From positions 2,170,001 through 2,234,000 of the forward strand of contig NZ_CP099997.1 of the NCBI RefSeq assembly GCF_024138145.1: a DNA stretch of 64,000 bases, given 5' to 3'. Below are positions 1 through 64,000 of this stretch, one piece after another. Positions within the stretch are counted from its first letter, which is position 1. The number at the start of each line of letters is the position of its first letter. The notes below the pieces were generated by a model that saw only the letters and a program-made list of their open reading frames with translations, did no database searches and had not been told where the DNA came from. Source of the stretch: Natronosalvus halobius (GTDB lineage Archaea > Halobacteriota > Halobacteria > Halobacteriales > Natrialbaceae). The position numbers were made by a program, and so were the translations under genes.

Positions 1-46
1 CAGCGCGTACCTACTCTTTTTCTCACCCGCCGTCGTGAGAAGCCGT

Positions 47-511
47 ATGAAGGCATCGATCGACGCGGTTCGCGTCGCGGGAACCCCACAAGGACCGGTT
101 CCGGTCGTCGTCCTGGAGGTCGAAGGGGAGACGGACGTGGTCCCGATATTCATCGGCTTCGAGGAGGCGACCAGCATCGTCCGCGGCCTCGAGGCCGAGG
201 ACATCGGCCGGCCGCTGACCCACGACCTGTTGCTCGACGTGATGGAGGAACTGGGCGGCCGGGTCGACCGCATCGTCGTGAGCGAACTCTCCGAGCGCGA
301 CGACGGGCGGGGCGGCACCTACATCGCGGACCTGCACGTCCAGACGCCCCGAGAGACGGTCGTCGTCGACGCCAGGCCGAGCGATTCGCTGGCGCTGGCC
401 GCCCGGACGAACGTACCGATCGAGGTCACCGAGGGCGTCTTCGAGGCCGGACGAGACGACAGCGAGAAGTTCGAACAGTTACAACCCCTCGACGAGACCG
501 GTGACCTGTAG
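47..511 (+). CDS. DUF151 bifunctional nuclease family protein
   Basis: A 154-residue protein of the DUF151 (bifunctional nuclease, BFN) family. Some plant and bacterial members have reported nuclease activity, but the role in haloarchaea is not established. Visible family signatures are RPLTHDLL near residue 58 and DARPSDSLALAAR near residue 110. The length fits a single-domain DUF151 protein. An in-frame GTG lies four codons upstream at 35; I chose the ATG at 47 because the conserved MKASIDAV strand begins there. The stop codon abuts the hisE start, so the two are probably co-transcribed. Confidence 0.85.
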   Translation: MKASIDAVRVAGTPQGPVPVVVLEVEGETDVVPIFIGFEEATSIVRGLEAEDIGRPLTHDLLLDVMEELGGRVDRIVVSELSERDDGRGGTYIADLHVQTPRETVVVDARPSDSLALAARTNVPIEVTEGVFEAGRDDSEKFEQLQPLDETGDL

Positions 512-796
512 ATGGACGACACGCTCGAGGCCCTGTTCGCGGTGATCGAGGATCGCAAAGAAACGCTCCCGGCAGACTCGTACACGGCGTCGCTGTTCAC
601 CCACGAGAAAGGGGAAAACGCCGTCCTCGAGAAACTCGGCGAGGAGTCGACGGAACTCGTACTGGCGGCCAAAGACGACGACCGCGAGGAGATCGCCCAC
701 GAGGCCGCAGACATCGTCTATCACCTGCTCGTCCTGCTCTCGATGAAGGGCATAGACCTGGCGGAACTCGAGGCGGAACTCGAGGCGCGCCGCTGA
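512..796 (+). CDS. hisE: Phosphoribosyl-ATP pyrophosphatase (histidine biosynthesis)
   Basis: HisE hydrolyses phosphoribosyl-ATP to phosphoribosyl-AMP and pyrophosphate, the second step of histidine biosynthesis. The 94-residue protein has the all-alpha MazG/HisE pattern: GENAVLEKLGEESTELVLAAK followed by EEIAHEAADIVYHLLVLL, with the acidic metal-binding residues E-ExxE and ExxD. Its ATG follows the upstream stop directly (TAGATG), implying translational coupling. hisA and hisB lie about 55 kb away in the same window, so the pathway genes are dispersed, as is usual in haloarchaea. Confidence 0.95.
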   Translation: MDDTLEALFAVIEDRKETLPADSYTASLFTHEKGENAVLEKLGEESTELVLAAKDDDREEIAHEAADIVYHLLVLLSMKGIDLAELEAELEARR

Positions 797-808
797 CGCC
801 CGTTTCTC

Positions 809-1414
809 GTGACTGCTTCTCCGACGGCCGAACCGACGACGCTCACCTTCGTCCGCCACGCCCACTCTCCCTACGTGCCGAACCGGGAGGCTGAACGAGG
901 ACTCTCCAAGCGAGGGCATCGCGACGCTGCTCGGGTCGCCGACGTGGTCGCTCGCGACGGGCGCCCCGTCGACGCTGTCGTCTCGAGCCCCTATGCGCGG
1001 GCGGTCGAGACCGTCCAGCCGATAGCCGTAGCCGCCGGAACGGACGTCGTCACGGACGATGGGTTCCGGGAGCGGGCGCTGGCCGGGAGCCACGTCGAGG
1101 ACTTCGAGGCAGCAATCGAGAGAGTCTGGTCGGAACCCACGTTCGCCTGGCCGGGCGGCGAGTCGAACGACGAGGCGCAGGTGCGCGGCCTCGAGGCCGT
1201 CGAGCGAACGCTCGAGCGGTGGCCCGGCGACCACGTGATCGTCGGCACCCACGGTAACCTCCTGGCGCTGATCTTGCGTGCCTACGACGACCGGTACGAT
1301 TTCGATTTCTGGCAGGAAATCACGATTCCGGACGTGTACCAGGTGACCTACCGGTGCGGAACCCCGGAACAGATCACGAGAATCGACCCCGGCGCTCGAG
1401 GTGCCAGTAATTGA
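809..1414 (+). CDS. Histidine phosphatase superfamily protein
   Basis: A 201-residue member of the phosphoglycerate-mutase-like histidine phosphatases. The phosphoacceptor motif is FVRHAHS (Arg16-His17) and the second catalytic histidine is in IVGTHGN near residue 146; LSKRGHRDA is the typical helix after the first motif. Substrate cannot be told from sequence: small phosphoesters, or a cobalamin or sugar phosphate intermediate, are all possible. The start is GTG at 809, 12 bases after hisE, and no in-frame ATG would keep the RHG motif. It is likely the third gene of the DUF151-hisE transcript. Confidence 0.85.
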   Translation: MTASPTAEPTTLTFVRHAHSPYVPNREAERGLSKRGHRDAARVADVVARDGRPVDAVVSSPYARAVETVQPIAVAAGTDVVTDDGFRERALAGSHVEDFEAAIERVWSEPTFAWPGGESNDEAQVRGLEAVERTLERWPGDHVIVGTHGNLLALILRAYDDRYDFDFWQEITIPDVYQVTYRCGTPEQITRIDPGARGASN

Positions 1415-1504
1415 CGGGGCGGTCGGCGCCCGGACGCTCGAACGCCGACAGAGCCGAAGAACATTGGCAAAGCCGAACGGCAGACCGTTGGAGCCTCCCG
1501 GGAA

Positions 1505-2377
1505 TCACCACGACTCCAGGAGGTCTCCGGGTTTTCGGTCCGGAACCACGTCGTCCGGCAAGACGTCCCAGTCGAGGCGCGCCTCGTCCGGATCGACGTC
1601 GGTCTCGAACCCGGGGTCGTTGGCCGGCGGGCCGCCGCGTTCGGCCGGAGGCGGCGCGCCGTGAGCGTGGGTGCCGTCGGGGTGTGGAACGGTCCAGACG
1701 TGCAGCACGCACGGCGTCCGACAGGGGAGCGAGAGATTCCCCTCTCGGTAGTCGCGTTCGTACACCTGACGGTAGTATTTCCACGCGAAGCGGCCGGGCA
1801 GGCCGCGGTGGTAGTGCCAGGGCGAACACCGACGCTTCGCGGCAGACGAGTCGCCTGCTCCGTCGCTCTCCGCGTCCTCTCGCGCGTAGAGCGCCGGCGG
1901 GCGGTCGACCGGGTCGCCGTCGACGGTGGCGATAAACATGACGCCGATGGGGCGCCAGAACTCGTTGTCGACGAGGACCGCCTCGGGACGGTCGGGGTCC
2001 AGGACGACGTCGTCGCCGATGTGGGCCGGGTGCAGCCAGTGTGACCACCCGTTCTCGGACTTGAGGCGTGCGGCGTCGAAGTAGGGAACGAATCCCCGAT
2101 CGAGCAGGTCGCCAACAGTGGCGTACTGGTCCTCGATCGCCGCCCTCGCTCGCTCCCTGAGTTCGGCCGTTGTCGGATGGTCGTCCGCACACCCGTCCGT
2201 GCTCGCACCGTCGCACGGGGCCGCGTCCGGTTCGATCGTTGCCTCCGGACAGCGTCGACTCGAGCGTTCGGACCGCTTCGCGGTCGCGGTTCCGATCACG
2301 GATGAACTGCCCACCGAACCGGCGGCTGCGAGCAGCGTCCGGCGCCGAATCGTCGGGGTGTCGCGCTTGCGCTCCAT
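1505..2377 (-). CDS. Tat-exported haloarchaeal protein of unknown function
   Basis: A 290-residue protein with an N-terminal twin-arginine-like signal (RRRTLLAAAG, then a short Ala/Gly/Ser-rich stretch), so it is probably exported folded. The mature part is rich in Trp, His and Arg (WSHWLHPAHIGDD, CSPWHYHRG) and contains several cysteines, including CRTPC near residue 223, which suggests metal or cofactor binding. I recognise no named domain. The longer reading frame begins at 2455, but the ATG at 2377 (MERKRDTP) puts the Tat motif at the usual distance from the terminus. The reverse frames over this gene are shadows. Confidence 0.7.
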   Translation of the reverse strand: MERKRDTPTIRRRTLLAAAGSVGSSSVIGTATAKRSERSSRRCPEATIEPDAAPCDGASTDGCADDHPTTAELRERARAAIEDQYATVGDLLDRGFVPYFDAARLKSENGWSHWLHPAHIGDDVVLDPDRPEAVLVDNEFWRPIGVMFIATVDGDPVDRPPALYAREDAESDGAGDSSAAKRRCSPWHYHRGLPGRFAWKYYRQVYERDYREGNLSLPCRTPCVLHVWTVPHPDGTHAHGAPPPAERGGPPANDPGFETDVDPDEARLDWDVLPDDVVPDRKPGDLLESW

Positions 2378-2586
2378 GACAATATTTGGCACGACAGTAC
2401 GAACTGTAAATCGTATCGGCGGTCGATCGAACTGTCGTATCGTCCGAACCGTCACCTTCCGCCACCGAACGCCCCTCGCCTATTGCACAGCCAGCGCTGC
2501 GTACTGCATATCCCAACCCCGCATACTGCACCTCCGACTCGACCGAACTCGGATGGCGTCGATTTCGATCACGACCGGCGACGCCG

Positions 2587-3765
2587 TCAGAACAGATCCT
2601 GCGTGATTTCGAGCGTCTCCTCCCGGTCGTCCCAGTCGACGAAGATGGCCACGCTGGTCGCCGAGGTGATGAGGTCGTGGACGTTGATGCGGGCGTCCGC
2701 GAGCGGGCCGACGATGCCCTGGATGACCCCCGGCTGGTTCGGGAGTTCGCCGCCGGTGACGCGGACGACGGCGAGCGGGGCGTCGACGGTGACGCTCGAG
2801 AGTTCGTTCCGGGCGATGACCTCGCGGTGGAGGATGTTCTCGGCGCGCTCGGAGGCGTCCTCGTCGACGTAGAAGGTCACCGAGTCGAGGCCGCTGGCGA
2901 CGGCGTCGATGTTGATGTCGCTCTCCCCGAGGGCGGCCGACAGCGACTGGAAGACGCCCGGCTTGTTCCGAATCGCGCGACCGGCGACGGTGAGACAGGC
3001 CAGGGGTTCCTCACGCATGTCCACGAGGCTCTGGAACTGGCCCTCGATGTTCGTCCCGCCAGCCAGCAGGTCGCCGTGCTGGTAGTGGACGACGCGAACG
3101 CCGAGTTGCTCGTGCTTGTACGAAAGTGCAGAGGGGGCGACGACCTCTGCGCCGCGGAACGAGAGGTTCCGGAGTTCGTCGACGGATATTTCGCCGACGT
3201 TACGGGCGCCCTCGACGACCCGTGGGTCGCCCGTCATGACGCCCTCGACGTCGGTCACGATGACGACCTCGTCGGCGTCCATGTAGTTGCCGAGCATGAC
3301 CGCGGTCGTGTCCGATCCGCCGCGTCCGAGGGTCGTCACGGAGCCGTCCGGCCCCTCCGCGAGAAAGCCCGTGATGACCGGCACGGTGTCCCCGAGTTCC
3401 GCCGAGAGGGCGGCCGCACGGCGCCTGGTCTCCTCGACGTCGACCTCGCCGAACTCGTCGGTGATGACGGGCCAGCCCTCGCTCCCGGGTTCGTAGAAGC
3501 CGGCATCGACCCCGCGGGCGGAGAGGGCCGCCTTGAGCATCCGGACGGAGGTTCGCTCACCCATGCTGACGATCTGGGCGCGGTCGGCGTCGTCGGCCTC
3601 GAACGTGATCTCTTCGAGCAGGTCGTCGGTTGTCGAGCCCATGGCGCTGGCGACGACGGCGATCTCGTGGCCGTCCGCGACGGCGGCCGCGATGGAGTCG
3701 GCTGCACGGTTGATCCGATCGCCGCTGCCGAGGCTCGTCCCGCCGAACTTGGCTACGACGCGCAT
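2587..3765 (-). CDS. lysC: Aspartate kinase
   Basis: Phosphorylates aspartate, the first step to lysine, threonine and methionine. The 392-residue protein begins VVAKFGGTSLG (residues 3-13), the ATP/aspartate-binding signature, and has GFLAEGPDGSVTTLGRGGSD near residue 145. Two ACT domains fill the last 130 residues (about 265-330 and 340-392), including the motif GELPNQPGVIQGI, so feedback regulation by an amino acid is expected. It stands alone, with about 190 bases of non-coding DNA on each side. Start ATG at 3765 is unambiguous because the conserved beta strand begins at residue 2. Confidence 0.95.
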   Translation of the reverse strand: MRVVAKFGGTSLGSGDRINRAADSIAAAVADGHEIAVVASAMGSTTDDLLEEITFEADDADRAQIVSMGERTSVRMLKAALSARGVDAGFYEPGSEGWPVITDEFGEVDVEETRRRAAALSAELGDTVPVITGFLAEGPDGSVTTLGRGGSDTTAVMLGNYMDADEVVIVTDVEGVMTGDPRVVEGARNVGEISVDELRNLSFRGAEVVAPSALSYKHEQLGVRVVHYQHGDLLAGGTNIEGQFQSLVDMREEPLACLTVAGRAIRNKPGVFQSLSAALGESDINIDAVASGLDSVTFYVDEDASERAENILHREVIARNELSSVTVDAPLAVVRVTGGELPNQPGVIQGIVGPLADARINVHDLITSATSVAIFVDWDDREETLEITQDLF

Positions 3766-3955
3766 CGAATCACTCGGCTGGCCGAGGGTGAGGGCGTCGC
3801 GGTGGCTTCACTCATATGCCAGACCGTTACCACAGGGTGCAAATAACTGTGTCCCTCCGTCGCATTTTTACCGTCGTTCGATCGTCTCGAACTGCCACCC
3901 TCGACCCCCGTCACTGATCGCGTTCGTCCGTCGAATTGACGTGGAAGATTGACCC

Positions 3956-5380
3956 TCAGGCCGACGACGGCTCACGGAAGTATTCGTCGCGCTCGAACGG
4001 TTCGTCCTCGCCCTCGACCGCGATCACGTCCAGGGCCGTCACCTCGGCGCCGACCTCTAGCAGGCCCGCCAGGCTCGGCTCCGTCCGGCCGCCGTCGCCG
4101 CTGATGAGTTCCTTGATGTAAAGGCCGCCCTCCCCGTGGACCGACACCTCCGCGCGGGTCGGCTCGAGCAGGTCGCCCTCGATGGCGTGGACGGTGCGCT
4201 CGCGGGTGAGGCTCGCCCGCCGGTGGTCGACCCGTTCGGGGGTGTACTGTTCGAGTGTCGCCCCGTCGAGCGCCTCGAGGGCCGCGTCGAACGTCGTCTG
4301 GTCGACGGGTTCCTCGAATGCGACCTGCGCCCGGTAGCGCTTGCTCGCGTCGTGTTCCTTGACGCGCTCGACCATCTCGTAGGTCGCCAGGCGCAGTCCC
4401 TCGACCTCGACCGACCCGTCGGCGGACTCGTTGATCGCCGCCTCGAGGGCCGCCGGGTCGGGCGACCGGATTCGCGGGCGTTTCACCTCCAGGACGAACG
4501 GCCGGCCCGTCCCGACCATCAGGGCGTCGACGTCCTCCCGGCCGGCGCCGTGGAAGGTGCCGGACTCGCCGTCCATCGCGTCGACGACGTGGGGACGGAC
4601 GAACTGCTCGACGCTCTCGTCGTAGAGGTACCCCGAGCCGCCGCAGTACTCGCAGGGTTCCTCGCCCTCGTCGCCGAGCTGAACGCCGTCGCCGCCGCAC
4701 TCCCGGCAGGGCCACTCCGTCTGGGGGATGTCGCGCTCGAGTTTGCGGTAGCGGCCGTAGACGAACGCGGGGTTGACCTGCAGGTCGACGGCGTGGCTCG
4801 TCACGGGTACGCGCGCGTCGTCCGTGCTGGCGCTCGCGCTTTCGCTCTCACCCTCGTTCACGGCCTCGCTCTCGCTCTCCTTCACGGCCTCGAACACCAC
4901 GAACGGATCGAACGCCTCGAGGTCGATCACCGCCAGCACGTCGGGGCGCTCGACCTCGAACGCGGCGCCAGTCCGAGCGCCGACACGGCGGCCGACCTCG
5001 CGGTTGTATTCCCGTTTCAGCGGTTCGCCGGCGTCGGGTTCGAAACCCGCGTCCTCGCGGAGCAGGCGGTCGTTCTCCTCGACCAGCGGCGGAACCCGTG
5101 TCCCCACCTGGTAGGTATCGAAGTCGATTCCCTCGAGGGCCGCGACGACGGTGTCGGCGACCGCGTCAAACGCCCCGCAGTACCCCTCACAGACCCAGCA
5201 GTCGAGCGGGTCGACTGGCTCGAAGTCCTCGTCGTCGGCCAGCGCGACCGTCGTCCGCAGTGCCCGCCCCCGTTCGGCGTTGGTCAGCCCGAAACTCCGG
5301 TCGGCGACGGGCCTGCCCAGGCAGGCGTCACAGACCGGTCCCGACGCGAGGAGCGCCCGGGCGTCTTCCGTGAGCGTCAT
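3956..5380 (-). CDS. pus10: tRNA pseudouridine(54/55) synthase Pus10
   Basis: Archaeal Pus10 makes pseudouridine 54 and 55 in the T-loop of tRNA. The 474-residue protein has a cysteine-rich N-terminal region (CDACLGR and CWVCEGYC), the Pus10-specific KREYNREVG motif near residue 120, and the catalytic block GREDVDALMVGTGRPF near residue 288, whose Asp-Val-Asp contains the nucleophile. An extra pair of knuckles, CRECGGDG and CEYCGGSGY, sits near residue 225. An acidic ESESE insertion near residue 180 is typical halophilic linker sequence. I chose ATG at 5380 (MTLTEDA) over an ATG ten codons upstream because it fits the family N-terminus. Confidence 0.93.
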   Translation of the reverse strand: MTLTEDARALLASGPVCDACLGRPVADRSFGLTNAERGRALRTTVALADDEDFEPVDPLDCWVCEGYCGAFDAVADTVVAALEGIDFDTYQVGTRVPPLVEENDRLLREDAGFEPDAGEPLKREYNREVGRRVGARTGAAFEVERPDVLAVIDLEAFDPFVVFEAVKESESEAVNEGESESASASTDDARVPVTSHAVDLQVNPAFVYGRYRKLERDIPQTEWPCRECGGDGVQLGDEGEEPCEYCGGSGYLYDESVEQFVRPHVVDAMDGESGTFHGAGREDVDALMVGTGRPFVLEVKRPRIRSPDPAALEAAINESADGSVEVEGLRLATYEMVERVKEHDASKRYRAQVAFEEPVDQTTFDAALEALDGATLEQYTPERVDHRRASLTRERTVHAIEGDLLEPTRAEVSVHGEGGLYIKELISGDGGRTEPSLAGLLEVGAEVTALDVIAVEGEDEPFERDEYFREPSSA

Positions 5381-5477
5381 GTCCCGGTATGGGGAGGCCG
5401 GGGGTAACACGCTTTCCCTTCCCGTCCGGGATCGAGTCGGTGGTGGCCTTTACAGTCGTCTGGCCCGTCTCTCCTGT

Positions 5478-6605
5478 ATGACCGACCCACGACCGAGCCG
5501 TCGCAGCGTCCTCTCGATGGCCGCCACCGGCGCGTTCGCCGCCGTCGCGGGCTGTGCCGAACCCGGCTCGTCCTCGAGCGCGGTGCCGTTCGACCAGGGG
5601 AACACGACCATCGACGTCGACCAGGACGACCGGGCTGACGGCTCGGCGTACACCGAGGTGTACGGGGCCACGAGCGACGCGGTCACCCTCGTCCGCGTGG
5701 CGGAGAACGGCCAGGACGGGAGCCGGATCCCGACACAGGGCGAGGGATCGGGGTTCCTATACGGCGACGGCTACCTCGTGACCAACGACCACGTCGTCTT
5801 CAGCAGCACGGACGTCGACGTCTCCGTCCAGTACGCCGACGGCCGCTGGACGAGCGGCGAGGTGATCGGCACCGACTTCTACAGCGACCTGGCGGTCGTC
5901 GAACTCGAGGAGGTTCCCGAGTCGGTGACGCCGCTCTCGTTCGCCGAGGAGCGTCCCGTCGTCGGCCAGGAGGTGCTCGCCATCGGCAACCCGGTCCGCC
6001 TCGACGGCTCGATGTCCCAGGGCATCGTCAGCGGCGTCAACCGGGCCGTCTCGCCGGGCTGGCACGACTTCTCCTACCCGAACGTCGTCCAGACTGACGC
6101 GGCAGTCAACCCCGGCAACAGCGGCGGCCCGCTCGTGGACATGAACGGCGCGGTCGTCGGCGTCGTCCACGCCACCCAGGGCGACAACATCGGCTTCGCC
6201 ATCTCCGCGGCGCTCTCGCGTCGCGTGGTCCCCGCGCTCGTCGGTCGGGGCGAGTTCCGCCACTCCCACATGGGAATTCGTCTCGTCCCAGTCGATCCTA
6301 CGCTGGCCGAGGCCAACGACCTCGACCGCGCTCAGGGGATCCTGGTGGTCGAGACGCCGGACGGCGGGCCCGCAGACGGCGTCCTCGAGCCGAGCGAGAT
6401 CGAGAACAGGATCCCGGTCGGCGGCGACGTGATCCGGGAAATCGACGGCGAACCGATCCTGGACAACCACGCGCTCTCGACGTATCTCGCCCTCGAGACC
6501 GACCCCGGCGACACGATTTCGATCGCGGTGGTGCGCGACGGCGAGGAGCGAACCGTCGAGTTGACCCTCGGCGAGCGGCCCGAGCCGGATTTTGGTCCGT
6601 TCTGA
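5478..6605 (+). CDS. HtrA/DegP-like S1C serine protease, Tat lipoprotein
   Basis: A 375-residue extracytoplasmic serine protease of the S1C (HtrA) family, probably degrading damaged exported proteins. The N-terminus carries RRSVLSMAATGAFAAVAGC, a Tat signal ending in a lipobox, so Cys26 should be lipid-anchored. The catalytic triad is His in LVTNDHVVF, Asp in FYSDLAVVEL and Ser in NPGNSGGPL. One PDZ domain follows (residues about 265-370; GDVIREIDGEP). The frame is open far upstream, but the start at 5478 places the Tat motif correctly. The stop codon lies inside a 21-bp tandem repeat described separately. Confidence 0.93.
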   Translation: MTDPRPSRRSVLSMAATGAFAAVAGCAEPGSSSSAVPFDQGNTTIDVDQDDRADGSAYTEVYGATSDAVTLVRVAENGQDGSRIPTQGEGSGFLYGDGYLVTNDHVVFSSTDVDVSVQYADGRWTSGEVIGTDFYSDLAVVELEEVPESVTPLSFAEERPVVGQEVLAIGNPVRLDGSMSQGIVSGVNRAVSPGWHDFSYPNVVQTDAAVNPGNSGGPLVDMNGAVVGVVHATQGDNIGFAISAALSRRVVPALVGRGEFRHSHMGIRLVPVDPTLAEANDLDRAQGILVVETPDGGPADGVLEPSEIENRIPVGGDVIREIDGEPILDNHALSTYLALETDPGDTISIAVVRDGEERTVELTLGERPEPDFGPF

Positions 6606-6638
6606 AGGCGTTTTGAGTCGTTCTGAAGGCGTTTTGAG
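6598..6638. repeat. 21-bp tandem duplication across the htrA stop codon
   Basis: Two copies of a 20-base sequence (6598-6617 and 6619-6638) repeat with a 21-bp period. The first copy contains the protease stop codon TGA at 6603-6605. The copies are identical. Immediately downstream (6649-6660 and 6664-6675) a second, unrelated 12-base sequence repeats with a 15-bp period. The arrangement matches other stop-proximal duplications in this window. Confidence 0.85.
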
Positions 6639-7030
6639 CCGTCAAATTAAACCGCCTCGAACCAAACCGCCTCGAGCCGAATCGGCCGATCCTCCTGGAG
6701 AAGGCAACCCCTACACTCGAGTACGAGGTCCTCACTCGAGTAAGCCACCCGTACAGATCAGTTCTCGTGAGCGTCGGTATCGGTCGACGAACGGATTCGA
6801 AACGGCCGGTTGTCGAGAGAAATCCGCGGAGGACGGCCGTTAACCGGTCGATAACAATAGGGCTCGTCGTCAACACTTCGAACTGTCGCTACCGCCTCAG
6901 CCATGAATCCCCCTCACTCGAGTCGTACCGTACCGCCTGCTCGCGCCGGTTCGTTCGACGGACCCCGCACCCGTCGAGCCACCGACGCGACAGTGACCAC
7001 ACTCCCCCCGGAACAGGAGACGCCGTGACC
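6606..7030. other. 425-bp intergenic stretch
   Basis: Apart from the short tandem repeats at its left end, I see no convincing gene. The frame of the next gene is open through much of this stretch, but its composition (Arg/Ser/Pro-rich translation) is that of non-coding DNA. CACTCGAGTA occurs twice within about 25 bases around 6714-6740. A promoter for the gene at 7031 should lie here, but no clear TATA box stands out. Confidence 0.6.
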
Positions 7031-7219
7031 ATGTACCTCGGAGAGACCGTGACGACCGTCGGGTTCTGGGTCGGCACCCTCCTGCCGTTCGTCTACGTGC
7101 CGGTGTTTCTCACCGGTCTCAACTCGACGACCCGACTCGGCATCTTCTTCGCGCTCGTCGCGTTCAACGTGCTCGCGCTCGTCGTGGGCCACGACTATTC
7201 GGGGTCCCAGCCCCAGTAA
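7031..7219 (+). CDS. Small two-helix membrane protein
   Basis: A 62-residue protein that is almost wholly two transmembrane helices (about residues 8-30 and 36-55) with a short polar tail after VVGHDYSG. It resembles the C-terminal half of the protein at 57169-57444: both share the order FW-x-LPF-x-Y-x-P, a GLN turn, a second helix, then a GHxY tail. The two are therefore probably paralogues of a haloarchaeal family with no known function. I chose the ATG at 7031; a GTG two codons earlier is in frame, and the longer open frame upstream does not look coding. Confidence 0.7.
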   Translation: MYLGETVTTVGFWVGTLLPFVYVPVFLTGLNSTTRLGIFFALVAFNVLALVVGHDYSGSQPQ

Positions 7220-7291
7220 CGGTTTTCCGATTTTCCGTTTTTCCAGTATTTCGGTGGACAATTGATATTCCTGGACAGCCAACCACACGAT

Positions 7292-8341
7292 ATGCGGGTG
7301 TACTGCCAGGGCTGTGCTGGCTGTTGCATCGACTGGCGACCGTTGCTCGAGGGCGATCAGCGAGACGCCATCGAGCACGAGCGACGCGGACTCGGTGTCG
7401 CTTCGGGTGAGGGGGGTGGGGAAGAACCGGGGACGGGAGGAGAGACTGCAACAGGAACAGAGACGGAGACGGAGACGGAGACGGAGACGAGAACGAATGG
7501 CACCCCAATTCGCCGTCGCAACGCAATCGACGACGTCTACAACCTCGTGCCGCTCACCCGCGACGAGGTCCGGGCGTTCCTGGAGGCCGGATTCGGCGAC
7601 GTACTGATCCCACGACTGTGGGAGGCCGACGCGGTCGACGACTCCGTCTCGATCGACGGCTACGACGTCGCCGCCATCGCCGGGCGCCCGGCCTTCTTCG
7701 TCGGGCTCAGAAAACCCCCGAAGCCGGTCGCTCCCTTCGGTCGCGAAGACGCCGCCTGGTTGCCGACCTGTACGTTTCTCGACCCCGAAACCCTCCAGTG
7801 TCGCATCCACGGCGACGACCTGTACCCGGGCGAGTGCGCGGAGTACCCCGCCCACAACGTCGCCCTGGAGCAACAAACCGAGTGCGAACGCGTCGAGGAT
7901 GCCGTCGGCGGCGAGCGGATACGGTTCGACGACTCGAACGACGGCGAAGGGACGAAACGGGACGAGGAGGGCGTCACCGTCGACGTCGAAGCCACCGACG
8001 GCCTGCTCCTCGGTCCCCAGGCGATCGGCCAGAAGCTGTTCGTCCACCCCGACCCCAACGCCCTCAACGGACGGCTCGAGCGCCTCGTGTCGGGCGAGCT
8101 CACGACCGAGGATCGGGCGGCCTTCGTCGCCGTCGCCGCCGCCTCCGCACCCGGGACGCTCGCGATCTCCGATCACCACTACGATCAGGCGTACGAGCGT
8201 GTCCTGGAGGCCGACTCCTGGGCGGGCGCGGCGATCCGCGAGTGGGAACAGCGCGCGTCGGAGACACCGGCCGACCCGTCACAGGGAGCGGCCGTCGAGG
8301 TCGCTCGTGGTGCTCCCGAAACGCCGGGCTGGCCCGATTGA
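7292..8341 (+). CDS. YkgJ-family cysteine cluster protein
   Basis: A 349-residue protein with the YkgJ/CxxCxxCC arrangement: YCQGCAGCC at the N-terminus, a further Cys in PTCTFLD, and CRIHGDDLYPGECAEYP near residue 180. These cysteines probably bind a metal or iron-sulphur cluster. Family function is not established. Residues about 50-70 are a low-complexity Thr-Glu run encoded by a near-perfect hexanucleotide repeat (7457-7489) that interrupts the conserved region. It precedes a cluster of haloarchaeal DUF genes without obvious functional linkage. Confidence 0.82.
   Translation: MRVYCQGCAGCCIDWRPLLEGDQRDAIEHERRGLGVASGEGGGEEPGTGGETATGTETETETETETRTNGTPIRRRNAIDDVYNLVPLTRDEVRAFLEAGFGDVLIPRLWEADAVDDSVSIDGYDVAAIAGRPAFFVGLRKPPKPVAPFGREDAAWLPTCTFLDPETLQCRIHGDDLYPGECAEYPAHNVALEQQTECERVEDAVGGERIRFDDSNDGEGTKRDEEGVTVDVEATDGLLLGPQAIGQKLFVHPDPNALNGRLERLVSGELTTEDRAAFVAVAAASAPGTLAISDHHYDQAYERVLEADSWAGAAIREWEQRASETPADPSQGAAVEVARGAPETPGWPD
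7457..7489. repeat. Hexanucleotide GAGACG microsatellite inside a gene
   Basis: About five GAGACG-type hexamers in a row encode Glu-Thr repeats in the YkgJ-family protein. The period is a multiple of three, so changes in copy number would keep the frame. The same Thr-Glu hexamer vocabulary recurs at the 3' end of the lipoprotein gene near 12170-12220. Confidence 0.8.
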
Positions 8342-8401
8342 GGAGGCGGTCGCTATGGATGGCTCTCGGGGGGCAGTAACGTCGAAAATGGGCCGCAGCC
8401 C

Positions 8402-8575
8402 TCAGTTCGACTTTATCTCGCGGAACTTGTCGAGCAGCGCGTCGGCGGAGTCGCCGGAGTCGTACTCGATCGTTCCCTCGTGGATCGTTCGTTCGTCGTC
8501 GAAGTCGGTGTCAACCCGGGACACCTGGCGTTCGCGGCGCTCGTGTTCGTCTTCGTCATAGGCACCCATTGACAT
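8402..8575 (-). CDS. DUF5786-like small acidic haloarchaeal protein
   Basis: A 57-residue acidic protein beginning MSMGAYDEDEHERRERQ and ending DALLDKFREIKSN. The pattern Met-Gly-(Ala/Phe)-Tyr-(Asp/Glu)-rich N-terminus with a C-terminal amphipathic helix is that of a widespread haloarchaeal family I believe is named DUF5786. Function unknown. The frame is open upstream to 8809, but the family starts at this ATG (8575). It is divergent from the next gene, with 82 bases between the two starts holding both promoters. Confidence 0.8.
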   Translation of the reverse strand: MSMGAYDEDEHERRERQVSRVDTDFDDERTIHEGTIEYDSGDSADALLDKFREIKSN

Positions 8576-8657
8576 GGCAAGTACACTCATTGTAGGAACG
8601 ATCGCCATATGAATGTAACGGTCGTTCACATCACCACTTCGAAAGAAAGGAAGACGT

Positions 8658-9698
8658 ATGCCGGTTCGGTCCGTACGATCGCTCGTGGCACGGCCGCTTC
8701 GCTTTCGATACTCGCCCCAGCGCTGGTCCGACCAGCGCGTCAGACAGGAGATTTTCAACCCGCTAAACGGTAACATCGGGGCTCGAGACGCCGGTCCGTG
8801 GTACGCCATCGGCGATCAGTGGGACACCCATCGATTCGAGATGGCCAACGGCGACATTGCCCTCTTCGCTCGGTCAGACGACGACGCCTACTGGATGGGT
8901 AACACCGAAACGCCCTCGTCGCTCTGGCGAACGGACAAGTACGCCTGGGAGGACGTCCCCTACCAGGTCGCCCGGTGGGCCCAGCGGGAACTTCTCGCGA
9001 CGCTCCACGAGCGCGAGTCCTGGCTGGCCGACTACCCGTACCTCTCGTGGTTCTTCCTCCCGGTGTTCATGTCCAAAGACGGCCGCAAGTCGACGCGAGC
9101 GTTCTTCCGCGAACACGCCGCGGGCTTCCCCGACGCGGGCCGGCGAGAAGCGACACGCTTCATCGAGGAAATCCTCGAGACCGGCGCGCTCGACCCCTAT
9201 CGTGACGTGATGGCAGGCAAACTCGGCACGAGCCCGCACGTCGACCGGGTTCGCATGAGCGCAGCGATGGCGGAGTTCATCGCAGCGAAGATTCTCGTCG
9301 ACGCCGGCTACGAGATCACGCCTGAGATCGAGGTGACGACGGGCCACTCGCTCGACTATCGAGCCGAGGACGCCGCGACCGGCACGAACGTGCTGGTCGA
9401 GGTCACCCGCCCCCAGCCGCCTGCCAACCGCGCCGCCGCGGGCCCCGTCGCCGCCGTCAGAGACACCGCCGAGACGAAGACCAGCGGCCAGCTGGCAAAT
9501 CACGGCGGCGGCGCGACCCTGTTCGTCGACTGCTCGAGTTTCCCCGACGACGCCTGGGCGGCCGTTCGGGGCGAACAACCGGACGTTCGCCACCGGCCCG
9601 CGGTGGTCTACCGCGCTCGGCCCGACGGGCGCGTCGAGGGGTATCAGAAGGGGTCGGTACCGCTCGACCTCGGGGACGCGATTTCGTTTGTCGACTGA
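8658..9698 (+). CDS. DUF5784-like haloarchaeal protein, possible nuclease fold
   Basis: A 346-residue protein conserved in haloarchaea (I believe DUF5784). Residues 8-110 contain conserved FRYSPQRWSDQRV and WYAIGDQWDTHRFEM. The C-terminal part (about 205-300) runs through a helix AMAEFIAAKILVDAGYEI, then LDYRAED and VLVEVTRP, which is the spacing and hydrophobic pattern of a PD-(D/E)xK-type restriction-endonuclease-like core (Asp, then Glu-x-Thr in place of Glu-x-Lys). That assignment is my inference. The ATG at 8658 follows a short divergent promoter region. Confidence 0.78.
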   Translation: MPVRSVRSLVARPLRFRYSPQRWSDQRVRQEIFNPLNGNIGARDAGPWYAIGDQWDTHRFEMANGDIALFARSDDDAYWMGNTETPSSLWRTDKYAWEDVPYQVARWAQRELLATLHERESWLADYPYLSWFFLPVFMSKDGRKSTRAFFREHAAGFPDAGRREATRFIEEILETGALDPYRDVMAGKLGTSPHVDRVRMSAAMAEFIAAKILVDAGYEITPEIEVTTGHSLDYRAEDAATGTNVLVEVTRPQPPANRAAAGPVAAVRDTAETKTSGQLANHGGGATLFVDCSSFPDDAWAAVRGEQPDVRHRPAVVYRARPDGRVEGYQKGSVPLDLGDAISFVD

Positions 9699-9715
9699 GC
9701 GGGTCGCGTGACCAG

Positions 9716-10399
9716 CTACTGTGCGCTCACGCTGACCCAGCTGGGCCCTGGTGTGATAGGGAGATCGTATACCCGAATTCTGACCCCACACCCGTCGTTC
9801 TTGTAGCTCAACTCCGCCGCACTGATCGCGAGAAAGGCAGCCAGAGCGGCGAGAACTCCGGCCGCTACGGTACCTGCTCCAGTGGCTGAGGCAATCCAAC
9901 TGGCGAGCCCCGAAACGGCAGCCCCCTGGCTGGCTCGCGTTGCGACGTATTCAGTATCTTCGTCATTGAGGTAGAAATAATAGGTCGCGTATGGCCGTGT
10001 CAGCCCTGGCAATTTGTAGTCGAAGGCAGTCGTTCCACAATAAGTACCTACCCCTCCGTCGGTCAAGGAAACGTACTCCTCGCGGGCCAAGTCGGTTGGG
10101 TTCGCAAAGACGTCACCCTTATGTCTCTCGAAGGTGAGATATCCCTCCTGTTTCTCGTCGTTGAGTCCTTCAAGTATCCGGTCGAGATTATAGGTGGCAG
10201 TTTGTGCACTCGAAATGCCCTCACCCGACTCATCTAATGTCAGTTCTCCGTTTTCGAGTACGATTGCAGTTTGACCGCCGTTGGATCGCCCATCGGCGCT
10301 ACCTACCCCCGTCGCCCCGAACATCGTGAAACCAGCTACTGCGATGGTGCTACTAATAAATCGGCGTCGTCCTGTCCGTCGTTTAATTTCCTTTACCAT
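9716..10399 (-). CDS. Tat-exported protein with hydrophobic C-terminal hairpin
   Basis: A 227-residue protein with a clear Tat motif (GRRRFISSTIAVAGFTM, residues 10-26), a polar middle region with YVSLTDGG and a conserved-looking Cys in GTYCGTTAFDY, and an Ala/Gly-rich hydrophobic stretch from about residue 160 to 197. It ends in a short polar tail with a second Cys (NDGCGVRIRVYDLP). An exported protein whose C-terminal part could insert into membranes recalls bacteriocin-like precursors, but I recognise no named family. A TATA-like element at 10419-10431 is centred about 26 bases before the ATG, predicting a leaderless transcript. Codon use and local AT content differ from the neighbours. 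Confidence 0.72.
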   Translation of the reverse strand: MVKEIKRRTGRRRFISSTIAVAGFTMFGATGVGSADGRSNGGQTAIVLENGELTLDESGEGISSAQTATYNLDRILEGLNDEKQEGYLTFERHKGDVFANPTDLAREEYVSLTDGGVGTYCGTTAFDYKLPGLTRPYATYYFYLNDEDTEYVATRASQGAAVSGLASWIASATGAGTVAAGVLAALAAFLAISAAELSYKNDGCGVRIRVYDLPITPGPSWVSVSAQ

Positions 10400-10418
10400 C
10401 GTGTAATTAGTTGTACTT

Positions 10419-10431
10419 ATATTTAATATAT
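10419..10431 (-). promoter_or_regulatory. TATA-box promoter of the exported protein
   Basis: On the minus strand this reads as a run of TATA and TTAAATATA centred about 26 bases upstream of the ATG at 10399. That is the distance from an archaeal TATA box to the transcription start, so the message probably begins at or next to the start codon. The surrounding 100 bases are strongly AT-rich. Confidence 0.6.
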
Positions 10432-10565
10432 ATTCCTATTTCATATTAGTAAATATTTTTGTGTAGATTTATAATACGTTAGTTAGAAAGGGTGTGGTTC
10501 TGAGGAGGTCCTCAGCTAAAAGGTGACGAGACTTTGTTGACGCTAAAACTATCCGAAAAGGTGAG

Positions 10566-10742
10566 TTAAGATATGATGGATAGTCCTCGACTTGCAAAAT
10601 AGAATGTCACAGTTCCAAGGACGACAGTTGCGACTAGGGCCCACAACTGTCCTTCGGTCGAATTTGCATTCAGAACGGTGAAAAGTGAGGCCACAGCGGC
10701 GATAGCAGTCAAGCCGGCTATTATCAGTGTTTTTTCGACCAT
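10566..10742 (-). CDS. 58-residue two-helix membrane protein
   Basis: A short gene below the usual length cut-off, found by reading the minus strand from the ATG at 10742 to TAA at 10566. The 58 residues start MVEKTLIIAGLTAIAAV and form two hydrophobic helices (about 5-24 and 32-50) joined by a short polar turn (NANSTEGQ) and ending SRGLSIIS. A TATA-like element at 10766-10773 is centred about 27 bases before the ATG, as for a leaderless archaeal gene. It lies directly upstream of, and in the same direction as, the exported hydrophobic protein at 9716-10399. A small membrane protein in this position could be an immunity or partner protein; this is inference. Confidence 0.6.
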   Translation of the reverse strand: MVEKTLIIAGLTAIAAVASLFTVLNANSTEGQLWALVATVVLGTVTFYFASRGLSIIS

Positions 10743-10765
10743 GGTGATTACTACTAAATCCTACA

Positions 10766-10773
10766 TTATAATA
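10766..10773 (-). promoter_or_regulatory. TATA box of the 58-residue membrane protein
   Basis: The minus strand reads TATTATAA here, centred about 27 bases before the ATG at 10742. The position predicts a transcription start at the initiation codon, which supports the short open reading frame as a real gene. Confidence 0.55.
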
Positions 10774-10810
10774 GTGACGAGATGGTGGAATTTATAGTCC
10801 TTATCCGGAA

Positions 10811-11098
10811 TTAGAACGACATCGGCACGGGCGCGTACGGACTACCGAGCGGCGTCGGATCCCGGTCGGAGTAACCAACGCGACCGACCGCCTTGTCGCT
10901 CACCGCGGAGTAGACCGCCAGTTGGGCGTCGTCGGCGGACTCGAACGTCTCGCCCTCGAGGCGGCCGAGTACGTCACCGAGTTGCTCGGACCCGTTCGGG
11001 AGTTCGAGGTCCCGGTCGCCGTAGGCCTCGATCAGTTCCTCCGTCGTCGCGGGGTACTCGTGGGCGTCGATGAACTCGCTGGTTCGGTTACGAAACAT
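10811..11098 (-). CDS. DUF5789-like haloarchaeal protein
   Basis: A 95-residue protein containing HEYPATTEELIEAYGD, LPNGSEQLGDVLGRL and a GYSDRDPTPLG tail. This is the layout of a small haloarchaeal family I believe is DUF5789; its function is unknown. I chose the ATG at 11098 (MFRNRTSE) over the longer frame from 11197 because the family begins here. An AT-rich TATA-like element near 11121-11130 is about 27 bases upstream, predicting a leaderless transcript. It closes the AT-rich islet, although its own codon use is normal for the genome. Confidence 0.75.
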   Translation of the reverse strand: MFRNRTSEFIDAHEYPATTEELIEAYGDRDLELPNGSEQLGDVLGRLEGETFESADDAQLAVYSAVSDKAVGRVGYSDRDPTPLGSPYAPVPMSF

Positions 11099-11362
11099 TA
11101 CAGCCAGACCAACCTGAACAATAATTATAAACATTGTCCATAAACATCTCCCAGGAGGGCTGTATTCCTTTGATTCATTAATGACCCCTAGAGTCACCTG
11201 TCGATTGGCCTATTTCTCGTATGAGAGGCGATCTAGTTATTGATATAGGAAATATAGTAAGGACAGTCGATCGGCGTGTTCGTCGATGGCCCCCGAGACG
11301 AGCACCCGACCCGTCCCGAAGGAACTGACAACCGCTTTAACGTCGGCCCGTCAGCACCCACT

Positions 11363-12154
11363 ATGCCCTACGCCGACCTTCACGTTCACACGACGCGCTC
11401 GGACGGCAGCCTCGAACTCGCCGACGTCCCCGCTGCCGCCCGCCGCGCCGATATCTCCGTTGTCGCCATCACCGACCACGACCGCCTCCAGCCATTCGAC
11501 GAAACGGTCGTCGAGCGCGACGGCGTCACGCTCGTCCAGGGGATCGAACTCCGCGTCGAAACCGAGGAGGGCCAGCGCGTCGACCTGCTCGGCTACGGCG
11601 TCGAGCGAACCGACGCCCTGGTCGCCGAAACCGAACGCATTCAGCGAGATCGGCGTGAACGCGGGCGGAAGATCGTAGAGAGCGTGGAGGAACGACTGCG
11701 GATCGACCTCGGTCTCGATGTGGACACCGGCTTCGGCCGTCCGCACGTCGCTCGAGCCATCGCCAGCCATCCCGATTCGGGCTACGACTACAGAGGAGCG
11801 TTCGATCACCTCATCGGGAACGACGGGCCCTGTTACGTGCCGCGGGACGTCACGTCGTTCTCGGAGGGACGCGAGATCCTCGTCGAGGCCTGTTCGATCG
11901 TCTCGCTGGCTCACCCTCTGCGATACCCCGATCCCGAATCCGCACTCGCGCTGACCGCCGATCTCGACGCCGTCGAGCTGGCCTACCCCTACGGTCGCGA
12001 GGTCGACCTCGAGCCAGTCGAGCGAACCATCGAGCGCTACGACCTGCTCGCGACCGGGGGGACGGACGCTCACGAGACGGAACTGGGCGTCGCCGGGTTG
12101 TCACAGGCGGAGTACGAGGCCCTCGAGTTTCCCGTTCCCGTCGAGGGCGTCTGA
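11363..12154 (+). CDS. PHP-domain phosphoesterase
   Basis: A 263-residue metal-dependent phosphoesterase of the PHP family. The metal-binding motif DLHVHTTRSDG lies at residues 5-15, ITDHDRLQPF near residue 39, and further ligands are in SLAHPLRYPD near residue 178 and GGTDAHE near residue 233. Relatives include the nucleoside 3',5'-bisphosphate phosphatase/RNase AM group and trpH-type proteins, so a nucleotide or short-RNA substrate is plausible. The frame is open to 11276 but the conserved strand starts at MPYADLHVH, and a TATA-like CTTTAACG lies about 28 bases upstream of this ATG. Confidence 0.9.
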   Translation: MPYADLHVHTTRSDGSLELADVPAAARRADISVVAITDHDRLQPFDETVVERDGVTLVQGIELRVETEEGQRVDLLGYGVERTDALVAETERIQRDRRERGRKIVESVEERLRIDLGLDVDTGFGRPHVARAIASHPDSGYDYRGAFDHLIGNDGPCYVPRDVTSFSEGREILVEACSIVSLAHPLRYPDPESALALTADLDAVELAYPYGREVDLEPVERTIERYDLLATGGTDAHETELGVAGLSQAEYEALEFPVPVEGV

Positions 12155-12166
12155 GGGAGCGGATAC

Positions 12167-13039
12167 TTACGTCTCGGTCTCAGTTCCGGTTTCCTCGGCC
12201 TCAGTCTCGGTCTCGGATGGCTCACCCTGCTCGTCTCGAGTCGCCTCCTTCGCATCCTCGAGCCACTCCGGAGCCGTGACGTTCAGGTCGGGGTCACCGA
12301 CGCGAGCGGTCGACAGTTCGACGACCTCCGTGAACGTCTCCTGTCTGACGGTCTGGTACTCCCAGCGAAAAGACGCCACGTAGCCCTCCTCGTGGACGAC
12401 CGCGCGCATCGAGGCGTTCTCCCTGTTGGAGAAATCCGGACTGAGATCGGACGACTCGAGGACGTAGTACGTCTCGCCCTCGCGTTCGGCGCGCGCCACA
12501 GACACGTTCTTCATCGAGTCGAGACCCTGTTGAACGGCGCCGACACCCAGGAATGCCGAGGAGAAACCGGCCGCCCGATCGTAGTGAACTGAGCCGTCCG
12601 TGCTTCGGGTGCGGAGGTATGTCTCGTTCGCGTGCCAGACGTCCTGTTGGCTGACGTAACTGGCTTCGTCCTCCGTGTCAACGTAGTCAAAACGCACGTA
12701 ACTGAGTATCGGCCCGTCAGCTTCACCGGTCGTGTTCAGTCGGTGCTCTTGAGCGACGGAGCCATTCGAGCGATACCTCGTCGTGGTCTGTTCGAGGCTG
12801 AAGTGTCGGTCTGAGAGCGCGCTGGCGTGGGCCCCGGCGAGCTTGTGTGAACTCGTCACGCCCTCGCTCGTGAGTCCTGGAAGCAGTTCGTCGGGCTCCG
12901 GGGGCTCCGGATCGATCGGCTCGTCGACACCGTAGGGCTCTCGATCTGAATCTCCGACACCCGAGCCGAACGCGCTGCAACCGGCAAGGAGGATGACCAG
13001 GAGAATCACGAGACCAGCACGGGAGGCGCTACCCTGCAT
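12167..13039 (-). CDS. Haloarchaeal lipoprotein with acidic tail
   Basis: A 290-residue lipoprotein: a hydrophobic Sec-type signal ends in LLAGC (Cys21), so the mature protein is probably lipid-anchored outside the membrane. The mature part has many N-glycosylation sequons (N-G-S, N-T-T, N-E-T, N-V-S, N-A-S, N-V-T), and resembles haloarchaeal DUF7537-type lipoproteins that track Sec lipoboxes; the DUF assignment is tentative. It ends in about 20 residues of Glu-Thr repeats coded by hexamer-like repeats. Convergent with the PHP gene, with 12 bases between the stops. Confidence 0.75.
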   Translation of the reverse strand: MQGSASRAGLVILLVILLAGCSAFGSGVGDSDREPYGVDEPIDPEPPEPDELLPGLTSEGVTSSHKLAGAHASALSDRHFSLEQTTTRYRSNGSVAQEHRLNTTGEADGPILSYVRFDYVDTEDEASYVSQQDVWHANETYLRTRSTDGSVHYDRAAGFSSAFLGVGAVQQGLDSMKNVSVARAEREGETYYVLESSDLSPDFSNRENASMRAVVHEEGYVASFRWEYQTVRQETFTEVVELSTARVGDPDLNVTAPEWLEDAKEATRDEQGEPSETETEAEETGTETET

Positions 13040-13169
13040 TATCGACCTGTATACAGGATGTTATCTTACGCGTTTGGGTTGGGGCCGCGTCGTCGTGTCG
13101 GCGGACATCGGAGTGGGCCCGTCGGACGAGAACGGAGGGTTCAATGCAACTGGTGCCATACAGGGCCGT

Positions 13170-13334
13170 ATGAACTGCCACTACTGCGACCAGGAAGCCG
13201 CTTTCGCCGCCGAGTCCGACGGGCTCAGGGTCGGCCTCTGCGAGGAGCACTTCCGGGAGCGGTTGCAGGAGCTCGCCGAGGCAGACGGTCTCGAGACGCT
13301 GAAAGAACGAGTCAACGTCGACCGCGCGGAGTGA
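13170..13334 (+). CDS. DUF6757-like small zinc-finger protein
   Basis: A 54-residue protein beginning MNCHYCDQEAAF, with a second metal-binding pair Cys and His in VGLCEEHF. CxxC plus CxxxH suggests one zinc site. The protein ends in a charged helix (RLQELAEADGLETLKERV). It matches a haloarchaeal family I recall as DUF6757; function unknown. The ATG at 13170 puts the first Cys at residue 3, and the longer upstream frame looks non-coding. Confidence 0.8.
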   Translation: MNCHYCDQEAAFAAESDGLRVGLCEEHFRERLQELAEADGLETLKERVNVDRAE

Positions 13335-13356
13335 AAAAACGCCGCTTGCGCCCTTT

Positions 13357-13768
<412 letters not shown>

Positions 13769-13867
13769 AAGCGCAGGACGTGAAGGCCTCTCGATTTTCT
13801 GACTATTCTTCGCTGCGGTAGGCTATATATTGGACGAGAGGAGAACACGACCATTCGAACGGTGATC

Positions 13868-14506
13868 TCAACAGACCGGCTTCGGGTTCGCTCCCAGTCC
13901 TTCGAGGGTCTCGACGTACTCGCCGTAGGCCGCCTCGATTGCTCCCGTCGCGGCTTCTTTCGCCCGGTTCCAGTCCTCCTCGGATTCACAGACCGTCGAG
14001 AGCGCCTCGAGCGTCACCTCGCGTTGGGTCTCGAGATCGTCGCCGAAGTCCCGGAAGACCTGTGCGGTCCGGGGGTCGGCGCTGCCGACGAAGAAGCCGA
14101 CGGTCTGGCTCTTCGAGCGGTCACTGGCGAGGATACGGCCGAGGAGACCGCCCAGCCGCGAGACGGTGTCCTCGCGCTCGCGAAGGAACTCGTGGAGCGC
14201 GGGCGTCTCCGCTTCCCCGGGGTCGAGATCGTCCTCGAGGAGGTCGGTGACGGTCTCGTAGTGGTCGCGCTCGTCGCTCGCGGCCGAGGCGAAGGCCCGG
14301 CGAGCGCCGTCGTGGGGTTCGTCGTCGGCCCACGCCTCGAACGTCCGCCAGGCGGCGTACTCGGCATCCGCGGCCGCCCGGAGGACGGGGTCGGTGTCGA
14401 TGTCGCCCTCGGTCGCGGCGTACAACGACTTCGAGGAGCCGAGTCGGGAGAGGGGAGTCCGGTTCTCGTCTTCGATGGTCTCGGGGAACGTGTCGGTGTC
14501 GGTCAT
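13868..14506 (-). CDS. Ferritin/rubrerythrin-like haloarchaeal protein
   Basis: A 212-residue helical protein. Residues 40-110 contain AAADAEYAAWRTFEAWA and SAASDERDHYETV, an E...DExxHYE pattern of the ferritin-like four-helix fold that can bind a di-iron centre. Homologues in databases are often labelled rubrerythrin-like, or wrongly as a transcription antitermination factor; I see no RNA-binding or NusG-type motif. It follows the iron-box ferredoxin on the same strand, but the box lies at its 3' side and is unlikely to control it. Function beyond possible iron or redox handling is unknown. Confidence 0.75.
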   Translation of the reverse strand: MTDTDTFPETIEDENRTPLSRLGSSKSLYAATEGDIDTDPVLRAAADAEYAAWRTFEAWADDEPHDGARRAFASAASDERDHYETVTDLLEDDLDPGEAETPALHEFLREREDTVSRLGGLLGRILASDRSKSQTVGFFVGSADPRTAQVFRDFGDDLETQREVTLEALSTVCESEEDWNRAKEAATGAIEAAYGEYVETLEGLGANPKPVC

Positions 14507-14670
14507 GAGTCTGTGTAAACGATGGACGCGGAGAATCGTGTTTCTATCGCCCTATCGCCGTAATCGGCGAGAGCCGCTCACGACGGCGGACGAATTTAGC
14601 GGATTCGGTGCTCGAACGGTCGTTTTCGGGTTCTCGAGTCTCGATTGCACCGGGTCGGGTTCGGCCCCGT

Positions 14671-15537
14671 TCAACTCCCGTCGCCGGTCTCGATTGGCGC
14701 GTTGACGAGGTTGCCCCACTCGGTCCAGGAGCCGTCGTAGTTGACGGCGTCCTCGTAGCCCAGCAGTTCGTGAAGCGCGAACCAGGCGACCGAAGAGCGC
14801 TCGCCGATGCGGCAGTAGGCGACGGTCGTCTCGTCGCCGTCGATGCCCTCCTCGCCGTACAGTTCCTCGAGTTCGTCGCGACTCTTGAACGTGCCGTCGT
14901 CGTCGGTCACGGCCGCCCAGGAGATGTTCTTCGCGCCGGGGACGTGGCCGCCACGCTGGGCGGTCTCCTGCAGTCCCGGAGGCGCGAGGACTTCGCCGGA
15001 GAACTCCTCGGGCGAGCGGACGTCGACGAGCGGGAGACCCTTGTCGATGGCGTTCTCGACGTCGTCGCGGTAGGCGCGGATGGACTCGCGCGGGCCGGAC
15101 GCATCGTAATCGACGGCGGAGAACTCGGGGACCTCGTCGGTCGTCGGGTAGTCGTTCTCGAGCCAGTACTCGCGGCCGCCGTCGAGCAGGCGGACGTCGT
15201 CGTGACCGTAGTACTTGAACTGCCAGTAGGTGTAGGCGGCGAACCAGTTGGCGTTGTCGCCGTACAGCACGACCGTCGAGTCGTCGCTGACGCCGTGACT
15301 GCCCAGCAGGTCCTCGAAGTCCTCCTTCGAGAGGATGTCGCGCGTCGTCTGGTCCTGGAGCTGGGTCTCCCAGTTGAACCCGATGGCGCCGGGGGCGTGG
15401 CTCTCGTCGTAAGCCTCGGTGTCTACGTCGACTTCGAGCAGTCGGTACTCGGGGTCGTCGCTCTCGAACTGATCGAGTCGGTCGGCCACCCAGTCGGCGG
15501 TGACCAGGACGTCGTTGGCGTAGGTGTCGTCTGCCAT
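14671..15537 (-). CDS. Two-domain rhodanese (sulfurtransferase)
   Basis: A 288-residue tandem-rhodanese sulfurtransferase that moves sulfane sulphur, classically from thiosulfate to cyanide or a thiol. The N-terminal domain (about 1-130) lacks a catalytic Cys. The C-terminal domain has the catalytic loop CRIGERSS with Cys242. VDVRSPEEFSG and GHVPGAKNISW are the standard CH2A/CH2B motifs. The ATG at 15537 was chosen over the longer upstream frame. It is divergent from a second, related two-domain rhodanese. Confidence 0.9.
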   Translation of the reverse strand: MADDTYANDVLVTADWVADRLDQFESDDPEYRLLEVDVDTEAYDESHAPGAIGFNWETQLQDQTTRDILSKEDFEDLLGSHGVSDDSTVVLYGDNANWFAAYTYWQFKYYGHDDVRLLDGGREYWLENDYPTTDEVPEFSAVDYDASGPRESIRAYRDDVENAIDKGLPLVDVRSPEEFSGEVLAPPGLQETAQRGGHVPGAKNISWAAVTDDDGTFKSRDELEELYGEEGIDGDETTVAYCRIGERSSVAWFALHELLGYEDAVNYDGSWTEWGNLVNAPIETGDGS

Positions 15538-15776
15538 GGCCGGTACAATGGGGACGGCACGGAAAGCGACTGGCGAATCGGCCAATACGGTCGTCGCTCG
15601 ACCATACTGGCTAATCTTGCCGCCACTTCGAAGCGCCTCGGGACCGCGACCGGCGTTCTCGAGGCGTTTCCGACCGATCGAGTCCCGGGTTCGGACATTC
15701 TTGCCGCTACCTCGGTCAGACGGGGACACCTGCCGTGACCGGTGGTCTCTGGAGCCTCGACGACGAATCCTCGTCG

Positions 15777-16634
15777 ATGAGCGAGACCATCGTCGCCTCG
15801 GTCGACTGGCTCGAAGCCCACCGGGAGAACCCGTCGGTCCGTCTCCTGGACGTGCGCGACGCCTGGGAGTTCGACGGCATCGGTCACCTTCCGGGAGCGG
15901 TGAACCTCCCGTTCGACGCGTTTCGCGACCGCGAGAGCGACGACCCGGGGACGCTTCCGGGGCAATCGGTCATCGAATCCCTCCTGGGTTCGGCTGGCAT
16001 CGAGCCCGCGGACACCGTCGTGGTCTACGACGACACCTACGGCGTCTTCGCCGCCCGGGTGCTCGTCACTCTCCGGCTCTACGGCCACGACGACGTTCGC
16101 CTGCTCGAGACCGATTACAGCGGCTGGGCCCGCGAGCACGAGACGTCCCAGGAGCCGACGGCGTTCGAGGAAACTGCGTACGAGGCGTGGCCGCTGGACC
16201 TCGACCTCGACAAGAACCGCGAACGCGAACACGACCGCGACCGCGAACGCGAGACGAGCCCCCTGGTCGAAACCGAGATGATCGAGGCCGTGCTCGAGGA
16301 ACCCGACTCGGACGAACACGTCCTGGTCGATACGCGCGAGCGCGAGGAGTTCGAGACGGGGCACCTGCCGGGGGCTGTCCGCTTCGACTGGCGCTCGACC
16401 GTCGACGAGGACCGCCGTCGGCTCAAATCTAGGGACGACCTCGAAGACCTGTTCGCCGACTACGGGGTCACGCCCGACAGACGGGTGATCCTCTACTGCA
16501 ACACGGCGCGCCGGATCAGCCACACGTACGTCGTCCTCCGCTGGCTCGGGTTCGAGCGGGTCGGCTTCTACGAGGGGAGCCTGACCGAGTGGGAGGCTCG
16601 AGACGGCGTGATCGAGCGGGGAGCGAGCGGGTGA
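15777..16634 (+). CDS. Second two-domain rhodanese (sulfurtransferase)
   Basis: A 285-residue tandem-rhodanese protein, divergent from and related to the one at 14671-15537. Motifs are LLDVRDAWEFDGIGHLPGA in the first domain, DTREREEFETGHLPGAVRF in the second, and the catalytic loop CNTARR with Cys241. The loop differs from the CRIGERSS loop of its partner, so acceptor specificity probably differs. An Arg/Glu/Asp/His-rich linker near residues 145-165 comes from repeated GACCGCGAACGC-type DNA. A GTG at 15735 is an alternative start; the ATG at 15777 (MSETIVAS) fits the family. Confidence 0.88.
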   Translation: MSETIVASVDWLEAHRENPSVRLLDVRDAWEFDGIGHLPGAVNLPFDAFRDRESDDPGTLPGQSVIESLLGSAGIEPADTVVVYDDTYGVFAARVLVTLRLYGHDDVRLLETDYSGWAREHETSQEPTAFEETAYEAWPLDLDLDKNREREHDRDRERETSPLVETEMIEAVLEEPDSDEHVLVDTREREEFETGHLPGAVRFDWRSTVDEDRRRLKSRDDLEDLFADYGVTPDRRVILYCNTARRISHTYVVLRWLGFERVGFYEGSLTEWEARDGVIERGASG

Positions 16635-16738
16635 GCGTACGTCCACGAGTACGTGAGCGTACGACGCGAAACCGGGCCGTGTGGAGGCGTCCCGCACGGA
16701 CAAAGGGCTTAACCGGCCCGACGAAGTACACTCGAGGC

Positions 16739-17296
16739 ATGCAGCACGTGAAGATTCCGCAGGACCGGATCGGTGTTCTCATCGGCGAGGGTGGCGAGAC
16801 GATGCGTCGGATCGAGTCCGAAGCCGAGGTCCGCCTCGACATCGACTCCGAGAACGGGTCGGTCGCCGTCGAGACCGTCGGCGACCCCGTCCGCGGCCTC
16901 AAGGGGCCCGAAATCGTTCGAGCCATTGGTCGCGGATTCGCCCCCGACGACGCGCTCCGCCTGCTCGCAGACGACATGATGCTCTTCGATCTGGTCGACA
17001 TCGACGCCGTCGCCCGCAACAAGAACGACCTCCAGCGACAGAAAGGCCGGCTCATTGGCGAGGGCGGACGCACGCGCCAACTCATGGAGGAACTCTCGGG
17101 AGCCTCGGTCGTCATCTACGGGTCGACGCTCGGCATCATCGGCACGCCCCCGGAGGTCGACGCCGCCCGGACGGCCGCCGAAATGTTGCTCGACGGCGCC
17201 CCCCACGGCGCAGTCTACTCGTTCCTCGAGGACCGGCACAACGAGATGAAACACCAGGGAATGCAGTATCACCGCTTCCCCGGCAGCGAATCCTGA
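16739..17296 (+). CDS. KH-domain RNA-binding protein (Dim2/Pno1-like)
   Basis: A 185-residue protein with two KH domains, homologous to eukaryotic Pno1/Dim2, a factor in 18S/16S rRNA 3'-end maturation. The first KH domain carries RIGVLIGEGGETMRRIES (residues 10-27), and the second GRLIGEGGRTRQLMEELSG near residue 103. Between them, the GLKGPEIVRAIGRGFAPDDAL segment is characteristic of the archaeal Dim2 group. In many archaea the gene sits with rio1 and eIF1A; here it stands alone before the thermosome. A TATA-like GGCTTAACC lies about 27 bases upstream of the ATG. Confidence 0.92.
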   Translation: MQHVKIPQDRIGVLIGEGGETMRRIESEAEVRLDIDSENGSVAVETVGDPVRGLKGPEIVRAIGRGFAPDDALRLLADDMMLFDLVDIDAVARNKNDLQRQKGRLIGEGGRTRQLMEELSGASVVIYGSTLGIIGTPPEVDAARTAAEMLLDGAPHGAVYSFLEDRHNEMKHQGMQYHRFPGSES

Positions 17297-17711
17297 TCGA
17301 GGCCTCGATCCGTCCCGACCGGGAGCGCCAACGCGATTCCCGTCCAGGACACCGAGTTTACCATCGTCGGTATTCGCGACGGGCACATCAGCGGCTGGTC
17401 CGGCGAGACGACGGAACGCGACGAGGGAAGTCGATCGAAATTACGGTTCGGGTATCCGTCGACCGCATCGGCGAGGTGATTGACCTCGAGCGACCGGACT
17501 TGAGCTTTCGCGGACGCACGGGAGGAGTGAACGTTCCGTCGGCCCACGTCCCATTATCCAGTCTGCTCATCGATCCACCGAACCCAGGCGCACGGTAATG
17601 GACTACATATATACTCGCCAGCGACGTTACACACAAACGCAAGACACGGGCGCTGTGTGTCGGTTTAACAAACTCGATAACGAAGCATTTATATAGAATA
17701 GCAAACAATCC
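17297..17711. other. Intergenic stretch with possible degraded coding remnant
   Basis: Two overlapping frames look coding although neither forms a recognisable gene. One, ending at TGA 17477-17479, reads IPVQDTEFTIVGIRDGHI with good GC at third positions. The other, ending at TAA 17596-17598, reads VSVDRIGEVIDLERPDLSF. They could be one frameshifted relic gene. From about 17600 the DNA becomes AT-rich promoter sequence for the thermosome gene. Confidence 0.35.
17688..17695 (+). promoter_or_regulatory. TATA box of the thermosome gene
   Basis: TTTATATA, centred about 26 bases before the second in-frame ATG (17718) and about 20 before the first (17712). This suggests a leaderless or nearly leaderless message. 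A second TATA-like element, GTTTAACA, lies about 25 bases further upstream, so two starts are possible. Archaeal chaperonin genes are usually heat-inducible. Confidence 0.65.
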
Positions 17712-19403
17712 ATGAGTATGTCACAGCAGCAAATGGGCAACCAGCCCCTCATCGTACTCTCCGACGACAGCCAGCGGACGTCCGGCAAGGACGCACAGTC
17801 GATGAACATCACGGCCGGGAAAGCCGTCGCCCAGGCGGTGCGCACGACCCTCGGCCCGAAGGGGATGGACAAGATGCTCGTCGACTCGACGGGCAACGTC
17901 GTCGTCACGAACGACGGCGTCACCCTCCTCACGGAGATGGAGATCGATCACCCCGCCGCCAACATGATCGTCGAAGTCTCCGAGACCCAGGAGGAGGAAG
18001 TCGGCGACGGCACCACCTCCGCCGTCGTCGTCGCCGGTGAACTGCTCAAGCGCGCCGAGGACCTCCTCGAACAGGACATCCACGCCACCACCCTCGCTCA
18101 GGGGTACCGCCAGGCTGCCGAGAAAGCCGGCGACGCACTCGAGGAGATTGCCATCGACGTCGACGAGGACGACGACGAAATCCTCGAGCAGATCGCCGCG
18201 ACGGCGATGACCGGCAAGGGCGCCGAGAACGCGAAGGACCTCCTCTCGGAGCTCGTCGTCCGCGCGGTCCAGACCGTCGCCGACGAGGACGGCGTCGACA
18301 CGGACAACGTCAAGGTCGAGAAGGTCGTCGGCGGCTCCGTCGAGAACTCCGAACTCGTCGAGGGCGTCATCATCGACAAGGAGCGCGTCAGCGACAGCAT
18401 GCCCTACTTCGCCGAGGACGCCAACGTCGCTCTCATCGACGGTGCCCTCGAGATCAAGGAAACCGAGATCGACGCCGAGGTCAACGTCACCGACCCCGAC
18501 CAGCTCCAGCAGTTCCTCGAGCAGGAAGAGGCCCAGCTCAAGGAGATGGTCGACCAGCTCGTCGACGTCGGCGCCGACGTCGTCTTCGTCGACGGTGGCA
18601 TCGACGACATGGCCCAGCACTACCTCGCCGAGGAGGGCATCATCGCGCTCCGCCGGGTCAAGTCCAGCGACATGAACCGCCTGGCCCGCTCGACCGGCGC
18701 TCGAGCCGTCAACAGCGTCGACGACCTCACCGAGGACCACCTCGGCTTCGCCGGTAGCGTCGCCCAGAAGGACGTCGCCGGCGACCAGCGCCTCTTCGTC
18801 GAGGACGTCGAGGACGCCAAAGCCGTCACCCTCATCCTCCGCGGTGGCACCGAGCACGTCATCGACGAGATCGACCGCGCCATCGAGGACTCCCTGGGCG
18901 TCGTCCGCACGACCCTCCAGGACGGCAAGGTCGTCGCCGGCGGCGGCGCCCCCGAGGTCGAACTCTCGCTGGCCCTGCGCGACTTCGCCGATTCCGTCGG
19001 CGGCCGCGAACAGCTGGCCATCGAGGCGTTCGCCGACGCGCTCGAAGTCATCCCGCGCACGCTCGCCGAGAACGCCGGACTCGACCCCATCGACTCCCTG
19101 GTCGAGCTTCGCAGCGCCCACGACGGCGGCGACACGGCTGCCGGACTGGACGCCTACACGGGCGAGACGATCGATATGGCCGAGGAAGGCGTCTACGAGC
19201 CCCTGCGCGTGAAGACCCAGGCCATCGAGTCGGCCACCGAGGCCGCCGTCATGCTGCTGCGCATCGACGACGTGATCGCCGCCGGCGAACTGAAGGGCGG
19301 TAGCAGCGACGACGACGGCGACGACGAGATGCCACCCGGCGGCGGTATGGGTGGCGGCATGGGCGGCATGGGCGGTATGGGTGGCATGGGCGGCGCAATG
19401 TAA
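17712..19403 (+). CDS. Thermosome (group II chaperonin) subunit
   Basis: A 563-residue subunit of the archaeal CCT-type chaperonin that folds cytosolic proteins in an ATP-driven double ring. Family motifs include [14 protein letters not shown] (residues 47-60), [11 protein letters not shown], the ATPase block [10 protein letters not shown] near residue 96, and [11 protein letters not shown] near residue 413. The C-terminus is the Gly-Gly-Met repeat tail that lines the ring cavity. The start may be the ATG at 17718 (MSQQQMG), judged from the TATA position. Haloarchaea usually have two or three such genes (thsA/thsB/cct); I cannot say which paralogue this is. Confidence 0.96.
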
Positions 19404-19616
19404 GCGCTCCAGGCGCCAGCTCCCCACCTCCCACGCTCTCGAGTAACGTACGCGTAATCGGCCCGTATTTTTCGTTTTTCCCACCGGACAGCGGTGTGTC
19501 CGACATCCTTGGTCTGGCAACGACCCACTCGAGAACTAACTATAGATAGTATATCTATGCAACCTGGTCCTAACCGGACCCTCGAGCGCTCAGCATCCGA
19601 GGTGACAGGTGTTGCC

Positions 19617-20483
19617 TCAAACTCGCTTCTCGAGCGCCGCCGCCAGCTCGTCGTAAAAACCCGGTTCGTACTTCGTCGCGGCGTCGATCGTCGGGCGGGC
19701 GTTGGTCTCGTTGACGACGGCCTCCCCAGCGTCCGACACCAGGAGATCGACTCCCAGGAACGGAATCTCGAGTTCTTCGGCGACCGCAAGCGCGAGGTCC
19801 CGGAAGTCGTCGGGCAGGTCGACGCCCGTGGCCTGCCCACCGCGGTGGACGTTGTGCTTCCATCGCCCGTCGGCTCGAGCGCCCTCGGGGAGTCGACGCT
19901 CGACCGCGCCGACGTATTCGCCCTCCAGGACCATCACGCGGTAGTCGCTCGCGCCGGGAACGTACTCCTGGACGAGGAAGGACTTGTCGCCGGTCGCCCG
20001 GTAGTCGTGGACCAGCGAGAGGTACTCACAGATCCCGAGAAACGAGTCGAGGTCGTGAGCCTTCGCGACGCCGATGCCCCGGGTCGTCGAGTTCGGCTTG
20101 ACGACGACGGGCGGGTCGAAGCGGTCGAAGACGGCCGTCAGTTCGTCGTCGTCGACTGGATTGGAGACGTAGACGGAGTCGGGAACTGGCAGGCCGGCGC
20201 GCTCGAGGCGAGCGAGCACGCCCGCTTTGTTCCGAGAGGTGACGACGGCCTTCAGACCGTTGAGCCACGGCACCTGGAGGAGGGCGTCGGCGACGCCGCC
20301 TTCCATCAGCCGGCCGGGGTAGACGAAGCCGAGGTCGTACTCGTCGGGGGTCCAGGGCGGTTCCCTTAGCGGAACGGTTCGCTCGCGAACCGGCACGTGG
20401 TGGCAGGCGATCCCTCGTTCGGCGAGGGGCTCGCGCATGCGCTCGAAGGTCTCCTGCCGGTTGGCGACGGCGAGGTCGATCAT
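19617..20483 (-). CDS. RimK-family ATP-grasp ligase
   Basis: A 288-residue ATP-grasp enzyme of the RimK/LysX/MptN type, which adds an amino acid (often glutamate) to a protein or small-molecule carboxylate. Motifs are VVKPNSTTRGIGV near residue 122, FLVQEYVPGASDYRVMV near residue 167, and the metal-binding FLGVDLLVSD...VNETNARP near residue 240. Target unknown: ribosomal protein S6, a LysW-type carrier or coenzyme F420 are known options for relatives. It is on the same strand as the dehydrogenase upstream, 56 bases away, and may be co-transcribed. Confidence 0.87.
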   Translation of the reverse strand: MIDLAVANRQETFERMREPLAERGIACHHVPVRERTVPLREPPWTPDEYDLGFVYPGRLMEGGVADALLQVPWLNGLKAVVTSRNKAGVLARLERAGLPVPDSVYVSNPVDDDELTAVFDRFDPPVVVKPNSTTRGIGVAKAHDLDSFLGICEYLSLVHDYRATGDKSFLVQEYVPGASDYRVMVLEGEYVGAVERRLPEGARADGRWKHNVHRGGQATGVDLPDDFRDLALAVAEELEIPFLGVDLLVSDAGEAVVNETNARPTIDAATKYEPGFYDELAAALEKRV

Positions 20484-20539
20484 ACCGGTAGTGGGTGCGA
20501 GTCGGTAAAAGGTCCAGCGCCTCGTCGGTCACCAGGTGG

Positions 20540-21742
20540 TCAGTACGCATCCTGGAGAACGGCCTCGATCTCCTCAGCGGTCGGCTCGAGCCCGGGCGGC
20601 GCGTTGCCCACGAACGAATCCTCGAGAATCGTCTCGGCCACCGCAGGGAACGCCTCGGGTTCGGGGCCGTCGACGTCGCGCAACCGCGAGGGAAGATCCA
20701 GCGCCTTGCGGACGTCCTCGACTGCCTCGACGACCGCATCGGCTGGGTCGCCATCGTGGTCAGGGGCGAGCGCTTCCGCCAGCAGGTCGCGCCGGGCGTC
20801 GACGGTGTCGAACAGGTACCGGAGCACTCGTGGGGCGACGATGGCGTGGGCGGTGCCCTGCTGGACGTCGTAGGTGCGAGTCAACCCGTGGCCGAACGCG
20901 TGGATGATCGAGAGCGTCGTTTCCCCGGGTCTCGAGACGCCGTACTGCACGAGCACGATGCCCTCGGCGATCGGTTGTAGCAAGTTCTCGTCGACGGAAC
21001 GCTCACCGAGTGCCTCCAGCCCATCACGGAGCAATCGCAGGCCGCGCATCGCAGTCGCGTCAGTGATCGGTGTCGCGTTTCGGGCGTACAGCGTCTCGAG
21101 GCCCTTGTCGAAGCCGTTCATCGCGGACGCGGCGAGAATCGGTTTTGGCGTCGTCGCGAACAGCGCCGGATCGTACGCGACCGCCCGCGGCATCAGTCGC
21201 CGGTCGGAGACGCCGCCGCTCGCCGGTTCGTCGACCAGTCCGTTGGTGGGCGAGGCGGTGACGCCAGCCACCTGCGACTGCTCGGCACCGGCGAGCGTCG
21301 TCGGAACCGCGACGATCGGTGGCAACGATCCGTCGGGGACCGAGATCGAACCGGTCTCGGCGAGTTCCTGACCGACCTCGGCAGGCTCGCGGTCGCTCGC
21401 GTCCAGGACGGCGATCACCGACGCCACGTCGAGACTGCTGCCACCGCCCAGGCCGACGAGCACGTCCGCGTCGCACGCGCGCATCGCCTCGAGGCCGTCG
21501 ACGGCCGTCGACAGGCGCTTGCTCGCGGTCGTCTCCGCGAAGACGCCAGCCAGCCGCTCTCCCAGACCCCGCTTGACGGGGTCAATCACTTCGGGCGTAC
21601 TGCCGACCGTCGATCCGCAGACGACGAGCGCGCGGTCGAACCCCTGCTGGGCGAGTTCGTCCGACAGGGCGTCGACACAGCCCGTGCCGAACCGCAGCAC
21701 CCCCGGCTCGTACTCGAACCGAAACTGGTCGTCACGCGCCAC
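20540..21742 (-). CDS. Iron-containing (group III) alcohol dehydrogenase, maleylacetate-reductase-like context
   Basis: A 400-residue NAD(P)-dependent iron-type dehydrogenase. The nucleotide-binding loop is VGLGGGSSLDVAS near residue 97, and VPTTLAGAEQSQVAG near residue 147. Metal ligands: Asp in NGFDKGLETLY, His in SIIHAFGHG and His in QQGTAHAIVAP; the usual second ligand of the DxxxH motif is Glu here. It starts with GTG, one base after the stop of a ring-cleaving dioxygenase gene, so the two are an operon. Maleylacetate reductases belong to this family and act after hydroquinone ring cleavage, so that role is possible but not shown. Confidence 0.85.
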   Translation of the reverse strand: MARDDQFRFEYEPGVLRFGTGCVDALSDELAQQGFDRALVVCGSTVGSTPEVIDPVKRGLGERLAGVFAETTASKRLSTAVDGLEAMRACDADVLVGLGGGSSLDVASVIAVLDASDREPAEVGQELAETGSISVPDGSLPPIVAVPTTLAGAEQSQVAGVTASPTNGLVDEPASGGVSDRRLMPRAVAYDPALFATTPKPILAASAMNGFDKGLETLYARNATPITDATAMRGLRLLRDGLEALGERSVDENLLQPIAEGIVLVQYGVSRPGETTLSIIHAFGHGLTRTYDVQQGTAHAIVAPRVLRYLFDTVDARRDLLAEALAPDHDGDPADAVVEAVEDVRKALDLPSRLRDVDGPEPEAFPAVAETILEDSFVGNAPPGLEPTAEEIEAVLQDAY

Positions 21743-21743
21743 G

Positions 21744-22715
21744 TCAGTTCGCCCCCGTCCCGGACCCGATCGTCTTGGGGTCGAACTCGGGAAGCTGTGC
21801 CTCGATCCGGTCGCGCTCGCTTTCCAGCCACTCCGGAAGCATCAGTCCCGATCCCAGGTCGTCGACGTCCTCGTCGGCGGTGAATCCAGGCTCCGTCGTC
21901 GCCATCTCGAAGAGGACACCGCCGGGTTCGCGGGCGTAGATCGAGCGGAAGTACTTGCGGTCGATGATCTCGGTCACGTTCAGGCCGTGGTCGGCGAACG
22001 CCTCCCGCCAGCGTTCCTGTTCCTCGAGGTCGGCCGCCTCGAACGCGACGTGGTGGACGGTGCCGACGCCCATCCGCCCACGTTCTGCGTCGGTCTCGAC
22101 GAGGTCGACGATCGATCCGGGGCCGCCGCCCGTCGCGCGGTAGCGGCGACGCCCGCCCGCTTCGGCCTCGAGTTCGAACCCGAAGACGTCCGTGAGGACC
22201 GACGCGGTCGGTCCGAACGCCGAGACGGCGAGCGTGACGCTGTGGAACCCGCGGGCCTGGTGGTCCGCCGGAACGGGGCTCTCCGGCCACGGCTGTGTGT
22301 CGGCTTCGAGCGCCCCCTCCGAGGCCACGAACTCGAGGCCGATCCCGTCCGGGTCGTCGAACCCTATAACCGGCTCGCCGAAACGTTCGTCCTGGTCGAC
22401 CTCGACCCCCGCCGACTCGAGGCGGTCGATCCAGAACTCGACCGAGTCGGGGGGAATCAGGTAGGCGGTCTCCCGGGTCTGCCCCGCACCGAACTGGCCC
22501 CGTCGGCCGCTGTCGGTCCAGGGGAAGAACGTGACGTTCGTCCCGGGCGTCCCCTCGCCGTCGCCGAAGTAGAAGTGGTACGTGCCCGTGTCGTCGTGGT
22601 TGACCGTCCGCTTGACGAACCGCAGTCCCAGCGTCTCGACGTAGAACTCGGCGTTTCGTTGCGGATCGCCCGCGATGGCGGTCACGTGATGAATTCCCGG
22701 CGTAGTCGGTGACAT
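21744..22715 (-). CDS. VOC-family ring-cleaving dioxygenase (MhqO-like)
   Basis: A 323-residue vicinal-oxygen-chelate protein with two glyoxalase-like halves. It resembles the MhqA/MhqO hydroquinone- and catechol-type ring-cleaving dioxygenases. Putative metal ligands are His in PGIHHVTAI (residues 9-10), His in VGTVHHVAFEA near residue 216 and Glu in GGVLFEMATTEPGF near residue 266. The reaction would open a dihydroxylated aromatic ring with molecular oxygen. The start ATG is at 22715 (MSPTTPG); the longer frame upstream overlaps the divergent promoter. It forms a two-gene operon with the iron-type dehydrogenase. Confidence 0.87.
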   Translation of the reverse strand: MSPTTPGIHHVTAIAGDPQRNAEFYVETLGLRFVKRTVNHDDTGTYHFYFGDGEGTPGTNVTFFPWTDSGRRGQFGAGQTRETAYLIPPDSVEFWIDRLESAGVEVDQDERFGEPVIGFDDPDGIGLEFVASEGALEADTQPWPESPVPADHQARGFHSVTLAVSAFGPTASVLTDVFGFELEAEAGGRRRYRATGGGPGSIVDLVETDAERGRMGVGTVHHVAFEAADLEEQERWREAFADHGLNVTEIIDRKYFRSIYAREPGGVLFEMATTEPGFTADEDVDDLGSGLMLPEWLESERDRIEAQLPEFDPKTIGSGTGAN

Positions 22716-22844
22716 CGTACGTCCTGGTAGGACCCGGAGGTACGTATGGGTTGTTCGGACACCGACGTTATCGGGTGACGAGGCGGTTAGCACCGGACGT
22801 CGGCGTCGCCGAATCGTTATTGGGACGGCCTGTGAAGGACCCCC

Positions 22845-23036
22845 ATGACCTGCCCGTTCCTGGAGTACCGCGACGAAGCCGACGGTCGACAGTTCGACCG
22901 ACCGCGAGCGTACTGTACCGCCGCCGAGCGGTTCGTCCAGCCGATGCGCGCCGATATCTGCAGCGACCGGTACGCCCTCGAGCACGAGGCCCACTGCGAG
23001 ATCTATCGCGCACACGCCGAGGGGCCGGAGCCGTGA
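22845..23036 (+). CDS. Small Cys-rich haloarchaeal protein
   Basis: A 63-residue protein starting MTCPFLEYRDEADGR, with four cysteines at residues 3, 24, 39 and 51 spaced for one metal site (zinc or iron). It is charged and probably cytoplasmic. I recall similar short proteins in haloarchaea, but no function. Its TGA stop overlaps the GTG start of the next gene (GTGA at 23033-23036), so the two are translationally coupled, suggesting that it works with the beta-keto acid cleavage enzyme. Confidence 0.75.
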   Translation: MTCPFLEYRDEADGRQFDRPRAYCTAAERFVQPMRADICSDRYALEHEAHCEIYRAHAEGPEP

Positions 23037-23875
23037 GCTACGCGGACTACCTCGCCGGCGAGCCGCTGATCGTCACCGCCGCGCTGACCGGCGGCGTCCA
23101 CGGCAAGGAGGCGAATCCGAACCTCCCGGAGACGCCCGAGGAGATCGGACGCGCCGCCGCGGCCGCGGAGGCAGCGGGAGCCGCCGTGGTTCACCTCCAC
23201 GCCCGGAAACCAAACGGCGAGCGCGCGTTTGCCACCGAACGCTTCCAGGACATCGACGATGCGGTGCGGAGGCACGCCGACGACGTCGTCGTCCAGCACT
23301 CGACGGGCGGGACCGGCGCCCCAGCCGCAGATCGCCACCTGCCGCTTCGTACGGATCCACCGCCGGAGATGGCGTCGCTCGATATGGGGCCGCTCAACCG
23401 GTACGACCATCTGACGAGCGAGAACACCCGTGGCACGGTCGATGCCCTCCACGAAGAGATGCGCGACCGCGGGATCAAACCGGAACTCGAGGTGTTCAAC
23501 GACGGCCACCTGAACGAGGTCCACGGTCTGCTCGAGCGTCGCGACCTGGCCAACCCGGTGTACGCCACGCTCATCTTTGGCGGCGGCACGCTCACGCGCC
23601 CCCGGCCGCGGAATCTGTTGAACGCCGTTTCCAACCTTCCCGACGGGGCACTCTTCAACACGCTCGGGTTCGGGCGCCACCAGTTGCCGCTCACGACGAT
23701 GGGGATTCTCCTCGGCGGGCACGTCCGGGTCGGCCTCGAGGACAACGTCTACTACCGCCAGGGCGAACTCGCGACGAGCAACGCCCAGCTGGTCGAGCGG
23801 GTCGTTCGCATCGCTGGGGAACTCGAGCGGGAGGTTGCGACGCCGGCACAGGCACGGGAGATTCTCGGGTTGTAG
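23033..23875 (+). CDS. Beta-keto acid cleavage enzyme (BKACE, DUF849)
   Basis: A 280-residue zinc enzyme of the BKACE family (3-keto-5-aminohexanoate cleavage proteins). Members condense a beta-keto acid with acetyl-CoA and split the product into acetoacetate and a new acyl-CoA. The zinc site is in VVHLHARKPNGE (HxH near residue 47), with a Glu in VRVGLEDNVYY near residue 231. TAALTGGVHGKEANPNLP is the typical N-terminus. The start GTG at 23033 overlaps the upstream stop. Substrate is unknown; a neighbouring ring-cleavage operon raises beta-ketoadipate as a candidate. Confidence 0.9.
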   Translation: MSYADYLAGEPLIVTAALTGGVHGKEANPNLPETPEEIGRAAAAAEAAGAAVVHLHARKPNGERAFATERFQDIDDAVRRHADDVVVQHSTGGTGAPAADRHLPLRTDPPPEMASLDMGPLNRYDHLTSENTRGTVDALHEEMRDRGIKPELEVFNDGHLNEVHGLLERRDLANPVYATLIFGGGTLTRPRPRNLLNAVSNLPDGALFNTLGFGRHQLPLTTMGILLGGHVRVGLEDNVYYRQGELATSNAQLVERVVRIAGELEREVATPAQAREILGL

Positions 23876-23938
23876 GCGACTCGAGTGTTGGTCCGCTGGC
23901 CTCGAGTGAGGAGTGATCGCTCGGTAGAGAGTGGAGCA

Positions 23939-24532
23939 TCAATAGCCGTCGTTGCCCTGGAGGTCCGGGAGTTCCACCGTCCACTCCCGGAACCGGGTTT
24001 CCAGGGGGAACACGTCCGTGGCGACGAGCGGGAGGTGGAGTCCGACCGCAACGATCAGCAGCCCGAGATTCGCCCACATCGAGTCGTACGAGACGACACC
24101 GATTTCGAACGAGGCTTCGAAGATCGGCCAGAACGGTTCGATCGGTTCGGCCCAGTCCGATGCGAGGGCGTCCGCCAGCAGGTGACCGAGTCCGCCCAGT
24201 GTGAGCCCGCCGATCACGAACGCATAGATCGTTTCCCGGCTCACATCCTCTCCCTCGGACGTCTGCCACCACCGTCGGAGCAGCGGGCTAAGCACAGCGG
24301 TGAGGAGGAACCCGGCGACGATGGCGAACCCGACCACGAACACCACGGTGTGGGTCACGCCGTGGTGTTTCACTGGGAGGCCGAGTGATTGTAACGCGAG
24401 GTCGATGTCCGGCAAGCGCGACGTCACCAGGACGAACGCGATAAATGCGACGCTCGTCCGTCCATCCCAGAGAATCCACGCGGGCAGTGCGAAGAGCAAT
24501 CCGACAGCAACGTGTCCCAATGGTTGTACCAT
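23939..24532 (-). CDS. Membrane-bound metal-dependent hydrolase (DUF457/YdjM-like)
   Basis: A 197-residue polytopic membrane protein of the LexA-binding/YdjM group of putative metal-dependent hydrolases. Conserved motifs are LGHVAVGLL at residues 5-13, SRLPDIDL near residue 39, KHHGVTHTVVF near residue 55 and GHLLADAL near residue 116, a His/Asp set expected to bind metal at the membrane surface. There are about five transmembrane helices. Substrate unknown. It is convergent with the BKACE gene. Confidence 0.85.
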   Translation of the reverse strand: MVQPLGHVAVGLLFALPAWILWDGRTSVAFIAFVLVTSRLPDIDLALQSLGLPVKHHGVTHTVVFVVGFAIVAGFLLTAVLSPLLRRWWQTSEGEDVSRETIYAFVIGGLTLGGLGHLLADALASDWAEPIEPFWPIFEASFEIGVVSYDSMWANLGLLIVAVGLHLPLVATDVFPLETRFREWTVELPDLQGNDGY

Positions 24533-24915
24533 CTGGTATTTCTATCGTCTACTAAGGGTAGGTGACGAGGGAATTGGTACCCTCGACTCTTCATTCTCTT
24601 GGTCACCGTCGCGGAATGCTCGATCCATTCGTGTAGAAAGTCATGGTGGGAAATAATAAGTGATAACGTTGCCACTGCCATTGTGACGGGAGAGCACGCA
24701 GTGACACGAATCCTCCATATTCAGCAGGCCGTTTGTCTCAGCTGCTGCAGATTTCGAGGGGCGACTGATTCGAAACAGCCTGCAATCGGTGCCACCTGAA
24801 GCAGTTATCCCGCTCGAGCATCGAGGACCGATATGCAGTGGTGCGACCAGTCAACAGGATTATCCGGAGGCGATAGTGTGAGCGCCCGGAACCGAAGCCA
24901 GGAGGGGCACGTGGC
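24533..24915. other. 383-bp intergenic stretch, nothing recognised
   Basis: The DNA is less GC-rich than the flanking genes, and I found no open frame with haloarchaeal codon use. A short inverted repeat (CGAGGG/CCCTCG around 24568-24587) surrounds a GGTACC site. Promoters for both flanking genes should be here. Confidence 0.5.
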
Positions 24916-25569
24916 GTGACTGACGACCCCCTCCCGGCCGGACACCTCTCACCGCTCGCCACGCTCGTCGACGAGGTGCTCGCGGGCGTCGGCTACGAGA
25001 TGGCGGTCGCCATCGACGCCATCGACGACGCTGTCCCCGGCTACGGCGGTCTATTCGACCCCGAAACCACCCCGGCCGAGTTACGTCGCGCACTCGAGAG
25101 CCTGCTGGCGTCAGAACTCACCCGTTCACCCGTCCCCGAACCGACGAGCGACACGTTCGTCCTCTACGTTGACGGCAGTTCACGCGGCAACCCCGGCCCC
25201 GCAGGGGCGGGCGCCGTCATCGTGGACGCTGCGGAGAACCAACTCGCCCGTCTCGGCCAACCCGTCGGCTCCCGGACGGGAAACAACACCGCCGAGTACG
25301 TCGCCCTCCAGCTCGGGCTCTCCGAACTGGTGGCTCGGTACGAGCCACGCAGGCTGGACGTGCGCATCGACTCGATGACGGTCATCCGAGACGTCTGGGG
25401 TGGCGAGGACCCGACGGAACCGGGCGTCGAGACGTACAGCGATGCCGTCACGGCGGCACTGTCGAGCATCCCGGACCACCAGTATACGCACCTGGCCGAC
25501 AGCGACCCGAACCCCGCCGACGCACTGGCCACAGTGGGAGCCGATATCGCAGCCTTCGGACCTGGATAG
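24916..25569 (+). CDS. rnhA: Ribonuclease HI
   Basis: A 217-residue RNase HI that degrades RNA in RNA-DNA hybrids. Catalytic acids are Asp in LYVDGSSRGNPGPAG near residue 85, Glu in NNTAEYVALQ, Asp in VRIDSMTVIRDVWG and Asp in DSDPNPADALA near the C-terminus. An N-terminal extension of about 75 residues precedes the RNase H fold, as in other haloarchaeal type-1 RNases H. The start is GTG at 24916; no nearby ATG gives a sensible N-terminus. It is convergent with the L10e gene. Confidence 0.9.
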   Translation: MTDDPLPAGHLSPLATLVDEVLAGVGYEMAVAIDAIDDAVPGYGGLFDPETTPAELRRALESLLASELTRSPVPEPTSDTFVLYVDGSSRGNPGPAGAGAVIVDAAENQLARLGQPVGSRTGNNTAEYVALQLGLSELVARYEPRRLDVRIDSMTVIRDVWGGEDPTEPGVETYSDAVTAALSSIPDHQYTHLADSDPNPADALATVGADIAAFGPG

Positions 25570-25736
25570 CAGTTGATTCTCTCAGACAGAAAGGGTGACA
25601 AACGGGTCACGACGACTCCTGTAGATTCGTCGTGTTCGTTCACCGTGGCGTCTATTGAACGTTGTACGATCCGAAAGTCGACACACGAGAAAGCGACCGC
25701 TCGAGCACCGGAACACGCCGAAAATCGAGGAACCGA

Positions 25737-26267
25737 TCAGGAGATCAGCTGCTCTTCGCCGCGCTCGACGACGATCCGACATGGGGGCGTGATCTTGTTG
25801 TACGCCCGGCGGAACGCGTCCTTCGCGAAGTCGGCGTCCTCGACGTCACACCAGACGGTGAACAGACGCTCACCGCGCTGGATGCGGGCGGCGGTGCCGA
25901 CGATCTTCCCGAACGACTGGCGCATCCCGTCGGAGACACGGTCGGCGCCCGCACCCGTCGCCTGCTTGTTCTCGCGCAGGACCTGGTGGGGGAACTTCCG
26001 GAGGATCATTTTGTACTGAAACTCGCCGGCGTTCTTGATCATGTGGCGGTTCGCCGAGAGGCGGGCGGCCTCGAGGCTTCCGTGGCGGATCTGGCACTCC
26101 TCGTCGACGACGAGGCTGATCTGGACGGGATAGTCCTCGGGTTCGGCGCCGGTGTCACCCATCTTGTGCTGGGCGATCTTCGAACCGGGGATCCCGGTAA
26201 TGTACTCGCGTCGCGTGTAGGCCGGCTTGTCGATTTGCCGGTACATCGAGGCAGGTTTGTCGGACAT
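25737..26267 (-). CDS. rpl10e: Large-subunit ribosomal protein L10e (uL16)
   Basis: A 176-residue protein of the archaeal/eukaryal L10e (uL16) family, which helps form the tRNA sites of the large ribosomal subunit. Signature segments are [20 protein letters not shown] (residues 9-28), [17 protein letters not shown] near residue 71 and [15 protein letters not shown] near residue 119. It is more acidic than mesophilic homologues. It is monocistronic here, divergent from a membrane protease, with about 210 bases between them. Confidence 0.97.
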
Positions 26268-26478
26268 GGTTACTTGATGGGAACGAGGCCCACCGCGGGA
26301 ATAAAGGCTTCGAACCGTTCCTGCAGTACCGTGGGTGTGAGAGACCGGGATTCAGACCAGGACGCTCGCAATCGTCCCCCTGATTCGGCTCGGAAACGTG
26401 CGTCAGTTCGACCGAAATACGCCCCACTGACTGCCGATCGACGGCGCGTTTAAGGGGACTGCCCCGTTAGTCACTGTC

Positions 26479-27648
26479 ATGACGAGTTTCCGGATCGGGT
26501 CGCTGTTCGGCATTCCCATCAAACTCGACGTCACCTTTCTCCTGGTGCTCCCCTTCTTCGCGTACCTGATCGGAGTCCAGATCGAACCAGTCGCCGACCT
26601 CCTGAACGAGGTGATGGGCGCGGGCATCTCGAGCGAGGCCATCACCACCGGCACGACGCCGTGGGTACTCGGTCTCGTGGCCGCGATTGGGCTCTTCGTC
26701 GGCGTCGTACTTCACGAGCTCGGCCACTCGCTGACGGCCCAGCACTTTGGCTTTCCGATCGAGTCGATCACCCTCTGGCTGCTCGGCGGCCTCGCGGCGC
26801 TCTCGGAGATGCCCGAGGACTGGCGCCAGGAACTCGCGATCGCGATCGCCGGCCCAATCGTCTCCGTCCTCGTCGGGTTCGCCTCCTACGGTCTCTTTAC
26901 CGTGACGCCGGCGTCGCTCGACGGGGTTCGGTTCGTGCTCGGCTACCTGGCCGTCCTGAATGTCGGCCTGGCGATCTTCAACATGGTCCCCGCGTTTCCG
27001 ATGGACGGGGGACGGGTGCTCCGGGCGCTACTGGCGCGCAACCAGCCCTACGCCAGGGCGACCCAGCAGGCCGCGAGCGTCGGAAAACTGTTCGCCGTGC
27101 TCATGGCCCTCTTCGGCGTCCTGACCTTTCGGGTCTTGCTCATCGCCGTCGCCTTCTTCGTCTACATCGCCGCCTCCGGCGAGTCTCGCCAAGTGACGAT
27201 GAAGGCTGCCTTCGAGGGCGTCACCGTCTCGGACATCATGACGCCAGCGACGGACCTCCACACTGTCGGCCCCAGTACCAGCGTCGCCGACCTCATCCGC
27301 CGCATGTTCAGCGAACGCCACACCGGCTACCCCGTCCTGGAGGACGGTTACCTGGTCGGTCTGGTCACCCTCTCGGACGCCCGGGACGTCAAGCCCGTCG
27401 AGCGCGACGCGTTCACCGTTTCGGACGTGATGAGCACCGAATTGAAGACCATCGAGCCGACCGCCGACGCGATGACGGCACTCGAGCGGATGCAACAGGA
27501 CGACATCGGCCGGCTCCTGGTCGTCGACGGCAGGGGTGAGGGCGACCTCGTCGGCCTGATCACGCGGACAGACCTGATGACCGCACTGAACATCATCCGC
27601 GAAAGCGGGGCGTTGAACCCGGCGGCCGAGATCAGTACGGCCGACTGA
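26479..27648 (+). CDS. Site-2 protease family (M50) membrane metalloprotease with CBS domains
   Basis: A 389-residue intramembrane zinc protease. HELGH (near residues 79-83) provides the metal-binding His-Glu-His, and NMVPAFPMDGGRVLRALL near residue 171 gives the third ligand Asp. About six transmembrane segments fill the first 235 residues. The C-terminus holds two CBS domains (about 250-305 and 315-375; VSDIMTP and VSDVMST motifs) that probably sense adenine nucleotides. The substrate is likely a membrane-anchored regulator, but none is encoded nearby. Confidence 0.92.
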   Translation: MTSFRIGSLFGIPIKLDVTFLLVLPFFAYLIGVQIEPVADLLNEVMGAGISSEAITTGTTPWVLGLVAAIGLFVGVVLHELGHSLTAQHFGFPIESITLWLLGGLAALSEMPEDWRQELAIAIAGPIVSVLVGFASYGLFTVTPASLDGVRFVLGYLAVLNVGLAIFNMVPAFPMDGGRVLRALLARNQPYARATQQAASVGKLFAVLMALFGVLTFRVLLIAVAFFVYIAASGESRQVTMKAAFEGVTVSDIMTPATDLHTVGPSTSVADLIRRMFSERHTGYPVLEDGYLVGLVTLSDARDVKPVERDAFTVSDVMSTELKTIEPTADAMTALERMQQDDIGRLLVVDGRGEGDLVGLITRTDLMTALNIIRESGALNPAAEISTAD

Positions 27649-27832
27649 CGGATCGAGTGGTATCAGCCTCCCTTCTGGAGAAACGCCACGTAGTGTGCCT
27701 CGCGTTCGAGCGTCCGACCGGCCTATCCGAATCGCAGTTAGAAGAAGAACGCTTCGATGGTGCCGTTTCGAGTGCAAGGCCTCGCTCTCCCCCTCCGTCA
27801 TCGATTTAGGCTCGCCCCTCGAACCGGCAAGT

Positions 27833-28078
27833 ATGCGAGTCGAGTTCGACGAAGAGACGTGTATCGGGATGTACCAGTGCGTCGCCGAGTGGAGCGCCTT
27901 CGAGAAGGACAAGTCGGCGGGAAAAGCCGTCCTGTTAGAATCCGAGGAGGGCGAAGACGGTATCTTCGTCCGCGACGTGCCCGAGGACGCCGAACTCGAC
28001 GCGAAGTTCGCCGCCCGGACCTGCCCCGTCGACGCGATCACGATCTACGACGACGACGGCGAGCAACTGATCCCCTGA
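27833..28078 (+). CDS. Small single-cluster ferredoxin
   Basis: An 81-residue ferredoxin with only one cluster motif: C-x5-C in TCIGMYQC and a distal ARTCPVDAI. Three cysteines and the Met-containing loop point to a [3Fe-4S] cluster, or to a [4Fe-4S] cluster with a non-Cys ligand. The middle is an acidic insertion typical of halophiles. The ATG at 27833 (MRVEFDEE) was chosen; the upstream part of the frame looks non-coding. Confidence 0.85.
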   Translation: MRVEFDEETCIGMYQCVAEWSAFEKDKSAGKAVLLESEEGEDGIFVRDVPEDAELDAKFAARTCPVDAITIYDDDGEQLIP

Positions 28079-28133
28079 CGACGCCGTCGCTCGAGCGCTC
28101 GTCGTCGGCCAAGAAATCGTCGTGGTGTGCGAC

Positions 28134-28442
28134 TTACTCGTCGAGGTGCTCGATACCCTTCTTCGAGACGTTCGCCTCGGTGATATCGCTCGGCATCCAG
28201 TCTGGCTTGTCGTCCGGCGCCTCTTCCTCCCAGGCCCAGCCGTCGTAGATGTGGACCTTCTCCGTGCCTTTCTCGCGGAGTCGGAGTTCGACGCGATCGG
28301 CGCTGTCCTCGCTGCTACCGGGATCGAGCCGCCGGGCCGCCTTCAGCGCGGCCTGTCGGGGCGTGTTGCCCGAGAAGACGCTCGATTCGTCGCCGCCGTT
28401 TTCGCGCAGTGCAAAGTTTCGCTTACCGTCTTCACGTACCAT
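28134..28442 (-). CDS. Chromosomal protein MC1
   Basis: A 102-residue non-histone DNA-bending protein of the MC1 family, which compacts archaeal DNA and favours distorted structures. Hallmarks are KRNFALRENGGDESSVF, TPRQAALKAARRL and RLREKGTEKVHIYDGW, then WMPSDITEANVSKKGIEHL. As is usual for halophiles, it is more acidic than the Methanosarcina protein. The longer open frame upstream is not coding. A TATA-like element near 28481-28490 lies about 40 bases upstream. Confidence 0.94.
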   Translation of the reverse strand: MVREDGKRNFALRENGGDESSVFSGNTPRQAALKAARRLDPGSSEDSADRVELRLREKGTEKVHIYDGWAWEEEAPDDKPDWMPSDITEANVSKKGIEHLDE

Positions 28443-28681
28443 GGTTTTCGACCTCCGTGTCAACCCAGCACACGGTTTACTATAAAGATATCCCCGAAAA
28501 CCGGCCGACGGCGCCGGTATCTTTAAGTGGGTAGCGAACACCACCTTTCGGCAAGACTCGTAGACGACGCCGTGGTAAGCGAATTGACTGATTCCGTCTC
28601 CCGTGTGAACGGGAGGCATTCGTTGTGGCGTAGAAAACACTTAAGTATATCCTACGGCGAAGTTCGTGCTAGAAACCCGCG
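28443..28681. promoter_or_regulatory. Divergent promoter region with an extra plus-strand TATA box
   Basis: Three TATA-like elements are visible: one for MC1 on the minus strand (28481-28490), CTTAAGTATAT (28639-28650) about 30 bases before the AbrB-like gene, and CTTTAAGT at 28521-28528 on the plus strand. The last predicts a transcript start near 28551. A 7-bp perfect stem (28598-28604 with 28609-28615, loop of four) lies downstream. The extra promoter could give a long leader or a short non-coding RNA. Confidence 0.45.
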
Positions 28682-28879
28682 ATGGTACGGAAAAAGAAGC
28701 TGAGTCCAAGCGGTGCGAAAGACGACGACGGCAACTATCACAACGTTCACCTGAACCTCCACGAGGACGAACTCGCGGTCGCGGGTATGGATATCGGCGA
28801 CGAGGTATTCGTCCGCGTCAGGGACGGTAAGATCATCATCCAGAAAGCCGACGAGGACGACGTCGAACACGAATTCTAA
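28682..28879 (+). CDS. AbrB/SpoVT-like small DNA-binding protein
   Basis: A 65-residue protein beginning with basic VRKKKLSPSGA and ending in a swapped-hairpin-like segment: DIGDEVFVRVRDGKIIIQKADEDD. This resembles the AbrB/MazE DNA-binding fold (G-D-x-hydrophobic-strand-x-I-I-I-x-K/P). A role as a small transcription regulator or chromatin protein is inferred. It lies divergent from the MC1 chromosomal protein. Confidence 0.7.
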   Translation: MVRKKKLSPSGAKDDDGNYHNVHLNLHEDELAVAGMDIGDEVFVRVRDGKIIIQKADEDDVEHEF

Positions 28880-29200
28880 CGCGCTCGGCCGGCCGGTATC
28901 GAATTGCTCTCGAGCGTGCTGCTTATCAGCGAGTATGCGGTCGATACACCTCGGCGGTTGTCATCGCAGGGTGGTGGTTATATTCTACTCGTGGGTGTAT
29001 TCCCAAAGAGAGTGGGCTATCGGACGGATACGCCGGCGTCGAGTCGGGTCCTCGGTACCAGGGGATCGGCTGCAATCGCGGCCCCGTTTGCCGCCCGCAT
29101 CGTCTGAATCGAATCGACCGAACCCGGCTATGACCGATGGCGGTACCAGGTACCGGGTACCAGATCGCACAGATTACCACGCGACCCCACCCCCCACATC
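28880..29200. other. 321-bp intergenic stretch
   Basis: No gene is supported here. Around 29142-29163 three GGTACC sites occur within 25 bases in a short repeated pattern, and another GGTACC lies near 29053. Open frames through it have atypical codon use. Confidence 0.5.
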
Positions 29201-30436
29201 GTGACACACACACGTTCACCGAACCTCTCCGGGTACGCAATCGACTGGTTTCGCGAACACGACCGGGAGTCGTTTCTGGACCTCTACGCTGCCGTCTTCG
29301 GCCGCCAGCGAACCGACGAGTGGTTTCGGTGGAAGTACGAGGCCAACCCGTACGTCGATCACGTTCCCATCGCCGTCGCAAGACGACAGCCTTCGGGGAC
29401 CGTCGTCGGCTGTCGCGCCTACTTCCCGCTCGAGGTCAGCGTCGACGACGAGACGTACCTCGCGTTCCAACCCTGTGACACGATGGTCCACCCGGAGCAC
29501 CGCCGTCGCGGGCTGTTCACGGCGATGAACCGCTGGGGCCTCGAGCGATACGATAACGACGGGCCGGCCTTTTTCTTCAACTTCCCGAACGCGCAGGCGA
29601 AACCGGGTAACGAACGACTCGGCTGGCGCCCGGTCGGAACCGTGCCGATGTACTACCGGGTCCAGAATCCCGTGGCGGTCCTCGCTCGATGGCTCCGGGC
29701 GGTCGGTTCGACCGTCGACGCCCGCGTGCCGATTACCGCCGATTCAGCCGGTACGAACGCCGGCCTCGAGTCGACCGATCAGTCGACCACCGGCGAAACG
29801 ACGAGGCCGGCAGACGCGTTCGCTCGCGCCCTCACCAGTGCCGTGACCACGGGCCACCGACTGGGTGATCGATTGCTCGTACGGCGATCACTGCGCGACG
29901 CGGACGTCGACGTGAACGTAGAGCGGTACGATCTAGCACCAGTTGGAACGCTCGAGACGCTCGCGCGCCGGTCACGGCTGGACGGCATCCGCGTCCGCCG
30001 GTCGTCCACGTTCTACCGGTGGCGGCTGGACAATCCCCTCCACGAGTACGTGACCGTTCTCGCGAGGCGAACGGACACCGGACTCCCGATCGCCGCGATA
30101 ATCGTCTCGCCACAGGACGACCACGTCCGGCTAGTCGACGCCCTCCCGCGCGGCGTCGACGCGAACGACCCCGCCGCTGCGGCGCTCGAGCACCTGTTCC
30201 TCGCGGTGCTCGAGGCGTACCGGAAGAAGCCGTTTCTCACGGCATTCGGGGACATCCTTCCCGATCCGCTCCGCTACCGGTTCCTTCCGGACACCCAGGT
30301 TCCCCTGGAGCCGATCCTCCGGCCGACCACGCGAACGCTGTACGCCCGCGGACTCGACGACGACGTGGGTCGGCGACTCGCCTCGAGCACGGTCGACGAC
30401 TGGCACCTGTCGCGGCTAGACCTGGATACGACTTGA
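29201..30436 (+). CDS. GNAT-family acyltransferase
   Basis: A 411-residue protein with an N-terminal GNAT domain: residues 10-150 contain FREHDRESFLDLYAAVF, DEWFRWKYEANP and the acetyl-CoA-binding MVHPEHRRRGLFTAMNRW. The C-terminal half (about 200-410) is a second, less conserved domain with YRWRLDNPLHEY that resembles the tail of FemAB- or Eis-like acyltransferases. The acceptor is unknown. It starts with GTG at 29201. Confidence 0.82.
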   Translation: MTHTRSPNLSGYAIDWFREHDRESFLDLYAAVFGRQRTDEWFRWKYEANPYVDHVPIAVARRQPSGTVVGCRAYFPLEVSVDDETYLAFQPCDTMVHPEHRRRGLFTAMNRWGLERYDNDGPAFFFNFPNAQAKPGNERLGWRPVGTVPMYYRVQNPVAVLARWLRAVGSTVDARVPITADSAGTNAGLESTDQSTTGETTRPADAFARALTSAVTTGHRLGDRLLVRRSLRDADVDVNVERYDLAPVGTLETLARRSRLDGIRVRRSSTFYRWRLDNPLHEYVTVLARRTDTGLPIAAIIVSPQDDHVRLVDALPRGVDANDPAAAALEHLFLAVLEAYRKKPFLTAFGDILPDPLRYRFLPDTQVPLEPILRPTTRTLYARGLDDDVGRRLASSTVDDWHLSRLDLDTT

Positions 30437-30470
30437 GCCGGGAGCTATAGGCGGATCAGGTCGAGGCGAT

Positions 30471-32255
30471 TCACTCCGCCAGCGCCTCGAGGTCGAACTC
30501 GAAACCGGCGACGGGGACCTCCAGGTCGTGCTCGACGAGGACCTTTGGGTGTACCTCACCGATCACGCCGACCTCCTCGCCGTCGATGACGACGGCCGCC
30601 GTTCGACCGGGGATGTACGATGGATGCTCCGTTGGCGGCGTCTCGAGGTCGCCGCCGAAGCTCCGGACAAGTGCCTGCAGGCGGGCCTTGGCGTCCTCGT
30701 AGGCGGCGTCGTAGCGGGCGAGGACGGCGCCGACGTAGCGTCCTTCGCCGACGCCAGTGTTCTCGGCGTCGTCGACCCGCGCGGCGAACCCGATTTCGGC
30801 CAGGTCCTGGGGATACCGGCGGTGGGTGTTGTTCTCGAGGACCATCAGCAGCGAGGGCGTGATCCAGGTGCGCAGCATCGTGTAGTCCTCGCTGTAGGGC
30901 CCCTTGATCGTCGCGGGTTCACCCGCGCCGTAGGCGTCGTCGTCGGGTCCGAGAGTCATGCGCTCGAAGTTCTCGGCCTCGCTGATCATGTGGAAGTTCA
31001 GCAGGTCCTGGAAGCCGAGGCCGACCAGTCGGGTTCGGACGGCGTTTTCGAGGCGGGAGCGCTCGTGGCGGCCGCCGATGGTCCCCACGTCGGGGTAGCG
31101 CGGTTCGAGGTCGTTGAAGCCGTAAGCGCGCCCGAGGTCGTCGATGACGTCGAGGGGATGGAGGACGTCGACGCGGTAGGGCGGGATGGTGACCTCGTAG
31201 GTGAGGCTCTCGTGTTCGTCGCTCTCGTCTCCTTCGCCGTCCGCGGAGCCAGCCGTGGAGCCAGCCGCCGGTCCGTCGGTCTCCAACCGATCGGATCGCT
31301 CGGCCTCGAGCCCCGACCGCTCGGCCAGGTCGACCACCTGCTCGGGCTCGAGGTCGATCCCGAGGATGGACTCGATGCGAGCGTGGGGAACGGTCTTGGT
31401 CTTGGTCGAGAAGTCGGGCCGGACGACTCGCTGGTCTGGATACTCGACCGCAACCTCCTCCACCGTCGCGCCGCGGGCCGACAGCGCGTAGCAGACGATG
31501 TTGAGCATCCGGTCGATCGTCCACTGATCGGTGCCCGTCATCTCGACGAAGAGGTCTCGAGAGTCCGTCGAGACCTCCGTCCGGCGGCCGTTGATCACCG
31601 GCGGGAACGAGAACTGGCCCAGGTCGTCGTAGATTGCCGGGTAGCGCTCGTATTCGCTCACGAGGTCGGCGTACGTCTTGCCCGTCTGGTGTTCTTCGAG
31701 CACCTCGGCGGGCGTCAGTTCCTTATCCGAGTCCAGGGGCACGAAGCGGTCCTCGTCGGGTTCGACGCCGACGTACTCGATGGTGGGGTTGCCCTCGGTC
31801 GCCGCGCTCCCCTTCAACATCGTCAGGTCGTGAATTCCGATAGCTCCCTTCGCTCGCTTGCGCCCCATCGTCGCGTGAAGCTTCTCCTGGAGCTGGATCA
31901 GCGACTCCAGCGCCGCCTCGTTCAGGTCGACGTCCCGGATCACCGCGCCCGTGACGTACGGGCGCTCGTCGGGCACGGAGTCGTCGACAACGATGGTCCA
32001 GTCGTGGGCGTTCGTCGTCGGAACGTATACGCCGCGGGAATCGCCGTACTGGTACCGAAGCGAGCGGGCGACGCCCTCCACCGACAGCCGGTCGAGGCGG
32101 TCCGGGGCGAACTCGAGTTCGAACTCCCCCTCGTCCGTCCGGCCTTCGTACTCGAGGCCGAGGCCGAACAGATCCGATTTGAGGTCGTCGTCGCCTTTCT
32201 CCTCGTGGCCGGTCAGTTCGCGCAGTTCGTCGGGGTCGATTTCGACCGTGGGCAT
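30471..32255 (-). CDS. pheT: Phenylalanine--tRNA ligase beta subunit
   Basis: The 594-residue beta subunit of the alpha2-beta2 phenylalanyl-tRNA synthetase. It has the archaeal N-terminus (PTVEIDPDELRELTGHEE), the B3/B4 editing module with IGIHDLTMLKG, the B5 domain (RRTEVSTDSRD onwards) and the catalytic-like core AYGFNDLEPRYP through GFQDLLNFHMISEAE. An acidic spacer near residue 315 is halophile-specific. Its ATG overlaps the pheS stop by one base (TGATG), so the two are translationally coupled. Confidence 0.97.
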   Translation of the reverse strand: MPTVEIDPDELRELTGHEEKGDDDLKSDLFGLGLEYEGRTDEGEFELEFAPDRLDRLSVEGVARSLRYQYGDSRGVYVPTTNAHDWTIVVDDSVPDERPYVTGAVIRDVDLNEAALESLIQLQEKLHATMGRKRAKGAIGIHDLTMLKGSAATEGNPTIEYVGVEPDEDRFVPLDSDKELTPAEVLEEHQTGKTYADLVSEYERYPAIYDDLGQFSFPPVINGRRTEVSTDSRDLFVEMTGTDQWTIDRMLNIVCYALSARGATVEEVAVEYPDQRVVRPDFSTKTKTVPHARIESILGIDLEPEQVVDLAERSGLEAERSDRLETDGPAAGSTAGSADGEGDESDEHESLTYEVTIPPYRVDVLHPLDVIDDLGRAYGFNDLEPRYPDVGTIGGRHERSRLENAVRTRLVGLGFQDLLNFHMISEAENFERMTLGPDDDAYGAGEPATIKGPYSEDYTMLRTWITPSLLMVLENNTHRRYPQDLAEIGFAARVDDAENTGVGEGRYVGAVLARYDAAYEDAKARLQALVRSFGGDLETPPTEHPSYIPGRTAAVVIDGEEVGVIGEVHPKVLVEHDLEVPVAGFEFDLEALAE

Positions 32256-33874
32256 CAGTAGGTCACCTCCGTCTCGCGCAGCAGTTCCAGGTCACACAGC
32301 GTCCCGTGGATGTCCCGGATGTCCTCGAAGCCGTACATCAACATGAGCAGGCGCTCGAGGGCGAGCCCCCAAGCCATCACGTCACACTCGACGCCCAGCG
32401 GTTCTAGCATCTCTTCGCGGAAGATGCCCGAGTTGCCGATTTCCACCATCTCGCCCGTGGTCGGGTGCGTGCCGAACAGCTCGAACGACGGTTCGGTGTA
32501 GGGGTTGTAGTGGGGTTTGAACTCGATGTCCGTGATTCCGAACTGGGCGTAGAACTCCTCGAAGGTGCCCATCAGGTCCCGCACCGACAGGTTTTCGGCC
32601 ATCACCCAGCCCTCGATCTGGAAGAACTCCAGCAGGTGGGTCGGGTCCAGCGTGTCGTTCCGGTAGACCTTCTCTACGCTGAAGTACCGCTGTGGTGGCT
32701 CGAGGTCGCCGATCTGGTGGCCCGACAGGTATCGCGCCGAGAGCGAGGTCGTGTGTCCACGAAGCGCGATGGCGCGCGCGAAGTCCTCGTCCCACGGCGA
32801 GTTGTAGCCCTCACCGTCCTCGCCGACGCCCTCGTGGTGGGCGCGTTCGACGCGTTCGACGAGGTCCTCTGGGAGGTGGTCGATGTGGGTCGGGTGTTCG
32901 AGGGCGAACCGGTCCCAGTGCGTTCTCGCCGGGTGGTCCTGGGGCATGAACAGGCAATCGTTGATCCAGAAGTCCGCGTCCGCGTGGGGACCGTCCATCT
33001 CCTGGAAGCCCATCCCAACGAGGGTGTCCTTGACCCGTTCGGCGGTCTGGCGCAAGATGTGGACGCTGCCGCCGTCGACGGGCGCCGCGTCGGCCTCGAC
33101 GTTGTACTCGGTGAACTCGGCGTCGCGCCAGTCGCCGTCTTCGCGTGGCCCTTGGCCGCGCGAACGGTCAGCGAAGCCCTGCTTCGCCCAACTGGTCAGG
33201 AGGTCGGGGGTGATCTGACCGACCGTCTCGGCCGTCTCGATGCCCGCCATCAGCTCGGTGACGCCCGCCTCGGTGAGCGTCGCCTCGCGGACGGTCGACT
33301 CGCTTCGCTCGAGCAGGCCTCGCCGCTCGAGGTGCTCCAGGACGTCCTCGTCGATTTCGAGGGTGGCGGTCGCCGTTTCGGCGTCGGTGTTGGCGTCGCC
33401 GTCGGCGTCGCCGTTGCTGTGGCCATCGGCCAGCGCCTCGAGCGCGCCCGCCTCGGCGTCCGATTCGGGGTCAGCGTCGGGGTCGGCCGTGATCTCGCCG
33501 CCGTCGATCACGCCGTAGCCCTTGCGCGCGTAGTTCGACAGTGCGATGTTGACCTGGGGGCCCTCGAGCCCGGACTGGCCGATGACCCGGCCCATTTCGA
33601 CGGCCTCGTCGTCGGCCCCGGCCGCGAGGGCGGCCTCGTAGAGGCGCACCTCGGGGAGGCCGTCGGTGGCGTACTCGTGACCCTCGTCGGTGAGGGCGAT
33701 CGTTTCGTCGACCCACTCGCTGACGGCGACCAGCCCTGCCTCCTGAAGTTCGAAAACCGCGCCGGTGACGGTCTCGGGGGGCAGGTCGGTCGCGTCGGCG
33801 AGGGCGTCGACGCTCCGTGCCTCGTCTGCGCTCGCGGCCTGGACGACCGCGGCCTGTGGTGTGGGTAGGTGCAT
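32255..33874 (-). CDS. pheS: Phenylalanine--tRNA ligase alpha subunit
   Basis: The 539-residue catalytic alpha subunit. The N-terminal ~250 residues are winged-helix modules that contact tRNA, interrupted near residues 130-170 by an Asp/Ala/Asn/Gly-rich halophilic linker. The class II core follows: FWINDCLFMPQDHPARTHWD, motif 2 around YRNDTLDPTHLLEFFQIEGW and motif 3 in GLALERLLMLMYGFEDIRD. It is the first gene of the pheS-pheT operon, and the 250 bases upstream contain its promoter. Confidence 0.97.
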   Translation of the reverse strand: MHLPTPQAAVVQAASADEARSVDALADATDLPPETVTGAVFELQEAGLVAVSEWVDETIALTDEGHEYATDGLPEVRLYEAALAAGADDEAVEMGRVIGQSGLEGPQVNIALSNYARKGYGVIDGGEITADPDADPESDAEAGALEALADGHSNGDADGDANTDAETATATLEIDEDVLEHLERRGLLERSESTVREATLTEAGVTELMAGIETAETVGQITPDLLTSWAKQGFADRSRGQGPREDGDWRDAEFTEYNVEADAAPVDGGSVHILRQTAERVKDTLVGMGFQEMDGPHADADFWINDCLFMPQDHPARTHWDRFALEHPTHIDHLPEDLVERVERAHHEGVGEDGEGYNSPWDEDFARAIALRGHTTSLSARYLSGHQIGDLEPPQRYFSVEKVYRNDTLDPTHLLEFFQIEGWVMAENLSVRDLMGTFEEFYAQFGITDIEFKPHYNPYTEPSFELFGTHPTTGEMVEIGNSGIFREEMLEPLGVECDVMAWGLALERLLMLMYGFEDIRDIHGTLCDLELLRETEVTY

Positions 33875-34127
33875 TCGCTTGCTCGTATGACTGGGTGTCG
33901 GTCAGTTAGCGGTTCCGAAGTCGCGGCCCCAGCGGTCGGGACGTCCTCCGACCGGTTTCGTCCCGCGGGCGAGATCAGCGTCGCCTCCGAGGGTCCACCG
34001 GCCGGTTACCGGGTAAAAAAGCCGAATCCCGCGCGGCGGCTGGTCGGCTGGGCGTCGATGCGGGCACGCGGTCGGGATTCGGGTGCCATATCCGCTACTG
34101 CGGCGAGTTGCGCCAAAAGCGTTGTGG

Positions 34128-35600
34128 TCAAGAGAGCGCCCGCTCGACCGCGGCAGCGACGCTGCGGGCCTTCTCGGCGAGTTCCGACGAAATCTGGCCG
34201 TCGGCGACGGCGGCCTCGAGTTCGTCCTCGTCGACGACCGACACCGACCCGTCGGCCCGCCGGATCACGTCGACGTGGAGGTCGACGTACCGGGCGCTGT
34301 GAGAGAACAGTTCCACGGGGGTACAGACATTCACGTAGGTGCCCTTCGTGGTTCCGTCGGCACCCTTGTACGTCGTCGGATACCACCAGCGCCCCTCCTT
34401 GAGTTTGGTGATCGCCACGTCGCCGTCCTGGATGGGCACCTCGAGCGCGTCGTAGATCCCACCCCCGCGCATGGCGCGCTCGAGGGTCAGGCTGCCGTCC
34501 TCGCTCCAGTCGGTGACCTCGCCCGTTCCGAGGGTGATGAGTCGACCGTCGGGCTTGCCGTGGCCGAGCGCGAGGCGGTCGCCCGTCGTCGGGCCGAACT
34601 GGCGGGAGACGGCGGCGAAGGGAAACGCCTCCTCGCCCGTCGGGCTGGCGACGGCCTCGGCGAAGTCGACGGCCGCGCTCGCCGACCGGTCGCCGGCCTT
34701 GATCCGGTGGTGGCCGACCATCGTGGTCTCGGCAGTTCGTCGCACCTCGTCCAGGGCGAACCGGGACTCGCGGCCGAACCAGAGCCAGGCGGTCGCCTGT
34801 GGGTCGGCGAGACGGGCGGGGTCGCCGGGTTCCTCGGGCACTTCCTCGAGACGCGACTCGAGCGTCTGGGCGCGAGAAACCGCGTTTTCGAGGGCTGCGG
34901 TCATCGCCTCCAGGTCGGCGTCCACGGCGCTGCGGTGCCACCGGAGGCCCCACCCCTCCGGAATCGCAATCGAGAGCAGGTCCGTCATCCCGACGAGTTC
35001 CTCGGCCCGCGCCCCGTCGAAATCGGCGCCGACGCCGTTTCGCTTCCGGGAGAGTGTACAGAGGCCGCCCTCGACGGTGAGTCCCGGTGTCAGGCGAGGG
35101 GCGTCGTCGTCCCACGGAGGCGTCGGCTCGCGAACCTGCAGGCGGTAGCAGTCGCCAGCGTCGACGTAGCCGTCGACGTCATCGTACGTGAGGTAGCCTC
35201 GTCGTCCGTCGCCGAGAGAGACGGGAGCGCCGCGGCCGCCGTCGGCCTCGTGGACCGCGCCGTCGAACACCGCTCCCCGAGGGACGGAATCCGCCCAGCC
35301 GAACGTGTCGAGCGCCAGCGAATCGAGGTGCTCGAGCACGCAGTCGACACAGTCGGGGTCGCCCGACACCTCGAGTCCCTGGCGGTCGCGGGTCGTCTCG
35401 ATTCGAACGTCGGCGGGCGCCGTCGGGAAGTCGGTCTCGAATCGCGCACGGATTGGTTCCGAGGCCTGGACGACCGTGTGCCCGGCCTCGAGCAAGCGCT
35501 GGGTCACGGCGGTGGTGTAGATGCCGCGGACGCGAACACGAGCGTCGACGGCGGTACCTGGATCGGCCGACCCGTCGGTACCGCTACCCCCCTCCCTCAT
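34128..35600 (-). CDS. fau-1: Probable ribonuclease FAU-1 (RNA-binding protein AU-1)
   Basis: A 490-residue protein of the archaeal FAU-1/RNase E/G-like family, which binds AU-rich RNA and has been linked to 5S rRNA maturation. Residues 15-65 include VRVRGIYTTAVTQRLLEAGH, and an S1-like segment follows near residue 150. The C-terminal DUF402 domain (about 355-470) shows RAMRGGGIYDALEVPIQDGD and LKEGRWWYPTTYKGADG. It overlaps the upstream gene by four bases (ATGA), so the pair is coupled. Confidence 0.92.
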   Translation of the reverse strand: MREGGSGTDGSADPGTAVDARVRVRGIYTTAVTQRLLEAGHTVVQASEPIRARFETDFPTAPADVRIETTRDRQGLEVSGDPDCVDCVLEHLDSLALDTFGWADSVPRGAVFDGAVHEADGGRGAPVSLGDGRRGYLTYDDVDGYVDAGDCYRLQVREPTPPWDDDAPRLTPGLTVEGGLCTLSRKRNGVGADFDGARAEELVGMTDLLSIAIPEGWGLRWHRSAVDADLEAMTAALENAVSRAQTLESRLEEVPEEPGDPARLADPQATAWLWFGRESRFALDEVRRTAETTMVGHHRIKAGDRSASAAVDFAEAVASPTGEEAFPFAAVSRQFGPTTGDRLALGHGKPDGRLITLGTGEVTDWSEDGSLTLERAMRGGGIYDALEVPIQDGDVAITKLKEGRWWYPTTYKGADGTTKGTYVNVCTPVELFSHSARYVDLHVDVIRRADGSVSVVDEDELEAAVADGQISSELAEKARSVAAAVERALS

Positions 35601-35974
35601 CGGAGCGTCTCCCGGTCGGCCGCGAATCGGACCCGGTCGTTGACCGAGGGGCCGAGCGTCAGTTCGACGTACTCCTCGTCGAACACCCGACCGTCCTGGA
35701 CGTAGACGCCCCAGGTGTCGAATCGGAGCCAGCCGCGCATCTCGGCGGCGTGGGTGGTCAGGTCGAGGCCCTCCACGGCGTGTTCGGGGTACTCGGCGCT
35801 CGAGTGGGCCATGTCCAGGTCCGAGTAGACGGTGTCGTGGCGTTCGAAGAACGACTCGAGGGTCGCAGCGTCTGCGTCGACGGCCTCGACGACGAGTTCC
35901 GAGGCTCGCCGGAGGTCGTCGGTCTCGAGGCCGACCTCACGCAGGGCCCGCTGGGTTCGCTGGTCGAAGTGCAT
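35597..35974 (-). CDS. Haloarchaeal conserved protein coupled to FAU-1
   Basis: A 125-residue acidic protein beginning MHFDQRTQRALREVGL and containing DLTTHAAEMRGWLRFDTWGVYV. I recognise the pattern as a haloarchaeal conserved family but not its function. Its stop overlaps the FAU-1 start (ATGA), and this arrangement suggests a role in the same RNA process. Confidence 0.75.
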   Translation of the reverse strand: MHFDQRTQRALREVGLETDDLRRASELVVEAVDADAATLESFFERHDTVYSDLDMAHSSAEYPEHAVEGLDLTTHAAEMRGWLRFDTWGVYVQDGRVFDEEYVELTLGPSVNDRVRFAADRETLR

Positions 35975-36258
35975 GGGCGACGGTTAGAACCGGGAGCGTT
36001 TGTGGATTGTGGGTTCGCGGCGAACGGTGACTCGAGTGAGCGAGATTTCGGGGCGAGCATCGGACGCTGGGGTCACGGCCATCGAGAGCTGATTCGGCGC
36101 TATCGGTGGGCGCGACCTTTGCGACGGACACGACAGCGGGTCGAGACGGCGGTGATGGTGAGAGGTCGAAACGGCGGTGATGGTGAGAGGTCGAGTCGGC
36201 GGTGACGGCGGCAACGGCTCGAGACGGCGGTGTTGGCAGCAACTGCTCGCTGTCGAAA
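35975..36258. other. Intergenic stretch containing a 25-bp tandem repeat
   Basis: No gene is supported. The right half carries the direct repeat array described at 36140-36230; the left half looks like ordinary GC-rich spacer. Both flanking genes are on the minus strand, so it is the 3' region of the gene at 36259 and the promoter region of the gene ending at 35974. Confidence 0.55.
36140..36230. repeat. 25-bp tandem repeat array downstream of a stop codon
   Basis: Units start at 36140, 36165 and 36190 with a 25-bp period. The first two differ by one base (GTCGAGACGG against GTCGAAACGG). The third diverges in its second half, and a degenerate fourth follows. The array lies about 30 bases past the stop codon of the minus-strand gene at 36259-36513. 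Confidence 0.8.
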
Positions 36259-36513
36259 TCAGTCGTCGGCGTGAGCGCCGGTCAGCGAAGAATAGGTGGG
36301 ATCGGACGGCAGAGACGTCGTCGGCGTCGGGTCGGCGTCGGGTTGTTCGGGTTCGATGCGTTCGGATTTGGTTTCGGGTTCAGGTTCGTCCTCGAGTCGT
36401 TTGGCCTCTTTCTCGAGTGTGCCGGCGATCGCCGGCGGAAGGTTTCGTACGTGTGTTGTGTCCTCCGGGGAGGGTGGCGACGTAAGGAGGACTCCACGGG
36501 TGGGTCGAGTCAT
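36259..36513 (-). CDS. Small acidic, proline-rich haloarchaeal protein
   Basis: An 84-residue protein starting MTRPTRGVLLTSPPSPEDTT, with a short helical part (NLPPAIAGTLEKEAKRLEDE) and a Pro/Glu/Asp-rich tail that looks disordered. No known domain. I chose the ATG at 36513; a TATA-like CTTTATGC lies about 25-30 bases upstream on the minus strand. The frame is open much further upstream over the PrsW gene, which is a shadow. It is divergent from the PrsW gene. Confidence 0.55.
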   Translation of the reverse strand: MTRPTRGVLLTSPPSPEDTTHVRNLPPAIAGTLEKEAKRLEDEPEPETKSERIEPEQPDADPTPTTSLPSDPTYSSLTGAHADD

Positions 36514-36624
36514 GGTGAAGGGATGAAACGCATACCGCATAAAGCCGATCCTTAAACACCTATTGTCATATAATGCCATATAAGGAACGAGTGCCCACGA
36601 ACGTATTTGATTGCTGGCTCGTGT

Positions 36625-37644
36625 ATGGTGGATATGGCCAGCAAGCGCGACCCGATCGAACGAGCGGCCGGATCCTCGGCCGACCTTTACGACGTCTCGA
36701 CCTGGGAGCCTCGCTCGCGACTCGACCGTTTCGCCGCCTGGCTGTACGCCGCGATCAGTTACGGACTCCACGCCATCGTTCTCGCCGTCGCCCTGTTGAT
36801 CACGATTTCGCTCCTGGCTTCGCCCACGTTTCTCGTTCTCGACGAGCCACTCATCGGCGCGTTCTTCGCACTCTCGGTCGTCCCCGCCGCGTTCCTCGCC
36901 GCGTACATCTGGTACGCCGACATCACCACGAGCGAACCGCTCTCGCTCCTCGTCAGCACGTTCGTTCTGGCCGTCCTCTTCGCCACGTTCGCCGCCGTCA
37001 CGAATACGTTCGCTGGCTCCTTCCTGCGGCCGGTTCCCATCGTCGGAACGATCCTCTTTTTCTACCTGATCGTCGGCCCCGTCGAAGAGGCGGTCAAACT
37101 CCTCGCCGTGCGCGTCTTCGCCTACCGGAGCGACTCCTTCGACGCCGTCATCGACGGCGCCGTCTACGGGGCCGTCGCGGGGCTGGGCTTCGCCGCCATC
37201 GAGAACGCCCTCTACATCACCCAGTCCGTCGGCACCGTCGGTGCCGAGACCAGCCTGTTCGCCGCCGCGGGCGGGATCACGACGACCCGCGCGCTCGCCG
37301 GCCCCGGCCACGTCATCTACTCCGCCATCGCCGGCTACTACCTCGGTCTCGCGAAGTTCAATCCGACGAACGCCGGCCCCATCGTCGTCAAAGGGCTACT
37401 CGTCGCCTCGTTCATCCACGCGACGTACAACGTCACCGTACAGATCGTCCCGCCGGTGATCGCCGCGTTCTGGGGACTGGGGCCCGCGCTCGCAGTGATC
37501 GTCTACGTCGTCGTCTACGACGGGCTGGCCGCCTTCTACCTCTACCGGAAACTCAGCCGCTACCGGCGAACCTACCGCGCCGTCCGGGACGACGGCGACG
37601 ACCACGGCGCCGAGATGACGGAGTTCGAACCGGGTCAGCGGTGA
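36625..37644 (+). CDS. PrsW-family intramembrane metalloprotease
   Basis: A 339-residue polytopic membrane protein of the PrsW/CPBP-related family, which cleaves membrane proteins such as anti-sigma factors in bacteria. Motifs are IVGPVEEAVKLLAV (Glu-Glu near residue 154), GLGFAAIENALYI, PGHVIYSAIAGYYLG and FIHATYNVT, which together form the metal site. Seven to eight transmembrane helices are visible. In archaea the substrate is unknown. ATGs at 36625 and 36634 are both possible starts. A TATA-like CATATAAGG at 36577-36585 lies upstream. Confidence 0.9.
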   Translation: MVDMASKRDPIERAAGSSADLYDVSTWEPRSRLDRFAAWLYAAISYGLHAIVLAVALLITISLLASPTFLVLDEPLIGAFFALSVVPAAFLAAYIWYADITTSEPLSLLVSTFVLAVLFATFAAVTNTFAGSFLRPVPIVGTILFFYLIVGPVEEAVKLLAVRVFAYRSDSFDAVIDGAVYGAVAGLGFAAIENALYITQSVGTVGAETSLFAAAGGITTTRALAGPGHVIYSAIAGYYLGLAKFNPTNAGPIVVKGLLVASFIHATYNVTVQIVPPVIAAFWGLGPALAVIVYVVVYDGLAAFYLYRKLSRYRRTYRAVRDDGDDHGAEMTEFEPGQR

Positions 37645-37668
37645 GCACGCGGCCTCGACGCCATCCCG

Positions 37669-38295
37669 CTACTGCGGGGCCGCGAGGCGGTCGCGCTCGA
37701 GGTGCCCCTCGAGTAACCGCTCGACGTACTTCGCGAGGACGTCAACCTCGAGGTGGACGGGGTCGTCCGTGGACTTCTCCGAGAGGGTCGTCAGGTCGTA
37801 GGTCGTCGGGATGATCGCCACCGTCACCCGGCCGTCGTCGGTCAGGTCGGCCACGGTGAGGCTGATGCCGTCGAGGGTGATCGACCCCTTCTCGACGACG
37901 TAGCGGTCGTAACCCTCGGGGAGGTCGAACTCGAAGAACCAGTCGTCGCCGACGGACTCTACGCCGCGAACAGTCGCGACGCCGTCGACGTGCCCCTGGA
38001 CGACGTGGCCGTCGAAGCGACCGTCGGCGGGCATCGCTCGCTCGAGGTTGACCGCGTCTCCGACTGCGAGCGAACCGAGGTAGGTTCGCTCGACGGTCTC
38101 GCTGGCGAGGAAGACCTCGAACCAGGTACCGGGGTCGAACGCTTCGACGGTCAGGCAGGCGCCGCTGACGCTGATCGACTGCCCGTGTGCGAGGTTCCTG
38201 GCGACCTCGTCCGCACCGATTCGGAGCCTCAGACCTTCGTCCGTCTCGGTTCGGTCGACGATTTTCCCGGTCTCTTCGACGATGCCGGTGAACAT
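37669..38295 (-). CDS. ribE: Riboflavin synthase
   Basis: A 208-residue bacterial-type riboflavin synthase alpha chain that dismutates two lumazine molecules to riboflavin. It starts MFTGIVEETG and shows the internal duplication of two beta barrels, each with a SxxGxxLTV motif: ISVSGACLTVEAF near residue 44 and ITLDGISLTVADL near residue 145. GHVVQGHVDGVA is the linker signature. Its length matches the family. It is convergent with the PrsW gene. Confidence 0.96.
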   Translation of the reverse strand: MFTGIVEETGKIVDRTETDEGLRLRIGADEVARNLAHGQSISVSGACLTVEAFDPGTWFEVFLASETVERTYLGSLAVGDAVNLERAMPADGRFDGHVVQGHVDGVATVRGVESVGDDWFFEFDLPEGYDRYVVEKGSITLDGISLTVADLTDDGRVTVAIIPTTYDLTTLSEKSTDDPVHLEVDVLAKYVERLLEGHLERDRLAAPQ

Positions 38296-38414
38296 GCTCG
38301 AGATTCGCGCACTCGCGACCAAATACGTTCCGAATCTGTAACGCGTTCCACATTCGTTATGATGCTCGAGCGTAGTCGTCGTGTTTTTCCCGCTTCCCGA
38401 CGAATACACCCGCA

Positions 38415-38657
38415 ATGGGTGGCCTCATCGACACGATCAAACTCGCCGGTATCCTCGTCTTCGCCATCCCTGCAGGACTCGCCGGACTCGAACTGGCGTT
38501 GCGGGGGAACACGCTCGTCGGCGGCGCACTCGTCGCCCTGGCGATCATGCTGGTGGTCATCGACCACTATCTAACGACGCCCGGCGACGTTCCGGGGATG
38601 GTCGCGAGTCGAGTGGCCGGAAAAGCGGTTCGGGATCCCGACGAATCGGAGGAGTGA
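38415..38657 (+). CDS. Small two-helix haloarchaeal membrane protein
   Basis: An 80-residue protein with two transmembrane helices (about 6-27 and 33-50), then VIDHYLTTPGDVPGMVASRVAGKAV and an acidic end. This matches a short haloarchaeal membrane family (I believe DUF7533). Function unknown. It is divergent from riboflavin synthase and convergent with dnaG. Confidence 0.75.
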   Translation: MGGLIDTIKLAGILVFAIPAGLAGLELALRGNTLVGGALVALAIMLVVIDHYLTTPGDVPGMVASRVAGKAVRDPDESEE

Positions 38658-38748
38658 CGGACGCAGATCGGACGGGCGCCTCAGCCTAACGCGTCGGCTA
38701 ACGTCGACATCGACGCCGACACTGAACACCGACCAGGAGAGGGGAGTG

Positions 38749-40092
38749 TCAGGGAGCAGACTCCGCCACGTCGTCGATCGCGTACACGCGAACGCCCGTC
38801 GGCCGCTTCGTGAACTGTCCGAGCGACCGCCCCACGAGACGGTCGACCCCCGCGTCCGCAGCGACGTCGAGCAGCTGTTGGCTCACGATCCCATCGAAGA
38901 GCATCGTCGAAACCAAATCGGGATCAGCCGTCTCGAGCAACGCCTGGGCGTCGCTCGTCTCGCCCTCCTCCAGGATCTCGCCGTCGGCATCGAGGAAGCG
39001 AACGCGCTCGCTTCCGTTTCGGATCACCTCGGTGGCGTGGTCGTAGACGGTTCGCGGTTGCGGCTCCGCAGAATCGGTGGGCGCCGCCTCGGATTCGGGA
39101 GCGGGTCCGGTGCTTCGATTCGATGCCGAGCCGTCGTCGACGTCTCCCTCGAGCGACGGCGAATCGCACTCGGTTCCTGGACTCGAGTCGGGCTGAGCCG
39201 GCCCATCGGCTGGTGATTTAGGACTCGCCGGCGGCGCGGGCGTCTGGCTACCGTCGGTCGCGGCGATGGCGTCCCGCGGTTCGTTCGCCCCGGAGACGGA
39301 TTCGAAGGGGACCTTGTTTCGCAGGGCCGTGAACAGCTGGGTGTGGTCGAGGTCCTCGACCGAGGTCCCCGCCGGGGCGAACGTGACGTAGTCGATGTCG
39401 CCGACCTGGGAGAGTTCCTCGAATATCAGGTCGCCGCCGCGGTCGCCGTCGAGGAACACCGTCACCGTCCGGTGGTGAGTGAGTTCTGCGACCGCGTCGG
39501 GCACGTTCGTCCCCTCGACGGCGATAGCGTTCTTGACGCCGTACTTGAGCATGGTGAGGACGTCCGACCGCCCCTCGACGACGATGATGGCGTCGCTTTC
39601 GGCGACCCGCGGACCGGCTGGCAGCCCCTCGAACTCGGTGACGTCTGCGACGCGGACGTACTCGCGAACCTCCTCGAGGATCTCGTCTGAGGACATGACG
39701 GAGTCGTCGAAGCCCGTTCGGAGGAGTTCCTTCGCCCGCTCGACGACGTCCTTGCGCTTTGCCGCGCGGACGTCTTCGATGTCGCCGACTTCGAGATTCG
39801 CTCGGCAGGGGCCGACCCGGGTAATCGTCTCGAGGGAGGCCGCGAGCGTGGCGGTCTCGACCTTGTCGAGGCTGGTCGCGATCGTCAGGTGACCCTGCGA
39901 CGTTCCGCGAGTGCTGGTGATTTCGACGTCGATACGACCGACTTTTCCCGACTGGCGAAGATCCCGAAGATCGAGTTCGTCGCCGAGGAGGCCCTCGGTC
40001 TGGCCGAAGATGGCGCCGACGACGTCACTACGCTCGACCACCCCGTCGGCCATGACGTTCGCCCGAATGAGATATTTTGACGTGTCTTCCAT
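38749..40092 (-). CDS. dnaG: DnaG-type primase
   Basis: A 447-residue archaeal DnaG with a Toprim domain, found in the exosome and able to prime DNA in vitro. It starts MEDTSKYLIRANVMADGVVE. The Toprim acids are in IIVVEGRSDVLTMLKYGV (near residue 172) and VTVFLDGDRGGDLIF (near residue 215). Residues about 290-370 are a Pro/Ser/Asp-rich linker, followed by a conserved C-terminal helical region with GRSLGQFTKRPTGVRVY. It is longer than most archaeal DnaG proteins because of this linker. Confidence 0.96.
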   Translation of the reverse strand: MEDTSKYLIRANVMADGVVERSDVVGAIFGQTEGLLGDELDLRDLRQSGKVGRIDVEITSTRGTSQGHLTIATSLDKVETATLAASLETITRVGPCRANLEVGDIEDVRAAKRKDVVERAKELLRTGFDDSVMSSDEILEEVREYVRVADVTEFEGLPAGPRVAESDAIIVVEGRSDVLTMLKYGVKNAIAVEGTNVPDAVAELTHHRTVTVFLDGDRGGDLIFEELSQVGDIDYVTFAPAGTSVEDLDHTQLFTALRNKVPFESVSGANEPRDAIAATDGSQTPAPPASPKSPADGPAQPDSSPGTECDSPSLEGDVDDGSASNRSTGPAPESEAAPTDSAEPQPRTVYDHATEVIRNGSERVRFLDADGEILEEGETSDAQALLETADPDLVSTMLFDGIVSQQLLDVAADAGVDRLVGRSLGQFTKRPTGVRVYAIDDVAESAP

Positions 40093-40295
40093 GGGAGATC
40101 CGGCCCGTGTTGGACCTGCGGCGCGAACATCGCGCTGTAGACCGTTTACTCGTATATAGGCGCTCGACGGCAAATACCTGTTGACCGGCACGTTCGCCTC
40201 GAAGGGGAGTCTGCCAAGCCGTGACGTCGCCTCTCGAGTGATACACAGTGCCACACCACCATTGCCTTGATGGGCACGTCGGCGTGAGAGAACGT

Positions 40296-41222
40296 ATGAG
40301 CGAGGAGACGCGGGACTCCGATTCGGGCGCCGAACGGTGCGAGCGCGGCGAACGTTCGGACCACGACGACGACCGCACTCGAGCGCAGGACCTGTCGTCG
40401 CTCGACCCCGAGCGCTACTACGACGAGTACGGCTACGAGGAGTGGGACCGCCTCGAGGCGACCCTGGGCGGCCACCTCGAGTTCGAGGGGACGACGACCT
40501 ACCTCGAACGGTACCTGCCGAACTCGGGCTGCGTCCTGGATGCGGGCGGCGGCGCGGGCAGATACGCCGTCTGGCTCGCCGAGCGCGGCTACGTGGTGAC
40601 GCTCGTCGATCGCAGTCGCCGTCAGTGTGAACTCGCTCGAGCGAAGGCCCGCGAACATGGCGTCGCCGACCGCGTGACGGTCGAGCGCGCCGACCTGCGC
40701 GCGCTCCCGTTCGCCGACGAGCGCTTCGACGCCGTCTGCTGTACCGGCGGGCCGCTCTCCCATCTTACCGATGAGGCCAACCGGGAGCGGGCGCTCGCGG
40801 AACTCCGCCGCGTCGCCCGACCCGAGAGCCCCGTCTTCGTCTCCGTCATGGGTCGACTCGCGGTCCTCCAGAACCTCGTTCGCTCCGCCGAGTACGTTCC
40901 CGGTGTCCCAGCGATGGCTGAGAGTGGGACCTACGACGCCGACTTCGCCCGCGAGCACCTCGCCCACCTCGAGGAACCCGGCTTCACCGCGTGTCACTTC
41001 TTCCGGGCCGCGGAACTCGAGGCCGTCCTGGAGTCGGCCGGATTCGATGTCGGCGCGCTGGTCGGACTCGAGGGAATCGCGGCGAACGTCGGCGAGCGAC
41101 AGGACCTGGCGGACCTCGAGCCGGACGCGGTCGAGGCCGTCACCGAAGCCGTTCGCGGCCTGCGAACTGATCCTGCCGTTGTCGACTGGTCGAATCACAT
41201 CCTGGCAGTCGCCCGAGCCTGA
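40296..41222 (+). CDS. SAM-dependent methyltransferase
   Basis: A 308-residue class I methyltransferase. Motif I is VLDAGGGAGRYAVWLAERGY near residue 89, followed by VTLVDRSRRQCELARAKA, FDAVCCTGGPLSHLTDEANR and VFVSVMGRLAVLQNLV. The first 40 residues are a charged, probably disordered extension. The acceptor is unknown; the small-molecule (UbiE/COQ5-like) class is most likely. ATG 40296 (MSEETRD) was chosen over the frame start at 40248. Divergent from dnaG. Confidence 0.85.
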   Translation: MSEETRDSDSGAERCERGERSDHDDDRTRAQDLSSLDPERYYDEYGYEEWDRLEATLGGHLEFEGTTTYLERYLPNSGCVLDAGGGAGRYAVWLAERGYVVTLVDRSRRQCELARAKAREHGVADRVTVERADLRALPFADERFDAVCCTGGPLSHLTDEANRERALAELRRVARPESPVFVSVMGRLAVLQNLVRSAEYVPGVPAMAESGTYDADFAREHLAHLEEPGFTACHFFRAAELEAVLESAGFDVGALVGLEGIAANVGERQDLADLEPDAVEAVTEAVRGLRTDPAVVDWSNHILAVARA

Positions 41223-41278
41223 CCGCTCACTATTGTTGTTGAATTATTTTACTATAGAAGCAATAGTATCAGCCTTGC

Positions 41279-41647
41279 TCACTCGAGCGGCTCCGTCACC
41301 TTCGCGGGGTTGGTAGGTTCGGTGAGACGGACCCGGCCATCACCGTGAACAGTCACGTGGTACCCCTCGTAGGTAAACTCGAAGACCCGATCCTCGAGGT
41401 CGGCGCCGCTGTTTCGTGGACGGAACAGCGCGTTTAGCGCGTCCGGGTCGATGACCTCGTAGATTGGCGGCATCTCGATCAGCGACCGCCCGGAAGCCGC
41501 GGCAACCAGGTCGACGATCGTCTCGACCGGCCCCTCCGTCGGATCGAACGATTCCGTGTGCGTGCGTTTCGTTCGATCGACGGTCGCGGATGGAGGGAGC
41601 GAATCGTCAGCGGAATCCATACAGCCATCCACTCGAGTCGCCCCCAT
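41279..41647 (-). CDS. HalOD1 output-domain protein
   Basis: A 122-residue protein carrying the haloarchaeal HalOD1 domain: VDLVAAASGRSLIEMPPIYE and VIDPDALNALF, then VFEFTYEGYHVTVHGDGRVRL. HalOD1 domains occur as outputs of halophilic signalling proteins; the activity is unknown. It stands alone without a receiver domain. The start at 41647 could instead be the ATG nine codons later (41620). Two TATA-like elements (CTTAAAGG and AATATAATC) lie upstream. Confidence 0.82.
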   Translation of the reverse strand: MGATRVDGCMDSADDSLPPSATVDRTKRTHTESFDPTEGPVETIVDLVAAASGRSLIEMPPIYEVIDPDALNALFRPRNSGADLEDRVFEFTYEGYHVTVHGDGRVRLTEPTNPAKVTEPLE

Positions 41648-41858
41648 GTCTCTGGTGCTGATTATATTGATCCTTTAAGTACAATCTTTCGAAACGACGT
41701 CACGATACCGCGTCCTCGAGGAGAGCGCGCGAGGATACGACGAGTCGACGCTCGTGCGAATGAGAAGGGCACATACGGCGTTTCGTGGAGTCTCGAGGGC
41801 CGGTAGTGCATTGGGGACGGACGCAACGTTCATAGTCGCCGACTGGAAAGGGTACCGC

Positions 41859-42020
41859 ATGGATTCGCTCCTCCGCCTCGCCGGACTCGGCTTGCTCGCG
41901 CTCGTGGTCCTCTGGGTCGTCCTCGAGGTCGTCGTCGGCATCGTCTCGGCGGTCGTCAGCCTCGTGATCCTCGCCGTGGTGGTCGCGCTCGCGTACCTGG
42001 CGTACAGCGCGCTCGCGTAG
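41859..42020 (+). CDS. Small hydrophobic membrane protein
   Basis: A 53-residue protein consisting almost wholly of Val/Leu/Ala-rich helices: MDSLLRLAGLGLLALVVLWV followed by a second segment ending ALAYLAYSALA. It is one long or two short transmembrane helices. No family recognised. The ATG at 41859 was chosen; in-frame sequence upstream has non-coding composition. Moderate confidence, because hydrophobic short ORFs arise easily. Confidence 0.6.
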   Translation: MDSLLRLAGLGLLALVVLWVVLEVVVGIVSAVVSLVILAVVVALAYLAYSALA

Positions 42021-42050
42021 ACGCCGGAGGGCAAAAACCAGTCCCAGTTT

Positions 42051-42086
42051 CAGTCCCGGTCTCGGTCCCAGTCCCGGTCTCGGTCC
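42051..42086. repeat. 18-bp tandem repeat between convergent genes
   Basis: A perfect 18-base unit (CAGTCCCGGTCTCGGTCC) at 42051-42068 and 42069-42086, flanked by further hexamer-like variants over 42040-42094. It lies between the 3' ends of the gene at 41859-42020 and the duplicated glmM end. The hexamer vocabulary is like that encoding Glu-Thr tails elsewhere in this window. Confidence 0.8.
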
Positions 42087-42091
42087 CAGTC

Positions 42092-42304
42092 TCAGCTTTC
42101 CGCCGCCTCGAGCAACTCGATCGCCTCCGCCCGGAGTTCGTCCGCCCGGTCGGCAGACCGCGCTTCGGCGGTAACCCGAATCAACGGCTGCGTACCACTC
42201 GCCCGGAGCAGAAACCAGCCGTCGCCGCGGTCGACACGCACGCCATCGAGGGTGTCGACGTCGTCGTAGCGCTCGAGGACCGACTCCCCGACTGCGTCCA
42301 TCAC
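42092..42304 (-). pseudogene. Duplicated 3' fragment of glmM (C-terminal domain copy)
   Basis: This 70-residue frame repeats the last domain of GlmM: AVGESVLERYDDVDTLDGVR, then LLRASGTQPLIRVTAEARSA, which includes the phosphate-binding loop. It ends LLEAAES, probably the original C-terminus of the gene before duplication. It starts with GTG-ATG at 42304-42299, overlapping the glmM stop (GTGATG), so it could still be translated by coupling as a free domain. It has no catalytic residues and is most simply a fragment. Confidence 0.75.
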
Positions 42305-42529
42305 GGCGCCCTTCTGGCCTCGAGCAACTCGATCGCCTCCGCCCGGAGTTCGTCCGCCCGGTCGGCAGACCGCGCTTCGGCGGTAACCCGAATCAACGGC
42401 TGCGTACCACTCGCCCGGAGCAGAAACCAGCCGTCGCCGCGGTCGACACGCACGCCATCGAGGGTGTCGACGTCGTCGTAGCGCTCGAGGACCGACTCCC
42501 CGACTGCGTCCATCACGGCGCCCTTCTGG
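42106..42529. repeat. Perfect 212-bp direct tandem duplication
   Basis: Two copies, 42106-42317 and 42318-42529, that I read as identical base for base. The unit covers the last domain of glmM, and its length is not a multiple of three. Reading glmM through the upstream copy into the second changes the last residues to LLEARRAP. Identity suggests a very recent event or an assembly artefact. Confidence 0.92.
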
Positions 42530-43620
42530 TCGACCTCGAGGGAATCCCGCCGGATGGGGTAGGTGTCGACGCTGTCGACGAGTGCCGAGAGTGGGCCGGA
42601 TTCGGCGACCAGTTCGACGAGTTTCGCGGCCGCGAGCGGACCGTCCGGACAGAGCGTTTCCGCGGGCCAGATCCAGGCGCCGCTGGGTTCGCCGCCGAAG
42701 ACGACGTCCGCGTCGGTCGCCCGCTCGGCCACGTAGACGTCGCCGACCGGCGTCTTCGTGAGCGTCGCACCGACGTCGGCCAGCGCGTCGTCGACGGTCA
42801 GGCTGGTATCCACCGGTGCAGCCACCCGGTCACCCTCGCCCGCGGCCTCCCGGGCGAACAGCGCCAGCAGGACGTCCTTCGGGACGAACCTCCCCGTCTC
42901 GTCGACCGCAACCATTCGGTCGGCGTCCCCGTCGTGGGCGATGCCGAGATCCGCGTCTGTCGCGGCGACCGTCTCGAGCAGCGTCTCCAGGGTCTCCTCG
43001 TTCGGTTCGCTCGGCCGGCCGGGGAACGAGCCATCGGGCTGGCCGTTGAGCGTCGTGACCGTACACCCGAGGTCGGCGAGCACGTCCGCAGTGACCCGCC
43101 CCGCGCCGTTCCCGAGGTCGAGCACGATCGAGAGCGGCGTTTCGAGCGAGACGGCGTCCTGGATGGCGTCGGCGTGGTCCGCTGTGGCGTCCTGGTACGC
43201 GCGAACGGTGCCGTGGCCGTCCCAGCCTGCGAGGTCGTAGTCCCCCCGCTCGATGCGGGCTGAAATCGCGTCTCGCTGGTCGGGCCCGAACGCCTTTCCG
43301 GAGGGCGTCCAGAGCTTGATTCCGTTGTCAGTTGCCGGGTTGTGTGAGGCCGTGATGACAACGCCTGCGTCGGCCTCGAGTGTTCCGACCGCGCGGGCGA
43401 CGGTGGGCGTGGCTGCGAGTCCGAGGTCGACGACGTCCGCGCCGCACTCACGGAGGCCGGCCTCGAGCGCCCGGCCGAGCACCCTGCCGCTCTCCCTGGC
43501 GTCGCGGCCGAGGACGACCCGCTCGTAGTCCTCGGAGGCGACCGCTCGGCCAACCGAGAGCGCGAGTTCGGCCGTGACTTCCTCACCCACGGCACCGCGA
43601 ATACCGCTCGTTCCGAACAT
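42301..43620 (-). CDS. glmM: Phosphoglucosamine mutase / phosphohexomutase
   Basis: A 439-residue alpha-D-phosphohexomutase that interconverts hexosamine (or hexose) 6- and 1-phosphates for glycan precursors. The N-terminus is MFGTSGIRGAVGEE, the phosphoserine loop is VITASHNPATDNG (Ser92), the metal loop AHDGDADRMVA near residue 242, the sugar loop FGGEPSGAW and the phosphate loop RASGTQPLIRV near residue 403. The symbol is by similarity; phosphomannomutase activity is possible. Because of the 212-bp duplication, the last four residues (RRAP) differ from the presumed original (AAES), but all functional motifs are present. Confidence 0.92.
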   Translation of the reverse strand: MFGTSGIRGAVGEEVTAELALSVGRAVASEDYERVVLGRDARESGRVLGRALEAGLRECGADVVDLGLAATPTVARAVGTLEADAGVVITASHNPATDNGIKLWTPSGKAFGPDQRDAISARIERGDYDLAGWDGHGTVRAYQDATADHADAIQDAVSLETPLSIVLDLGNGAGRVTADVLADLGCTVTTLNGQPDGSFPGRPSEPNEETLETLLETVAATDADLGIAHDGDADRMVAVDETGRFVPKDVLLALFAREAAGEGDRVAAPVDTSLTVDDALADVGATLTKTPVGDVYVAERATDADVVFGGEPSGAWIWPAETLCPDGPLAAAKLVELVAESGPLSALVDSVDTYPIRRDSLEVDQKGAVMDAVGESVLERYDDVDTLDGVRVDRGDGWFLLRASGTQPLIRVTAEARSADRADELRAEAIELLEARRAP

Positions 43621-43652
43621 AGCGAGGAGTGTGACGTACGGTTACGTTATAC

Positions 43653-43768
43653 TGTCGGTTGGACCAGTCGAGAGCGACGGCTATTGCTGGCGCTCGAGAG
43701 ATTTTAATCGACAGTATTGGATGTCGGTTGGACCAGTCGAGAGCGACGGCTATTGACGGCGCTCGAGA
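43653..43768. repeat. Direct repeat of about 47 bp upstream of glmM
   Basis: The same ~47-bp sequence occurs at 43653-43699 and 43722-43768 (offset 69 bp), with two mismatches. It lies between the glmM start and the 3' end of the next lipoprotein gene. The first copy overlaps the upstream side of a TATA-like CAGTATAACG that would serve glmM on the minus strand, so the repeats could be binding sites. Confidence 0.85.
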
Positions 43769-43843
43769 ATACGTTCCGGGAGGCGTTCGTCGCTACGGTC
43801 GAAGAAAGTCGAAGAGAGGATACGGTTTCGAGCGAACCGATCG

Positions 43844-44746
43844 TCAGTTGCTGGTTTCGTTTTTCGTGGTGTCGTCGGTGTCGTTGGTGTCGTCGGTGTC
43901 GTTCGATTCTTCGGAGTCGTTGGTATCGTCGGTGTCGTTAGCGTCGTCGGTGCCCTCTGTCTCGTCACTCTCGTTGGAATCGTCTGGCTCGTCAGACTCG
44001 GTCTCGTCCGTCTCCTCACTCGAATCTGACTCGACATCCGGGTTGAAGTGAATGTTTTTGGCGACGGCACCGTAGATGTCGTCGTACTGTTTGTCTTTGT
44101 CCATCAGGAAGACCTCGACGGTCAGGCGCTCGTTTTCGCCGAACTCCTCGAGACCGCCAGGCCGGACCTCGATGTGGAACGTCCCGTTGTCGGTCATCTC
44201 GACCTGACCGGTGCGCTCGACGATCTTTCGATTGCCTTTCCCTTCGTTAATCTTGACGAAGAAGTACGGCTCACCGACGACGTCACCGTACTCCGGCGGG
44301 TCGACGTCCTCCATGCTCGTGTTGGCGACGATCTCGATGTTGAAGTCCGAGTAGCCCTCGCCGTTTTCCGCCTCTACTTTGTCGACGAACTCGACACTTT
44401 TGATCCGGGTCGAGTTCTCGTCTTTCCATTCGAGCGGCATGTTCGGCTGCTGTGGCGGCGACCACCTGGACTGGGTCGATTCGTCGTCTTCCCGATCCTC
44501 GGTGGAACCGCCACCGTTCGCGTCCTCGGTGGAACCGTCACCGTCCGAGTCGTCTTCGGCGTCCTGGCTCTCGTTCGACGAATCGTCCCCGGTAGTATCG
44601 GTCTCTGACGTGTTCTCCGACGGATCCTCCACATCGGGCTGTGTCTCCTCCGGCGAGTCGCCCGCTCCGAACCCTCCGAGGGACGTACACCCCGAGAGGG
44701 CGACGAGCAGGACGACGCAGACCACAGCGAGTGTTCTGAACTGCAT
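43844..44746 (-). CDS. Acidic haloarchaeal lipoprotein
   Basis: A 300-residue protein with a Sec signal ending in VALSGC (Cys20 as lipid anchor). Residues 30-95 are a Ser/Asp/Glu/Thr/Gly spacer. The folded core (about 95-235) contains IEIVANTSMEDVDPPEYGD, YFFVKINEGKGNRKIVERTG and FHIEVRPGGLEEF, likely beta-rich. The tail is Asn-Asp-Thr-rich, with many N-x-S/T glycosylation sequons and encoded by trinucleotide-scale repeats. Function unknown; probably a surface protein. Confidence 0.78.
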   Translation of the reverse strand: MQFRTLAVVCVVLLVALSGCTSLGGFGAGDSPEETQPDVEDPSENTSETDTTGDDSSNESQDAEDDSDGDGSTEDANGGGSTEDREDDESTQSRWSPPQQPNMPLEWKDENSTRIKSVEFVDKVEAENGEGYSDFNIEIVANTSMEDVDPPEYGDVVGEPYFFVKINEGKGNRKIVERTGQVEMTDNGTFHIEVRPGGLEEFGENERLTVEVFLMDKDKQYDDIYGAVAKNIHFNPDVESDSSEETDETESDEPDDSNESDETEGTDDANDTDDTNDSEESNDTDDTNDTDDTTKNETSN

Positions 44747-45057
44747 CTTGGACGTCGGTATCGGTTTCCGTCATATCATTATAACCCTGATAAGTCTCCT
44801 TGGTCGCCATATAACAACTCCATAGTCGAGTTCATCGACGGGGAAAGCCGTGTTCGAGGGACCGATTACGGGCATTTGCCGAGGCTCGAGTGACGACGTG
44901 CGAACAAGGTCGAATCGAGTGGCGCGTCGCTCGAGTCGACAGCCGTCAGACTGTCTCCGGGAGCCGTCAGTCGCTAGACCGTCTTCGGAAGCCACCCACC
45001 GTCAGACCGTCTCCGGGAGCCACCCACCGTCAGACCGTCTCCGGGAGCCACCCACCG
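44747..45057. other. 311-bp intergenic stretch with repeat array
   Basis: The left part is AT-richer promoter sequence for the lipoprotein gene. The right part is filled by the 28-bp tandem repeat array derived from the end of the short-chain dehydrogenase gene. No gene is supported. Confidence 0.6.
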
Positions 45058-45084
45058 TCAGACCGTCTCCGGGAGCCACCCACC
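44945..45084. repeat. 28-bp tandem repeat array made from a gene's 3' end
   Basis: Three identical 28-base units begin at 45001, 45029 and 45057. Two degenerate units precede them (from about 44945 and 44974). The unit at 45057-45084 is the real end of the short-chain dehydrogenase gene and contains its stop codon (TCA on the plus strand at 45058-45060). The array thus extends past the stop codon into non-coding DNA. Confidence 0.9.
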
Positions 45085-45798
45085 GTCGACCTCGAGGTTC
45101 TGACCGCTCACGTAGTCGCTCTCCGGGTCGACGAAGAACAGGAGCGGACGGACGAGGTCGTCGAAACTGGCAGGACGCCCTCGAGGAATCTCCTCGGGAA
45201 ACGCGTCGGAGTTCTCGACGACGTACGGCGAGATGGCGTTCACGGTGATACCGTCGTCCTGAGTGTCGGCGGCGAGCATCCGCGTGAACATGATCACGCC
45301 CGCTTTGGCGACGAAGTACGGGAAGTTCACCGGGTTGACGAGTCCCTTCTCACTCGAGGCATTGCCAAGGTTGACGATGCGGCCGAATCCGTTCTCGCGC
45401 ATGCCGGGGAGGGCGCGCTTCGAGCAGAGGTAGGTGCCGTTGAGGTTCGTCTCCAGGACGCGGGCCCAGGTCTCGAACTCGATGTCGGCCCAGTGGGTGG
45501 GCGCGAAGTCGCCGACGTTGTTGACGAGTACGTCGACGGTCCCCAGGTCGTCCTCGACGCTCGAGAACAGTTCGTCGACGCTTCCGGGGTCGGTCACGTC
45601 GCCGCGAACCGTCGTGACGGCCTCGGCGCCGCGGTCTCGAGCCTCGTCGGCGACCGAGCGGGCGGCCGCGTCACTGGTGTGATAGTGGACAGCCGTCTTC
45701 GCGCCGCGTTCAGCCAGTGCAAGCAAGAACGCTCGACCGATGCCGCGAGCGCTGCCGGTGACCACTGCGGTACGGCCGGTGAGGTCTGGGTCGTCCAT
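45058..45798 (-). CDS. Short-chain dehydrogenase/reductase
   Basis: A 246-residue NAD(P)-dependent SDR enzyme. The nucleotide motif is TGSARGIGRAF near residue 14, then VDVLVNNVGDFAP, the catalytic Ser in LGNASSEKG, and YFVAK with Tyr and Lys near residue 155. The C-terminal YVSGQNLEVDGGW is the typical FabG-like ending. Substrate unknown. The start is ATG at 45798 (MDDPDLTG); the frame is open to 45861. Its 3' end is the template of a 28-bp tandem array. Confidence 0.9.
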   Translation of the reverse strand: MDDPDLTGRTAVVTGSARGIGRAFLLALAERGAKTAVHYHTSDAAARSVADEARDRGAEAVTTVRGDVTDPGSVDELFSSVEDDLGTVDVLVNNVGDFAPTHWADIEFETWARVLETNLNGTYLCSKRALPGMRENGFGRIVNLGNASSEKGLVNPVNFPYFVAKAGVIMFTRMLAADTQDDGITVNAISPYVVENSDAFPEEIPRGRPASFDDLVRPLLFFVDPESDYVSGQNLEVDGGWLPETV

Positions 45799-45913
45799 AT
45801 CCCATCCTCGCTCAGGAGCACGAAAAGTCGCCGGGGTCGGTAGTTGGGGATTTTTACTCAAAGTCGAGTAAGAGTATGAACGCTTAAGGTCGTGGACGGT
45901 ATACGTACTGAAT

Positions 45914-46369
45914 ATGACGCTCGAAAGAATCCTGCTCGCGGTTGGTCCGGGTGATGCCGAACGGACGGACGCACTCGCCGAAGCAGTGATCGAAGTCGCA
46001 GCGCCCGCAGAGTCAACGGTCGTGCTCGCTCACGTCTTCACCGACGACGAGTACGAAAAGGTCTTAGACCAGCTCTCGTTCGACCGTGACGTCAAGGAGG
46101 TCGACCCGAACGAAGTCGCCGGACGCCACGCCACTATCCGAGACCTGCGACAGCCGCTCGACGACGCGGGCGTGAGCTACGAGGTTCGCGGTTCGGTGGG
46201 CGACCACGGCAAGGCAATCGTCGATCTGGCAACCGACGTGAGCGCCGACCGCGTCGTCGTCGGCGGGCGAAAACGCTCCCCGACCGGGAAGGCCGTCTTC
46301 GGCTCGACCGCCCAGGAAGTCTTGCTCTCGGCGCCGTGTCCCGTGACGTTCGTCCGCAGTTCCGATTGA
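45914..46369 (+). CDS. Universal stress protein (UspA family)
   Basis: A 151-residue single-domain Usp protein. It begins LERILLAVGPGDAERTDALAE, and ends with the ATP-binding pattern VVVGGRKRSPTGKAVFGSTAQ (G-x2-G-x9-G-S/T), so it is probably of the nucleotide-binding type. A loop at residues 45-65 is acidic. Divergent from the short-chain dehydrogenase with a 115-base promoter region. Confidence 0.92.
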   Translation: MTLERILLAVGPGDAERTDALAEAVIEVAAPAESTVVLAHVFTDDEYEKVLDQLSFDRDVKEVDPNEVAGRHATIRDLRQPLDDAGVSYEVRGSVGDHGKAIVDLATDVSADRVVVGGRKRSPTGKAVFGSTAQEVLLSAPCPVTFVRSSD

Positions 46370-46536
46370 TCGAGTCCCGACTGATCGAATGCCAATTTCG
46401 GACCGCGAGCGACCGCCCAGGATGACGATATACTCTGCCGTTCTCGCCCCTGTCGCTCGAAGTGCCGAATAAACCGCCCGTCACGTGAAACGCGTTCCCT
46501 CACGTTTTATCGCCCGTGAGTCCTTGCCACGAGCAT

Positions 46537-48564
46537 ATGAACTGGCGGGACGCAGAACGCGAGTACGACGACGCGGTCATCGACACGACCAGCCTGGGTC
46601 GGCTGTTCGAGGATGCCGCCGAGCGACACCCCAATCGCCCAGCGCAGCGCTACAAGGGCGGGGTCTACGACCGCTCGCTCACCGATGACGTGTTGCGGGC
46701 GGCCGCCGACGGCGACTTCCGCGCGATCTCGTACGCCGAAATGCGCGACGTCGTCCGGAAACTTACGGCTGGCTTTCGCGACCTCGGCGTCGATCACGGC
46801 GATCGGATCGGCATCTTCGCCGACACCCGCATGGAGTGGGCGCAGTCGGACTTCGCGTTACTCTCCGCCGGCGCCGTGGTCACCACCGTCTACCGTAGTT
46901 CGTCGCCCGACCAGGTTCGGTACCTGCTCGACGACCCAGGTGCGACGGGCGCCGTCGTCGAGAACGAAGCGCTGCTCGAGCGCGTCCTGGAGGTCGAAGA
47001 CGACCTCGATCTCGAGTTTATCGTTTCGATGGATACGCTTTCGAGCGCCTACGACGACCGCGACGACGTCCACACCCTCGCCGACGTCTACGCGCGCGGG
47101 GAGAAAACGTTCGACCTCGAGGCCTACCAGAATTGGATCGACGAACCCGAGACGGACGACCTGGCGAGTCTGATCTACACCAGCGGGACGACCGGTCGGC
47201 CGAAGGGCGTGCAGTTGACCCACGGCAACTTCCGGGCGAACGTCAACCAGATTCGCAAGCGCTACGGGCCGCGTCCGGACAAGTCTCCCAACTTACCGGT
47301 GATCGACGAATCGACGCAGACGGTCTCGTTCCTGCCCCTGGCTCACGTCTTCGAGCGCACCGCAGGACACTTCCTGATGTTCGCCAGCGGGGCCTGCGTC
47401 GCCTACGCCGAGAGTTCCGACACCCTGCAAGAGGACTTCAGCGCGGTTCGGCCGAACTCGGCGACGAGCGTGCCGCGGGTCTATGAGAAGATCTACGATG
47501 CCATCCGCGAACAGGCGAGCGAATCCGCGATCAAGGAACGGATCTTCCACTGGGCGACCGACGTCGGCGTCGAGTACGCCGAGGCGGAGGCGCCGGGGCC
47601 GGCCCTGCGGGCGAAACACGCCCTCGCTGACCGACTCGTCTTCTCACAGGTCAAGGAAGCCCTCGGCGGCAACGTCGAACTCCTCATCAGCGGCGGGGGG
47701 AGCCTCTCGAAGGACCTCTGCACGCTCTATCACGGAATGGGCCTGCCCATCTACGAGGGGTACGGCCTGACCGAAACCGCCCCCGTGGTCACCGTCAATC
47801 CGCCCGAGGAACCCAAAATCGGGACGATCGGTCCCGCCCTGCCTGACGTCACGCTTCGCATCGACGAGTCCGTCGCCGACCAGGACGTCTTCGATGACCC
47901 CGGCCAGGTCGGGGAGTTGCTCGTTCGGGGACCGAACGTGACCGACGGCTACTGGGAGAAACCCAGCGCTACCGACCGGGCGTTTTTCGAGGCCGAGGTT
48001 GAGGACGAGAGCGAGAGCGAGAGCGATGCCGAGGACGAGGACGAGGACAAGGACGACTACGGAGACGACGAAGCCCGCTGGTTCCGCACCGGCGACATCG
48101 TCCACCTGCGTCCGGACGGCTACGTCGAGTTCCGCGAGCGGGTCAAGCAGATCCTCGTGCTCTCGACGGGCAAGAACGTCGCCCCCGCCCCCATCGAGGA
48201 CGCCTTCGCCGCCAGCGAGGTCGTCGAGCAGTGCATGGTCGTCGGCGACGGCGAGAAGTTCGTCGGCGCACTCGTCGTCCCGAACGTCGAGCACGTCCGC
48301 AAGTGGGCTGACCGCGAGGGAATCGACCTCCCCGAGGACGCCGAGGCCATCTGTGCGGACGAGCGCGTTCGATCCTACGTCGGCGAGGAAGTCGACGCGG
48401 TGAACGAGAACTTCGAGAAACACGAGACGATCAAGCAGTTCCGCCTCGTCCCCGTCGAGTTCACCGAAGACAACGAGATGCTGACGCCGACGATGAAGAA
48501 GAAGCGCCGGGTCATCCTGGAGCGCTTCGACGACCGAGTCGACGAACTCTACGCCGACGCCTGA
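46537..48564 (+). CDS. AMP-forming long-chain acyl-CoA synthetase (copy 1)
   Basis: A 675-residue FadD/ACSL-type ligase that activates fatty acids with ATP and CoA. The ATP-binding loop is SLIYTSGTTGRPKGVQLTH near residue 211, the A5 motif YEGYGLTETAPVV near residue 406, and the hinge region RERVKQILVLSTGKNVAP near residue 528. MKKKRRVILERF near the end carries the catalytic Lys. A 25-residue Asp/Glu/Ser insertion near 485-510 is absent from the second copy. ATG 46537 (MNWRDAE) was chosen. The next gene is a close paralogue in tandem. Confidence 0.93.
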   Translation: MNWRDAEREYDDAVIDTTSLGRLFEDAAERHPNRPAQRYKGGVYDRSLTDDVLRAAADGDFRAISYAEMRDVVRKLTAGFRDLGVDHGDRIGIFADTRMEWAQSDFALLSAGAVVTTVYRSSSPDQVRYLLDDPGATGAVVENEALLERVLEVEDDLDLEFIVSMDTLSSAYDDRDDVHTLADVYARGEKTFDLEAYQNWIDEPETDDLASLIYTSGTTGRPKGVQLTHGNFRANVNQIRKRYGPRPDKSPNLPVIDESTQTVSFLPLAHVFERTAGHFLMFASGACVAYAESSDTLQEDFSAVRPNSATSVPRVYEKIYDAIREQASESAIKERIFHWATDVGVEYAEAEAPGPALRAKHALADRLVFSQVKEALGGNVELLISGGGSLSKDLCTLYHGMGLPIYEGYGLTETAPVVTVNPPEEPKIGTIGPALPDVTLRIDESVADQDVFDDPGQVGELLVRGPNVTDGYWEKPSATDRAFFEAEVEDESESESDAEDEDEDKDDYGDDEARWFRTGDIVHLRPDGYVEFRERVKQILVLSTGKNVAPAPIEDAFAASEVVEQCMVVGDGEKFVGALVVPNVEHVRKWADREGIDLPEDAEAICADERVRSYVGEEVDAVNENFEKHETIKQFRLVPVEFTEDNEMLTPTMKKKRRVILERFDDRVDELYADA

Positions 48565-48719
48565 CGGGGGGTTTCGACGTTCCCGACCCCACCTCGTCTC
48601 GTTCTGCCGTCCGCCGCCGATTGAGCGCCGTCCGCTGTCGCTCGAGTACCGTCACCGCCTATACCACTCTGAACAGCCGAATAGTTCAAGAGGGGTCATG
48701 TGCATTGAGGAACCATACC

Positions 48720-50690
48720 ATGGGATGGAGGGAATCCGAACGCCAGTTCGAGGATGACGTGCTCGATGTTGACACGCTGGGCCAGATGTTTGCGAAGACG
48801 GTCGAGCGAAACAGGGACGCACCAGCCCAGCGCTACAAGGGCGGGATTTACGACCGCTCGCTCGCAGGTTCGGTGGTCGATCCCGCACCCGACGGCGACT
48901 ACGCGGTGCTCAGCTACGCCGAGATGGGGGCGATCGTCGAGCGACTCGCGACCGGCTTTCGCGACCTTGGCGTCGACGCCGGTGATCGCGTCGCCATATT
49001 CGCCGGGACACGCATGGAGTGGGCCCAGACCGACTTCGCGCTGCTCTCGGCGGGCGCGGTGGTCACCACCGTCTACCGAAACTCGTCGCCCGATAAGGTC
49101 CGCTACTTGCTCGACGACCCGGGTGCGACGAGCGTCGTCGTCGAGAACGAAGCACTGCTCGAGCGCGTCCTGGAGGTGGAAGAGGACCTCGACCTCGAGT
49201 TCATCGTCTCCATGGACGACCTCTCCGGCACGTACGACGACCGCGACGACGTCTACACGCTCGCCGACGTCTACGCCCGTGGAGACGAAGCCTACGACGA
49301 GGAGATCTACCAGGGCTGGCTCGCCGAGCGCACGCTGGACGACCTGGCGAGTCTGATCTACACCAGCGGGACGACCGGCCAGCCGAAGGGCGTGCAGCTG
49401 ACCCACCGGAACTTCCGGGCGAACGTCAACCAGACCTACCGGCGGTTCGGGCCGCGTCCGGGGAAACCGGCGGGGACCCCCTCGATCAACAGCAACACAC
49501 AAAGCGTATCGTTCCTCCCACTGGCACACGTCTTCGAGCGCACCGCGGGACACTTCCTGATGTTCGCCAGCGGAGCCTGCGTCGCCTACGCCGAGAGTTC
49601 GGACACGCTCAAAGAGGACTTTCAACTCGTCTCGCCGACGACGGCGACGAGCGTGCCCCGCGTCTACGAGAAAATCTACGACGCCATCCGCGAACAGGCG
49701 AGCGAATCGCCGATCAAGGAGCGCATCTTCGAGTGGGCGACTGACGTCAGCCGGGCGTACTACCGCGCTGACAGTCCCGGAACCGGCCTGAAGCTGAAGA
49801 TGACGGTCGCCGACAGGCTGGTCTTCTCGCAGGTCAAGGAGGCTCTCGGCGGCAACGTCGACATGCTCGTCAGCGGCGGCGGCACCCTCTCGGCCGAGCT
49901 CTGCACGCTCTATCACGGGATGGGCCTACCCATCTACGAGGGGTACGGCCTGACCGAGACTGCCCCCGTGGTCACGACCAATCCGCCCGAAGAGCCCAAG
50001 ATCGGGACGATCGGCCCCGCCCTCGTCGACACCGATCTGAAGGTCGACGAGACCGTCGTCCCCGAGGAGAGCACCGACACCGCGATCGGCGAAACCGGCG
50101 AGTTGCTCGTCAAGGGGCCACAGGTCGCGGAAGGGTACTGGAACAAGCCCGAGAAGACCGCGGAGGCGTTCGTCGAGGACGACGAGGGACGGTGGTTCCG
50201 CACCGGCGACATCGTCACTATTCGGCCCGACGGCTACCTCGTCTTCCACGAGCGTTCGAAACAGATGCTCGTGCTCTCGACGGGGAAGAACGTCGCTCCC
50301 GCCCCCATCGAGGACAGCTTCGCTCAGAGCCAGGTCGTCGAACAGTGCATGGTCGTCGGCGACGGCGAGAAGTTCGTCGGCGCGCTCATCGTCCCCAACT
50401 TCCAGTACCTCCGGGACGAACTCGGACTCGAGGACGACGCACGTATCGTCGACAGCGAGGCCGCTCACGACCTCGTCCAGGCGGAGGTCGACGCGGTGAA
50501 CGAGAACTTCGAGAAACACGAGCAGATCAAGCGCTTCCAGCTCGTCCCCGAGGAGTTCACTGAAGAAAACGAGATGCTGACCCCGACGATGAAGAAGAAG
50601 CGCCGAGTAATCCTCGAGAAATTCGACGAAGAGGTGGCGGACATCTATCCCGAGCGCGCGTCCGATCGACCAGCCGAGGCGGCCGACTGA
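48720..50690 (+). CDS. AMP-forming long-chain acyl-CoA synthetase (copy 2)
   Basis: A 656-residue paralogue of the preceding gene with the same order of motifs: SLIYTSGTTGQPKGVQLTH, YEGYGLTETAPVV, HERSKQMLVLSTGKNVAP and MKKKRRVILEKF. The start is ATG at 48720 (MGWRESER), placed exactly as the start in copy 1. The pair arose by tandem duplication and has clearly diverged. Different chain-length specificity is plausible. A 155-base gap separates them and may contain a second promoter. Confidence 0.93.
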   Translation: MGWRESERQFEDDVLDVDTLGQMFAKTVERNRDAPAQRYKGGIYDRSLAGSVVDPAPDGDYAVLSYAEMGAIVERLATGFRDLGVDAGDRVAIFAGTRMEWAQTDFALLSAGAVVTTVYRNSSPDKVRYLLDDPGATSVVVENEALLERVLEVEEDLDLEFIVSMDDLSGTYDDRDDVYTLADVYARGDEAYDEEIYQGWLAERTLDDLASLIYTSGTTGQPKGVQLTHRNFRANVNQTYRRFGPRPGKPAGTPSINSNTQSVSFLPLAHVFERTAGHFLMFASGACVAYAESSDTLKEDFQLVSPTTATSVPRVYEKIYDAIREQASESPIKERIFEWATDVSRAYYRADSPGTGLKLKMTVADRLVFSQVKEALGGNVDMLVSGGGTLSAELCTLYHGMGLPIYEGYGLTETAPVVTTNPPEEPKIGTIGPALVDTDLKVDETVVPEESTDTAIGETGELLVKGPQVAEGYWNKPEKTAEAFVEDDEGRWFRTGDIVTIRPDGYLVFHERSKQMLVLSTGKNVAPAPIEDSFAQSQVVEQCMVVGDGEKFVGALIVPNFQYLRDELGLEDDARIVDSEAAHDLVQAEVDAVNENFEKHEQIKRFQLVPEEFTEENEMLTPTMKKKRRVILEKFDEEVADIYPERASDRPAEAAD

Positions 50691-50702
50691 GCGGGAACGC
50701 GA

Positions 50703-50981
50703 CTACCCCAGTCCACCCCCTCTCGCCTTGTCGCCCTCGAGTTCGGATTCGCGGGTACGGGTCCGTTCTTCTTCCGCCTCCGAGTTGGGTTCGCGATCGT
50801 GGGGATAGACGCCCCCCGAATCCGAGCGCGTGTTCCGGGTCAGAGCCAGCCATAGGACCACGCCGGAGAGAACGAGAAACGCCCAGGCGAATTCGCTCAC
50901 ACCCGCGATCACCGACGCGAGTGCGGCGATCAGACAGCCGAGGACGGCGTATCCGTACCGGTTCAATCGCTGGAGGACCAT
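50703..50981 (-). CDS. Small two-helix membrane protein with acidic tail
   Basis: A 92-residue protein: MVLQRLNRYGYAVLGCLIAA and a second hydrophobic helix (EFAWAFLVLSGVVLWLAL), then a charged Arg/Glu-rich cytoplasmic tail. No family recognised. The ATG at 50981 was chosen. It is convergent with the second acyl-CoA synthetase, with 12 bases between the stops. Confidence 0.65.
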   Translation of the reverse strand: MVLQRLNRYGYAVLGCLIAALASVIAGVSEFAWAFLVLSGVVLWLALTRNTRSDSGGVYPHDREPNSEAEEERTRTRESELEGDKARGGGLG

Positions 50982-51195
50982 GGTACACCTCGCTCCTGCT
51001 GCCACAGGTGTTTTTTCACGGATACGTCGACTACATCCGATCGGCGGGACGCTCCTCGAGGCGTCTGCCGTCACTGCAGTCATCGCTGAACGGTCCGCAC
51101 GAGCACTCGAGCGCGCTCCCTTCGATCGACCCGAATCCGGCAGCGATCAGTCGAGAGCTATAACTGGGTGGTTTCAGTAGTGAATACATCGACGG

Positions 51196-53079
51196 ATGAA
51201 CGTTCGACTACAGGACGAGAGGTGGGTGCGCCGCCGCGGCGTCGCCGTCCGGGGCCAGGCATTCGACGGGGCGGACCTCCTCGAGGCGCCGGCCATCGCC
51301 GAGCGGTTCGCACGGGCGCTCGAGGACGGGGCCGGCCGGAACCAAGACGCGGACGCTCACCTCGAGGCCGTCGCCGCCTGCGCCGACTCCCTCGAGGGCT
51401 TCTTCGCGGCCGTCGTCGGCCTCGACGCAGACTCGACGTACCTCGTCGCCGACGGCGCTCGCTCGATTCCCCTCTGGTACGACGCCGCCGGGTCGGTCGT
51501 CAGCGATCGCGGGTGGATTGCCAGAGACGCCGTCGACGCGCCTCGAGACCCGATCGCCGAGCGCGAGTTTCTCCTGACGCGGTACGTAACCGGTCCCGAC
51601 ACCATCTGGCAGGACGTCTTCGCCGTGCAACCGGGGGAAGTGGTTCGGCTCGGATCGAACGACGCCGACGAGGCTCCTGGCGTCACCGATAACGGCGACC
51701 GAACCATCACTCGCCACACCTACCGCGAGTACTGGCCCGCCGCCGAGACGCCGACCGACGAGGACGAGGACAAGTGTTCCGGTGACCAGCCCGAGATTCC
51801 CCTCGCGCGCCTCGAGGCCGGCCTCCGGACCGCACTCGATCGACTCGAGGTCGTCGCCGGCGACCGCCCCGTCGTCCTCCCGCTCTCTGGCGGGTACGAC
51901 TCCCGGCTGCTCGCCGCAGCCCTCGTCGAGCGCGGACGGGACGTGATCGGCTTCACGTTCGGGCGCTCGGGCCACCCCGACGTCGAGGTCAGCCGGGCGG
52001 TCGCGGCCGAACTCGGGATCCGCTGGGAGTTCTATCCCTACTCGCGAGCGACGTGGCGCGAGGGGTACCACGGCGAGGCTGGCCGCCACTACCGGGAGTG
52101 GGCCTTCGGCGGGGACGCCCTCCCGTTTCTGGCCGAGTGGCCCGCCGTTCGCGGGTTGCTCGAGGACGACCGACTTCCCGAAGACGCGCTCTACTGTCCA
52201 GGTCACACCGTGGCGACCCCCAGCGAACGACTGCCGCGGTTCGCGGGCGAGCCCCAGTTCGATATCGACTGGGCGACCGTCGGCTGCGGGCCCGCCGTGG
52301 ATGCCGACGAGCGAGGAACCGCCGACGAAGCACTCGAAACGGTCGACCCCACGCTCGAGGCGCTGGTCGAGTACGTCCTCGAAACGCACTACGTGCTCTG
52401 GGACCTGGACGACGTCGCGAACGTGTCCACGAGCGATGGCGGAAGCATCCAGGACGCGTTTCGCGAGCGCATTCGACGTGGTCTCCTCGGCGACCGGTCA
52501 CCGGCGGCCGTCTGGGACCCCGCGACGGCCGCCGCGGCCTACGAGCGCTGGGAGTGGCGCGGGCGCATGTCGACGTTTACCAACGGCGACTGCCGGGTCT
52601 ACGAGGACGCCGGCCTCGAGTGGTGGCTCCCGCTGTGGGACCCTGCCTACGTCCGGGCCTGGGAGGCGGTTCCCCTCGCTTTCCGTCGTGGAAAGGGGCT
52701 CCACGCCGACCTCGCTACGGCCACGTACTGGCGGGTCGCCGGTATCACCCACGACCGGGCCGCGGTGACGGATCGAACGCTCGATCCTGCCGATCGCTTG
52801 ATCTCGGTCGTCCGTCACACTCCCGTTCAGCAGTTCCTCGAACGCGGCGGCGACTGGGAGCCGCCGTTCCTGGCGCCGCGCGAACGGTGGCGCGAACCCG
52901 GCTCCCACCCGCTCGCCTGGCACGGAATCGTCGACGATGCGATCCTCGAGGCCGCCCCCTCGAATCGAAATCTCTACGCGCTGCGGACGCTGGCGCGGGT
53001 CGAGGGCGTCGACCTCGGGGATCCGTCGTGGCTCGCCGACATGGGTAGGGAGTGGTTCGATAGGTCGTCACTCGAGTAA
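51196..53079 (+). CDS. Asparagine-synthase-like protein without the N-terminal Cys
   Basis: A 627-residue protein resembling asparagine synthetase B. The synthetase half has the PP-loop LPLSGGYDSRLLAAAL near residue 230 and FGGDALPF near residue 309. The N-terminal half looks like a class II glutaminase domain but starts MNVRLQDERW: the catalytic Cys2 is missing, so it cannot use glutamine in the usual way. AsnB-like proteins often act in cell-surface glycan or lipopeptide pathways rather than in asparagine synthesis. The TAA stop lies in a 9-bp triplicated sequence (CTCGAGTAA-type). Confidence 0.85.
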   Translation: MNVRLQDERWVRRRGVAVRGQAFDGADLLEAPAIAERFARALEDGAGRNQDADAHLEAVAACADSLEGFFAAVVGLDADSTYLVADGARSIPLWYDAAGSVVSDRGWIARDAVDAPRDPIAEREFLLTRYVTGPDTIWQDVFAVQPGEVVRLGSNDADEAPGVTDNGDRTITRHTYREYWPAAETPTDEDEDKCSGDQPEIPLARLEAGLRTALDRLEVVAGDRPVVLPLSGGYDSRLLAAALVERGRDVIGFTFGRSGHPDVEVSRAVAAELGIRWEFYPYSRATWREGYHGEAGRHYREWAFGGDALPFLAEWPAVRGLLEDDRLPEDALYCPGHTVATPSERLPRFAGEPQFDIDWATVGCGPAVDADERGTADEALETVDPTLEALVEYVLETHYVLWDLDDVANVSTSDGGSIQDAFRERIRRGLLGDRSPAAVWDPATAAAAYERWEWRGRMSTFTNGDCRVYEDAGLEWWLPLWDPAYVRAWEAVPLAFRRGKGLHADLATATYWRVAGITHDRAAVTDRTLDPADRLISVVRHTPVQQFLERGGDWEPPFLAPRERWREPGSHPLAWHGIVDDAILEAAPSNRNLYALRTLARVEGVDLGDPSWLADMGREWFDRSSLE

Positions 53080-53097
53080 CTCGAATAACTCGAGTAG
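53071..53097. repeat. Three 9-bp repeats, each ending in a stop codon
   Basis: In frame with the upstream gene, CTCGAGTAA, CTCGAATAA and CTCGAGTAG follow one another, each reading Leu-Glu-stop. The first holds the true stop. The motif CTCGAG is very frequent in this genome, which makes chance somewhat more likely. Confidence 0.75.
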
Positions 53098-53106
53098 GGT
53101 AACGAG

Positions 53107-54198
53107 TCAGAACAGGAGCGCCAAAAGCAGGTCACCGTAGACGAGCGCGACGACCAGCCCCGCGAAGATCGGTACCAGGAATGGCGTTCCCGGCGAGACC
53201 CAGACGACCTCGCGCTCGACGAGAACCTCGAGGCCGTCCCGGAGGGTCTCGGGATCGGTGCCGTAGGCCGTGCCGTCGATGTCCTCGAGGAACGCCGCGG
53301 CGCCCCAGGGGTCCTCGACTTCGACGTCGGAAGGCGCGTCGGTATCGCGCTCGAGGCTGTTCTGGACGCGACTCGAACCGCCGTCGCTCCGAACTTCGGC
53401 CGTCACCGCGCCGTCGGTCGGCGGATTCGGCTCGTCGGGGAGGGTCGCCGGGTCCCGATACGTCTCCGGGTCCGTCCGGAGTTCCTCGAGAGCGAGCCCC
53501 CGCCAGCGAAGGTACATCCGGAGGGCGTCCAGGTCGAGGCCGCTCAGGGACCGCCCCGAGGGCGCGTCCAGGAGGCGTCCGTGGGTACTCGAGACGGCCG
53601 TCCACTCGATCGGCCAGCCGACGAACATCACGGGGGCGATTCGCCCGGCGGCGGCGTTTCGAATCGCGAGGACGACTGGGACGAGGACGCCGAGGAGGAC
53701 GGCGTTGGTCAGGATGGCGAGCGAAAACGCGCTGGCTATCTGCGGGGTGACGGCGGGGAGTGTCCACGAGCCCAGGGCGTACGTCGGGTACGTCGGAAAC
53801 AGTAGCGCGAGCACCAGCAAGGCCTTCGCGTCGGCACCACCGAAGCCGCCGAACCACCAGAAGAGGTACGCGAGTGGGACGACGACCCCGAGGCTCAGTG
53901 CCGAGGGGACGAGAAACTCGTGGCTCCAGGCGACCCCACCGGCACGATAGGCGACCCAGCCGTCCCAGACGAACAGGACCACGGCGAGCGCCGACAGCGG
54001 GATCCAGATCGAACTCGAGATCCGGCGGGTCTTCACGTCGCGGACGGCCGCCCAGGCGAAGACGGGGACAGCGACCAGCCGGAGGAGGTCGGGCATCGAG
54101 GCGAACGGGACGACGTCGTACACGTTCGCTACGGCGTCCCGATAGGTGGTAGGTGTTACGGCTGCGACGGACTCTCGAACGGCGTGGCTCGCATACAA
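53107..54198 (-). CDS. pibD: Prepilin/preflagellin peptidase (A24 family)
   Basis: A 363-residue aspartic membrane protease that removes class III signal peptides from archaellins and type IV pilins. The two catalytic Asp are in AVRDVKTRRIS (Asp54) and GGFGGADAKAL (Asp123). There are about seven transmembrane segments. A long hydrophilic loop between the last two (residues 205-330) is a halophilic expansion. The symbol is by homology. An ATG at 54096 (MPDLLRLV) is an alternative start. No pilin or archaellin gene is next to it. Confidence 0.92.
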   Translation of the reverse strand: MYASHAVRESVAAVTPTTYRDAVANVYDVVPFASMPDLLRLVAVPVFAWAAVRDVKTRRISSSIWIPLSALAVVLFVWDGWVAYRAGGVAWSHEFLVPSALSLGVVVPLAYLFWWFGGFGGADAKALLVLALLFPTYPTYALGSWTLPAVTPQIASAFSLAILTNAVLLGVLVPVVLAIRNAAAGRIAPVMFVGWPIEWTAVSSTHGRLLDAPSGRSLSGLDLDALRMYLRWRGLALEELRTDPETYRDPATLPDEPNPPTDGAVTAEVRSDGGSSRVQNSLERDTDAPSDVEVEDPWGAAAFLEDIDGTAYGTDPETLRDGLEVLVEREVVWVSPGTPFLVPIFAGLVVALVYGDLLLALLF

Positions 54199-54398
54199 TC
54201 ACTGGGAAGGCGCCTAGAACCCGTGGCGATCCTCGACTCGTTTAGCTGGCGTCCACGCTCGCTCGAGTTCGCTCACAGATTCCGGCCCGTAGCTTCCGGC
54301 CTGTCTCTCTCGGGACGACCCGCTCACGATCCGGACTGCTCGGCTACAAATGCGTTTACCGCGTGATACTAGAAAAGGGTCGGAAAGCGTGTTTTGGA

Positions 54399-54788
54399 TT
54401 AGATGACGCGGTTCTGCAGGTAGTCGAGGTGTTTCGCGTTGTAGACGATTTTGACCTCCTCGGACTCGGCAGTACCGATGCAGGTCAGGCGGACGTTCTT
54501 GTCCTCGACTTCCTCGTCGCTGAGGATCTGCTGCATGTCCATCTGGATCTCGCCCTCCTTGAGGATGGCCGCACAGTTTGCACAGGCGCCAGCACGGCAC
54601 GAGAAGGGCCAGTCGTAGCCCTGGGCCTCGGCGGACTCGAGGATGTACTCGCCCTCGTTGACTTCGAGGGTGCCGTAGTCCTCGGCGTCGAAGTCGGCGT
54701 CGGCGGCTTTTTCGAAGACGTCGTCGTCGTCGACACTCCATCCCTGGTCGTCCAGTACTTCGTAGTTGAGGTATTCTACCGTGGGCAT
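54399..54788 (-). CDS. Plant-type 2Fe-2S ferredoxin
   Basis: A 129-residue ferredoxin of the halobacterial type. Cluster ligands are C64, C69, C72 (CRAGACANC) and C103 (LTCIG). Residues 5-35 are the acidic N-terminal domain known from Halobacterium and Haloarcula ferredoxins, which binds water and potassium in high salt. It serves as electron acceptor of 2-oxoacid oxidoreductases in haloarchaea. The stop lies 93 bases before the PiT-type gene's stop side; both are on the minus strand. Confidence 0.96.
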
Positions 54789-54881
54789 CAGGTGGCGCTT
54801 CGAGGCCCGTACTGGTATAGCTTGCTGTTCATTTGCAACGGTTTATCAGCTTGATAGTCCTCCGCTGTGAGGAATCCGGGT

Positions 54882-56063
54882 TCAAAAGCCAAACAGCGGG
54901 ACGAATCGGAAGGTGAGAAACGCCGCGACCGTCGAGATGAGCGGAACGACGTTTTGCATCAAGATGACGCGAGCGGTCGTCGACGGGTCGAACAGGTCGG
55001 CCGCCTTCGGGATGTCGGCGGCGCTCTCCTCGCCGATCTCGGGCGGTCGTTCGCCCTCTTCGTCGGCCGTGAGCGCGCCGATCGAGACCGCCGTTTCCTC
55101 GCCGCGGGCGGCGTCAGATAGCGTCGTCGTCCGGGTCGCGCGTCCCCAGCCCAGCCCGACGATGCACATGGTCGCGACGACGACGAAGCTAGCGGGGATC
55201 CCGATGAGCGAGAGGAAGATGACGATCGCCGAGGCCACGACCGCGACGACGATCGCCGCCGTCAGCGGCAGGTTCGTGATGTCGTTGCCGAGCGTATCGA
55301 GAGTCCGACGGGCGATGGTGAACGCCCCGACAGCGACGGCGATCGAACCGATGACGATGAGCGGGCCCAGGTCCAGGCCGCCGGCGCCGTAGATCGGGGC
55401 GATGGCGTTGGCGATGTTGCTCGTTCCGGAACTGAAGGCCATCAAACAGCCGATTACGACGACGACCAGGGCACCGGTTCGCTGTCGACGACCCGAGCCG
55501 GTTCGGTAGGCGACCCGCGGGACCAGTCCGGAGCGGTCGAGCGAGAGCATCGGCTCGCCGCCGCGTTTGGACTCGATGGCGACCCAGGCGTTGATCTGCG
55601 GGTAGAAGTACCGGCCGATGACGCCCGACACCCAGAAGCCGATGACGGGCGCGACGACCCACCAGATGGCGATCTCGAGGACGACGCCGACGTTCAACTC
55701 GCCGGTCGCGAACCCCAGCGCGGCGATGGCGCCGACGGCGGTCATCGAGGTCGACGCCGGGACGCCCGCGTAGTTTCCGATGAAGAGCGCGCCGCCGATG
55801 AAGAAGAGGACGGCGACGTTGGCCTCGAGCGTGAAGATGTCGCTGTCGGTGATGAGGTCGTTGCCGAGCGTGTCGACGACGGCAGGGCCGATGGTCCAGG
55901 CGCCGACGAAGAAGAAGATAGACATCAGTCCCGCGGCGGCGACCTTCGTGATGACGTTTGCGCCGACGGCGGGACCGAACGCAGGCCCCGTGGTCGCGCC
56001 GCCGATGTTGTAGCCGACGAAAATCGCGACGAGAACACCTGCGTATAACAGTATCTCCGACAC
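54882..56063 (-). CDS. PiT-family-like phosphate transporter with altered signatures
   Basis: A 393-residue polytopic transporter of the inorganic phosphate (PiT/PHO-4) family, with duplicated halves. The first repeat reads GYNIGGATTGPAFGPAVGA and PASTSMTAVGAIA; the second reads SSGTSNIANAIAPIYGAGG and GIPASFVVVATMCIVG. In most PiT proteins both repeats contain Gly-Ala-Asn-Asp-Val-Ala-Asn; the Asp is missing in both here. About ten transmembrane helices and a cytosolic Glu/Asp-rich loop near residue 310 are visible. Phosphate transport is likely but may use a different coupling ion. Confidence 0.85.
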   Translation of the reverse strand: MSEILLYAGVLVAIFVGYNIGGATTGPAFGPAVGANVITKVAAAGLMSIFFFVGAWTIGPAVVDTLGNDLITDSDIFTLEANVAVLFFIGGALFIGNYAGVPASTSMTAVGAIAALGFATGELNVGVVLEIAIWWVVAPVIGFWVSGVIGRYFYPQINAWVAIESKRGGEPMLSLDRSGLVPRVAYRTGSGRRQRTGALVVVVIGCLMAFSSGTSNIANAIAPIYGAGGLDLGPLIVIGSIAVAVGAFTIARRTLDTLGNDITNLPLTAAIVVAVVASAIVIFLSLIGIPASFVVVATMCIVGLGWGRATRTTTLSDAARGEETAVSIGALTADEEGERPPEIGEESAADIPKAADLFDPSTTARVILMQNVVPLISTVAAFLTFRFVPLFGF

Positions 56064-56253
56064 GGACGAACGTATGGGGCAGGGGCCTAAAAACGCGCCT
56101 ATTTGGCTCGAGGTCGGACGGTCAGACGCTTCAGAGGGCGACGATTCCGGGAGTCGGTACGAGCGTCAACAGGAGTGGTAAAACGACGACCGTGGGACCG
56201 CACCGTAACCGAAAACCGGGGCCTTTACTCGGGTCGCCCTCTGCGTACTCCGC

Positions 56254-56991
56254 ATGAGCCAGCAGTTCGCGGAGTTCGAGGTGATTCCGGCAGTCGACGT
56301 CCAGGACGGCGAGGTCGTCCAGCTCGTCCAGGGCGAGCGCGGCACCGAGAAACGCTACGGGGACCCCGTGGCGGCTGCGAAACGATGGATCGGCGCCGGT
56401 GCTCGCAGTCTCCACCTGGTCGACCTGGACGGCGCGTTCGAGGGCGAGCGAGCGAACGCCGACGCCATCGACGCGGTCCTCGAGGCCGTCGACGTGCCGA
56501 CCCAGCTCGGTGGCGGCATCCGGACGGCCAGCGACGCGTTCGACCTCCTCGAGCGCGGCCTCGACCGGGTCATCCTGGGGACGGCGGCCGTCGAGGATCC
56601 CGACATCGTGGCCGAGATCAGCGCCGAGTACCCGGACTCCGTCGTCGTCAGCCTCGACGCGAAAGACGGCGAAGTTGTCGTCGAGGGCTGGACCGAAGGC
56701 GCCGGCATCACGCCCGTCGACGCCGCGAGGCGGTACGACGACCTCGGCGCCGCGGCGATCCTCTTCACGAACGTCGACGTCGAGGGGCAACTCGAGGGTG
56801 TCCGGACCGACCCGGTCCGCGACCTCGTCGCGGCGACCGACGTTCCGATCGTCGCGAGCGGCGGGGTAGCGTCGCTCGAGGACGTCGTGGCGCTTCGCGA
56901 CGCCGGGGCCGCGGCGGTCGTGGTCGGGAGCGCGCTCTACGAGGGGAGGTTTACGCTCGAGGCGGCCCAGAGAGTGGCTGACGACGGGTAA
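56254..56991 (+). CDS. hisA: ProFAR isomerase (histidine biosynthesis)
   Basis: A 245-residue (beta/alpha)8 enzyme that isomerises ProFAR in histidine biosynthesis. Catalytic acids are Asp in VIPAVDVQDGEVV and Asp in ILFTNVDVEGQL; phosphate loops are PTQLGGGIRT near residue 86 and VASGGVASLED near residue 200. The internal half-barrel duplication is visible. hisB lies 720 bases downstream on the same strand, beyond an oppositely oriented small gene. A strong hairpin follows the stop by five bases. Confidence 0.96.
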   Translation: MSQQFAEFEVIPAVDVQDGEVVQLVQGERGTEKRYGDPVAAAKRWIGAGARSLHLVDLDGAFEGERANADAIDAVLEAVDVPTQLGGGIRTASDAFDLLERGLDRVILGTAAVEDPDIVAEISAEYPDSVVVSLDAKDGEVVVEGWTEGAGITPVDAARRYDDLGAAAILFTNVDVEGQLEGVRTDPVRDLVAATDVPIVASGGVASLEDVVALRDAGAAAVVVGSALYEGRFTLEAAQRVADDG

Positions 56992-56996
56992 TCGGG

Positions 56997-57047
56997 CGAG
57001 CGGCGAGACGGTCGTTCACCGACGATGGACGACCGTCTCGCCGCTCG
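56997..57047. terminator. Perfect 19-bp hairpin after hisA
   Basis: Two 19-base arms (56997-57015 and 57029-57047) are perfect inverted repeats with a 13-base loop. The stem is GC-rich and starts five bases after the hisA stop codon. Archaeal termination mainly uses T-tracts without hairpins and there is no T-tract here, so this may be a 3'-end stabiliser, a processing site or a protein-binding palindrome rather than a classical terminator. Confidence 0.6.
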
Positions 57048-57110
57048 AGGTGTCCGATGACGTGTGAAAAGTGGAATGGAGCGTGGTACGTGGGTCGAGA
57101 AGGGAGACAG

Positions 57111-57150
57111 AGTTAGAGGAGTGGAGGGTCGAAGTTAGAGGAGTGGAGGG
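57111..57150. repeat. 22-bp tandem duplication downstream of a stop codon
   Basis: An 18-base sequence (AGTTAGAGGAGTGGAGGG) at 57111-57128 recurs at 57133-57150 (period 22). It lies 18 bases past the stop codon of the minus-strand membrane protein gene at 57169. Confidence 0.75.
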
Positions 57151-57168
57151 CCCCAGTAGCGTCGACCG

Positions 57169-57444
57169 TCAGTGCTGGTTGTAGCCGTGACCGGCGTACA
57201 GGGCGAAGACGTTGACGACCAGAAGCGTCACGAACGTCAGGGCGATCGTCGGATCGTTCAGGCCGTTCGCGAGGAGGGGCAGGTACGCGAACGGCAGCGC
57301 GATAGCGATCCAGAAACTCAGGAACTGTGCTGAGGGCCTGACGACGCCGAGCGTCTGGCGAAGTCGGGAACTGTACTGGCTGACCGCTTCGGGGGACGGC
57401 GTGAGCGATTCAGTTGAGGGCGGGGACGGATTTGGCATGGTCAT
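57169..57444 (-). CDS. Small membrane protein, paralogue of 7031-7219
   Basis: A 91-residue protein with a Pro/Ser-rich N-terminal cytoplasmic stretch (MPNPSPPSTESLTPS), then two transmembrane helices and a tail ending YAGHGYNQH. Its helical part matches the protein at 7031-7219 in order and spacing (FW...LPFxYxP, GLN turn, GHxY). The ATG at 57444 fits a TATA-like CTTATATG near 57484-57491 on the minus strand. Function unknown. Confidence 0.72.
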   Translation of the reverse strand: MTMPNPSPPSTESLTPSPEAVSQYSSRLRQTLGVVRPSAQFLSFWIAIALPFAYLPLLANGLNDPTIALTFVTLLVVNVFALYAGHGYNQH

Positions 57445-57707
57445 CGAACACCTCTGGGTAGTAGAGACATTCACTGCACCCATCATATAAGGGGACGAAC
57501 ATTGGGGTCGTTTCGGTCCGTTTCACCGATTATGGACCGGGGTATCGGGTGCCTGAAACGCGTTTAGAACGCTCCTAAAATTTTAAAACCGCATTAAAAC
57601 CGGTATCTCTCGTCGTCGAGTACAGCCCCAGGTGAGGCCCCAACTCGAGCCGATCCGACGCCGACTCGAGCGCAATCGCCTTGTATCGGCCGCCGCATAC
57701 CTCGAAC

Positions 57708-58295
57708 ATGAGCCAGCGAACGGCGACCGTCTCCCGCGAAACGAGCGAGACGACCATCGAGTGCACCCTGACAGTCGATGGGTCGGGAACCGCCGAGGTC
57801 GACACCGGGATCGGCTTCTTCGATCACATGTGCACCGCTTTCGCCGAGCACGGCCTGTTCGACCTCGAACTCGACTGCGACGGCGACCTCCACGTCGACG
57901 ATCACCACACGGTGGAGGACGTCGCCATCGTCGTCGGGACCGCGTTCGACGAAGCGCTCGGGGACCGCGCGGGAATCGTCCGGTACGCCGACCGCCGTGT
58001 CCCGCTCGACGAAGCGGTCGCCGACGCAGTCGTCGACGTCAGCGGGCGCTCCCGGTTTTACTTCGACGGGAGGTTCTCACAGGATCGGATCGGGGAATTT
58101 ACGAGCGACATGGCGCGTCACTTCGCCGAGTCACTGGCGATGCACGCCGGACTCACCCTCCACCTGGCGGTCGACGGTGAGAACGCCCACCACGAAGTCG
58201 AGGCGCTGTTCAAGGCCCTCGCACGAACGCTCGACGACGCGACGCGAATCGACGAACGGCGCGAGGGGACGCCGAGCACGAAGGGAACGCTCTAG
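57708..58295 (+). CDS. hisB: Imidazoleglycerol-phosphate dehydratase
   Basis: A 195-residue IGPD that removes water from imidazole glycerol phosphate in histidine biosynthesis. Metal-binding histidines are in [16 protein letters not shown] near residue 38, [11 protein letters not shown] near residue 65 and [18 protein letters not shown] near residue 160; RSRFYFDG is also conserved. It is a monofunctional protein without the HisB phosphatase domain, as usual in archaea. The ATG at 57708 (MSQRTATV) was chosen over the frame start at 57681. Confidence 0.96.
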
Positions 58296-58316
58296 CGAAG
58301 GCGACGACGGCACCCG

Positions 58317-58946
58317 CTACGGCCGTCGCAACTGATCGCCGTCCTCGGCGAGTTTCCCCTTCGCGAGGGCGTGGTCGATGATCGCGTCGACCTCGTGGCT
58401 CTCGAGATCGTAGGCGCCGGCGGCGAGTCCCTCGAGGTCGGCGCGGTCCATCGGGAGTTCGCGGTTACGGAGGAGTCGAAGGACCTTGCCGTAGGCGGCT
58501 GGCGGCTGCGAGTCGTCGCCCAACGCGGATTCAGTATTCCGATCGTCGGGTTCAGCGCCGTCTTCAGCTGACTCTCGTTCGATGTCGGCGTTCGATTCTG
58601 TCGTGACGCCCTGTCTGCTTGCTCGAGCGGCGGCCTCGACGCCGTCGCTTCGGCTCCCGTCGGCGGTACGGGTTTCGTCGTTTCCGCCGATCGACACGGC
58701 GACGTCATCGGTTTCGGGAGGCGTGTCGTCGCGCGAGGAACGTCCGTTTCCGTCGTGCCCGCTCTCGCCCCCGTCCTCGAGTCGGTCGAGTAACGGCTCG
58801 AGGAGCGTCTCCAGGCGGTCGTGGCAGGCGTTACAGAGAACCGCGCGACGTTGTTCGCGCTCGCTCGGCCCAAGCGCCGCCGAGACGATTTCGAACGTGC
58901 CGGCGGCCGGTTCGCCACAGAAGTCACAGGTCTGGATCGCGCGCAT
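58317..58946 (-). CDS. Zinc-finger protein with disordered middle and C-terminal helical domain
   Basis: A 209-residue protein beginning MRAIQTCDFCGEPAAGTF, with a second CNAC near residue 40; the two CxxC pairs form one zinc ribbon. Residues 65-145 are low-complexity Ser/Asp/Glu/Gly sequence. The last 60 residues (AAYGKVLRLLRNRELPMDRADLEGLAAGAYDLESHEVD) form a small helical domain. It looks like a haloarchaeal conserved protein of unknown function; nucleic-acid binding is plausible. ATG 58946 puts the first Cys at residue 7. Confidence 0.72.
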   Translation of the reverse strand: MRAIQTCDFCGEPAAGTFEIVSAALGPSEREQRRAVLCNACHDRLETLLEPLLDRLEDGGESGHDGNGRSSRDDTPPETDDVAVSIGGNDETRTADGSRSDGVEAAARASRQGVTTESNADIERESAEDGAEPDDRNTESALGDDSQPPAAYGKVLRLLRNRELPMDRADLEGLAAGAYDLESHEVDAIIDHALAKGKLAEDGDQLRRP

Positions 58947-59312
58947 GGCTATTCGTCCGAACCGGACGAACAAAAACGTGAGTCAGACGCGATGGCTCGA
59001 GTCTTGACGAATCGAGACAGCCGTCGCTCTGTCGAGGGCGAAGCGACGTACTCGCGTCTCACTGACCGACAGCGAACGATAGAGTCATGCCCCTTGAGAG
59101 CATACCACACAGAGCCTGTCCTGGGTAGGGGTACCTGCGACGGGCCACGAATCCTACGGTGGCGGCGTCACACGCGTCGTCCATCCCCCGTATTCTGCGA
59201 CACGTCGACCGTGAGCAATTTCCGCACTGCGAGGCACCCACCGTGGGCAATCTCCCTTCTACGACGCATCGACCGTGGGCAATCTCCCGTATCTGCGACA
59301 CACCGACCGCGA
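58947..59312. other. 366-bp intergenic stretch with degenerate repeat array
   Basis: Apart from the repeat array at 59190-59315, nothing coding is supported. The frames that cross it give Arg/Thr-rich translations of non-coding type. Confidence 0.55.
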
Positions 59313-59315
59313 TCA
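59190..59315. repeat. Degenerate ~33-bp tandem repeat after the HD gene stop
   Basis: Read on the minus strand, four units of 32-35 bases follow the HD-gene stop codon. Each has the order ACGGTCGGTG, GTCGCAGA, GGGAGATTG or close variants. The first unit begins at the stop itself. Adjacent units differ at several positions, so the array is older than the others in this window. There are no unique spacers. Confidence 0.7.
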
Positions 59316-60473
59316 CTCGAGTGCCAGTACCGACGAAGCCGCTCGTTCGACGGCCTCGAGATCGGGCTCCGGGGCGTAGACGCCGAGTCGCCACTGGGCG
59401 CGCTGGGCGGCCTGCAGCCCCTGGACGAGGGGCGACTGCTCGTGAAGCCTGCGGACGGAGCCACCGACGACGACGCGCGTCTCCGTCTCGGGCATGCTTG
59501 GCCGACCTGGACAGTCAACGACGACCGATCGGGGATCGACGTCGGCCCGGTCGGCGACGTCAGCCTCGAGTTCCCGAACCTCGTCGTGGCCGGCCTCGAG
59601 CAGCCACTCCGGCACCGCCTCGAGTTCGGTCCAGGCCGCTCGCTTGTAGAGGCGCCGTTCTGCGAGTCGCGCCGCGAAATCGGTAGTGGGCTGGCACTCG
59701 CGCAGCGCCGACAGGAGGTCCGCGTCGGTCATCCGGGCGAATCGTTCAGCCGTCAGGTCGGTTTCCTCGAGCAGGATTTCGGAGGCGCGCTCGAGCATCG
59801 ACCCCGCGATACGGGAGACGTGGTGGCGGTAGACGGTCGCGTTCATCAACGCGCGAGCGACCAGGAGGCTCTCGGCGGTGGCGACGTTTCCCTCCTCCAG
59901 GACGAGCGCGTCGTCGACGAACTGGAGGACTCGAACGAGCCGACCCGGGTCGACCGTGCCGTAGGGGACGCCCGTGTGGTGGGCGTCGCGCACGAGGTAG
60001 TCCATCCGGTCGACGTCGAGGTCGCCGGAGACGAGCTGGCCGAGTTTGCCCTCGCCGGCGATCAGATTTGCCACCACGTCCGGCGCGAGGCCGTGTGACT
60101 CGAGGACGGCCGCCAGTTCCGAGTCCTGGAAGAGGTGATGAACGTCGTCGTGGTGGCGATCGAGACGGCGCTCGATGATCCGCTCGGTCTGGTGGCCGTA
60201 GGGACCGTGGCCGACGTCGTGGAGTAACGCGGCCGCGCGGACGGCCTCCGCGCGGGCCCCCTCGACGCCGAGGTGGGTGAGTGCCTGGCGCGCGAGGTGG
60301 TAGACCCCGAGGCTGTGTTCGAACCGGGTGTGACTCGCCGAGGGGTAGACCAGTCGGACGGTCGAGAGCTGTTTGACGTACCGGAGTCGCTGCATCGCTG
60401 CCGTGTCCAGGAGATCCTGTGCGACGCCGTCGACCTCGACGTAGTCGTGGACGGCGTCTTTGATCGCGTTCAT
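59313..60473 (-). CDS. HD-domain phosphohydrolase (dGTPase/SAMHD1-like)
   Basis: A 386-residue metal-dependent phosphohydrolase. The HD-motif histidines and aspartates are in ASHTRFEHSLGVYHLAR near residue 47, LLHDVGHGPYGHQTE near residue 83 and DVDRMDYLVRDAHHTG near residue 155. The N-terminus (IKDAVHDYVEVDGVAQDLLD) is shared with bacterial and archaeal YdhJ/SAMHD1-like proteins that hydrolyse dNTPs or related nucleotides. The substrate is not predictable. The stop is followed by a tandem repeat array. Confidence 0.88.
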   Translation of the reverse strand: MNAIKDAVHDYVEVDGVAQDLLDTAAMQRLRYVKQLSTVRLVYPSASHTRFEHSLGVYHLARQALTHLGVEGARAEAVRAAALLHDVGHGPYGHQTERIIERRLDRHHDDVHHLFQDSELAAVLESHGLAPDVVANLIAGEGKLGQLVSGDLDVDRMDYLVRDAHHTGVPYGTVDPGRLVRVLQFVDDALVLEEGNVATAESLLVARALMNATVYRHHVSRIAGSMLERASEILLEETDLTAERFARMTDADLLSALRECQPTTDFAARLAERRLYKRAAWTELEAVPEWLLEAGHDEVRELEADVADRADVDPRSVVVDCPGRPSMPETETRVVVGGSVRRLHEQSPLVQGLQAAQRAQWRLGVYAPEPDLEAVERAASSVLALE

Positions 60474-60610
60474 GGGCGTACTCGCGGCGGGAGTGTCAAA
60501 ACGAAATCGGAACCGTCGCGGTCGGGTTTTCGTTCACGTTCTCGGTTTCGTTCGCGAGTCGCCGCCCACGAACCGAAACGCCCCTGTGTTCCCGGCCCCT
60601 CGAATAACGC

Positions 60611-61498
60611 ATGCCGACCGTACGGAACCGCGGCGCGTCGCTGTTCTACAGCGCCGAAGTCGGGAACGGCGACGAGGGCCCGCCGGTCGTCTTCGTCAAC
60701 GAAGCTGGACTCGGTGGCTGGCTCTGGGGCTGGCAACACGCCTCCCTGGCCGGCCCATTCGAGACCGTCGTCTGGGACCTCCGGGGCACCGGTCGCTCCG
60801 AGGGAACGGCCGGGCCGTACGACCTCGAGACGCTCGCGAGCGATTTCGAGGCCGTCTGCCGCGAAATCGATGGCCGGAGCGTCCACGCCGTCGGCCTGGG
60901 ACTCGGCGGCGCCATCGCCCTCGAGGCCGCTCGCTCGAGCGGGCGCGTCGAGACGTTAACGCTCCTGGGAACCGCCGCGCACGGGTCGGCGTTCGACCTC
61001 GAGGCGCTGTTCGAACCGCCGGTCGACAACGGGGAGGCAACGGTCGAGGGCGATAGCGGCGAAAGTAGTGTCGACGACGATAGCGCTGCCTCAGATTGCG
61101 CCGGCGACGACCGACGCGACGCGATTCGATCCACCCTCGAATCCGCCCTCTCCGCGGACTTTCGAGACCGCCAACCGGACGTCGTCGACGGCATCGTCGA
61201 CTGGCGCCTCGAGGGCGACGCCGACCTCGCAGGCCGGCGCGCACAACTCGCCGCTCTCGCCGAGTTCGACGCCCGTGACTGGCTCGTGGAGGTGACCCAG
61301 CCGACGCTGGTCGTCCACGGCACGGCCGACGCGCTCGTCCTGCCCGACGCGGGACGCGACCTCGCCGACGGCCTGCCGAGGGGGACGTTCGTCCCGCTCG
61401 AGGGCGCCGGCCACCTCGCTAACGTCGAACGCTCCCGCGCAGTGAACGATCGCTTCTTCGGGTTCCTCGAGGACCACACCGACGACCTCGAACGGTGA
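60611..61498 (+). CDS. Alpha/beta-fold hydrolase lacking the nucleophile
   Basis: A 295-residue alpha/beta-hydrolase-fold protein. The oxyanion region is VFVNEAGLGGWLWGW, DLRGTGRSEG is the usual strand-turn, and LVVHGTADALVLPDAG and GAGHLANVE carry the expected acid and His. The nucleophile elbow reads VGLGLGGAIAL: Gly97 stands where Ser (or Asp/Cys) should be. The protein may be a non-catalytic relative or use different chemistry. An acidic Asp/Ser/Glu insertion (about 140-165) replaces the usual lid. Confidence 0.82.
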   Translation: MPTVRNRGASLFYSAEVGNGDEGPPVVFVNEAGLGGWLWGWQHASLAGPFETVVWDLRGTGRSEGTAGPYDLETLASDFEAVCREIDGRSVHAVGLGLGGAIALEAARSSGRVETLTLLGTAAHGSAFDLEALFEPPVDNGEATVEGDSGESSVDDDSAASDCAGDDRRDAIRSTLESALSADFRDRQPDVVDGIVDWRLEGDADLAGRRAQLAALAEFDARDWLVEVTQPTLVVHGTADALVLPDAGRDLADGLPRGTFVPLEGAGHLANVERSRAVNDRFFGFLEDHTDDLER

Positions 61499-61830
61499 CC
61501 GCCTGGAGCGAGAACCGTGGAGCGAGGGGTGGCTCGTGCAAGGACCGTCTGGAACGGTGAGCGCCCCAGCGGTGCCAGCCGCAAACGAAGACGCTGACGC
61601 CGAAAACCGATAGCTAACTGACGGTATCCGGTGGGTTCATGCTCGCTCAGTCCGGAGTAGAACCTGCGCGGGGGGCGGGCGGAATCAGTCTGTCGAATCG
61701 ATCGTCGACGTTCCACCCACACCACCTATCAACCACCACATTCCCCCGTGTTTTCCCGGGAACGACCCCCACGATTCCCGCAAACCGAGCGGGCAGAAGG
61801 CCTTACTATCCGGAGAACATTTACAGATCT

Positions 61831-62565
61831 ATGACACAGGTGCGTCTCGCGCTGCTCAACGCCGCCTACGAGGGCGAGAGCACGCGGCGAAACTTTCGAC
61901 GCGAACTCGACGCCTCGCTCGCTGAATTCGACATCACCGACGGCGAACTCCCGGAAACCTACGACTACGACGGCGTCGTCGTCACGGGCTCGAGGGCCTC
62001 GGTCTACTGGGACGAAGACTGGATCGCGCCGGCAAAAGCGTGGGTCGCCGAGGCCATCGACCGCGACGTCCCGTTTCTGGGCATCTGCTGGGGCCACCAG
62101 CTCCTGGCTGACGTCCTCGGCGGTTCTGTCGACGACATGGGCGAGTACGAGGTCGGGTACAGTCATATCGAACACACCGGCGACTCGCCGTTGTTCGACG
62201 GGATCGACCGCGAGTTCGTCGCCTACACGAGCCACTCCGACGCCGTCCTCGAGTTGCCCGCCGGTGCCGAACCCCTGGCTGAAAACGAATACTCGAACCA
62301 CGGGTATCGCCTCGGGAGCGTCTTCGGCGTTCAGTTCCACCCCGAGTTCGACCAGTCGACGATGCGAAAGTTGCTCGAAAACAAAGACATCGAGCCCGAA
62401 ATCCGCGAGCGCCTGCTCACCAAGGTAACCGACGAGAACCACGCGAAGACACGTCCGGCGAGTCTGGTCTTCGAGAACTTTACGAACTACGTACAGGAGT
62501 TGCAGGCGAGCACCGACGGAGAGCACGAATCGGCAGGACTGGACACCACCGATATTTCAGCCTGA
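61831..62565 (+). CDS. Type 1 glutamine amidotransferase (GATase1-like)
   Basis: A 244-residue class I glutamine amidotransferase-like protein. The catalytic triad is Cys in LGICWGHQLLADVLGG near residue 89 and His-Glu in FGVQFHPEFDQ near residue 171. It is a stand-alone domain, related to GuaA-like amidotransferases. Family members hydrolyse glutamine for a synthetase partner, or act on gamma-glutamyl compounds; no synthetase is next to it. ATG 61831 (MTQVRLALLN) was chosen; the longer frame upstream is not coding. Confidence 0.88.
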   Translation: MTQVRLALLNAAYEGESTRRNFRRELDASLAEFDITDGELPETYDYDGVVVTGSRASVYWDEDWIAPAKAWVAEAIDRDVPFLGICWGHQLLADVLGGSVDDMGEYEVGYSHIEHTGDSPLFDGIDREFVAYTSHSDAVLELPAGAEPLAENEYSNHGYRLGSVFGVQFHPEFDQSTMRKLLENKDIEPEIRERLLTKVTDENHAKTRPASLVFENFTNYVQELQASTDGEHESAGLDTTDISA

Positions 62566-62654
62566 CCAGGACCGGCGCCAACGGGGACCGAAATTCCCAG
62601 CCCACAGGAATCAGCGAGTGGGATAGATATGTCTACTCCGTAGCGCTAGCCACG

Positions 62655-63857
62655 ATGAGATCGTTTCACTCGAATGGCAAACGAACGGTATCGCGACGAC
62701 AGATGCTCTCGACCGTCGGCGTCGTCGGGCTCGCAACGCTTGCCGGCTGTACGTCGCCGACGAGTGGCCGAGAGCCAGGAGAGGATCAAACTGGGTCGGA
62801 CAGCGACTCCAGCGGAGCATCCAGTCCGACTGACAACTGGAGTGGCGCGGACGCAACGGACGTCGAAACCGACCACCCATACACCTCGGCCCCCGAGGTC
62901 GTGGACCTCGACGAAACCGACGGCGTGGTGACGCTGACGACCGAGGCCGCTCGCCATCAGTTACTGGGCGACGACGCCAGCGGCGGACCGTGGGAACTTC
63001 CCGAGGTGTGGGCCTGGAAGACGGCCGACGGCGACCCGAGCGTACCGGGCCCGCTGCTCCGCGTGACCGAGGGAACAGAGATGGAGATCACTTACGACAA
63101 CACCAAACACAACCGCCCGCACACCTTCCACGTCCACGCCCTGAGCAAGAGTTGGATGGACGATGGGGCCCCGACGACGACCGGCCGGCAGGTCGACGCC
63201 GGGGAAACGGGGACCTACGAAATCACGGCCAACGTGCCCGGCACCCACCTCTATCACTGCCACTTCCAGACGCAGAATCACCTCGACATGGGAATGTACG
63301 GCATTCTCCGCGTCGATCCCGTCGATTACGACCCGCCGGACAAGGAGTTCTTCCTCACGATCAAAGACTGGGACAGCCGACTCTCGGCCTCGATGGCAGG
63401 CGGTGACGTCAACTTCAGCCATCGCGACCGGAACCCCGACGTGTTCACCGTCAACGGGCGGGTCGCACCGTACAGCCTCCACCCGGAAGAGGGGTCACCC
63501 ATGATCGTCGAGCAAGGCGACCGGGTCCGCATCCACATCACCAACAACGGCTACCAGCCCCACTCGATGCACACCCACAACCACCGCTTCGAGGTCGTCG
63601 AAAAGGACGGGAGCGTCGTCCCCGAGGGAGCCCGATACAAGGAAGACGTGGTCCCGCTCTCGCCCGCCGAGCGAAAAACCATCGAGTTCACCGCCGACGC
63701 CGACCCCGGCATCTACGCGATGCACTGTCACAGAGTCAACCACGTGATGAACGGCGAACGCTATCCCGGCGGCATGCTCACCGGGATCGTCTACGAAGAC
63801 GCCCTCGAGACCGAGCAGTTCGCGGCGTTGATGAAGGGCGCAGGGTACGAGGGCTGA
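62655..63857 (+). CDS. Two-domain multicopper oxidase, Tat lipoprotein
   Basis: A 400-residue secreted copper oxidase. RRQMLSTVGVVGLATLAGC is a Tat signal with lipobox (Cys32), followed by a Ser/Asp/Gly spacer. Two cupredoxin domains follow. The first has HTFHVHAL and GTHLYHCHFQTQNHLDMGM; the second has HSMHTHNHRF and IYAMHCHRVNHVMN...GGM. Both therefore carry a His-Cys-His type 1 copper motif with a downstream Met, besides the histidines for the trinuclear site. Likely substrates are phenols, metals or nitrite-like electron donors. The ATG at 62655 gives the Tat motif at residue 14. Confidence 0.9.
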   Translation: MRSFHSNGKRTVSRRQMLSTVGVVGLATLAGCTSPTSGREPGEDQTGSDSDSSGASSPTDNWSGADATDVETDHPYTSAPEVVDLDETDGVVTLTTEAARHQLLGDDASGGPWELPEVWAWKTADGDPSVPGPLLRVTEGTEMEITYDNTKHNRPHTFHVHALSKSWMDDGAPTTTGRQVDAGETGTYEITANVPGTHLYHCHFQTQNHLDMGMYGILRVDPVDYDPPDKEFFLTIKDWDSRLSASMAGGDVNFSHRDRNPDVFTVNGRVAPYSLHPEEGSPMIVEQGDRVRIHITNNGYQPHSMHTHNHRFEVVEKDGSVVPEGARYKEDVVPLSPAERKTIEFTADADPGIYAMHCHRVNHVMNGERYPGGMLTGIVYEDALETEQFAALMKGAGYEG

Positions 63858-63887
63858 CCTCACACACGACGACGGGGCTGGTCAATC

Positions 63888-64000
63888 TCACTTGAGGCCC
63901 GCCGTCTCTCGCTCGCCGATAGCCTCGACGAGCAGTTCCGCGACGTCGACGATCTCGATGTCCGCTTCGAAGCCACCGGTCTTGCGCCCGTCCTCGTACA
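63888..64000 (-). CDS. 3' end of an unidentified gene (cut by the window edge)
   Basis: Only the last 36 residues are visible. They read YEDGRKTGGFEADIEIVDVAEL and then LLVEAIGERETAGLK before the TGA at 63890-63888. The ending resembles the C-termini of some heterodisulfide-reductase-like iron-sulphur proteins, but that is too little to name it. It is convergent with the multicopper oxidase. Confidence 0.5.
   Translation of the reverse strand, partial: YEDGRKTGGFEADIEIVDVAELLVEAIGERETAGLK

What the first reader, a model, noticed from the sequence alone, without database searches (positions are those of the whole stretch)
9716..10742. AT-rich islet: exported protein with membrane-active tail plus hidden small membrane protein
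The 9.7-11.3 kb region is visibly richer in A and T than the rest. It encodes a Tat-exported protein with an Ala/Gly-rich hydrophobic hairpin and a short Cys-containing tail and, upstream on the same strand, a 58-residue two-helix membrane protein missed by length cut-offs. Both have TATA boxes at leaderless distance. A secreted hydrophobic toxin with a small immunity membrane protein is a typical arrangement for bacteriocins and would be a new type of halocin; the alternative is a pair of structural surface proteins.
Basis: partly seen in the sequence, partly recalled or inferred. Interest (0 to 1): 0.62.

Follow-up and report, generated by a model that had tools for sequence, protein, structure and literature searches.

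The report
Haloarchaeal secreted toxin-immunity gene pair
A two-gene cassette inserted in a salt-loving archaeon appears to encode a secreted, membrane-attacking protein and a tiny membrane protein that shields its maker; it belongs to an undescribed, widely shuffled family whose sequence patterns look like bacteriocin-style warfare, though no killing activity has been tested.

Summary
Window 9,700-10,810 (50% GC, window 65.5%) replaces ~113-117 bp found in the two closest same-genus genomes and holds exactly two genes: P0001 (227 aa, Tat signal, C-terminal hydrophobic helices, two cysteines) and P0002 (58 aa, two TM helices). The AT-richness beyond 10.81 kb is not part of it. P0001 belongs to a divergent family that no Pfam, NCBIfam, PHROG, PDB or fold search identifies, found in 33 of 391 haloarchaeal genomes. 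Its members nearly always sit beside a small membrane protein from one of ~19 mutually unrelated partner groups. Partner type follows the toxin tree with the minimum possible number of changes, partner and toxin identities rise together, and in ten loci the exported gene is broken while the partner stays intact. Weaknesses: P0002 has no detectable homologue, so its role rests on position, topology and its clade; no killing assay exists; the pore mechanism is inferred. Weak hints to geobacillin-26 (E 0.055) and a circular bacteriocin (E 0.06) are not significant. New family, known kind.

The parts
9700..10810 (.). Inserted two-gene cassette (islet); about 115 bp of unrelated intergenic DNA stands here in the two closest relatives
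   Evidence: GC 0.498 versus 0.655
9716..10399 (-). P0001, candidate exported toxin precursor, 227 aa
   Evidence: family found
10292..10399 (-). Twin-arginine signal (RRRF) of P0001, residues 1-36; disordered in the model
10049..10291 (-). N-terminal (probable pro-) domain, residues about 37-117: beta hairpin, helix 66-84 with the invariant N80, beta hairpin, helix
   Evidence: absent in the short homologue L102
9719..10048 (-). C-terminal effector domain, residues about 118-227, from the CGxN motif to the terminal xxQ
   Evidence: profile A3 from this domain finds the family
9800..9964 (-). Ala/Gly-rich hydrophobic helices, residues 146-200
10037..10039 (-). Cys121 (CGxN motif), predicted to pair with Cys204
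   Evidence: co-occurrence
9788..9790 (-). Cys204 (NDGCGV motif)
   Evidence: co-occurrence
10421..10432 (-). TATA-like promoter of P0001 (TATATATTAAAT)
   Evidence: consensus match only
10566..10742 (-). P0002, candidate immunity protein, 58 aa, two TM helices
   Evidence: no homologue; all clade-mates of P0001 have a 63-69 aa two-TM partner
10766..10771 (-). TATA-like box of P0002 (TTATAA)
   Evidence: consensus match only

Best explanation
The islet is a mobile toxin-immunity cassette. P0001 is a Tat-exported protoxin. After export its N-terminal domain is probably removed in the variable linker before the CGxN motif, leaving a domain of about 110 aa in which hydrophobic helices sit between beta strands and are pinned by a Cys121-Cys204 bond. 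This domain inserts into the membrane of sensitive, probably related, haloarchaea and damages it. P0002 sits in the producer's own membrane and blocks insertion or pore assembly. Shown here: family, linkage, co-evolution, partner retention, insertion at an otherwise empty site. Inferred: export, processing, disulphide, membrane damage, protection by P0002.
For: Two-gene cassette present or absent at a conserved site. Sporadic, fast-diverging family: 33/391 genomes, 23/86 genera. Small multi-TM neighbour: 12/22 members versus 3/87 control genes under a strict rule; 18/22 versus 35/131 within 600 bp, p=1.3e-6. 19 partner clusters at E<1e-3, eight with more than one member; partner and toxin identities rise together. 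Partner class on the toxin tree: 8 changes, the least possible, against 22.2 shuffled. Linkage survives changed orientation within one class (L013 downstream same strand, L009 downstream opposite, L016 upstream divergent). Toxin broken but partner intact in ten loci: L090, L091, L093, L094, L099, L101, L104, L105, L143, L144. Near-identical cassette in two genera: L010/L011 toxin 99.6%, partner 100%. One partner class carries a PH-like domain, as do transport proteins of a leaderless bacteriocin (PMC13262744). Cys121/Cys204 occur together. P0001's clade (L017, L018, L102) all have two-TM partners of 63-69 aa.
Against: No activity data. P0002 has no significant homologue, not even with the partner of P0001's nearest relative. 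L022 is an intact toxin with no linked partner by these criteria, and the partners given to L027 and L028 lie about 1 kb away. One relaxed control finds a two-TM ORF near 27% of ordinary genes, so single loci prove little. No fold match; model confidence is moderate (pLDDT 71).
Confidence: 0.72

Rival explanations
1. The family is a secreted toxin with linked immunity in general, but in this window P0002 is not the immunity protein: it is a regulator, an export helper or a chance neighbour, and immunity lies elsewhere or is lost.
For: P0002 has no homologue and no detectable kinship with partners of the nearest toxins; upstream placement with its own promoter differs from the commonest downstream placement.
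Against: The cassette contains only these two genes; the three clade-mates have two-TM partners of similar size, one of them (L102) also upstream on the same strand; no shuffle yields such an ORF.
Confidence: 0.13
2. P0001 and its partner form a structural or adhesive surface complex, the membrane protein anchoring or assembling the exported one.
For: An exported hydrophobic protein beside a membrane protein would fit an anchor.
Against: Unrelated partner types for one exported family, intact partners beside broken exported genes, absence from nearly all close relatives and a near-identical cassette in two genera are not expected of a surface structure.
Confidence: 0.08
3. A signalling pair: exported protein or peptide plus membrane receptor.
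For: Ligand-receptor pairs also co-diverge, as these pairs do.
Against: 58-69 aa two-TM proteins have little room for a sensor output, and no linked kinase or regulator was seen to be conserved in the loci read.
Confidence: 0.05
4. P0001 is a halocin precursor whose active part is elsewhere (for example the N-terminal domain), released by proteases as for HmHapP.
For: HmHapP releases an active N-terminal fragment after halolysin cleavage (PMC12893001).
Against: Conserved motifs concentrate in the C-terminal domain and the short homologue L102 keeps only that domain.
Confidence: 0.1

Closest known systems
Halocins with known genes (H4, C8, S8, H6/H7)
   Same: Proteins exported by haloarchaea, some released from larger precursors (PMC12893001; PMC6759562).
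   Different: P0001 has only two cysteines, whereas halocin C8 is cysteine-rich (own knowledge), and a separate partner gene, whereas one gene gives both production and immunity for C8 (Sun et al. 2005, title cited in PMC6759562). No direct comparison with the H4 or C8 sequences could be made; pHM300 was not held under the accessions tried.
Geobacillin 26 / alicyclobacillin 24 (class III bacteriocins)
   Same: Size (238-245 aa), export signal, predicted C-terminal hydrophobic helix, mixed alpha/beta body, narrow range and membrane effect (PMC13176240).
   Different: They use Sec signals; the NCBIfam model scores 13.3 bits against a cut-off of 40 for P0001, matches 1 of 22 members, and reached its cut-off in none of 61 genomes.
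HmHapP (HFX_0892) protease-precursor system
   Same: A haloarchaeal exported precursor activated by extracellular serine protease (PMC12893001).
   Different: Activity lies in its N-terminus; no immunity partner was described in the passages read; sequence not compared.
Leaderless bacteriocins with PH-domain proteins (enterocin DD14)
   Same: PH-domain proteins in the bacteriocin locus (DdE/DdF, PMC13262744); one partner class here is multi-TM with a PH-like domain.
   Different: The toxin here is a larger Tat precursor, not a leaderless peptide; DdE/DdF act in transport; the window's own partner is not of the PH class.
Small TM immunity proteins of class II bacteriocins
   Same: A short multi-TM protein beside the toxin gene.
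   Different: No sequence relationship detected in Pfam or NCBIfam.

Membership tests
Bacteriocin-type toxin with dedicated immunity gene (as a kind) | Linked immunity gene that stays with its cognate toxin | tested here: met
   for the family; for P0002 itself only position and topology
Bacteriocin-type toxin with dedicated immunity gene (as a kind) | Immunity genes retained where the toxin is lost | tested here: met
   Ten loci; counter-cases L174 (fragments of both) and L172 (broken partner, no toxin seen)
Bacteriocin-type toxin with dedicated immunity gene (as a kind) | Inhibits other strains; producer protected | not testable with these tools
   Needs a plate assay
Geobacillin-26 family (NF035925) | Score over the curated cut-off (40 bits) | tested here: not met
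   13.3 bits, E 0.055; 1 of 22 members; none over cut-off in 61 genomes
Geobacillin-26 family (NF035925) | Sec signal peptide | tested here: not met
   Twin-arginine motif RRRF in P0001 and RR in the full-length members, by inspection
Geobacillin-26 family (NF035925) | C-terminal TM helix on a mixed alpha/beta body | tested here: met
   resemblance only, no structural comparison with Geo26 was possible
Halocin C8 | Cysteine-rich mature C-terminal peptide | tested here: not met
   Two cysteines in P0001, none in L012, L017, L025; the C8 cysteine content is own knowledge
Halocin C8 | Immunity encoded within the same ORF | not testable with these tools
   Separate partner gene in the family; whether the N-terminal domain also protects is unknown
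Halocin H4 | Sequence homology to HalH4 | not tested
   pHM300 not held under the accessions tried
Circular bacteriocins (plantacyclin B21AG) | Significant profile match | tested here: not met
   E 0.06 over profile positions 72-122

The most novel reading that the evidence does not exclude
A previously undescribed archaeal arms-race system: one rapidly diverging family of Tat-exported membrane toxins, spread horizontally among haloarchaea as two-gene cassettes, that has paired with many unrelated membrane immunity proteins (two-TM, three/four-TM and six-TM with a PH-like domain), leaving orphan immunity genes where toxins decayed.
Probability: 0.6. Interest if true: 0.75.

Novelty: new variant of a known kind. 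Interest (0 to 1): 0.62.

Why it matters
Only a handful of halocin genes are known, and their immunity is mostly obscure. This family would give dozens of ready toxin-immunity pairs across haloarchaea, testable with two genes each in lab strains, and a clear case of unrelated membrane proteins taking the same protective role in archaea. It would also help explain sporadic AT-rich islets in these genomes.

Tried and rejected
Pfam, NCBIfam and PHROGs scans of P0001, P0002 and 22 members: only sub-threshold hits. The scattered single-member hits in NCBIfam and Pfam (for example FosX E 2.8e-4, DUF6861 E 0.002) are not shared by the family and were treated as composition or chance. PDB sequence search: plantacyclin E 0.06 and influenza HA2 E 0.13, not significant. 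Foldseek against PDB and BFVD for P0001: nothing. Viral contigs: no relatives. Plasmids: none for P0001; partial hits in two Natrinema plasmids for other members. Many hits of the full-length profile matched only the Tat signal, so the search was repeated with the C-terminal domain alone. No tRNA in the window and no Rfam RNA near the islet. G274 (L095) was dropped as a probable false hit because the only two-TM ORF there overlaps the match.

Full report
OBSERVATION. P0001 (9716-10399, minus) and P0002 (10566-10742, minus) are present as described. The islet 9,700-10,810 has 49.8% GC against 65.5% for the window, and its genes lack the high third-position GC of the neighbours: P0001 0.57, P0002 0.44, neighbours 0.81-0.83. 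TATA-like boxes lie 22-33 and 24-29 bases upstream of the two start codons. No dinucleotide shuffle of the intergenic stretch (0 of 2000) gave an ORF of at least 55 aa with two TM segments, although 20% gave some ORF of that length.

EMPTY SITE. The left neighbour (8658-9698) is present in all eight genomes of the genus. In the two closest (97% and 96% protein identity) it is followed after about 115 bp by the same right-hand gene and then the PHP-type gene; neither P0001 nor P0002 is there. The window therefore carries a cassette of about 1.1 kb with exactly these two genes in place of an ordinary spacer. No tRNA lies in the window.

FAMILY. P0001 found 6 of 100 related genomes. A profile of the C-terminal domain of 22 members (A3) found 33 of 391 haloarchaeal genomes, 23 of 86 genera, about 41 places. 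Named holders include Natronorubrum halalkaliphilum, Natronobiforma cellulositropha, Natrarchaeobius chitinivorans and Natrinema versiforme. Shared features are a Tat signal, an N-terminal region with an invariant Asn (N80), a variable linker, a CGxN motif, hydrophobic helices, an N-x-G-C-G-V motif and a terminal Gln. AlphaFold2 gave pLDDT 71 and pTM 0.65: two beta hairpins and two helices N-terminally, then strands 125-129 and 138-144, helices 146-157, 162-173, 180-192 and 194-200, and strands 206-212 and 221-226. Nothing similar is in the PDB or BFVD. All 18 members with a Cys in the second motif also have one in the first; six lack both, and three of those have His at both places. A disulphide is the simplest reading, and P0001 has no other cysteine.

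PARTNERS. Nearly every member sits next to a short multi-TM gene. Strict rule (400 bp, two TM, not overlapped by a longer ORF): 12 of 22 members against 3 of 87 control genes. Relaxed rule to 600 bp: 18 of 22 against 35 of 131, p=1.3e-6. The control rate depends strongly on the rule, and related loci are not independent, so the p value is indicative. By BLAST the 37 partner assignments fall into 19 unrelated clusters, eight with more than one member: two-TM of 60-69 aa, three/four-TM of 118-165 aa, and six-TM of about 300 aa. Two of the single-member assignments (L027, L028) lie about 1 kb away and are weak. Partner identity follows toxin identity in most clusters (for example 67/76%, 44/40%, 97/97%). 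On the toxin tree the partner classes need 8 changes, the minimum, against 22.2 for shuffled labels. Within class B the partner lies downstream on the same strand, downstream on the opposite strand or upstream divergent, yet stays linked. The 300-aa class ends in six strands and a helix and matches PH-like (FERM F3, NF1 PH) folds with probability 1.00, best E 1.7e-3; bPH_7 is a sub-threshold Pfam hit. This class has many more distant relatives away from any toxin, so it was probably recruited from a wider family.

DECAY. In L090, L091, L093 (same in L103), L094, L099, L101, L104 and L105 the exported gene is frameshifted, truncated or internally deleted while the partner ORF is whole. In L143 and L144 only a short C-terminal piece of the toxin (ending VSSQYCGC and VSSQHCDC) remains beside an intact PH-class partner. 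L171 has a partner and no toxin seen. Counter-cases are L174 (fragments of both) and L172 (broken partner), and L022 (intact toxin, no linked partner found). Retention of orphan immunity genes is a known feature of bacteriocin systems (literature hits). Transfer is shown by L010 and L011, different genera, with 99.6% and 100% identity.

THE WINDOW'S PAIR. P0002 has no significant relative in 391 genomes, and no detectable similarity to the partner of L017, P0001's nearest relative. Its assignment rests on being the only other gene of the cassette, on its topology, and on the fact that the clade WIN, L017, L018, L102 (92-93% bootstrap at two nodes, not starred) has two-TM partners of 58-69 aa throughout, with L102 also upstream on the same strand.

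MECHANISM. Export by Tat is inferred from the motif. L102 (140 aa) joins a Tat signal directly to the C-terminal domain, which suggests that the N-terminal domain is a dispensable pro-region and that residues 118-227 are the effector; one example could also be a deletion. Halolysin-type processing is known for haloarchaeal precursors (PMC12893001). Membrane insertion is inferred from the hydrophobic helices and the membrane nature of all partners; protection by the partner from linkage and retention.

COMPARISON. The family works most like class III bacteriocins of the geobacillin-26 type (PMC13176240), but membership was tested and not met. It is not cysteine-rich like halocin C8. Paper searches showed no description of this family, but the library is open-access only.

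VERDICT. Without an assay it remains a well-supported prediction.

Noticed in passing
L017, L027, L102 (motif positions of Cys121 and Cys204): Where the two conserved cysteines are missing, three members have His at both positions, so a metal-binding role instead of a disulphide is possible.
   Followed up: partly
L102 3049-3471: A 140-aa homologue with the Tat signal fused directly to the C-terminal domain, without the N-terminal domain.
   Followed up: partly
L010 / L011: Almost identical toxin and partner genes (99.6% and 100%) in two different genera: recent transfer.
   Followed up: yes
L098 3470-4117 (same locus as L022): An intact toxin-family gene without a recognisable partner in the several kb read.
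   Followed up: partly
L147-L166: A wider haloarchaeal family of multi-TM proteins related to the PH-class partners, not next to any toxin found here.
   Followed up: partly
window 10811-11098: Small conserved gene next to the islet, 99% identical in the two closest relatives; probably an ordinary haloarchaeal DUF gene (name from memory, not tested).
   Followed up: no
window 7357-7526: Tract encoding runs of alternating Ser/Val/Pro in several frames (GAGACGGAG-like repeats) inside a longer ORF at 7262-8341; looks like a low-complexity acidic stretch.
   Followed up: no
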